From: Paludibacteraceae bacterium
GTDB lineage: Bacteria; Bacteroidota; Bacteroidia; Bacteroidales; Paludibacteraceae
DNA: 35,420 nucleotides
Reading direction: 5' to 3'
Assembly: GCA_024683975.1 (NCBI GenBank)
Contig: JAIKXR010000093.1
Coordinates: forward strand, 1 to 35,420
The notes beneath the pieces are model-generated. The model worked only from the letters and a program-made list of their open reading frames with translations, had not been told where the DNA came from and did no database searches. Below, piece after piece: positions 1 through 35,420 of this stretch (positions within the stretch are counted from its first letter, which is position 1; each line of letters opens with the position of its first letter). The position numbers were made by a program, and so were the translations under genes.

Positions 1-74
1 TAGCAGCTGGCGGCGAAGAGAGCAGTTTGTCGGGCATCTACGATGCACCGGGTAACAAACGTCTGGAACTGTAG
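1..74 (+). CDS. 3' end of an unidentified protein gene (partial, cut by window start)
   Basis: Frame 3 is open from the window start to TAG at 72-74; translation AAGGEESSLSGIYDAPGNKRLEL*. A strong terminator follows 20 nt later. Confidence 0.6.
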   Translation, partial: AAGGEESSLSGIYDAPGNKRLEL

Positions 75-93
75 GCACCGCAACTTTGGAATC

Positions 94-137
94 CCACCCC
101 CCGCATCACGAAAAGGTGATACGGGGGGTGGTTTTTT
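94..137 (+). terminator. Rho-independent terminator of the upstream partial gene
   Basis: CCACCCCCCG-c-ATCAC / loop GAAAAG / GTGAT-a-CGGGGGGTGG followed by TTTTTT. Confidence 0.9.
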
Positions 138-303
138 GAGACAAACAGGGATAAGGGGATCTCGAAATTTCGGGTTGTCGGTTTATCAAAAAATAACGAA
201 ATGTGATGACTTTTTGCTGCAGGCTGAGTGTCTGCATTCCATATGGAATTTGTATAGTCAAGGTGATAAAATGCACTTAATTTGCAGTTAATTGATATTT
301 TTT

Positions 304-334
304 TTTGAATAAATGACAAAATGTCGTATTTTTG
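304..334 (+). promoter_or_regulatory. Bacteroidota-type promoter for the giant surface-protein gene
   Basis: TTTG at 304-307, 19-nt spacer, TATTTTTG (TAnnTTTG) at 327-334. Confidence 0.7.
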
Positions 335-509
335 CGTGTTTTTTCAGTATCGGAGTGATTGTGTGAGTAGTATGGTTATATGTGCTTCTGTGTGAAGCAT
401 CGGAATGTTTCGCTACAAGTGCAATGCTTCATTACGGCGGGTATGATTTGCCACTTGGGTAGGACATTGACGTGTAATACAATAATTATTAAATCATAAA
501 TAAAAACTT

Positions 510-3500
510 ATGAAACAAATGATTCGATTTTCGGCGGTTGTTCTGGGTTTGATGCTTGGGACTCTGCAAGTTTGGGCACAGAGTCTGCCTTCCAAAATCA
601 CTGTCTATGCGACAGCGAAAGCGGTGACAGACGGTAATGGTCAGGTGGCGGTATCAGAAGTGACATCACCTACACCTGAATACCAAACAGTTTCAGCGGA
701 AAGTACTTTTTCGCATAAGGGTACCACTATGACGGAAGCATTGCCTCAAGGCGGGCTTTATGTGTACGCCTATTACTACGCGAAACCTGATGAAGGTTAC
801 TATTTCGACCACTGGACAAAGGTTGAAACAAACGAGACTTTTACTGAGATGCCTCGTTTGGACTCTGTGTTGAGTTCGGGAACGACGAGTAATTTTGATG
901 GTACGGGTACTCCGTATTTCTTCCCCCTTGAAGAACCTACGGGAACTGTTTATAAAGGGAGTTACCAGACGATAGGCACGTACAAGGCTGTCTTCAAAGC
1001 CATCCCCGTGTATAGCTGCACAGGCGGACAACTTGTATATACATCTGCAGGCGAGACCAAGAACTGGAACGTGTCCTTTTCAACCGGACACGCAACCTCT
1101 CTTGCTGATTTCAACACGCCGGCTTTCGCCAACGCTACAGCAGGCGGGACGTTCAGTCTGAATTGGGCAGACGCTGCGTTTGCCGACAATGTAGTGACTA
1201 TACCCGTGTCGTTCACGGCTTCTGCCGTAGGTACTTATACCGCCGACCTGACGCTTGCGTCCAAAGGCGGAGCTTCGTTCAAAGCCGTTATCAAGGTGAA
1301 TGTTGAGGCAGCCGCCGCCAACGACGTTTTGGTGAAGAACGGCAGCATACAGAAGACACTCTCGTGGGCAGACGGTCTGGCACAAGCGGCTGACGGCGAT
1401 ACAATCCAATTGCTCCGCGATGTGACATTGGGTTCGACCCAAGACATAACAAAGAATCTGACGCTTGACTTGAACGCCCGCAGTTTGGGAGGCAAGTTGA
1501 ATGTGAACGGCGGTGACGTGACGGTTATCGACAGCAAGATGGTCGGTGTCATTCAGTCGGAGGGTCAGACGCTGACCGTTACATCGGGTACGCTGACGCT
1601 CAAGCGCGGCGAGATTATCGGCGAACGTGCGGTAACAGTGCTTTCGGGTGCCGTTTTCAACCTTAATGACGGCAAATTGACGGCTACTTCGGTTGGTATA
1701 GAGGTCAACAACGGTACAGTGAATATGTTGAGCGGCGAGGTCAAAGTGTCTGCTTCCGATGGCGGAACGGGAATTCTGATGAATAACGGTTCTGTCAATA
1801 TGAAAGGCGGCAAGGTGAACGTTGCCTCCACCGGTTCGTATGCGAAAGGTGTGGCTGTGAATGCGGGCGGTTTTACTGCTCACAATGTGAAGATTACGGC
1901 TACAGCTCCGACAGCAACGGCCATGGACGTACTGAACGGCAAGGCAGACCTCGGTCAATATGCCATTCTCAATGCTGTTGCGACCGGCACAGGAAACGCC
2001 GTTGCTCTCAATGCCGGGAATACGGTAACGGTTGACGGTGCGCGCTTCAGTGCTTCGAATACGAACGGCAGCCTGCCTGAGATTGATGGTAGCGGCGTTA
2101 CAATTGCTTCGGGCTATTTCGTGATGGACGAGTGGGTTAACGGATATTCTCTTGCTGCCAACCAAGCTATATATAATCTCGGTGCCGGTCAGGCCTACGT
2201 GGACGGCTACCGCTTCTTTATCGGTACGGCGGAGAATGCGAGCAATGATGCCGTCAGCGTCTGCGCCATCGGTTCGACCGCATACGGCACGTTGGAAGAG
2301 GCTCTGCTCTATGCACAGAACAATCCGGACGAGGTGCTGACCATCTTGATGATCAACAACTATACCGTTCCTGCGGGTTACTACACACTGCCCGCCAACG
2401 CGACCCTGCTGGTACCGGCTTCGGCATCGCAGAAAGAGTCCTTGAACGGCAAGGTTACCCGTACCCGCGATGCAACTGAACACAAGGCATACCTGACTCT
2501 GACTTTCGCTTCGGATGCACATTTGGATGCGTACGGCAAGATTGAGACAGGCGGTTACCAATTGTGCGGCAATGTGATGGAGGCAGCCTCAAGTGGCACT
2601 TCCACCGGTGCATACGGTCTGATCAGACTCAATTCCGGAAGCACAATGACTTTGGAAGACGGCGCTGTTTTGTATGCATGGGGTTACGTGATAGGTGACG
2701 GCGAGATTCATGCAAGGCGCGGTTCTACAGTCCGCGAGTTCTTCCAGGTTTATGACTGGCCCGGTGCAGGCAATGCATTCAATATCTATCAGGCAGCAGA
2801 TGAGAAGAAAACGTTCCCGCTGAACCAGTACTTTATCCAGAACGTGGAGGCGGCAACGGTTTATCATCCGGGTTCACGCCTTTACACAGCGTTTGCCGCA
2901 CACGGTGCCGGTATAACAGCTGCTGCGGATAATATACAGGTAGTAGGTTTGTCGGGCGAGAACGCTATGTACTTGATGGATCCTGCCGCAGATGCGGAGA
3001 ACACATGGGTTCGCAAGTGGTACGATGTGAAAAACGACAAGCAGGTATATGACGTGAACAGCGGTGCCCACCTTGGCTCGATGGTGATTGCTCTTCCGAT
3101 GCTCCAGGCTCTGGGCATGAAGGAATTCGATTCGAAGTTGTTCGTACTGCCTCTGACAAGCAATATGAAGATTCACCTGCTGACTGGTGAGATGGACATT
3201 ACCCAGAGTACGGAGATGATTCCGGGTACGGAGATTGAGGTGGACAAGGAAGCGACCGTGACGGTCAATCCGGGTATTTCGCTTTACTTGTTCGATACTG
3301 ACCAATGGGATAAGTTCGCACGTAACGCGTACGCGCAGGTGGTAGGTTACACGCCTTCGTGGGGAGGCAAGCCGACCGTTCGCAAAGTGTCCTCGTTAGA
3401 GGCCATAGGTGATGCCAAACTCAATGTACATGGTACATTCGACATCAAGGGGCGTCTGCTGACTACTACGTCTGGCGCAAACATCTTCTCCAACAATGCG

Positions 3501-6368
3501 GATGCCGGTACGGTACGTTTCACTACTGCCGCTCCCGCCTCTGCCGATGACCTGCTCTACCAATTCTATACAAGCAGCAAAGAGTTCTGCGAGGGTATAG
3601 CCACCGTTCCCGCCCTGCTTCGCAACAGCGAAGGCCAGGATCCTGCTTTTGCCGAATCCGCATCGACCCCTGCCGGACAGGCATACTGCTTCGTGGAGGA
3701 CAAATGGCGCATAATGACGGATGCCCATCCGTTCGTATATGACAATTACGGTGTATGGTATGTCAAGCCGGGTGCTTACGTGGCAATAGCGACCCAGGAA
3801 AGCAAAACAGAAGAGATCGGTACCGAGCCGCGTCTCAATGCCGACCATACTTACAGCGATGCTGCAGGCGACGGCAGACTCTTCATCCTCGTGGAAGAAC
3901 AATGGTGGGAGGTGGAGCTGGAAGACAACCTCTACCGTGCAACCAACGGCAAGTACTACGTGTATGACGACGACGAAGGCGCATACTCTGAACCCCGCTG
4001 GCACGAGAAACAGTTCTATGTAACGTTCGTCAACTGGGACGGAAGCGATATTCTCGACAACGAGAGCAATCCTACCTTCTATGGATTGTCCTACGGCTCG
4101 ATGCCTTTCTTCAACGGCACCAACCCGACTCGTGCGGAAGACGTGGACTACACCTATACATTTACTGGTTGGATGCCCGCCTTTGCTCCTGTGACTGAGG
4201 ATGCTACCTATACGGCGGTCTATGAGGCGACGCAGCGCAAGTACACCATCATCTTCCTTGACGAGAACGGAAAGGAGATAGAGCGTCACTTCCTGACCCG
4301 CGATGAGATACCTGAGTGCAAGAATACTCCCGCCAAGACAGGTTACTTCCTCACATGGTCTCCTGGTATCGGTGCCGTAACAGGCGATCAGACCTATCAG
4401 GCAGTCTTCACTCCCGAACCCAAGACCGAGTTCACCATCATCTTCAAGAACTATGATGGTTCGGAACTGAAAGTCTGTGAGGCTGTCAAAGAGGGGACAC
4501 TGCTTGCAGGACTCTATACCGGTGTGCCTGAAAAACCCGCGACAGCCGAGTTCACCTACACGTTTGCCGGTTGGCAGCCCGCCATCGACGGACAGACGGT
4601 TGCCACGGCGGATATGAGCTATACCGCCCAGTTTACTGCTGCACGCCAGAAAGCCGCTGTTACGTTCAATGACGAATACGACGACCAAATAGGTGAGGTA
4701 CAGTATGTGGAGGTAGGACAGACACCTGACGCTCCCAATTATACTAAACAATCAGATGCTGAATATACATACACAGTAACATGGTGGCCCACAGTATCGG
4801 CTGTTGTTTCGCCGGATCCTGTTACTTATACAGCTGAAATCAGTGCGGTGAAGAACAGATATACGGTGAAAGTGACCACTACGAACTGCACCGTCACCGG
4901 CGCAGGTACGTATGAATACGGTGAAAAGGTAACGCTGACGCTTGTTCCTGCCGCAGGGTATGAGTCCGCCAAGTGGAACGACAACACCACAGGTGACAAG
5001 GTTATTACCGTTACGGGCGACGTAACTTTGAGTGCTACAGGTGTCAAGGACGATGACGAACCGGATGAGCCTGAGACACCCGAAGAACCCACCGATTTGG
5101 TAATTGAGGTTGATGGTGTGCAGACTGTGGTTGAACCCACTACGGTTGCCAACCTGACTATCAAGGCAAGTGCTACCGGTGCCGGTCAGTTGATTGGCGC
5201 AGATAATGTGCAGATTGCTACCGGCGGCAACGCTTACTTCAAATATCAGTTCAACGCAGCTGCCAAGACATGGTACGACTTTGCCGTTCCGTTCGAGTGC
5301 AACGGAGCAAGCATAATGAATGCAAGCAACAACACATTAACTCTCGGCAAAGATTACCACATCATCAGTTTCAACGGTGCGACACGTGCCACTATCGCTG
5401 ATGAGGACAAAGATACCGACAAATCGGCATGGGAGTTCCTGGCACAACAAGCGGACAAGACTTTGGTACCGGGTCGCCTGTATATGATTTACTTCAATGA
5501 TGCGCAAGCAGAGGTAACATTCACGAAGAAATCAGGTGCTGCCATTGTTTATGCGGATCAAGTTATGGTAAGTCTCTATGATAACGGCGGTTATGCCACC
5601 ACATTGGCAGAGAACTGGAACGGCATAGGCAATCCTACGCTCTATACAGTACAGATGTCAGTCGAACAGGTTACTTTCGGTCAGTTCTACAAACCCGGAG
5701 ATGACAGTTATGACACCAAGACGCTTGATGCAGAAGCAATGTATGTAGGTAAAGCGGTGTTTGTACAGGCCAAGGTTTCGTGCGCGGTGGCTGTTGAGCA
5801 GTTCCCGATGAGCGCGCCCATACGCCGCAGTGCATACGAGAGTGATGAAAGTGTTATCACCATTTCGGATGATACGCAGGTAACGGATCGCGTTTATCTG
5901 CTTACTTCGGAAGATGCTCTTGATGAATATGTCATCGGAGAGGATCTTGCCAAGGTGGGTGTCAGCAGCAAGGTGGCACAGATGTGGGTTAACCGCTATG
6001 ATGCCAAGTTGTGCGTCAATACGGTGGCCGCCGATGAAAATGACGTAACCGAATATCCGATGGGCATTTATGCTCCTAAGGCAGGTGCTTATACGATAGC
6101 AGCTGTAGAGAGCAAGGCTGGTACGCAAGTGCTGCTGACGATGAACGGCATAGTTGTTGCCGACCTTACCCGTGGTGCTTATACGCTTGATTTGGCTCGC
6201 GGCACGACCACGGCTTACGCAATCCGTGTAGTAGGCCAGCGCGGTGTACCTACGGCTATTGATTCCGCTGTTGATGCACAAGAGGGTGCAGAGAAAGTGA
6301 TTCGTAACGGTGTGCTGTACATTATCCGCGAAGGAAAGGTATATGACGCACAAGGAAATGAACTTTAA
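510..6368 (+). CDS. Very large secreted surface protein with a beta-helix-like region and InlB/Listeria-Bacteroides-type repeats
   Basis: 1952-aa ORF. Signal-peptide-like N-terminus (MKQMIRFSAVVLGLMLGTLQVWAQ). Short G/N/T/V-rich repeats around nt 1330-2120. Repeats of the type FVNWDGS...YTFTGWMP...TYTAVY around nt 4010-4650 plus a bacterial-repeat unit (YTVKVTTTNCTVTGAGTYEYGEKVTLTLVPAAGYESAKW). Acidic Pro linker (DDDEPDEPETPEEPTD). Conserved-looking C-terminus. Confidence 0.9.
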   Translation: MKQMIRFSAVVLGLMLGTLQVWAQSLPSKITVYATAKAVTDGNGQVAVSEVTSPTPEYQTVSAESTFSHKGTTMTEALPQGGLYVYAYYYAKPDEGYYFDHWTKVETNETFTEMPRLDSVLSSGTTSNFDGTGTPYFFPLEEPTGTVYKGSYQTIGTYKAVFKAIPVYSCTGGQLVYTSAGETKNWNVSFSTGHATSLADFNTPAFANATAGGTFSLNWADAAFADNVVTIPVSFTASAVGTYTADLTLASKGGASFKAVIKVNVEAAAANDVLVKNGSIQKTLSWADGLAQAADGDTIQLLRDVTLGSTQDITKNLTLDLNARSLGGKLNVNGGDVTVIDSKMVGVIQSEGQTLTVTSGTLTLKRGEIIGERAVTVLSGAVFNLNDGKLTATSVGIEVNNGTVNMLSGEVKVSASDGGTGILMNNGSVNMKGGKVNVASTGSYAKGVAVNAGGFTAHNVKITATAPTATAMDVLNGKADLGQYAILNAVATGTGNAVALNAGNTVTVDGARFSASNTNGSLPEIDGSGVTIASGYFVMDEWVNGYSLAANQAIYNLGAGQAYVDGYRFFIGTAENASNDAVSVCAIGSTAYGTLEEALLYAQNNPDEVLTILMINNYTVPAGYYTLPANATLLVPASASQKESLNGKVTRTRDATEHKAYLTLTFASDAHLDAYGKIETGGYQLCGNVMEAASSGTSTGAYGLIRLNSGSTMTLEDGAVLYAWGYVIGDGEIHARRGSTVREFFQVYDWPGAGNAFNIYQAADEKKTFPLNQYFIQNVEAATVYHPGSRLYTAFAAHGAGITAAADNIQVVGLSGENAMYLMDPAADAENTWVRKWYDVKNDKQVYDVNSGAHLGSMVIALPMLQALGMKEFDSKLFVLPLTSNMKIHLLTGEMDITQSTEMIPGTEIEVDKEATVTVNPGISLYLFDTDQWDKFARNAYAQVVGYTPSWGGKPTVRKVSSLEAIGDAKLNVHGTFDIKGRLLTTTSGANIFSNNADAGTVRFTTAAPASADDLLYQFYTSSKEFCEGIATVPALLRNSEGQDPAFAESASTPAGQAYCFVEDKWRIMTDAHPFVYDNYGVWYVKPGAYVAIATQESKTEEIGTEPRLNADHTYSDAAGDGRLFILVEEQWWEVELEDNLYRATNGKYYVYDDDEGAYSEPRWHEKQFYVTFVNWDGSDILDNESNPTFYGLSYGSMPFFNGTNPTRAEDVDYTYTFTGWMPAFAPVTEDATYTAVYEATQRKYTIIFLDENGKEIERHFLTRDEIPECKNTPAKTGYFLTWSPGIGAVTGDQTYQAVFTPEPKTEFTIIFKNYDGSELKVCEAVKEGTLLAGLYTGVPEKPATAEFTYTFAGWQPAIDGQTVATADMSYTAQFTAARQKAAVTFNDEYDDQIGEVQYVEVGQTPDAPNYTKQSDAEYTYTVTWWPTVSAVVSPDPVTYTAEISAVKNRYTVKVTTTNCTVTGAGTYEYGEKVTLTLVPAAGYESAKWNDNTTGDKVITVTGDVTLSATGVKDDDEPDEPETPEEPTDLVIEVDGVQTVVEPTTVANLTIKASATGAGQLIGADNVQIATGGNAYFKYQFNAAAKTWYDFAVPFECNGASIMNASNNTLTLGKDYHIISFNGATRATIADEDKDTDKSAWEFLAQQADKTLVPGRLYMIYFNDAQAEVTFTKKSGAAIVYADQVMVSLYDNGGYATTLAENWNGIGNPTLYTVQMSVEQVTFGQFYKPGDDSYDTKTLDAEAMYVGKAVFVQAKVSCAVAVEQFPMSAPIRRSAYESDESVITISDDTQVTDRVYLLTSEDALDEYVIGEDLAKVGVSSKVAQMWVNRYDAKLCVNTVAADENDVTEYPMGIYAPKAGAYTIAAVESKAGTQVLLTMNGIVVADLTRGAYTLDLARGTTTAYAIRVVGQRGVPTAIDSAVDAQEGAEKVIRNGVLYIIREGKVYDAQGNEL

Positions 6369-6388
6369 TAACGAAATAATAAAGTACT

Positions 6389-6535
6389 ATGAAAACTTAT
6401 ATCAATCCTGAGACATCGTTGGTAACGATGACAAGTGGTCAGATTTTACAGAGTACCTCACCGATTATACCTACACCCTCTTATCCCGGAGCTCCGGCTC
6501 GCGAGTCATATTCGCCTCGTCAGGAATCGAAGTAA
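6389..6535 (+). CDS. Small 48-aa protein of unknown function, probably co-transcribed with the giant gene
   Basis: ATG at 6389, TAA at 6533-6535: MKTYINPETSLVTMTSGQILQSTSPIIPTPSYPGAPARESYSPRQESK. It starts 20 nt after the upstream stop and ends just before a terminator. Below the length cut-off of the supplied ORF track. Confidence 0.7.
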   Translation: MKTYINPETSLVTMTSGQILQSTSPIIPTPSYPGAPARESYSPRQESK

Positions 6536-6550
6536 GCAAGGGTACATAAA

Positions 6551-6589
6551 CAAAGAAAGCTACCTAATTAAGTTAGGCAGCTTTCTTTG
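6551..6589 (+). terminator. Rho-independent terminator after the giant gene and the 48-aa ORF
   Basis: CAAAGAAAGCT-a-CCTAA / loop TTAAG / TTAGG-c-AGCTTTCTTTG; long near-perfect stem whose 3' arm is T-rich. Confidence 0.8.
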
Positions 6590-6687
6590 TCAAAGGCATT
6601 ACTTTGTGGAAGTGGCGGCGGAATTTTGAGATAATTGCAGACTTTTCAGCTTTCGACGGTGAATATATACTCAAACACTAATGAAAA

Positions 6688-7545
6688 ATGCAGACTAAGA
6701 AAAACGTTTTGACAAAGCAGTGGCAGATGATGCGTCGGTCTTGTGGGAATGTTCGGCAAGTACTGTCGATTAAATGGACTGCGTTCAGGGCATGGCAAGA
6801 GAGTCCTATTGAATACAAGATGGACGGGAGTGCGCATGTTTGCAATAACTGCGGATACAGGTATAGGGGCAATTATTGTCCCAGATGTTCCCAATCAGCA
6901 CATCATGGCCGTATCAGCTGGCTTGCGATGTGGCAGGGAATAGGTCAGTTGTGGGGTATAGAGTCGCGTTCAGCCATATACACGTTGTGGCAATTGCTAT
7001 TGCGTCCGGGTTATCTTGTTCGCGACTATATCAGCGGCAAACGTCAGGTAAGTTATCCGCCTGTAAAATTGTTATTCATTTTGGCAGCAGTAGTTGCATT
7101 GATACAGTTCTTCTTTCCAAGACCCGCCACAGATATCTCGGAAATCGGCTTTCAATATGTCGATTATGCATTGAGATGGTTAGACGAACATCAGAGTATC
7201 AGTGCATTAGCAAATGGCTGCATCTTTATACTGCCTACGTGGATATTGTTTCGTAACGCCCCACTCTACCCTAATCACAGTATTCCCGAAGGATTCTTCC
7301 TACAGGTTTATATAGCGATACTGACGTTTCTGCTGTCATCACTTTTTGCGGAAGGAGCATTGGCGAGTACGATACTGATTGTCTTTTACACCTTTGCCAC
7401 GTACAAGCAGTTGTTCGGATACGGCTATTGGGGAACGTTTTGGCGGCTGCTTATTTGCTTTGCGTTGAGTCTTGTGATATTGGTGATATTCATTATAATA
7501 GGCATCGCGATAAGCAAGTTGCATATATTTACAACCGCACAATAA
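6688..7545 (+). CDS. DUF3667-like membrane protein with N-terminal zinc ribbon
   Basis: CNNCGYRYRGNYCPRCSQSA zinc-ribbon motif followed by GYLVRDYISGKRQVSYPPVKLLFILA and several TM segments. Confidence 0.7.
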   Translation: MQTKKNVLTKQWQMMRRSCGNVRQVLSIKWTAFRAWQESPIEYKMDGSAHVCNNCGYRYRGNYCPRCSQSAHHGRISWLAMWQGIGQLWGIESRSAIYTLWQLLLRPGYLVRDYISGKRQVSYPPVKLLFILAAVVALIQFFFPRPATDISEIGFQYVDYALRWLDEHQSISALANGCIFILPTWILFRNAPLYPNHSIPEGFFLQVYIAILTFLLSSLFAEGALASTILIVFYTFATYKQLFGYGYWGTFWRLLICFALSLVILVIFIIIGIAISKLHIFTTAQ

Positions 7546-9557
7546 TGTATATAGAAGTCATACTCCCCTTTGCCATACAGGGTACCTACACGTATCGCAC
7601 GGCTGCGGATATGGCGTTGAAGGCAGGCTGCAGAGTTGTTGTGCCACTTGCGAAAAAAGAGGTGGTGGGGATAGTGTATAAAACATATACCGAGTTATCG
7701 CCATTGTTAGATGACAGTAAGGTACGGGATGTGACAGCGGTGCTGGATGAAGAGGCCGTTGTGACGGATAATCAGTTGCTCTTGTGGCAATGGATGAGTG
7801 ACTATTACATGTGCCCGATAGGAGACGTATTAGCCGCAGCATTACCAAAAAAAGTGATGGACAGGCAGTTCTCTTTCTCTACGAGTCCTTGTGAAAGGAA
7901 GAATCAGGTGCATATTACTATTGTACAAGACCCTTTTGAACTGACTGAACAACAGGAGCGGGCGATGAAAGATATACGGACGCAATGGCAAGACAAACGT
8001 GTTGTGCTGCTGCATGGGGTGACATCATCTGGCAAGACGGAAGTTTATATCCACTTGATAAAAGAGCAGTTACGTGCAGGCAAGCAGGTGCTGTACTTGG
8101 TACCGGAGATAGCCTTGACCGCACAGTTGACGGACAGACTTCAACGGGTGTTTGGTGACAGACTCTTGGTTTATCATTCGCGAGTCAGTGACGGCAAGCG
8201 AGCGGAGGCGTATAAACAGGTATTGAGACACGGCAAACCGCAAGTGGTGGTTGGTGCGCGGTCAGCAGTGTTTCTGCCATTCAGGGATTTGGGGTTAGTG
8301 ATTGTGGATGAGGAGCATGAGCAGAGTTACAAGCAACAAGATCCGGCACCGAGGTATCACGGGCGGTCGGTTGCAATAATGCTGGCTTATCAGCAAGGGG
8401 CTTATGCTCTGTTAGGAACAGCAACTCCATCGATTGAGACTATGTATAACGTGGAAACCGGCAAGTACGGATGCAGCAGGATGACAGAACGTTTTCAAGG
8501 TCTTCGGTTACCACGTATAACTCTGATTGACCTTAACAGGCAGTACCACAGGAAAGAGATGTACGGTCATTTGAGTGACCCGTTGGTAGCAAGAATACAG
8601 GAAGAGCTGGCAAAGGGGAAACAAATTATTTTATTCCAAAACAGAAGAGGCTATGCGCCGTATATGCAGTGCAGTAATTGCGGAAGCGTACCCAAGTGTC
8701 CAAATTGCGATGTGTCGTTGACTGTACACCGCACTATAAGAGGCAGTTATCTGCAATGTCACTATTGCGGAGCGGAAACGGGGATAATGTCAGCGTGCAG
8801 TGAGTGCGGCAGCGAGATGAAAATTCACGGTTTCGGTACGGAGCGGTTGGAGGACGAGGTGGCTCACCTCTTTCCTAAAGCAAGCGTGGCAAGAATGGAC
8901 TTGGACTCGACACGTAGGAAGAACGCTTATCAAGAGATTATCAGTTCGTTTTCAGAGCATAAAGTGGATATATTGATAGGGACGCAGATGGTGACTAAGG
9001 GTTTACATTTTGACGATGTGAGTCTGGTAGCCGTTCTACAGGCAGACACGCTGTTCAATCAGCCGTCCTTTCGCAGTTATGAGCGTGCCTTTCAGATGTT
9101 GGAGCAGGTGGCGGGAAGGGCAGGAAGAAAAGGTCAGCAAGGGGAAGTTATAATACAGACATTCGACCCCAATCATCCTGTTTTTGATTACTTGCGTGGT
9201 CACGATACGGACGGTTTTTATCAATGGCAGCGTCAGGAGAGGAGCCAATTCCGCTTTCCGCCTTTCTGTCATCTTATCACTCTGACAGTCAAACATAGGG
9301 ATGAAGAGCGTGCGGAAGCGGCAGCAACGGAATTGCGAGGACATTTGACCGATGTTTTTGGACAGAGATGTTCGGCTGTGATGCCTCCCTCGATAACTCG
9401 CATACAGAATCTGCATATAAGACAGATTCAGCTGCGTATTGAGCGGACGGCACCGATAAAAAAAGGCAAAGAGATGTTGGGACAGATACTGAAAGAGTTA
9501 TCGGCAAGCGGGTTGTGCAAAGGTGTTATAATTCAACCTGATACAGAACCTATGTAG
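7545..9557 (+). CDS. priA: Primosomal protein N' (replication restart helicase PriA)
   Basis: Walker A LLHGVTSSGKTEVY, DEEH, cysteine cluster CSNCGSVPKCPNCD...CHYCG...CSECGS, GTQMVTKGLHFDDVSLV. Start revised from the ORF track (7428) to ATG 7545, overlapping the upstream stop (TAATG). Confidence 0.92.
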   Translation: MYIEVILPFAIQGTYTYRTAADMALKAGCRVVVPLAKKEVVGIVYKTYTELSPLLDDSKVRDVTAVLDEEAVVTDNQLLLWQWMSDYYMCPIGDVLAAALPKKVMDRQFSFSTSPCERKNQVHITIVQDPFELTEQQERAMKDIRTQWQDKRVVLLHGVTSSGKTEVYIHLIKEQLRAGKQVLYLVPEIALTAQLTDRLQRVFGDRLLVYHSRVSDGKRAEAYKQVLRHGKPQVVVGARSAVFLPFRDLGLVIVDEEHEQSYKQQDPAPRYHGRSVAIMLAYQQGAYALLGTATPSIETMYNVETGKYGCSRMTERFQGLRLPRITLIDLNRQYHRKEMYGHLSDPLVARIQEELAKGKQIILFQNRRGYAPYMQCSNCGSVPKCPNCDVSLTVHRTIRGSYLQCHYCGAETGIMSACSECGSEMKIHGFGTERLEDEVAHLFPKASVARMDLDSTRRKNAYQEIISSFSEHKVDILIGTQMVTKGLHFDDVSLVAVLQADTLFNQPSFRSYERAFQMLEQVAGRAGRKGQQGEVIIQTFDPNHPVFDYLRGHDTDGFYQWQRQERSQFRFPPFCHLITLTVKHRDEERAEAAATELRGHLTDVFGQRCSAVMPPSITRIQNLHIRQIQLRIERTAPIKKGKEMLGQILKELSASGLCKGVIIQPDTEPM

Positions 9558-9621
9558 GCAATATGGATGAACGATTGGGATGGCTGGCTGCAAACACAAT
9601 ATTGCGTTTTTTGCAAAAAAG

Positions 9622-9652
9622 TTGTATAAGTCAAATAAATAGCATATTTTTG
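9622..9652 (+). promoter_or_regulatory. Bacteroidota-type promoter for the TPR gene
   Basis: TTG at 9622-9624, 20-nt spacer, TATTTTTG at 9645-9652. Confidence 0.65.
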
Positions 9653-9695
9653 CGCGCTTTTTCGGAAACAGAAAATTATAAATTCTAAAAATATT

Positions 9696-10379
9696 ATGGC
9701 AAAGAAAGAAGATTTTACGAAACAAGACCAGAATCTTGAGAACGTAGAAGAGGTTATGTCCACAACCAGTGTATGGATAGAAGAGCACAAAAATATGCTC
9801 ACGTGGATAGTATTGGCAATAGTAGTTGTCGTGGGGGGCTGCATAACTGTCAACAAATACGTTATTAAACCCAAGGCAATTGAAGCAAGCAATGAAAACG
9901 CCAAGGCAGAAGTATATTTTACTGCAGGCGATTGGCAGAAAGCTTTATCCGGTGATGATGCTGAATGTATTGGCTTTGAGGCAATAGCCGATGAGTACAG
10001 CCGATATCAGGAAGGCGAATTGGCAGCTCTGTATGCCGGGATATGCCACTACAAGCTTGGTGAATATGAAGAAGCAGCCAAGTACCTGAAGAAATTCTCG
10101 GCTAAAGATCTGACCATTGACCCTGCTGCCCGTCAGTTGCTTGGCGATGCCTATGTGCAAATGGATGAATTAGAGAAAGCGGCTGTCGCATTCCGTTCAG
10201 CAGCCAACTCCGACAACGAGATAGTAGCTCCTATGAGCCTAAAAAAAGCAGGATTTGTATATCTTGAACTCGGTGACAAGGAACAAGCAAAGAAAGTGTT
10301 TGAGATGATTCGTAAGCAATATCCGACATCTGCCGAAGCATCGGATATTGACAAATACATTGCTCTGACGGAGGAATAA
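9696..10379 (+). CDS. Membrane-anchored tetratricopeptide repeat protein
   Basis: Single TM (MLTWIVLAIVVVVGGCITV) followed by TPR-like helices (ALYAGICHYKLGEYEEAAKYLKKF, AARQLLGDAYVQMDELEKAAVAFRSA). Confidence 0.85.
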   Translation: MAKKEDFTKQDQNLENVEEVMSTTSVWIEEHKNMLTWIVLAIVVVVGGCITVNKYVIKPKAIEASNENAKAEVYFTAGDWQKALSGDDAECIGFEAIADEYSRYQEGELAALYAGICHYKLGEYEEAAKYLKKFSAKDLTIDPAARQLLGDAYVQMDELEKAAVAFRSAANSDNEIVAPMSLKKAGFVYLELGDKEQAKKVFEMIRKQYPTSAEASDIDKYIALTEE

Positions 10380-10383
10380 AACA

Positions 10384-10875
10384 GTGAGAGCCAATCTGTC
10401 AAGATATGATGTCACCAAACTTCCCGCCAAGGAGGTGGTGGCAGAGCAACGTTACGCGATAGTAGTAGCCGATTGGAACGCCGACATCACGTATAAACTG
10501 TCAAACGGGGCTTTGCATACACTTCACAAGAACGGCGTACCGGATAAAAACATACGTGTTGTACACGTTCCCGGTACAGTCGAACTGACATACGCGGCAG
10601 CACGTTTGATTGGAAAAGTGGACGCAATAATCGTAATAGGCTGCGTCATTAAGGGCGATACGCCACATTTTGATTACGTATGCCAGTCGGTGACTGAAGG
10701 TGTGACACGTTTGAACTCGATGGGCAAAACTCCTGTTATTTTCTCGGTACTGACTGTGAATGACAAGGATCAGGCTCGTGAGCGTGCAGACGGCGAGTTG
10801 GGCAATAAGGGAGTTGAAGGTGCTGTTACGGCTATTCGTATGGCAAATCTCCAGGATAATCATGGTCGTTTATAA
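10384..10875 (+). CDS. ribH: 6,7-dimethyl-8-ribityllumazine synthase
   Basis: RYAIVVADWNADIT, VPGTVELTYAAARL, GCVIKGDTPHFDYVCQSVTEGV, NKGVEGAVTAIRM; GTG start. Confidence 0.93.
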   Translation: MRANLSRYDVTKLPAKEVVAEQRYAIVVADWNADITYKLSNGALHTLHKNGVPDKNIRVVHVPGTVELTYAAARLIGKVDAIIVIGCVIKGDTPHFDYVCQSVTEGVTRLNSMGKTPVIFSVLTVNDKDQARERADGELGNKGVEGAVTAIRMANLQDNHGRL

Positions 10876-11593
10876 GTTTGGAGGCGCTTCCGTAAGAGAT
10901 GCGGAGGGTATCCGTAACATAGGGCGCATCATAGGTCAGACCGATGAGCAACTAATGGTTGTGGTGTCAGCAATGGGTAAGACGACCAATGCGTTAGAGG
11001 GCCTTGTTCGTGCGTTGTGCGATTACGATTTGTCAGGGTTTGACGAGTTGTACGACCAAGTGGTCAGCACAGGCGAGTTGCAATCGACGCGGATTGTGAG
11101 TGCCTATTTGAATCACTGCGGTATAGACAACGAGTGGATAGACATAACCCAAGTGATGGTGACAGACCACGCATACCGTCGCGCCAATGTAGATATGGAT
11201 CTGACACAGAGGCAACTAAAGAGTTACCTAAAGACACATCCAGCGAAAGTGTATGTGACGCAAGGGTTCATAGCAGGAACGACTGATGGCCAACGTACAA
11301 CACTTGGCCGCGAGGGTTCGGACTATACGGCGGCATTGTTGGCTAATCTGCTTGACGCAAAGTCAGTCACACTCTGGAAAGATGTACCGGGAGTGATGAG
11401 TGCCGACCCGCTGCAAGACAGTAACGCACGCTTATTACCTAATCTTACTTATGAAGAGACCGAACAAATCCTGTCACACGGGGCACAAATAATTCACCCG
11501 AAGACTATTGCCCCGCTTAAAGAAAAGAAAATTCCTTTGTATGTCAAGCCTTTCCTGCACCCTGAAGAGGGAGGAACGGAGATCAGGAATTAA
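10862..11593 (+). CDS. Aspartokinase catalytic domain (short, no ACT region visible)
   Basis: VVYKFGGASVRDAEGIRNI, VVSAMGKTTNALE, TLGREGSDYTAALLANLL, VTLWKDVPGVMSADP, GAQIIHPKTIAPLKEKKIPLYVKPFLHPEEGGTEI. ATG at 10862 inside ribH. Confidence 0.85.
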   Translation: MVVYKFGGASVRDAEGIRNIGRIIGQTDEQLMVVVSAMGKTTNALEGLVRALCDYDLSGFDELYDQVVSTGELQSTRIVSAYLNHCGIDNEWIDITQVMVTDHAYRRANVDMDLTQRQLKSYLKTHPAKVYVTQGFIAGTTDGQRTTLGREGSDYTAALLANLLDAKSVTLWKDVPGVMSADPLQDSNARLLPNLTYEETEQILSHGAQIIHPKTIAPLKEKKIPLYVKPFLHPEEGGTEIRN

Positions 11594-11621
11594 GGAACAT
11601 TTCAAAATATTCTTCAATACT

Positions 11622-12521
11622 ATGCAACCCACCTTATTTGTATTGGCAGCCGGAATGGGCAGCCGTTATGGCGGACTTAAACAGATTGACGGTTTGGGTC
11701 CCAACGGCGAAACGATAATGGATTACAGCGTCTATGATGCTTTGCGCGCCGGTTTTGGCAAAATTGTGTTTGTCATCCGCAAGGACTTTGAGTCGGAGTT
11801 TCGCAAAGTCGTACTTGCCAAATACACAGAGAAAGTAAATTGCGAGGTATGTTTTCAGTCGGTTGACAAAGTTCCGGCCGGTTGCACCTACAACTTGGAC
11901 CGCACCAAACCTTGGGGAACGAACCACGCTGTATTGATGGGCAAAGAACTCATCAATGAGCCTTTTGCTGTTATCAACGCAGATGACTTTTATGGCAAAG
12001 AGTCGTTTGAGGTGCTGGCACGATTTCTTAATGAGGTTGACGGTCAGAAAAACAGGTACTGTATGGTAGGTTACCGGGTGGTGAACACATTGAGCGCAAA
12101 CGGCAGTGTCAGTCGCGGCGTATGCACAACAGACAAGGAAGGCTATCTGACCGATGTAGTGGAGAGAACACGCATTGAGGCGGTCGGGAACAAAGTCGTT
12201 TATATAGAGGACGGCGCGGACACGGAGATAGATCCGCAGACACCCGTATCAATGAACATGTGGGGTTTCACACCTGATTATCTGCAATATACAGAGGATG
12301 AGTTTAAGCAGTTCCTGAAAGTTTACGGTCAGGAGTTAAAGAAAGAGTTTTATATTCCTACGTTGGTCAATGACCTTATTGGTGCAGGAAAAGTGACTTG
12401 CAAAGTGCTTGACACACCCTCTAAATGGTTTGGCGTGACATACGCTGAAGACCGCGAACAAGTGATGATGCAAATCAACCAACTTATCAAACAAGGCGTT
12501 TATCCTCCACATCTGTTCTGA
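11622..12521 (+). CDS. Sugar-nucleotidyltransferase-like protein
   Basis: N-terminal LFVLAAGMGSRYGGLKQIDGLGPNGETIMDYSVYDA and VINADDFYG motifs. Start revised to ATG 11622. Confidence 0.85.
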   Translation: MQPTLFVLAAGMGSRYGGLKQIDGLGPNGETIMDYSVYDALRAGFGKIVFVIRKDFESEFRKVVLAKYTEKVNCEVCFQSVDKVPAGCTYNLDRTKPWGTNHAVLMGKELINEPFAVINADDFYGKESFEVLARFLNEVDGQKNRYCMVGYRVVNTLSANGSVSRGVCTTDKEGYLTDVVERTRIEAVGNKVVYIEDGADTEIDPQTPVSMNMWGFTPDYLQYTEDEFKQFLKVYGQELKKEFYIPTLVNDLIGAGKVTCKVLDTPSKWFGVTYAEDREQVMMQINQLIKQGVYPPHLF

Positions 12522-12531
12522 TTACGCGGTT

Positions 12532-13467
12532 ATGCTCTATCCTCTTCTTTTTGAGCCGATTGTCAAGCCCAAGATATGGGGGCGGGAAACGTGGTTATTG
12601 TCGGGTTATGGCGATGATTTGTCAGTGGTAAATAACGGTTTCCTTGCGGGCAACAATTTAAGCGAGGTGCTTGAGATTTATATGGACGAACTTGCAGGCG
12701 GCAAGGTCTATGACCAGTTCGGGACATTCTTTCCTCTGCTATTCAAAATAATAGATGCCAAAGATGATTTGAGCGTGCAGGTTCATCCTAACGATGAGCA
12801 GGCAGGAGAGATGATGGAAGACAATGATGTCAGACCTATGGGCAAGACTGAGATGTGGGTAGTGACGAAGGCTGAAGAGGACGCGTCGATTGTGTTAGGC
12901 TTTGCTCATAAGACAAACGAAACGGAGTTAAAACGCAGTCTTGAAGATAACAGTATAATGGATTTGCTTCAAGTTGTGCATGTAAAGAAAGACGATGCGG
13001 CACTTATTACAGCCGGCACTGTTCATGCACTTCGCAAAGGGACACAGGTGGTGGAGATACAAGAGACGAGCGACATAACTTACAGATTGTACGACTATAA
13101 CCGATTGGGAATGAACGGTAAGTTGCGCGAATTGCATATACCTCAGGCGATGAAAGTACTCAAATATGATGCAATGCCACAGCCGTTGATAGAGGTTAAA
13201 GAAAAGGGGGCAGTAACAAATCTGGTAATAGACACACATTTCACTACCAATCGTTTACGCATCAAAGGGACACTGCAAAGGGATTATGCGCGATATGACT
13301 CGTTTGTGGTATATGTATGTTTGAACGGAGAGGCGGAGATTGAGTATGAAGACGGCAAGATGTCACTCAAAGAACAGCAAACTTGCCTAATACCCGCCTG
13401 CTTGCCTGATATTAAGATTGTTACAAGGAGCGAGTGCGACATTTTGGAAACGCTGATAACAGAATAG
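12532..13467 (+). CDS. manA: Mannose-6-phosphate isomerase, class I-like
   Basis: KIIDAKDDLSVQVHPNDEQA, GKTEMWVV, ITAGTVHALRKGTQVVEIQETSDITYRLYDYNR. Confidence 0.9.
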   Translation: MLYPLLFEPIVKPKIWGRETWLLSGYGDDLSVVNNGFLAGNNLSEVLEIYMDELAGGKVYDQFGTFFPLLFKIIDAKDDLSVQVHPNDEQAGEMMEDNDVRPMGKTEMWVVTKAEEDASIVLGFAHKTNETELKRSLEDNSIMDLLQVVHVKKDDAALITAGTVHALRKGTQVVEIQETSDITYRLYDYNRLGMNGKLRELHIPQAMKVLKYDAMPQPLIEVKEKGAVTNLVIDTHFTTNRLRIKGTLQRDYARYDSFVVYVCLNGEAEIEYEDGKMSLKEQQTCLIPACLPDIKIVTRSECDILETLITE

Positions 13468-13469
13468 AG

Positions 13470-14687
13470 ATGGAGCCAATACTGATAGACGAATACGATT
13501 ATCCGTTGGCCGATGAGCGTATAGCCAAGTATCCGTTGCAAGAAAGAGACCAAAGCAAACTGCTCGTATATCGGGATGGGAAAGTAAGTGAAGACAGGTT
13601 CTTCAACATCGGCAGATACATTGATTCCCAATCACTTTTAATCTACAACAACACACGCGTCATACAGGCGCGTATGATTTTTCATAAGCAGTCAGGCGCG
13701 AGGATAGAGGTATTCTGTCTTGAGCCTTCAAGTCCGCGGGACTATGAACTATCGTTGGGCAGTATGGACGGCTGCGAATGGAAATGTATGGTCGGAAACC
13801 TGAAGAAGTGGAAACAAGGGATATTGGTCCTCCCCTTCTCCCTTAATGGTTGTTCATATACATTGACGGCAGAAAGGCTTTCCACACAAGGGAATACACA
13901 TATCATACGCTTCCGTTGGGATGCCCCAGATACAAGTTTTGCAGAGATTTTGAATGAGTCAGGCGAACTGCCTATCCCTCCATATCTCAATCGTGCTACA
14001 GAGGAGAGCGATAAACGGACATATCAAACTGTTTATTCGCGCATACAAGGGTCAGTGGCGGCACCGACGGCAGGTTTGCACTTTACGAAGGCATTGCTTG
14101 ACGATTTGCGCGCTAACGGCGTGGAGACGGCAGAGTTGACGTTGCATGTTGGTGCAGGTACTTTCCAGCCTGTGAAAGTTGCAGATGCTAATGAACACGT
14201 GATGCATACCGAGATTTTCTCTGTACCCATTGGAACATTACGCACTCTTAGACAGAAAACCGGTCATATAGTGGCTGTGGGTACGACCTCAATGCGCACT
14301 TTGGAATCGCTTTACTGGTTGGGGAAACGCGTTCTTCAGTCTCGCCCGACAAAGGATATGACGGAGATGCGTGTGGGGCAACATGAACCCTATCTGACAC
14401 AAGCGGAAAATATTACGACAGAGCAGGCACTGGATGCTCTGATAGCCTATTTAGAACGAACCGGAGAGCAGACATTGCATGCAGAAACGCAGATAATGAT
14501 CCGTCCCGGGTACACATTCCATATAGTTAATCAGTTGATTACTAATTTTCACCAGCCTCGTTCGACTCTGCTTCTGCTGGTGAGTGCTTTTGTTGGTGGC
14601 GACTGGCAGACTATCTATAAGTATGCATTGGAACACGAATTCCGTTTCCTAAGTTATGGCGACAGTTCAATTTTGACAAGAAAATGA
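13470..14687 (+). CDS. queA: S-adenosylmethionine:tRNA ribosyltransferase-isomerase family protein
   Basis: YPLQERDQSKLLVY, LLIYNNTRVIQARM, GSVAAPTAGLHFT, LHVGAGTFQPVK, MHTE, VGTTSMRTLES, ITNFHQPRSTLLLLVSAFVG, RFLSYGDS. Start revised to ATG 13470. Confidence 0.9.
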   Translation: MEPILIDEYDYPLADERIAKYPLQERDQSKLLVYRDGKVSEDRFFNIGRYIDSQSLLIYNNTRVIQARMIFHKQSGARIEVFCLEPSSPRDYELSLGSMDGCEWKCMVGNLKKWKQGILVLPFSLNGCSYTLTAERLSTQGNTHIIRFRWDAPDTSFAEILNESGELPIPPYLNRATEESDKRTYQTVYSRIQGSVAAPTAGLHFTKALLDDLRANGVETAELTLHVGAGTFQPVKVADANEHVMHTEIFSVPIGTLRTLRQKTGHIVAVGTTSMRTLESLYWLGKRVLQSRPTKDMTEMRVGQHEPYLTQAENITTEQALDALIAYLERTGEQTLHAETQIMIRPGYTFHIVNQLITNFHQPRSTLLLLVSAFVGGDWQTIYKYALEHEFRFLSYGDSSILTRK

Positions 14688-15475
14688 TAGATACACATTG
14701 TCACCTTGACGATCCCGCTTATAGCGAGGATTTTGAGGCTGTATTGTCGGCACAGAAAGCCGGTGGTGTGGAACGCATATTGGTTCCCGGAGTAGATGCC
14801 GCCAATATAGAAGCGGTATTGGACGTTTGCAGGCGCAGTGACGGCTATTTGTTACCTGCCATCGGGTTGCATCCTGAAAACATCGGAGCGGACTGGGAAG
14901 AGCAGTTGGCTACTATTCGTGAACGCTTGTTTGCTTCTGACGCACCATATATAGCCGTAGGAGAAGTTGGTTTAGACTATCACACCGACATCTCATACAA
15001 ACAAGAGCAGACAGAAGCTTTTCGCTGTCAGTTACGCTGGTCGCAGGAAAAGGGTTTGCCGGTTATGGTTCACAGCCGGGATGCTACAGAAGACTGTTTT
15101 TCAGTTCTCCGTGAGGTTAACGAGGAGGCTTCGTCCGCCGGTTTGCCTGAAATAAGAGCTGTAATGCATTGTTTCAGCGGTAGCAATGAGACAGCCCAAA
15201 GGATTGTTGATATGGGGTTGTACTTGGGTATAGGAGGCGTTATAACGTTTAAGAACTGCAAGCTGAGAGAACACCTGCACAACATTCCTCTTGAGAGACT
15301 GGTACTCGAAACGGATGCTCCTTATATGACTCCCGTGCCTTATCGCGGCAAGCGTAATGAGAGCAGGTATATGACTTACGTGACGGACGTGCTGAGCGAA
15401 GTGTATGGAGTCTCACCGCAGGAGATTGACCGACAGACTACGGCGAACGCTAAGACATTGTTCGGGATAGCATGA
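14684..15475 (+). CDS. TatD-family metal-dependent hydrolase
   Basis: MIDTHCHLDD, AIGLHPENI, VGEVGLDYH, MVHSRDA, HCFSGS, ETDAPYMTPVP. ATGA overlap with the queA-family stop. Confidence 0.9.
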   Translation: MIDTHCHLDDPAYSEDFEAVLSAQKAGGVERILVPGVDAANIEAVLDVCRRSDGYLLPAIGLHPENIGADWEEQLATIRERLFASDAPYIAVGEVGLDYHTDISYKQEQTEAFRCQLRWSQEKGLPVMVHSRDATEDCFSVLREVNEEASSAGLPEIRAVMHCFSGSNETAQRIVDMGLYLGIGGVITFKNCKLREHLHNIPLERLVLETDAPYMTPVPYRGKRNESRYMTYVTDVLSEVYGVSPQEIDRQTTANAKTLFGIA

Positions 15476-15514
15476 ACAACAGCATCCTTTTTATCTTCAA
15501 GAAAAAATAGATAT

Positions 15515-16576
15515 TTATTCCTTTACAGGCAGAGCCTTGAGAATATCGATGGCTTTGTCTGGGAGGAGGCCGGAAGGCATAGGGCCTATATTGAGCAGCA
15601 GATTGGCACCCTTGGCGTTTGCCGCCGCCAGCAAAGCGCGGATTTCCTCCACTGACTTGTAGTTCTGGTCGGTCAGGCTGTAGCCCCAAGTACGGTTCAT
15701 TGTCTGACAGGTTTCCAACGGCAACTGTTCGCTGACTTCTATCTCACCGGATATATATCCCGCCTTGTTCTCACCCGGGACATCGCGCTCGAAACACTGT
15801 ATGTCTTCCCCCTCTTTGGCAGCCTGATGGTGGTTGTTGGCAATCAGACAAGCCGGCTGGAGAGAATGGATATGCTGATATAGTTCCTGCAAACGCCAGT
15901 CAAACTCCGGCTTCTGATTCCACAAACCGTCCATCCATATACAGCCTATCTCCCCATAATTGGTCAGCAGTTCAGTCAGTTGCGCCTTCATAAACTCAAA
16001 ATAGTGGTCGTAATCGCCTTTGGCAGGGTCTTTGCCGTTGTCAAGCCCCGTACGCTCACCCATAGGATAATCCTCACGATACCAATCAACGAGAGAATAG
16101 TAAAGATGGAGTTTGAGTCCTTCCTCGCGGCAAGCCTCAGCCAGCTCGGCGACTATATCCCGTTTAAACGGAGTGGCATCCACGATATTGTAATCGGTCT
16201 GTTTTGTGGCGAACATGGAGAATCCATCGTGGTGGCGTGCGGTGAAGCAGATGTATTTCGCACCAGCCTGCTTGAAGAGACTGACCCACTCTCGGGCATT
16301 GAACTGAGCAGGATAGAAGCCCTCAGCCAACTTGGCGTACTCAAGGCGGTTTACCTTGTCGTTGTTCATCATCCATTCGCCACGCCCCGCCATCGAATAG
16401 ATGCCCCAGTGGAGAAAGATGCCAAAACCCGCTTCGCGGAAAGCCTGCCGCGCCGCCAGATTGGAAGCGGAAGGGACATACCGCTCAGCAGCAGTTTGAG
16501 CATTTAGTGCCGGAATGGCTACTGACCATAACATGGAAAGCAGGAAAGCATAAGAAGAAAGCAGTAAGTGTTTCAT
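15515..16576 (-). CDS. Secreted GH29-type alpha-L-fucosidase
   Basis: Signal peptide, then FGIFLHWGIYSM, YICFTARHHDGFSMFATKQTDYNIVD, LKLHLYYSLVDW, GCIWMDGLWNQ, LLLNIGPMPSGLLPD. Confidence 0.88.
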   Translation of the reverse strand: MKHLLLSSYAFLLSMLWSVAIPALNAQTAAERYVPSASNLAARQAFREAGFGIFLHWGIYSMAGRGEWMMNNDKVNRLEYAKLAEGFYPAQFNAREWVSLFKQAGAKYICFTARHHDGFSMFATKQTDYNIVDATPFKRDIVAELAEACREEGLKLHLYYSLVDWYREDYPMGERTGLDNGKDPAKGDYDHYFEFMKAQLTELLTNYGEIGCIWMDGLWNQKPEFDWRLQELYQHIHSLQPACLIANNHHQAAKEGEDIQCFERDVPGENKAGYISGEIEVSEQLPLETCQTMNRTWGYSLTDQNYKSVEEIRALLAAANAKGANLLLNIGPMPSGLLPDKAIDILKALPVKE

Positions 16577-16601
16577 AGGTCTTTGTTAGAAAGCTATGCG
16601 G

Positions 16602-16609
16602 CAAAGGTA
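16602..16609 (-). promoter_or_regulatory. Probable -7 element for the fucosidase gene
   Basis: Minus-strand TACCTTTG (CAAAGGTA on +) 26 nt upstream of the start codon; no clear -33 element found. Confidence 0.5.
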
Positions 16610-16811
16610 CAACAATTTTTAACTACACAGTGGAAAATGTAAAATAAATGATGCAAAATTTTTTACTAAATAAACATTAACGAATTATTCGTAAAATACA
16701 TTACTTTAGCGCCGTCAAACGTTTAAGGTCTTCCTGGAAATTCCACGTTTGGGTAGCAAACCTTATAAAATTTGAAATAATTCTTAGAAGCACCCTTAAT
16801 TGCATAGAAAG

Positions 16812-17285
16812 ATGGATATTTTTTTACTTATAGTAGCGGGGCTGTGTATGCTTGTAGGCATTATCGGCAGTATAGTACCGGGTATTCCCGGACCCCCGAT
16901 TGCGTATTTGGGTTTACTGATTGCGCAAATTACAAAGCAGGTTGATTTTTCGTGGCAGTTCCTGTTAGTGTGGGGCGTTATTGTGGTACTGGTATCAGTT
17001 CTGGACTTTTTAGTGCCTGCATGGGGAACCAAGCGTTACGGCGGCACCAAATACGGAGTGTGGGGCAGTACGATAGGCTTGCTTGTCGGACTTTTTTGGG
17101 GAGCAGGCGGGGTAGTGGCGGGTCCGTTAATCGGGGCGATAATAGGCGAGTTGTTGGGCGGGAAAGAGATTAAAGAGGCTCTTAAATCAGGATGGGGCAG
17201 TTTTTTGGGAATTTTGTTCGGCATGATAGCCAAACTTATCTGCTGCGGCATAATGACAGTCAGGCTGATACAAGCGGTTTTTTGA
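16812..17285 (+). CDS. DUF456 family membrane protein
   Basis: Small glycine-rich membrane protein: GIIGSIVPGIPGPPIAYLGLL, VLDFLVPAWGTKRYGGTKYGVWGSTIGLLVG, GPLIGAIIGELLGGK. Start revised to ATG 16812. Confidence 0.8.
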   Translation: MDIFLLIVAGLCMLVGIIGSIVPGIPGPPIAYLGLLIAQITKQVDFSWQFLLVWGVIVVLVSVLDFLVPAWGTKRYGGTKYGVWGSTIGLLVGLFWGAGGVVAGPLIGAIIGELLGGKEIKEALKSGWGSFLGILFGMIAKLICCGIMTVRLIQAVF

Positions 17286-17351
17286 CCAAATTTCAGATGT
17301 CTTTTGGTGGTTATCGTTTTCATTCGCAGGGCAATATTTTGGCAAAAGATA

Positions 17352-17380
17352 TTGGTAACACAAAAAAAGTCGTATCTTTG
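17352..17380 (+). promoter_or_regulatory. Bacteroidota-type promoter for the lipoprotein gene
   Basis: TTG at 17352-17354, 18-nt spacer, TATCTTTG at 17373-17380. Confidence 0.6.
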
Positions 17381-17433
17381 TGCGCTTTTATACAGCATCT
17401 TAAAAAAGAACAATAAACATATACATAATATTT

Positions 17434-18651
17434 ATGAAACGTATTTTTTACTTATTTTTTGCTGCCGTATGTCTGTTAATGAGCGGTTGCGGCACTAATA
17501 AGACGAGTTATCAGAACTCAAACAACAACACCAATGTGGTAATTCAAGACAGTCATTTCCGATATGTGAAGAAAGTAAAAGGCGAGTGCAACCAGATGTA
17601 TGTTTTCGGTGCCGGTATTCTGGACAAGGGGGCACTGGTCAACAATGCCATACAGGACATGTACGACAAAGCCAAACTTAAAGACGGTCAGGTTATTATA
17701 AACATTACCACCACTGTCAGCAAGAAGATTTATTTCCCCCTTATAGCCACCAAACGTTTTGCCACTGCCTACGGAATGGTGATAGAGTTTCCTAAAGACA
17801 AAGAGGTTGCAGGTCAAAAAGGCAAACAATACGACAATTGGGAGAGACAGCAACGCCAACAGAATGAGCGCGTCAGTGCCGAACCCGATAAGAGTGACAA
17901 TCAGACGGCATCATCTTCAACTGCGAATGAATCCACCACAAATGAACCTGCCAAGACGATGACTTATCCCACGACGGACAAATATACATTCACAGTTGGT
18001 GAGGGCAAAAAAGTTGTTTTTGCGCCTGGTAACCTGCAATATGATGCGGAAGAAAAGACATGGCAGTTTGCAAGCAGTCAGTATGCCGCCTTAGGCAACA
18101 AGAACGACAAAAACCATGTTATTGACTTGTTCTGCTGGGGAACCGGCGACCGTCCGACCGTTTTTACAAAGTTTGCGACCGACTTTTCCAACTATCAAGA
18201 GTGGGGCAGGAACGCTATCGCTAACGGCGGTAACAACCAGTGGCGTACACTGACAAGCAACGAGTGGTGGCACTTATTGTACAAAAGAGATGAGGCAAAA
18301 GCACGTTTCACGTTAGCAACAGTGAACGGTGTGGCAGGAATGCTGATACTGCCGGACAACTCCAAACTACCGGTGAAAAACCGCTTTATAGCAGGCAAGG
18401 AGGGAACGAAGGCCTCAGACAACAGCTTTACAGATTCCCAATGGAAGAAGATGGAGGAAAAGGGTTGTGTTTTCCTGCCAATGACAGGTTATTCAGACAA
18501 CGGCAAGATTAACAAATCTGAGACCGCAGGTTACTATTGGTCGGCCAGTTCGGGTACGGCATTGTCATTTGGCAAGGAATATATCTATGGCCGTTCGACC
18601 ACTCCCACCAATCGCGGCTGCGCCGTACGTCTTGTTCGTGAGGCCAAGTAA
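17434..18651 (+). CDS. Two-domain lipoprotein of unknown function
   Basis: Lipobox LMSGCG near the N-terminus; N-domain YVFGAGILDKGALVNNAIQDMYDKAKLKDGQVIINITT; S/T/N/E-rich linker; C-domain KVVFAPGNLQYDAEEKTWQFASSQY...LFCWGTGD...YYWSASSG...RGCAVRLV. Confidence 0.8.
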   Translation: MKRIFYLFFAAVCLLMSGCGTNKTSYQNSNNNTNVVIQDSHFRYVKKVKGECNQMYVFGAGILDKGALVNNAIQDMYDKAKLKDGQVIINITTTVSKKIYFPLIATKRFATAYGMVIEFPKDKEVAGQKGKQYDNWERQQRQQNERVSAEPDKSDNQTASSSTANESTTNEPAKTMTYPTTDKYTFTVGEGKKVVFAPGNLQYDAEEKTWQFASSQYAALGNKNDKNHVIDLFCWGTGDRPTVFTKFATDFSNYQEWGRNAIANGGNNQWRTLTSNEWWHLLYKRDEAKARFTLATVNGVAGMLILPDNSKLPVKNRFIAGKEGTKASDNSFTDSQWKKMEEKGCVFLPMTGYSDNGKINKSETAGYYWSASSGTALSFGKEYIYGRSTTPTNRGCAVRLVREAK

Positions 18652-18654
18652 GTG

Positions 18655-19536
18655 TCACTGCCTGATGCAGGAGCGTAAAGGCAAATAGAGAGCGACCGGC
18701 AAGAGAGTGTTAATCGCCCACATAGAGAGAGCGATGAGTGCTGCCACAGGCGCGGAAACACCAAAACTTCCGAACGTAAAAACAGCCCAACTGCCACGAA
18801 TACCGGCATCAGCGACAGGAATATTGGGCGTGACGGTAACGAAGAGATAGTAGGCGGGCAAAGCAACAAACAGGTCAACCGGTTGCAGCATAACACCTGC
18901 CCACGACATAATGAGAACGAACTGAATGAGCCAACACAGATAACGAAGGCTGCTCCAAACGAGAGTGAGAGCGAATTGCCTGCCTGTCAACCGAATAGAC
19001 TGAGGCAGGCTTTTCTTTTGCATAACGGCCATCAGTATCAATGCGATAACAAGACAAGAAGTAACTGTAAGAAGGTATTCGGGGGTTGTGTGGCGAAAGA
19101 AAAAAAAGACTGGAATGATGCCACAAGCGATAATGACGAATGTTTGGATTATACCTCCGTACATTCCCAAAGCAATAGCGGATTTCCAATGGTGCGTGTC
19201 TTTGAGTTTAGAGGTTCGTGCGGGTATGTCACCTATACGATAGGGAGTGACGAAGGCTGCCATTTGACCGTATAAGACTTGATGCAAGGCCTCCTTGCGT
19301 GATAGAGGATGCATATACAGCAGCAGTTCTTTCCATTTTGCTGATTCGAGAAAGAAGTTGACAGGCATAAGCAACAAACAGAGAGCTAAACAGAGCCATT
19401 CTTTAATGCCGGACATACCGAACAGGTCTGACAGCCGGTCATAGTGGCCGTAAGTCAGAAGCCTGTATCCCAGATAGCCGTAGGCAGCAATGGTGACAAG
19501 CCATTCGATGGCGGTCAGTATCCGTTTGTTTTTCAC
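18655..19536 (-). CDS. Flippase-like / lysylphosphatidylglycerol synthase TM-region family membrane protein
   Basis: Multiple TM segments, NFFLESAKWKELL, ALHQVLYGQMAAFVTPYRIGDIPAR, VTPNIPVADAGIRGSWAVFTF. The track start (TTG 19560) falls inside the -7 box, so GTG 19536 is preferred. Confidence 0.75.
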   Translation of the reverse strand: MKNKRILTAIEWLVTIAAYGYLGYRLLTYGHYDRLSDLFGMSGIKEWLCLALCLLLMPVNFFLESAKWKELLLYMHPLSRKEALHQVLYGQMAAFVTPYRIGDIPARTSKLKDTHHWKSAIALGMYGGIIQTFVIIACGIIPVFFFFRHTTPEYLLTVTSCLVIALILMAVMQKKSLPQSIRLTGRQFALTLVWSSLRYLCWLIQFVLIMSWAGVMLQPVDLFVALPAYYLFVTVTPNIPVADAGIRGSWAVFTFGSFGVSAPVAALIALSMWAINTLLPVALYLPLRSCIRQ

Positions 19537-19557
19537 TTTATCTCTTTTTGATTGGGG

Positions 19558-19589
19558 CAAAAGTAGGGCAATTATTGTACGTTCGCAAA
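19558..19589 (-). promoter_or_regulatory. Promoter for the flippase-like gene
   Basis: Minus-strand -7 TACTTTTG (19558-19565), 20-nt spacer, TTTG (CAAA at 19586-19589). Confidence 0.7.
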
Positions 19590-19605
19590 CATTGTGTTAC
19601 TTTTG
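19575..19605 (+). promoter_or_regulatory. Promoter for the HhH/outer-membrane gene
   Basis: TTG 19575-19577, 20-nt spacer, TACTTTTG 19598-19605; ATG at 19613. Confidence 0.7.
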
Positions 19606-19612
19606 CGTTGTT

Positions 19613-21472
19613 ATGCGTAACCTAATGCTCATATTATTATCGGTGTCACTGCCTGTGTTTGCGTCTCTCCCGCCTGTGGATATTGATGCGGTGACAGATG
19701 ATATTTATTCGTTCTTGTCGGAGACGGAAGATATTGATTATGAGGACTTACAGGAAAGGCTGCTGTCAATAGCCGAGCAACCGATTAACCTCAACAGCGC
19801 AACTTATGAAGATTTGTCGCAATTAGGTTTTCTCTCTGACAAACAGATAGACGACATACTGCTTTACGTCTATCGTCACCCTATGATCAGTTTGTATGAG
19901 CTGCAACTGATAGGCAGTTTGAGAGATTATGAGATTAGAAACCTACTGCCATTTGTGTGCATACAAAGTATTGATAATGATTCGCTTTCTATTCGAGATG
20001 TGTTTCGTTTCGGCCGTCACGAATTGTCGATGAGAGTAGATGGCCGTTACTTGGAAGACCCCAAACGCAACAAACAGAATGACCCTGTGTACAGTCAGTT
20101 GAGGTACAGATTCAAATATAAGGACCACGTGCGTTTTGGGGTGACTGTTCAGCGTCCGACTGGCGCGGAGGCGAAAGAAATGCTGTATGGAGGATATTTG
20201 CAACTAAAGAAGATAGGCGCGTTGCAGACATTCGTGGCTGGCAATTATCAGGCTTCGTTCGGTCAGGGATTAGTGGCTGCCACACCGTATCATTTCGGCA
20301 AGTCGATGTACGTGATGAATGCAGCCACAACGACAGAAGGTTTGCGATACCACAGTTCAGCCTCTTTTACGGCACTTCGCGGCGCGGGAGCGACAGTGAC
20401 GGCGGGTCATTGGCAGGCAAGTGGGTGGTATAGTTTTTTGCAGCCTAATGATTCGCTCAGACATCATCTTATAGGTTTTAACACCACATATAAGAGAGGA
20501 AACCTGAAGGTCGGGTTTACGATGTCAGAGAATATATATTCGGACAGTGTTCGATATTATTTTGTCAAAGCAGCGTATAACCAGCATTATTTTCGCGGGA
20601 CCAACCAGTGGATAGGCGGGGTTAATTTCCGCTATCGTTTGGGTATAGCTGACATTTTCGGAGAGGCGGCAACAACGCAGAACCTCAGGCACTGGGGTTA
20701 TGGAGCAATAGTCGGCACACGTCTCAATCCTATACCAGACTTGGGACTGATCGTGCTATACCGATATTATTCTCCTTACTTTGACAACACACAGGGATAT
20801 GCATTTTCCGAGACATCGCGGTTGAATGATGAGAACGGCTTGTATGCAGGAATGGACATAGGTATGCTGCGTCATTGGCGTTTTGCGTGGTACGGCGATG
20901 TGTTCCGTTTTGACGGAGTCAAGTACGGTATTCCTTATTCACCGTCTTGGGGCTATGATGCAATGGGCGAAATAGAGTACCGTTCCGAAAACGCGTGGCG
21001 CAGTAATGTGCGCTTGCGCAGCAGGCAGAAAGGCGGGAAAGAGAATTACTCGTTAAGGTACAGTTTTACATGGGAGCAAGACCGCTGGCGGTTGGTGACG
21101 CGGGCGGACGGCAATATTGCCCATACGAAAGGGGGCAAACCTACTTTTGGTTACAGTTTGACGCAGGATGTGCAGTATGCGTGGGTACAAGTGCCGCTGA
21201 CACTACAAGTCAGATTGCAAGGCTTTCGCGTAAGAGACTGGGACAACCGCATCTATTGCTATGAGAACGATGTGCTTTATTCCTTTTCAATTCCGGCATT
21301 GTACGGCATCGGCGGTCAGGCATACATCAATCTTCGCTGGCAGATTATAGAGCAGTTGTCACTATATTTCCGTGTGTCGGAAAAGGTGTATGCGCCTTCG
21401 TGGGTACGTGAACATTCGTTGGCGGCCGTCACGCGCACCGACTTACATTTGCTGCTTCGTGCAACTTTTTGA
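19613..21472 (+). CDS. Helix-hairpin-helix protein with predicted outer-membrane beta-barrel
   Basis: Signal peptide (MRNLMLILLSVSLPVFA), ComEA-like INLNSATYEDLSQLGFLSDKQIDDILLYVYRH repeats, long aromatic-rich beta region ending in Phe (LLLRATF). Start revised to ATG 19613. Confidence 0.8.
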   Translation: MRNLMLILLSVSLPVFASLPPVDIDAVTDDIYSFLSETEDIDYEDLQERLLSIAEQPINLNSATYEDLSQLGFLSDKQIDDILLYVYRHPMISLYELQLIGSLRDYEIRNLLPFVCIQSIDNDSLSIRDVFRFGRHELSMRVDGRYLEDPKRNKQNDPVYSQLRYRFKYKDHVRFGVTVQRPTGAEAKEMLYGGYLQLKKIGALQTFVAGNYQASFGQGLVAATPYHFGKSMYVMNAATTTEGLRYHSSASFTALRGAGATVTAGHWQASGWYSFLQPNDSLRHHLIGFNTTYKRGNLKVGFTMSENIYSDSVRYYFVKAAYNQHYFRGTNQWIGGVNFRYRLGIADIFGEAATTQNLRHWGYGAIVGTRLNPIPDLGLIVLYRYYSPYFDNTQGYAFSETSRLNDENGLYAGMDIGMLRHWRFAWYGDVFRFDGVKYGIPYSPSWGYDAMGEIEYRSENAWRSNVRLRSRQKGGKENYSLRYSFTWEQDRWRLVTRADGNIAHTKGGKPTFGYSLTQDVQYAWVQVPLTLQVRLQGFRVRDWDNRIYCYENDVLYSFSIPALYGIGGQAYINLRWQIIEQLSLYFRVSEKVYAPSWVREHSLAAVTRTDLHLLLRATF

Positions 21473-21473
21473 A

Positions 21474-22463
21474 TCAGACGGCATTACGCAGCCGCATGAC
21501 GAGATAAGCCATATAGACCAAGAGGAGGATGACACCCGCCCAACGTTGGATTTTTCTTTCGCGGTTGGCTTTGACGAACAGCCATACCAGTATGCTACCG
21601 ATTGCCGCCATCCAAGCGTCAAGAATAATGCCGTCGTATGCGGGCAAAGGACGGATGACCGCAGATGTGCCGAGAACGAAATAAACATTGAAGATATTGG
21701 AGCCTATGACGTTGCCGAGCGCTATGTCTGAGTTATGTTTGGCGGCAGCGATGACTGATGTCGCCAATTCGGGCATGGAAGTACCCAATGCTACGATAGT
21801 CAGACCGATGATTGCATCCGAAACACCCAGATTAGTAGCAATTTGCACAGCCGACTTGACTATCATTTCCCCGCCAAAAACCAGACCTGCCAATCCTATC
21901 AGTATGAAAAGGACAGCCTTAAAAGCAGGCATAGGCTTGTGACTTTCCGCCTCTATTTCATTGGGATGGTCTTTGGCATGGCGGAAAGTGTTGTAGATGA
22001 AAAAGAGAAAACAGAGGAGCAACAGGCAACCTCCAATACGTGTAACCCCCTGACCTTCTTCGCCAAACGGTGAGCGTACAGCCACGCAGACAAAGACCAG
22101 AATACCGGCAATAATAGAAAGAGGAATGTCGAAATCACGCGAGTGTTTCTGCGACACAACGGGATAAACGACAGCTGTCAGACCAAGTATAACGAAAGTA
22201 TTGATGATGTTTGAGCCTAAAATGTTGGTCAGTGCCAAGTCGGTCACGCCATCAGCAACAGAAACCATATTGACCACAAACTCCGGCATTGATGTGCCGA
22301 ATGCGACAACTGTAAGCCCGATTACCAAATCGCTTATTCCGAAACGTTTAGCAATGGCTGAAGCGCCATCAACGAGCCAATCCGCTCCTTTGACAAGAAG
22401 AACAAGACCGATGACCAACATCAGGGTCAGAAGCCACGGATTGGACGATATAAAGTCAGGCAT
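21474..22463 (-). CDS. Calcium/sodium antiporter (CaCA family)
   Basis: Duplicated alpha-repeat motifs GLTVVAFGTSMPEFVVNMVSV and GLTIVALGTSMPELATSVIAA, GSNIINTFVILG / GSNIFNVYFVLG. Confidence 0.92.
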   Translation of the reverse strand: MPDFISSNPWLLTLMLVIGLVLLVKGADWLVDGASAIAKRFGISDLVIGLTVVAFGTSMPEFVVNMVSVADGVTDLALTNILGSNIINTFVILGLTAVVYPVVSQKHSRDFDIPLSIIAGILVFVCVAVRSPFGEEGQGVTRIGGCLLLLCFLFFIYNTFRHAKDHPNEIEAESHKPMPAFKAVLFILIGLAGLVFGGEMIVKSAVQIATNLGVSDAIIGLTIVALGTSMPELATSVIAAAKHNSDIALGNVIGSNIFNVYFVLGTSAVIRPLPAYDGIILDAWMAAIGSILVWLFVKANRERKIQRWAGVILLLVYMAYLVMRLRNAV

Positions 22464-22477
22464 AAGAAAACTGAAAA

Positions 22478-23578
22478 TTAAACGTTAAAGAGAAAGTGCA
22501 TTATATCTCCGTCCTGCACCACGTAGTCTTTTCCTTCGACAGACAATTTGCCAGCGGCACGGCACTGAGTTTCGCCTCCGAGACTGACAAAGTCATCGTA
22601 CTTAATCACTTCGGCACGGATAAAGCCTCGTTCAAAGTCGGTATGAATTACTCCTGCGCATTGGGGTGCCTTCCATCCTTTGCGGAAAGTCCACGCCCTG
22701 ACTTCGTCGGAGCCGGCAGTCAGGAACGTCTGGAGTTGGAGAAGCGCATAAGCCGACTTGATGAGGCGGTTACAACCAGACTCTTGCAAACCTATTTCGC
22801 CGAGGAACATCTGACGTTCTTCGTAAGTTTCCAATTCAGCTATTTCGGCTTCTGTTTTGGCAGCGAGAACGAGTACTTGTGCGTTTTCATCCTTGACCGC
22901 CTGACGCACCTGTTCAACGTAGCGGTTGCCGTTAAGAGCCGAATTTTCATCCACGTTGCACACGTACATAACGGCTTTGTTGGTAAGCAGGAACATCTCT
23001 TTGGCTGCGGTTTCTTCTTCCTTGTTAAGCAGTTCCACTTCTCGCGCGTTGCGCCCTTGCGAGAGTACTTCCTGATAGCGTTTGAGCAGTTCGAGAGCCA
23101 CTTTGGCTTGTTTGTCGCCGCCTGCTTTAGCCTGCTTTTCGGTCTTGGCTATGCGTGACTCAACTGTCTCAAGATCTTTGAGTTGGAGTTCTGCATCTAT
23201 TATTTCTTTGTCGCGAACCGGGTCCACCGTACCAGACACGTGTACCACGTTATCATCGTCAAAACAGCGCAAGACATGGATAATCGCGTCTGTTTCGCGT
23301 ATATTAGCCAAGAACTTGTTGCCCAGTCCTTCACCCTTGCTTGCGCCTTGCACCAATCCTGCGATGTCCACTATCTCAACCGTGGCCGGGATAATGCCTC
23401 TTTCGGGCCGGCACATTTCGCCAAGACGGTTTAAACGTTCATCCGGCACAGTTATCACCCCTACGTTAGGTTCGATAGTGCAAAAAGGGAAATTAGCCGA
23501 CTGCGCCTTGGCGTTACTAAGACAATTAAAGAGTGTCGATTTACCCACGTTGGGCAATCCTACGATTCCACATTTCAT
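22478..23578 (-). CDS. ychF: Redox-regulated ATPase YchF (Obg-family GTPase-like)
   Basis: MKCGIVGLPNVGKSTLFNCLSNAKAQSANFPFCTIEPNVG, DIAGLVQGASKGEGLGNKFLANIRE, C-terminal TGS-like domain. Start revised to ATG 23578. Confidence 0.95.
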   Translation of the reverse strand: MKCGIVGLPNVGKSTLFNCLSNAKAQSANFPFCTIEPNVGVITVPDERLNRLGEMCRPERGIIPATVEIVDIAGLVQGASKGEGLGNKFLANIRETDAIIHVLRCFDDDNVVHVSGTVDPVRDKEIIDAELQLKDLETVESRIAKTEKQAKAGGDKQAKVALELLKRYQEVLSQGRNAREVELLNKEEETAAKEMFLLTNKAVMYVCNVDENSALNGNRYVEQVRQAVKDENAQVLVLAAKTEAEIAELETYEERQMFLGEIGLQESGCNRLIKSAYALLQLQTFLTAGSDEVRAWTFRKGWKAPQCAGVIHTDFERGFIRAEVIKYDDFVSLGGETQCRAAGKLSVEGKDYVVQDGDIMHFLFNV

Positions 23579-23602
23579 AATCAAAAAAAATATAAAAACG
23601 CG

Positions 23603-23633
23603 CAAAGGTAGCCAAATGTTTGCTTGTGAGCAA
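23603..23633 (-). promoter_or_regulatory. Promoter for ychF
   Basis: Minus-strand TACCTTTG (23603-23610), 20-nt spacer, TTG (CAA at 23631-23633). Confidence 0.7.
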
Positions 23634-23650
23634 TAATTATGTTACTTTTG
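23619..23650 (+). promoter_or_regulatory. Promoter for the glycosyltransferase gene
   Basis: TTTG 23619-23622, 20-nt spacer, TACTTTTG 23643-23650; ATG at 23658. Confidence 0.7.
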
Positions 23651-23657
23651 CGGTGCT

Positions 23658-24629
23658 ATGAGAATATTGGTTGCGCCATTGAACTGGGGATTAGGACATG
23701 CCACGCGTTGTATACCTATTGTCAACCAACTTATTGCCGAAGGGAATGAGGTTGTGTTGGCAGGTGACGGGATAAGCCTTCGCCTATTGAAAAAGACATT
23801 CCCCACCCTACGTATGATACCGTTATCGCCGTTGGAGTTGCGTTATTCAGAAGGCAAAAGTCAGACGTGGGCGATAGTGCGTGCATTGCCTAAAATAATC
23901 AGGTCAGCCTTGGCTGATCATCGGTTGTCGGAGAAGATTGTCAGGCAAGAGCGTATAGATGAGATCATCTCCGACAACAGGTTCGGGTGCCATGCCAAAG
24001 GAGTACGCAATATTTATATCACCCATCAACTTTTTGTACGTTTGCCACGAGGCTGGCGGTGGGCTGAAAAGTTTGCACACCAGCTGCACCGGCTTATCTG
24101 GAACAGGTATGATGAGGTGTGGGTGCCGGATTATGAGGAATTTTCAAAGAGTTTGAGCGGAGCACTCAGTCATATCGCAGGACATCTGCCATCAGAAAAG
24201 ATACGTTATATCGGACCATTGTCACGTCTTAAGCCTTCCGATCGACAAGACACACGTTATGAGGTGGTTGCATTGTTGTCAGGATTAGAGCCTCAACGCA
24301 CATTACTGGAACAAGCGATAAGACAACGGTATGACGGCAAGAACGAGCAATTGCTGATTATCAGAGGCAAATATGGAGAACCGGAGGTTAAATGGCATCG
24401 CGGGAATCAGACTATTGTGCCTTTTCTGAAAGATGAGCCATTAGTTGATATACTTCAAGGAGCAAAGAAGATTGTCTGCCGAAGCGGTTATTCAACGGTG
24501 ATGGACTTGGCGGCACTTAATATTCTTGACAAAGCCGAATTTATTCCCACCCCGGGTCAGACGGAACAGGAATATCTGGCGGACTTTCTTAAAAAATGCA
24601 ATTCCCCGGAAAATTTGAATTCAGAGTAA
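23658..24629 (+). CDS. MurG-like (GT28-type) glycosyltransferase
   Basis: RILVAPLNWGLGHATRCIPIVNQLIAEGNEVVLAGDG N-terminus and CRSGYSTVMDLAALN donor-site motif. Confidence 0.8.
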   Translation: MRILVAPLNWGLGHATRCIPIVNQLIAEGNEVVLAGDGISLRLLKKTFPTLRMIPLSPLELRYSEGKSQTWAIVRALPKIIRSALADHRLSEKIVRQERIDEIISDNRFGCHAKGVRNIYITHQLFVRLPRGWRWAEKFAHQLHRLIWNRYDEVWVPDYEEFSKSLSGALSHIAGHLPSEKIRYIGPLSRLKPSDRQDTRYEVVALLSGLEPQRTLLEQAIRQRYDGKNEQLLIIRGKYGEPEVKWHRGNQTIVPFLKDEPLVDILQGAKKIVCRSGYSTVMDLAALNILDKAEFIPTPGQTEQEYLADFLKKCNSPENLNSE

Positions 24630-24641
24630 CCTAATTGCGTG

Positions 24642-24700
24642 TTCAGATTGGGTTATTCAGATTCGGTTGACTGTCGGCTGACTGTCGGCTGACTGTCGGC
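24642..24700. repeat. Two adjacent short tandem repeat tracts (14 bp x2, 11 bp x3)
   Basis: TTCAGATTGGGTTA TTCAGATTCGGTTG (24642-24669), then TGACTGTCGGC three times (24668-24700). Confidence 0.9.
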
Positions 24701-24724
24701 GAAGCTCCGATAAGAGTGGTGCGA

Positions 24725-25690
24725 TTATCCGGTGCAGTTGGCGCAGATGGGGAGCGATTTGGAGTGCAAGACTTGCCGGCGAATGAGATTGGCCCGTTCA
24801 GAATGCCAAATTGTTGAGAACGAAGAATCCAAAGTCATCTGTCCAAATTCATACCGTTTCTCCTTGTCAAAGCAGCAAGGCAGGACTTTGCCATCCGCGC
24901 TGATGACACAGCCGGTAAATATACGATGGCATATCCGTTTGGAGCGTTTAAGACGATAAGTGCCGTCTTTTTGCTTCTTGTATCTGCTATAACGTTCGGA
25001 AGTTGGCATCAGGTCATTGCCATTCTCAAAATTGTAGAATTGCGCTGTTTTGAAAGTGAGCGTGTCAGCACCAAGAGAGCGATAAAGACGCTTAAAGTCA
25101 GACCATTCGTTTTCATTGGAACGTAACAGAAGACATTGCAGTTCAATCGTTATATGACTATTATGTTCAGTTTTAGCCTCACGCAAGAATCGTAATGCAT
25201 CAATCACTTTCTTCACATCGCCACCTTGCCTGTACGCCCCGTATGACGCTTGTGTCAGTCCGTCCATTGACACGATGATCCGGCTTAATCCCGCTTGTAC
25301 AAGAGCGTTTGCGCGCTCTTCGGTGAGTGCTTGCGCATTGGTGCTGACAATGGTGTAAAGGCCTTCATCGTGCGCAAGTCTTATCATCTCCGGCAAGTCA
25401 CGACAGAGCAACGGCTCACCTTGGAAATAGAATTGCATAGTGTAAACGTATGACGATAACTCGCTGAGAATATGCCGGAAAAGCGATATTGGGAGAGTCA
25501 TACGCGACTGTACGTTATGACTTTGCCCGACAGGACATTCTTTGCAACTGAGCTGGCAGAAGCCGGCAGGTTCGACAGAAACGAAAACAGGCAAATGAGT
25601 GAACCTCTCAATGCCTATGCCTGCCAAGAGATAGTGCCATTCGGCACGCAGCAGATTAGAGGCTCTATGCCACAGGTATTTTGTCAACAC
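24725..25690 (-). CDS. Radical SAM/SPASM domain protein of unknown substrate
   Basis: CQLSCKEC (CxxxCxxC) after FVSVEPAG, FYFQGEPLL, IIVSMDGLTQASY, C-terminal SPASM-type cysteines CHRIFTGCVISADGKVLPCCFD...CANC. GTG 25690 is the likely start; the ATG in the track lies deep in rpiB. Confidence 0.8.
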   Translation of the reverse strand: MLTKYLWHRASNLLRAEWHYLLAGIGIERFTHLPVFVSVEPAGFCQLSCKECPVGQSHNVQSRMTLPISLFRHILSELSSYVYTMQFYFQGEPLLCRDLPEMIRLAHDEGLYTIVSTNAQALTEERANALVQAGLSRIIVSMDGLTQASYGAYRQGGDVKKVIDALRFLREAKTEHNSHITIELQCLLLRSNENEWSDFKRLYRSLGADTLTFKTAQFYNFENGNDLMPTSERYSRYKKQKDGTYRLKRSKRICHRIFTGCVISADGKVLPCCFDKEKRYEFGQMTLDSSFSTIWHSERANLIRRQVLHSKSLPICANCTG

Positions 25691-26114
25691 GTCTTTGGTG
25701 GCGACCCCCTTCAAAGTCTGTCGAGAAAAAGGTGCGAACAATATCCAACGCTTTGTCTTCCGACACAAAATTAGCAGGCAGACCCAAGATATTGGCGTTG
25801 TTGTGCTGGCGTGCAAGTTCGGCAAGGCGTGTTTCCCAACATAGGGCGGCACGTATATGCTGATGTTTATTTGCAGTCATACAAATGCCGTTGCCGGTTG
25901 AGCAGATGACTATTCCGTAGTCATAACCGCCATCTTCGACCGCTACGGCACAGGGGTGGGCAAAGTCAGGATAGTCACAACTATCGGCAGAATAACAACC
26001 GAAATCTTTCACTTGCGCACCATTACCGGTCAAGAAACTGATAACAGTTTGCTTAAGATTGTAGCCTGCGTGGTCAGATGCCAAGGCTATACGAAGTTCA
26101 TTTAAGTTTTTCAT
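25665..26114 (-). CDS. rpiB: Ribose-5-phosphate isomerase B
   Basis: RIALASDHAGYNLKQTVISFL, DFGCYSADSCDYPDFAHPCAVAVEDG, YGIVICSTGNGICMTANKHQHIRAALCW. Start revised to ATG 26114. Confidence 0.92.
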   Translation of the reverse strand: MKNLNELRIALASDHAGYNLKQTVISFLTGNGAQVKDFGCYSADSCDYPDFAHPCAVAVEDGGYDYGIVICSTGNGICMTANKHQHIRAALCWETRLAELARQHNNANILGLPANFVSEDKALDIVRTFFSTDFEGGRHQRRVDKIPVA

Positions 26115-26790
26115 TATAAGGACAAACTTGTTGACAAATTTCACATTTATGTGTCACGTATGCTACACACCGCCTTGCGTCCCATTCGTCTCTACCCAAC
26201 GCCTGCCCCGGGCAAGCCTCTATACATTTGCTGCAATCGCCACATCCATTTTCTGATAACTCACGCTGTTCGTCCGGCACGTCTTTTTGGAGTACCAATT
26301 CGCCTATATGTACCCGGCTTCCTAATTGCGGGTGAATGAGCTGGTGGTTTCTGCCTATAAAACCCAAGCGCGCAGCGACAGCCATCCGTCGTTCCAATAT
26401 GGGTGCCGAATCGCAAAAAATATGCTGATGGTCAGTTGAAAACATGCTGTCTGCAGATGCTCCTGTCGGTTGTAATAAGTCTGTCAACATTTGCTTCAAC
26501 TCATAGAGTCTGCTTTTCATAGTCCGATGGTAGTCATGCCCCGAATGCTCATAAGTGAGCAATGCCACAATCACAGTTTTTGCCCCCGGAACCAACTCCC
26601 TTATATCGTATCGTTTATCGCTGTTACGCTCCAAGTAAGACATATTACCGTGAAAACCATGCGCCACCCATTGGTCCATAAAGAGCGCGTCACTATCCCA
26701 CCTCTGCGCCGACACCAAGCCTACATCGTCCAACCCGACCGACAATGCCGACTGTCGAACCACTCCGTATGTCAAGCCCCATGAAGGCAC
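26098..26790 (-). CDS. queG: Epoxyqueuosine reductase-like protein (short form)
   Basis: YDIRELVPGAKTVIVALLTY, CDSAPILERRMAVAARLGFIGRNHQLIHPQLGS, two 4Fe-4S motifs CGDCSKCIEACP and CEICQQVCP. Confidence 0.82.
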   Translation of the reverse strand: MPSWGLTYGVVRQSALSVGLDDVGLVSAQRWDSDALFMDQWVAHGFHGNMSYLERNSDKRYDIRELVPGAKTVIVALLTYEHSGHDYHRTMKSRLYELKQMLTDLLQPTGASADSMFSTDHQHIFCDSAPILERRMAVAARLGFIGRNHQLIHPQLGSRVHIGELVLQKDVPDEQRELSENGCGDCSKCIEACPGQALGRDEWDARRCVAYVTHKCEICQQVCPYNEKLK

Positions 26791-27386
26791 GAGAAAAGGT
26801 TAGTAAGAATAATCTGAATAGAAATAGCAAACGCAATAACTCCGAAGAACTTACGCACCACATAGAGTGCCACCGGTCCCAAGTGACGAGTAAGCCAGTT
26901 AGTGCCGCGAAGAACAATATAAAGCGACACAACGCACAGAGCCACAGTGACTAACAACGATGCAATACTATATTTTACGTGCATTGACAGCAACGCTGTA
27001 AACGAACCCGGACCTGCATACATAGGAAAAGCCAAAGGAATAATATCGCTGCTCTCATTGCCCAAATCGGTGGTCTTGAAGATCTGTGTATCAAGCACCA
27101 TCTCCAAGGCAAGCAACATAATCACAGCACCTCCCGCTATAGCAAAGTAACGTATATCCAACTGAAAGATGACTAACATCAAGTCGCCCAACAACAAGAA
27201 CACCAAGAATATCAGAAGCGAGAAAAATGCCACACGCACAGGATGAATCTTCGCCCCCTTGTCCTGCAACTGCACCACGATAGGCATATTGCCAATAGGA
27301 TCAATAATGGCAATCAACAACACAAAGGCAGCAAAGGCATCGCCCCAATGAACAACTCCAAAAAACTCACGAATAGCGTCTATCAT
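26772..27386 (-). CDS. MarC family integral membrane protein
   Basis: FVLLIAIIDPIGNMPIVVQL, IAGGAVIMLLALEMV, IIPLAFPMYAGPGSFTALL. Confidence 0.85.
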   Translation of the reverse strand: MIDAIREFFGVVHWGDAFAAFVLLIAIIDPIGNMPIVVQLQDKGAKIHPVRVAFFSLLIFLVFLLLGDLMLVIFQLDIRYFAIAGGAVIMLLALEMVLDTQIFKTTDLGNESSDIIPLAFPMYAGPGSFTALLSMHVKYSIASLLVTVALCVVSLYIVLRGTNWLTRHLGPVALYVVRKFFGVIAFAISIQIILTNLFSCLHGA

Positions 27387-27409
27387 AATCTTTCTCTTTT
27401 TTAAGCGCG

Positions 27410-27417
27410 CAAAAATA
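27410..27417 (-). promoter_or_regulatory. Probable -7 element for the marC cluster
   Basis: Minus-strand TATTTTTG (CAAAAATA on +) just upstream of the marC start; no well-spaced -33. Confidence 0.5.
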
Positions 27418-27444
27418 CTGCAAAAAGGACAAAGTGCGAAACAA

Positions 27445-28608
27445 TCAGCGCATTTTATTTATTCTCGCCCCGTCCATACGAAGCAAAATGAAAAGCATAA
27501 GCGAGAAACTGAGGAATGATGACCCGCCATAACTGAAGAACGGCAAAGGAATACCTATCACCGGCACAAGCCCCAAGACCATACCGATATTGATGCCAAA
27601 ATGGAAAAACAGTATGCATGCCACCGAATAGGCATACACCTGTGAGAACACGTCTCTTTGCCGTTGGGCTATATATATAATGCGCAGAATAAGAAACACA
27701 TACAAAGCCACAACAAAGAACGATCCCACAAACCCCCATTCTTCACCTACCGTACAGAAAATGAAGTCGGTATGCTGCTCCGGCACAAACTCCAGTTGAG
27801 TCTGGGTCCCCTGATGAAAACCTTTACCGACGAACCTGCCCGAACCGATGGCAATGAGCGATTGTGCCACATTGTAGCCATATCCCATAGGATCTTCACG
27901 TATGCCCAAAGCCACCTCTATACGTGCACGTTGGTGCGGCTGAAAAACACTGTCAATCCATTTGTCGGGAATAATCTGCAGTTTCAATATGCACACCACC
28001 GCAATGATAGCCAACAAGCCGTATCGCATAACTTTTCTATTCATTCCCTGCGTGTAAAAAACAAGAATAAAAGCAGCAAAAACCAACGCTGAACCGGTTT
28101 CTTTCTGCAATATCATAATGATGACCATAGGCAGCCCTATCAAACAGAAAGGTACTACCAAATCACGCCAGGAACGAACAGAATAACCATAACGGCTCAT
28201 ATACTTCGCCACCGCTATTGCCGTCACAAACTTGGCAAACTCTGCAGGCTGCAACTTGACAGACCCAAACGCAATCCACGATAGCGATCCCTTTGTGCCT
28301 GTGGCGATTACAGGAGTTACAAGTAGCACTACAATAATTGCAGCATATAGCCAGTAACCAAAAATATCATATATGCGCTCGTCAATCAACAGAACAATCA
28401 TTCCTACCACCAATGCAGACATAATCCACACGAACTGCTTGCCTGCCGGATTATCAAACGAGAACATAGATGACTGCTCGTAAGTAAAGCACGCACCGTA
28501 GATATTAATCCAGCCGAAGAGAGCCAGAACTATATAAACCAGAACTGTTACCCAGTCCAGACCTTTCCAGACAGAATTGCGGCTATTGACAGAGGAGGAG
28601 GAAATCAT
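27445..28608 (-). CDS. rodA: Rod shape-determining protein RodA (SEDS family)
   Basis: SEDS signature region GSFFVVALYVFLILRIIYIA, GMVLGLVPVIGIPLPFFSYGGSSFLSFSLMLFILL. Confidence 0.93.
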   Translation of the reverse strand: MISSSSVNSRNSVWKGLDWVTVLVYIVLALFGWINIYGACFTYEQSSMFSFDNPAGKQFVWIMSALVVGMIVLLIDERIYDIFGYWLYAAIIVVLLVTPVIATGTKGSLSWIAFGSVKLQPAEFAKFVTAIAVAKYMSRYGYSVRSWRDLVVPFCLIGLPMVIIMILQKETGSALVFAAFILVFYTQGMNRKVMRYGLLAIIAVVCILKLQIIPDKWIDSVFQPHQRARIEVALGIREDPMGYGYNVAQSLIAIGSGRFVGKGFHQGTQTQLEFVPEQHTDFIFCTVGEEWGFVGSFFVVALYVFLILRIIYIAQRQRDVFSQVYAYSVACILFFHFGINIGMVLGLVPVIGIPLPFFSYGGSSFLSFSLMLFILLRMDGARINKMR

Positions 28609-30437
28609 TGTACATCAGACTGGATAAAATGAGCGGAACGGATGCGATCGTAGAGATCAGGGCGGGAAACGGAATCGGTCAGGTACTTTTCCATCATCAT
28701 TGTCGCCACGGGGCATGCCCATGTGGCCCCGAAACCGGCATTCTCTACCACGACAGCCACTGCAATCTTCGGGTCGTCCTGCGGTGCAAAACCGATGAAG
28801 ATGGCGTGGTCCTTTCCGTGGGGGTTCTCGGCTGTGCCGGTTTTGCCGCACATCTGCAGTTCGGGTATGCTGTAGTGCCGTCCTGTACCGTTGGTCATTA
28901 CACGCGCCATACCACGCTGAACCACTTCGAAATGCTTTTTGTCAATGTCTGTCTCGTGGCGGGAGACGGCGGGCATAGAAGGCAACGGCCGTACGAGATG
29001 AGGTGTCATATAGTAGCCACCGTTGGCTATGCAAGCTGCTTCGTTGGCCAGTTGGAGCGGCGTAACGAGAATCTCGCCCTGACCTATACTGAGCGAGCGG
29101 ATGGTCATTGGACGCCAGCCGCTCTCGCCGTAAATACGGGAGAAAGTCTTGGCACGCGGGATGCTTCCCGTGGCTTGGTTGGAGATATCCGAATCGAAGC
29201 GTCCTGCAAAGCCAAAACTGACCACATAGTCACGCCAACGGTCGTAAGTGCGATGGAAAGTGGCGGTTTTAGTTCCGTTTTGGTCAAGTATGGTTCGGTA
29301 CACCCACCAAAAATAAGGGTTGCAAGATTGCTCAATGGCGGCTTCCAACGATACGGGCGAGCCGTGGTTGTGGGTGCATTTGATGGGTGTGGAGAGTGGT
29401 CCGCTGCATGGGAACAGTGTTGCCGGCGTGATGGCACCCGTCTGTAATCCTATCAGTGCCTGCACCGGCTTGAAAGTCGACCCCGGAGGATACTGCGCCT
29501 GCACCGCCCTGTTCATCAAAGGTTTATGAGGGTCACTCAATAAGGCTGAATAGTTTTTCGATCTTTGTCTCCCCACCAAACTATGAGGATCCCACGACGG
29601 CACGGACACCATTGCCAACACCTCACCAGTCTTAGGCTCAATGGCCACTGCACTGCCCATCTTACCCTGCAACAAGTCCTCCGCCATCTGCTGAAGACGT
29701 ATATCAATAGTCAGTTGCAAGTCCGTACCCGATTGAGGAGGATAATCTCTTTCGCCGTTATGATAACTGCCCTGTATCCTGCCCTTTGAATCACGCATCA
29801 GCACCTCCACACCTTTTTTCCCTCTAAGCAACTCTTCATACTGACGCTCTATGCCATCCCTGCCAGAATAGTCACCTATGGTGTAATAACCGTCCCGCTC
29901 CAAATCCTGCCTGTTAACCTCCCCCACACTGCCCACTATATGCGCTGCCGACGGATAGACATAATCGCGCAGAGTACGTTTTCTTACAGACACACCTGCA
30001 AAGTGATACAGCTGCTCCTGTACCGCCGCCACTTCCTCCTTTGACAGCATACTCCAGAACACCTGCGGCACATATGGTGAGTACCCCCTGTTATGCCCCC
30101 GGTCACAAACCTCCTGCATACGCTTCTCAAAATCCTTGCGCGTCAGTTGCATCGCATTGCAGAAAGACAACGTGTCAAAACCTTTGCGCATCTCCCTCAC
30201 TATCACCATCACATCATATACGGGCTGGTTGAAAACTATCAAACTGTCGTTCCTGTCGTATATCAAACCGCGCGACGGATAGATTGTTTGCCTCACTAAT
30301 GCATTGCCGTCCGCCTTGTCTTTGGTCGAACTGTCTATCACCTGCAAGTAAAACAACCTACAGACAAAAACCAGCGCAATCAGAACCACTGCACCGCCTA
30401 TTATATAACCACGCTTATAATACTGCTGGTTAATCAT
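28605..30437 (-). CDS. mrdA: Penicillin-binding protein 2
   Basis: SRGLIYDRNDSLIVFNQPVYDV, AQYPPGSTFKPVQALIGLQ (SxxK), CGKTGTAENPHGKDHAIFIGFAP (KTG). Confidence 0.94.
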   Translation of the reverse strand: MINQQYYKRGYIIGGAVVLIALVFVCRLFYLQVIDSSTKDKADGNALVRQTIYPSRGLIYDRNDSLIVFNQPVYDVMVIVREMRKGFDTLSFCNAMQLTRKDFEKRMQEVCDRGHNRGYSPYVPQVFWSMLSKEEVAAVQEQLYHFAGVSVRKRTLRDYVYPSAAHIVGSVGEVNRQDLERDGYYTIGDYSGRDGIERQYEELLRGKKGVEVLMRDSKGRIQGSYHNGERDYPPQSGTDLQLTIDIRLQQMAEDLLQGKMGSAVAIEPKTGEVLAMVSVPSWDPHSLVGRQRSKNYSALLSDPHKPLMNRAVQAQYPPGSTFKPVQALIGLQTGAITPATLFPCSGPLSTPIKCTHNHGSPVSLEAAIEQSCNPYFWWVYRTILDQNGTKTATFHRTYDRWRDYVVSFGFAGRFDSDISNQATGSIPRAKTFSRIYGESGWRPMTIRSLSIGQGEILVTPLQLANEAACIANGGYYMTPHLVRPLPSMPAVSRHETDIDKKHFEVVQRGMARVMTNGTGRHYSIPELQMCGKTGTAENPHGKDHAIFIGFAPQDDPKIAVAVVVENAGFGATWACPVATMMMEKYLTDSVSRPDLYDRIRSAHFIQSDVQ

Positions 30438-30928
30438 GACCTATGAAGCAAAAACCCGTAAACAAAAATCACACCTACCGTCACTGCCGAACTCACTATC
30501 GTCTCTATCAGCACCCAATACCACAGACTCCAACTCCACGCATCCAGACTGAACACCAACAAATGGTGCATCACGGTCAATATTGTCGTCAAACGGATAA
30601 AAGGCAGAATACCTGCCGTATGTGGCACTATCGGCCCCACTATCCTCTCGCTCTCCTGAACCATCCGTGACAGCATAACAGGTTTCAACCACGATACCAT
30701 CACACAGGCTGCCGTATGTATACCGGGAGTTGAACAGATGCAGTCCATCATCACCCCTGTCACACATCCTATCAACTGCTCAGCCCAAGGCGGCATAACA
30801 GGCAGACATACCAAAAAAAGCAGATACACCCACGGATGACACACACCCAACACGTGCAGGTTATTGAATACCATCGTCTGCAAAAATATCAATAGCAAAC
30901 CGACTGATATGATGCGTACCCATTTCAT
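30434..30928 (-). CDS. mreD: Rod shape-determining protein MreD
   Basis: Small multi-TM protein between mreC and mrdA with 4-bp overlaps on both sides. Confidence 0.8.
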   Translation of the reverse strand: MKWVRIISVGLLLIFLQTMVFNNLHVLGVCHPWVYLLFLVCLPVMPPWAEQLIGCVTGVMMDCICSTPGIHTAACVMVSWLKPVMLSRMVQESERIVGPIVPHTAGILPFIRLTTILTVMHHLLVFSLDAWSWSLWYWVLIETIVSSAVTVGVIFVYGFLLHRS

Positions 30929-31749
30929 TTAAACAACCGCATACTATCCTGCTCTGCAGCAAGAGGATTATGAACTATCTGAACGTACCTCAAACTCTTG
31001 AAGTCCGTACCCAGTTTTACTTTCAGTTTATAATACGTGTCGCCGTCAGGCAACTCTATGTCTTCTATCAGTCCTATCATTACACCCTCAGGAAACAGAC
31101 CCGTCAATCCGTTGGTTTCTATCGTATCGCCCTTTGCCACCTCTATATGTCTGCCTATGTCAGTCAAATCGGCATATCCGGGAGACGGTCCCGACCACAC
31201 CAGAAAGCCCATCTGCCCATTCCTGCGTATCCGGCACGACAAGCGCATCTTAGGATGAATGACAGGAATAACTTGCGCAAAACGTCTGTTCACGGCCGAC
31301 ACTATCCCAACCACTCCGTTATGCGACAAGACACCCTGACCTTCTCTCACTCCCTCTCTCTCCCCCTTATTCAGCACCAGATAGTTATGTTGACTATTGG
31401 TCATCACATCCACCACCTTTGCAGGTTCATAACCCCATTGCAAATGTGCATAAACATAACTGCTATCTCTCTCCACTGAATCTTCTATCATTCCTTGATA
31501 ATTGTTCAGCATCTCCCTAAGCCTGGCATTCTCCTCCGCCAAAGATTCATTCTCCTCACGCAGGTGAAAATACTCGTCAGTATTGGTCAGCAGCATATTA
31601 AGCGATGCCACAACCACGTTAGACGACTTTAAAAAAGTCGATTGCTGATACTTCTGCTCCGAAAAAAGCCAAATAAAAGCAGCAACTTCCATTGCTAAAA
31701 ACAGTAGGAAGTTGCTGTATTTCAGTATCAGCCGGAGCAGATTATGCAT
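30925..31749 (-). CDS. mreC: Rod shape-determining protein MreC
   Basis: N-terminal TM, coiled coil (LREENESLAEENARLREML), LNKGEREGVREGQGVLSHNGVVGIVSAVNRRFAQVIPVIHPKMRLSCRI. Confidence 0.9.
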   Translation of the reverse strand: MHNLLRLILKYSNFLLFLAMEVAAFIWLFSEQKYQQSTFLKSSNVVVASLNMLLTNTDEYFHLREENESLAEENARLREMLNNYQGMIEDSVERDSSYVYAHLQWGYEPAKVVDVMTNSQHNYLVLNKGEREGVREGQGVLSHNGVVGIVSAVNRRFAQVIPVIHPKMRLSCRIRRNGQMGFLVWSGPSPGYADLTDIGRHIEVAKGDTIETNGLTGLFPEGVMIGLIEDIELPDGDTYYKLKVKLGTDFKSLRYVQIVHNPLAAEQDSMRLFK

Positions 31750-31789
31750 AACGCCTCAATCTTTTAACGAATATACTTTGGCAGGAAAC

Positions 31790-32809
31790 TTAACGCATCA
31801 GGAATGCAAAGTTCTTCACGTTCTTCAAAGCAATCGCCGTACCTCGAGAAACAGCGTGCAACGGGTCTTCCGCCACGTGGAACTGGATAGTCGTCTTGTC
31901 GGTCAGACGCTTGGCAAGACCGTGCAGCAGCGCGCCGCCGCCGGTCAGGAAGATGCCACGCTTGACGATGTCGGCATACAGTTCGGGAGGGGTCTGGTCA
32001 AGAGCCTGCAGCACGGCACTCTCTATCTTGATGATGCTCTTGTCAAGACAGTGAGCTATCTCCTGGTAGCTTACAGGCACTTTCAGTGGCAGGGCCGTCA
32101 CCTTGTTCGGACCAATCACCTCGTAGTCGTTCAGCGGCTCCTCCAACTCCGGCAGAGCCGAACCCACCGCTATCTTGATGCGCTCCGCCGTCGGCTCGTC
32201 AATCTTTAGGTTGTGCATACGCCCCATATACTCGATGATGTCGCCGTTGAACTCATCGCCCGCCGTCTTTATGGACTTGTTGGTCACGATGCCGCCGAGA
32301 GAGATGACCGCGATTTCGGTCGTTCCGCCGCCTATATCCACCACCATGCATCCTTCCGGAGCCTCCACATCGATACCCATACCCAGTGCCGCAGCCATCG
32401 GCTCAAAAATCATGTACACGTCCCTGCCACCAGCATGTTCGCTGCTGTCGCGCACCGCACGTATCTCCACCTCTGTCGAACCCGAAGGGATGCATATCAC
32501 CAGACGGATGCTGGGGGTGAACAGCCGGTGCTTTTCTGGTATCATCTTGATCAGACCGCGAATCATCATCTCGCACGCATAGAAATCGGCTATCACTCCA
32601 TCGCGGAGCGGGCGGGTCGTCTTGATCATTGTACCGCCCTTTCCTATCATCTGCTGCGCTCTTCTGCCTACCGCCTTCAGTTGGTTGTTGGTGGTGTCAA
32701 TCGCCACCACCGACGGCTCATCGACCACAACCTTGTCGTTCATCATTATTATCGTGTTAGCCGTGCCAAGATCTATGGCCAACTCCTTTGTTAATGAAAA
32801 TAAACCCAT
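31790..32809 (-). CDS. mreB: Rod shape-determining protein MreB
   Basis: ELAIDLGTANTIIMMNDKVVVDEPSVVAID, IFEPMAAALGMGIDVEAPEGCMVVDIGGGTTEIAVISLGG, FLTGGGALLHGL. Confidence 0.95.
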   Translation of the reverse strand: MGLFSLTKELAIDLGTANTIIMMNDKVVVDEPSVVAIDTTNNQLKAVGRRAQQMIGKGGTMIKTTRPLRDGVIADFYACEMMIRGLIKMIPEKHRLFTPSIRLVICIPSGSTEVEIRAVRDSSEHAGGRDVYMIFEPMAAALGMGIDVEAPEGCMVVDIGGGTTEIAVISLGGIVTNKSIKTAGDEFNGDIIEYMGRMHNLKIDEPTAERIKIAVGSALPELEEPLNDYEVIGPNKVTALPLKVPVSYQEIAHCLDKSIIKIESAVLQALDQTPPELYADIVKRGIFLTGGGALLHGLAKRLTDKTTIQFHVAEDPLHAVSRGTAIALKNVKNFAFLMR

Positions 32810-33047
32810 ATCGCTAACTTTTTTATTATATGATTGTTTTGTCTATCTGCACTATTTTCTACAGGACACGCCGGTATTTTCCTTGAGGTAATAAGTTTTA
32901 CGGGATACACAGTGGTGTCACTTGCGGTCACTTAAATTGCCGCTCCAAAAGACGCAGACAGTTTGTATGCATTATGACTCCCACCTGACATATTGCCCTC
33001 TTCGAATCAGTAAAATATCCATGAAAAACTATTCTGAAAAAACCGCG

Positions 33048-33078
33048 CAAAGATACTACTGATTTCCTTTTTTTCAAA
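33048..33078 (-). promoter_or_regulatory. Promoter for mreBCD-mrdA-rodA
   Basis: Minus-strand TATCTTTG (33048-33055), 19-nt spacer, TTTG (CAAA at 33075-33078). Confidence 0.75.
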
Positions 33079-33208
33079 ACTTACTGATACTTTTTTTTAC
33101 TCTACTATACTTTTTTTTATTATCCTATTTTGTACCACTTATTCCACTTTTCGTGGTCATATTTATCGGCTCCATCAGCAGGAGTTATCCCACAATATCA
33201 TACCCTTA

Positions 33209-34486
33209 TCACACCATCCCTAATCCGTGCAGGAAGATGATGAGGATGGCGATAGGCACGGGTATGCGTATCGCCCACAGCCAGCATAGGAAAAGCCAGT
33301 GCGGCAGGCGGCTACCCTGCTGTAACTCTTCGCATGAGCCTTCCGACGGATAGAACCACCCCAGGAACAGCACAAAGCCCATACCGCCGAGAGGCATCAG
33401 AAACTTGCTCGTCAGGAAGTCGAACCAGTCGAACAGGCTTCTGCCCGCAATCTGGAAAACTCCGTCCAACGACAGGCTGCACGCCACAGCAAGAACGACG
33501 GTGACAGCAGTAGTGACAACCAATGCCCTGCCACGGGACACTCCGTGCTGCTCACCCAAGTACGCCACCGCAATCTCCTGAATGGAGACAGAGGAGGTGA
33601 TGGCTGCAATCAGCAGGAGGAAGAAGAAACAGACGGCGAACACCCCGCCCCACGGCATGGCGGCGAACACCGAAGGCAGGACGGAGAACACTAACTGCGG
33701 GCCTTCCGCCGGACTGAAACCGAAAGAAAAAACAGCCGGAAAGACAGCCACTCCCGCCACTATCGCCACCAGTGTGTCTATCCCCGCCACCTGCAACGCC
33801 GTGCGCGGCATGTTCTGGTTCTTGCGCATATAGGCGGCATAGGTCAGCATACAGCCCAAGCCTATACTCAGGCTGAAGAAAGCCTGCGACAGAGCTGACA
33901 GCCACACATCGCCTGTGATCTTGCTCCATACGGGGCGGAAAAGGAAACGCAGTCCGTCCATGCTGCCCGGCAGCGTGAGCGACCTCAAGACAAGCAGCAA
34001 CAGCAGCACCAGCAGCAGCGGCATCAGCCATCGTGACATGCGCTCAATGCCCTTCTGCACGCCCATCCACAACACAGCCGCATTGACAGCCAGCGCAATC
34101 AGCGTATTGACCATATCCGGCGGCGCGACACCGAACAGCGACAGCAGCAGATGCCTTATGCACCAGCCCGTAACCACTACATAGAAGGCGAGGATAAGCA
34201 CGCTGCACGCCACGCATGACCAACCCAACCAGTTCCACCTGCGCGAGCCGCTCAAAGCGCGCATCGCGCCCAATGCGTTCTTACCGCTGCGGCGGCCGAT
34301 GACGAACTCGCTGAGCATCACCGGCAGTCCGACTAACAGCACACAGACAATATACACTAAAAGGAAAGCCCCGCCGCCGTTTTCGCCCGTCAAATACGGG
34401 AATCTCCATATATTGCCAAGGCCGACGGCACTTCCCGCCGCAGCCATCACTACGCCTATCTTCGTTGCGAACTTGCTGTTTTCCAT
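33209..34486 (-). CDS. Neurotransmitter:sodium symporter (SNF) family transporter
   Basis: MENSKFATKIGVVMAAAGSAVGLGNIWRFPYLTGENGGGAFLLVYIVCVLLVGLPVMLSEFVIGR and many TM segments. Confidence 0.93.
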   Translation of the reverse strand: MENSKFATKIGVVMAAAGSAVGLGNIWRFPYLTGENGGGAFLLVYIVCVLLVGLPVMLSEFVIGRRSGKNALGAMRALSGSRRWNWLGWSCVACSVLILAFYVVVTGWCIRHLLLSLFGVAPPDMVNTLIALAVNAAVLWMGVQKGIERMSRWLMPLLLVLLLLLVLRSLTLPGSMDGLRFLFRPVWSKITGDVWLSALSQAFFSLSIGLGCMLTYAAYMRKNQNMPRTALQVAGIDTLVAIVAGVAVFPAVFSFGFSPAEGPQLVFSVLPSVFAAMPWGGVFAVCFFFLLLIAAITSSVSIQEIAVAYLGEQHGVSRGRALVVTTAVTVVLAVACSLSLDGVFQIAGRSLFDWFDFLTSKFLMPLGGMGFVLFLGWFYPSEGSCEELQQGSRLPHWLFLCWLWAIRIPVPIAILIIFLHGLGMV

Positions 34487-34510
34487 GTGGGTTTGTCTTT
34501 AATGATTATA

Positions 34511-35420
34511 TCAGTTGAACCATTCCGAAGCCGGCAGTACTTGAATTGTATATCCTTCCCATTCCATAGTCCGTTTCTCATTAGCGGTCAGAACAAACAA
34601 ATCGCCACAATGCAGCTCCTGAGCGGCTTCAACCAATGCACTGCACTCACGGCGAACCGTCTTGACGGAAGTCATGTCGTAACTGACCTGAACCAACTGC
34701 TTCACGCAGTTATTCTCACGCAGAACGAAATTTATCTCCTTGTCATTACGCGTGCGATAGTAGAACACCGACCTCTCAGGATTATAGCCCTTCCGCAACA
34801 GATTGACAAAGACTTGGTTCTCCAATAGCCGTCCCAAGTTGTCGCTGGTTGAGAATGCTTTCGCAGCCACAAACCCATTGTCCACCACATAGATTTTCCT
34901 CGGTGCTTTGGTCATCAGTTTGAGTTTGTTGTTATAGCGCGGCAGGTAATAGAACAGGAACGGCTCATGGAGGTAGCCTATGAATTTCTGCGTAGTAGCG
35001 ACACTGCCGATATTCAACGCATTGGCTATGTCATTGGCACTTAACGGATTGCAGAAATTCGTCAGCAGATACAGTGCCATATTGTTTATATCCTCCGTCT
35101 TGCGTATTTTATGGCGTTTCACCACATCTTTCCAGATGATTGAGTCAAAGAGTGTGCCGAGGTAACTGTTGGCCAAAGAGCGTGCAGCCACCGTTTCCGG
35201 GTAACCACCCAAACGAAGATAGTCATCCTCAAGAACAGCGGCTTCATTGCGCTGTTCCGGCAACATGGCTTTCAGGTTCAAATGGTGCCATTCAAAGAAC
35301 TCTGCCAAACTGAAGGGCAACATCTCTATAGGCAGATATTTGCCGGTAAGCACGGTCGCCATCTCGCTTGATAGCATGTTGGCATTGCTGCCGGTGATGA
35401 TTAAGTTCTTCCCCTGACGG
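34511..35420 (-). CDS. AAA ATPase with DUF4143-type C-terminus (5' end outside window)
   Basis: The frame runs to the window edge: RQGKNLIITGSNANMLSSEMATVLTGKYLPIEMLPFSLAEFFEW, then YLRLGGYPETV, DVVKRHKIRKTEDINNMALYLLTN, DKEINFVLRENN. Confidence 0.85.
   Translation of the reverse strand, partial: RQGKNLIITGSNANMLSSEMATVLTGKYLPIEMLPFSLAEFFEWHHLNLKAMLPEQRNEAAVLEDDYLRLGGYPETVAARSLANSYLGTLFDSIIWKDVVKRHKIRKTEDINNMALYLLTNFCNPLSANDIANALNIGSVATTQKFIGYLHEPFLFYYLPRYNNKLKLMTKAPRKIYVVDNGFVAAKAFSTSDNLGRLLENQVFVNLLRKGYNPERSVFYYRTRNDKEINFVLRENNCVKQLVQVSYDMTSVKTVRRECSALVEAAQELHCGDLFVLTANEKRTMEWEGYTIQVLPASEWFN

Follow-up and report, generated by a model that had tools for sequence, protein, structure and literature searches.

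A multi-copy family of small Bacteroidales proteins encoded behind genes for probable type IX cargo

Is a 48-residue ORF lying immediately behind the gene for a giant surface protein a gene at all and, if so, what might its product do there? The question is raised by the window analysed here, a stretch of 35,420 nt from a Paludibacteraceae bacterium, which is the entire contig C163 of a 2.3-Mb genome (94% complete, 182 contigs) and which matched nothing in a plasmid search. The larger gene (positions 510-6368, plus strand) encodes a secreted protein of 1952 residues, hereafter the cargo, with a signal peptide visible by inspection and a divergent InlB B-repeat (PF18998, E = 1.2e-5). The two named relatives that are closest by cargo gene, 71-73% identical, are both rumen Paludibacteraceae MAGs. 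The frame and translation of the small ORF, which reads MKTYINPETSLVTMTSGQILQSTSPIIPTPSYPGAPARESYSPRQESK, were confirmed. With its stop codon it occupies positions 6389-6535 of the plus strand, exactly as the original prediction had it, and the 20 nt between the cargo stop and its start (6369-6388, plus strand) are too few to hold a terminator. Beyond it lie genes for a DUF3667 protein and PriA.

The small ORF has relatives. A tblastn search covering the window's own genome and 150 others of the genus, 151 in all, retrieved four close homologues, 62-69% identical, each preceded by a gene whose encoded C-terminus is very similar. The same search gave a dozen weak matches which are themselves ORFs of 43-60 residues with the same opening; weak matches containing internal stops (L016, L017 and L021, for example) were left out as chance-like. 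Pairwise comparison of the five orthologues gives dN/dS values of 0.13-0.39 for nine of the ten pairs, whose synonymous sites are close to saturated; the remaining pair has a saturated dS and yields no ratio. Related genomes do, then, contain homologous small ORFs and dN/dS is not near 1, two of the points on which the original prediction had staked itself, and the substitution pattern indicates that purifying selection is acting on the orthologue group of the window gene. Ratios of 0.6-0.9 were obtained for two more subtypes, each represented by two or three close sequences, but they are based on few changes only. Because homologues exist, synonymous changes per site far exceed non-synonymous ones and gene order is conserved, the ORF is not a product of chance and can be accepted as the real gene it was proposed to be. 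A conserved non-coding 3' element that merely resembles an ORF would account for the strong hairpin adjacent to it (see below), and deserves hardly any credence: the family was found via protein profiles, gaps and lengths vary, and the amino-acid conservation, the dN/dS values and the near-saturated synonymous sites effectively rule it out.

Profile searches were made of species representatives, mostly draft genomes. At E = 0.1, a profile of 16 members was positive in 121 of the 151 same-genus genomes, with up to 16 copies per genome; in the window's own genome it matched the window gene with E = 3.9e-21, the window sequence itself being part of the profile. Across the order, the genus-trained profile was positive in 13 of 393 genomes, matches of this and one other search in L174, L175, L176, L178, L183, L224 and L238 being left out as chance-like. 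A second profile, run on 15 genomes of a different genus (g114 of family f111, Prevotella-like to judge from its tails), was positive in 13 of them, with up to 24 copies. The alignment reveals two conserved segments. At the N-terminus the motif (K)KxYxxPxTxxVx(L/F)xxxx(I/L)(L/M)xxxSP spans residues 1-25 (6389-6463, plus strand). Towards the C-terminus, residues 35-45 of the window protein read APARESYSPRQ (6491-6523, plus strand), the family form being AP(K/A/S)R and then an aromatic or hydrophobic residue; small proteins of the g114 and G536 type mostly end in R...W(D/G)(D/E) in place of APxR...F. Over 64 aligned members Y4 and P7 are invariant and K2 and P36 at least 90% conserved, and the same Tyr and Pro are invariant in 11 members from other families. 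No sequence of the 64-member set scored above cut-off with Pfam or NCBIfam, nor did any of the 11-member set with NCBIfam or PHROGs. Comparison with solved structures gave no credible match, and no description of this small-protein family was found in the open-licence literature, which is weak evidence of novelty. With two profiles hitting many genomes and no curated family matching, the impression that similar short ORFs are common and unannotated in Bacteroidales turns out to be well founded. Judged from these sequence comparisons, the window ORF is a real, selected member of an uncatalogued, multi-copy family of Bacteroidales small proteins.

The genomic surroundings of the family are strikingly uniform. 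As many as 64 of 71 distinct members lie behind an ORF with a short tail, K(V/I/F)xxNGxLYIIRxGxxYxxxGxxx, a tail gene here being a pattern match within 900 nt upstream; several of the remaining seven are at contig ends or behind a tail variant. The gap between cargo and small ORF does not exceed 60 nt in 44 of these 64 cases or 150 nt in 57, with a median of 35-40 nt and some values of -4 (ATGA overlaps). A tail gene is found no more than 300 nt upstream of 71 of 104 family ORFs, whereas the same holds for 15 of 511 non-family control ORFs, likewise short and intergenic, from the loci retrieved (odds ratio 71). The association is not circular, since members were picked by sequence alone, and it substantiates the clustering behind proteins with a YDAxGN-type tail for which a test had been proposed. 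In the profile lists of six genomes, at least 32 of 45 small-ORF matches (E < 1) lie behind a listed tail on the same strand within 770 nt, a lower bound given that 150 of 316 tail matches were listed. The random-position expectation here, about 0.6% per ORF, flatters the linkage; a fairer one by our own estimate, with about 4% of genes bearing a tail, still leaves a huge excess. The pairing recurs in g114, where some 26 of 30 small ORFs, judged by eye, lie directly behind cargo whose tail is of a different design, roughly (Y/F)xLxGxxxxx(K)G(x)YIxNGKKxxxK, and likewise for all three small ORFs of G536. Members thus recur directly behind genes for large secreted proteins that are probably type IX substrates.

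Looked at from the cargo side, a recognised small ORF follows about one-fifth of tail genes among the matches listed for the six genomes, so that the small protein is not generally required for secretion. The share is likely to be an underestimate because many family members are divergent; one further member outside the profile list was spotted by eye at L134. Where a small ORF is recognised, the open frame of the cargo gene tends to be longer than where none is (medians of 1071 and 625 residues, p = 0.001).

Several individual loci show variations on the arrangement. At L009 an XRE-type regulator-like gene (identified by eye) lies between cargo and small ORF, the latter being kept. L260 (G113:C3) has two tandem cargo genes, each with its own small ORF, their tails being GVYVVNGVKIVK and the short tail. 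Downstream of the tail gene at G113:C34:45637-45729, L131 carries a different small ORF, ending PSPLGDAMLPLTLLACAYMCLRPFLKRKR, with a C-terminal segment resembling a membrane anchor. Members at L267:3708-3893, L268:3852-4013 and near position 469 of L258 adjoin other surface-protein genes, fimbrillin- or FISUMP-like by eye, in place of type IX cargo.

What, then, is the nature of the tail? Many Bacteroidales use type IX secretion to bring major enzymes and adhesins to their surface. The tail of the window cargo (6267-6365, plus strand; profile E = 1.0e-16) ends in KVIRNGVLYIIREGKVYDAQGNEL and is one of many: its profile gives 84 matches in the same genome, and the consensus, KVIxNGxLYIIRxGxxYxxxG, is found at the C-terminus of many long ORFs. 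Like the T9SS type A sorting domain (TIGR04183/PF18962), it is C-terminal, multi-copy and attached to long secreted proteins in genomes that encode SprA; it differs in comprising only about 35 residues, and neither model matches the last 220 residues of the window cargo. The cargo of a distant relative, at L177, does match a T9SS type A sorting domain (E = 1.7e-11). SprA (TIGR04189) scores above cut-off in all six genomes tested, the window's own and five relatives. Four genomes rich in short tails (G000, G017, G113 and G150, with 63-84) have TIGR04183 counts of 3-18, whereas the tail-poor G011 and G028, with 9-10 short tails, carry 39-41 TIGR04183 domains but lack any convincing small ORF, an inverse relationship seen across six genomes only. 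The presence of SprA, together with this inverse abundance relative to the canonical signal, makes it probable that the tail represents a shortened, and likely undescribed, signal for type IX sorting. An AlphaFold2 model of the cargo C-terminus (mean pLDDT 39.7) was unusable.

The two genes appear to be transcribed together. A strong terminator had been claimed 15 nt behind the small ORF, and a long terminator-like hairpin was located 14 nt past its stop codon, at around 6550-6590 on the plus strand. At -25.9 kcal/mol it compares with a shuffle mean of -13.0 (z = -4.8), and none of 200 shuffles was as good. A simple terminator scan did not flag it, probably because the T-rich strand sits inside the stem. 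At 64 related loci the best hairpin has a median of -24.4 kcal/mol downstream of the small ORF but of -8.5 kcal/mol around the cargo stop, and 61 of them have a hairpin of -12 kcal/mol or lower within 110 nt downstream of the small ORF. Given a strong hairpin after the small ORF and weaker ones around the cargo stop, a single transcript with the small ORF as its last cistron is suggested, though unproven. Such a layout would suit a small cytosolic regulator of the cargo operon, made once the whole cargo has been read and feeding back on transcription, translation or mRNA: the small ORF is usually the 3' cistron ahead of the hairpin, and the ATGA overlaps suggest coupled translation. We nonetheless think it unlikely, there being neither a match to a nucleic-acid-binding family nor a predicted fold, and some members lying away from any such cargo.

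Some members without such a cargo gene upstream (L256, L257 and L266) bear also on whether the small gene is a passenger, copied along with duplicating cargo genes and having an unrelated function, for example as an envelope-stress or protease-adaptor peptide. The member at L266:2929-3102, beginning MEAKKKYIKPEIEIVKIDTEISLVMMTSPPGDP, lies behind an M23-peptidase-like gene and beside an alanyl-tRNA-synthetase-like gene (both by eye), and may be a conserved family member without type IX cargo. Besides such isolated members, a passenger would explain why the small protein and the tail covary mostly through common descent: the Mantel correlation is 0.49 overall and falls to 0.11 where tails are less than 65% identical. 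Small ORF and cargo are nevertheless paired in separate families whose tails differ in design, and they stay paired where synonymous divergence is near saturation, so we hold a mere passenger to be rather improbable. Tail-specific coevolution as a general claim is likewise unsupported, with r at 0.11 among divergent pairs. Over the 151 genomes, counts of tails (first-look candidates) and of small ORFs correlate with a Spearman coefficient of 0.57, a value confounded by relatedness and completeness.

The protein itself consists of two short conserved motifs joined by a Pro/Ser-rich linker, and has no signal peptide by inspection. Its N-terminal half had been thought ordered, a notion that did not hold up: AlphaFold2 gives no fold and no secondary structure (mean pLDDT 72.9, pTM 0.22), and among the orthologues of the window gene it is the C-terminal half that is more conserved (pN/pS 0.23, against 0.52 for the N-terminal half). 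The relation is reversed in two other subtypes, where conservation is stronger in the N-terminal half.

A short, unfolded protein with many paralogues is reminiscent of a peptide precursor. The precursors of linear polyphosphorylated peptides have a constant N-terminus and a variable C-terminus (PMC13381572), and both they and lasso precursors are, like the present family, short, with an N-terminal YxxPx and a variable C-terminus (PMC10368454, PMC13381572). The family might accordingly be RiPP-like, with a YxxPx(T/I/V/L/M) leader bound by an RRE encoded elsewhere and a C-terminal part cut off or modified, the product perhaps decorating the surface or signalling from there. Its N-terminal motif resembles the lasso-peptide leader YxxPxL (PMC10368454) as well as the leader YxxPxVLxHQxIxFETxxS of the polyphosphorylated peptides (PMC13381572), and one member weakly matches positions 1-11 of the model NF033528 lasso_cyano (E = 0.004, 17.1 bits, cut-off 33). 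Against this, the lasso leader is YxxPx(L/V/I/F/A), while the window protein reads YINPET, with T in the last position, a site occupied by I, V, L, M or T in other members. The lasso Thr at -2, Gly at core position 1 and Asp/Glu at core positions 7-9 are absent from the window sequence by inspection, and the alignments contain no shared core pattern. The window gene, furthermore, has no maturation gene beside it (its neighbours encode the DUF3667 protein and PriA), there being no adjacent RRE, leader peptidase or cyclase gene; sequence conservation among orthologues extends to the C-terminal half; and the family adjoins surface-protein genes. Lasso peptide membership was rejected for lack of both core pattern and enzymes. 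The broader RiPP-like reading, which retains the leader likeness and is the chief named rival of the reading favoured below, strikes us as doubtful, and the more specific scheme in which paralogous YxxP-leader proteins share one RRE-like adaptor and are processed or modified to give each cargo its own companion peptide as more doubtful still.

Three fused genes offer a hint about localization. The gene at L251:3283-3867, which immediately follows a tail gene, joins a complete small protein to the front of a lipoprotein-type signal peptide, and at L250:3418-4527 and L252:3448-4557 the N-terminal motif precedes such a signal in a larger protein, possibly fimbrillin-like, Pfam giving no match above cut-off. 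These are possible Rosetta-stone fusions, and since the motif stands ahead of the signal peptide it would be on the cytosolic side in all three. The arrangement recalls the ESPR of large autotransporters (PMC2805444), where large secreted proteins are likewise associated with a conserved segment at the N-terminus. The small protein in the window is a separate gene, however, fusions are confined to these three loci and to lipoprotein-like proteins, and no sequence relationship between the ESPR and the family motif is apparent.

We tentatively favour, as quite possible if short of probable, an unstructured cytosolic adaptor made together with the cargo and aiding its export or assembly. The small protein would be made in the cytosol just after translation of the cargo, and its place of action would be the inner membrane, on the cytosolic side, while the cargo undergoes Sec export or assembly. 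The KKxYxxPxT motif at its N-terminus would bind to a conserved component that all these cells share, with the C-terminal APxR..(F/W) motif as a second contact. A constant cellular partner is a more likely target than the tail because the pairing recurs behind differently designed tails and because covariation is hardly present among divergent pairs. Consistent with an adaptor are the linkage and its recurrence across families, the short gaps and ATGA overlaps, the purifying selection, the longer cargo, the presence of SprA in six genomes and the cytosolic placing of the motif in the fusions; counting against it are the partnering of only about one-fifth of listed tail genes, the near-absence of covariation among divergent pairs and the members lacking such cargo.

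Large type IX cargo with a partner gene of its own close by is not without parallel. The PorP/SprF proteins, outer-membrane beta-barrels, provide one, as in SprB-SprF. Genes for type B type IX substrates usually cluster with those for their PorP/SprF partners (PMC10202324). The candidate partner in the window differs in being a protein of 48 residues without signal peptide, predicted fold or Pfam match, and the window cargo does not match the type B CTD (PF13585/TIGR04131).

The family shows that a sizeable class of real small genes escapes current family libraries. The intracellular handling of very large type IX cargo is little understood, and a family of small proteins encoded behind many type IX-like cargo genes, in several families of the order, would be a new and testable candidate for a part in it.
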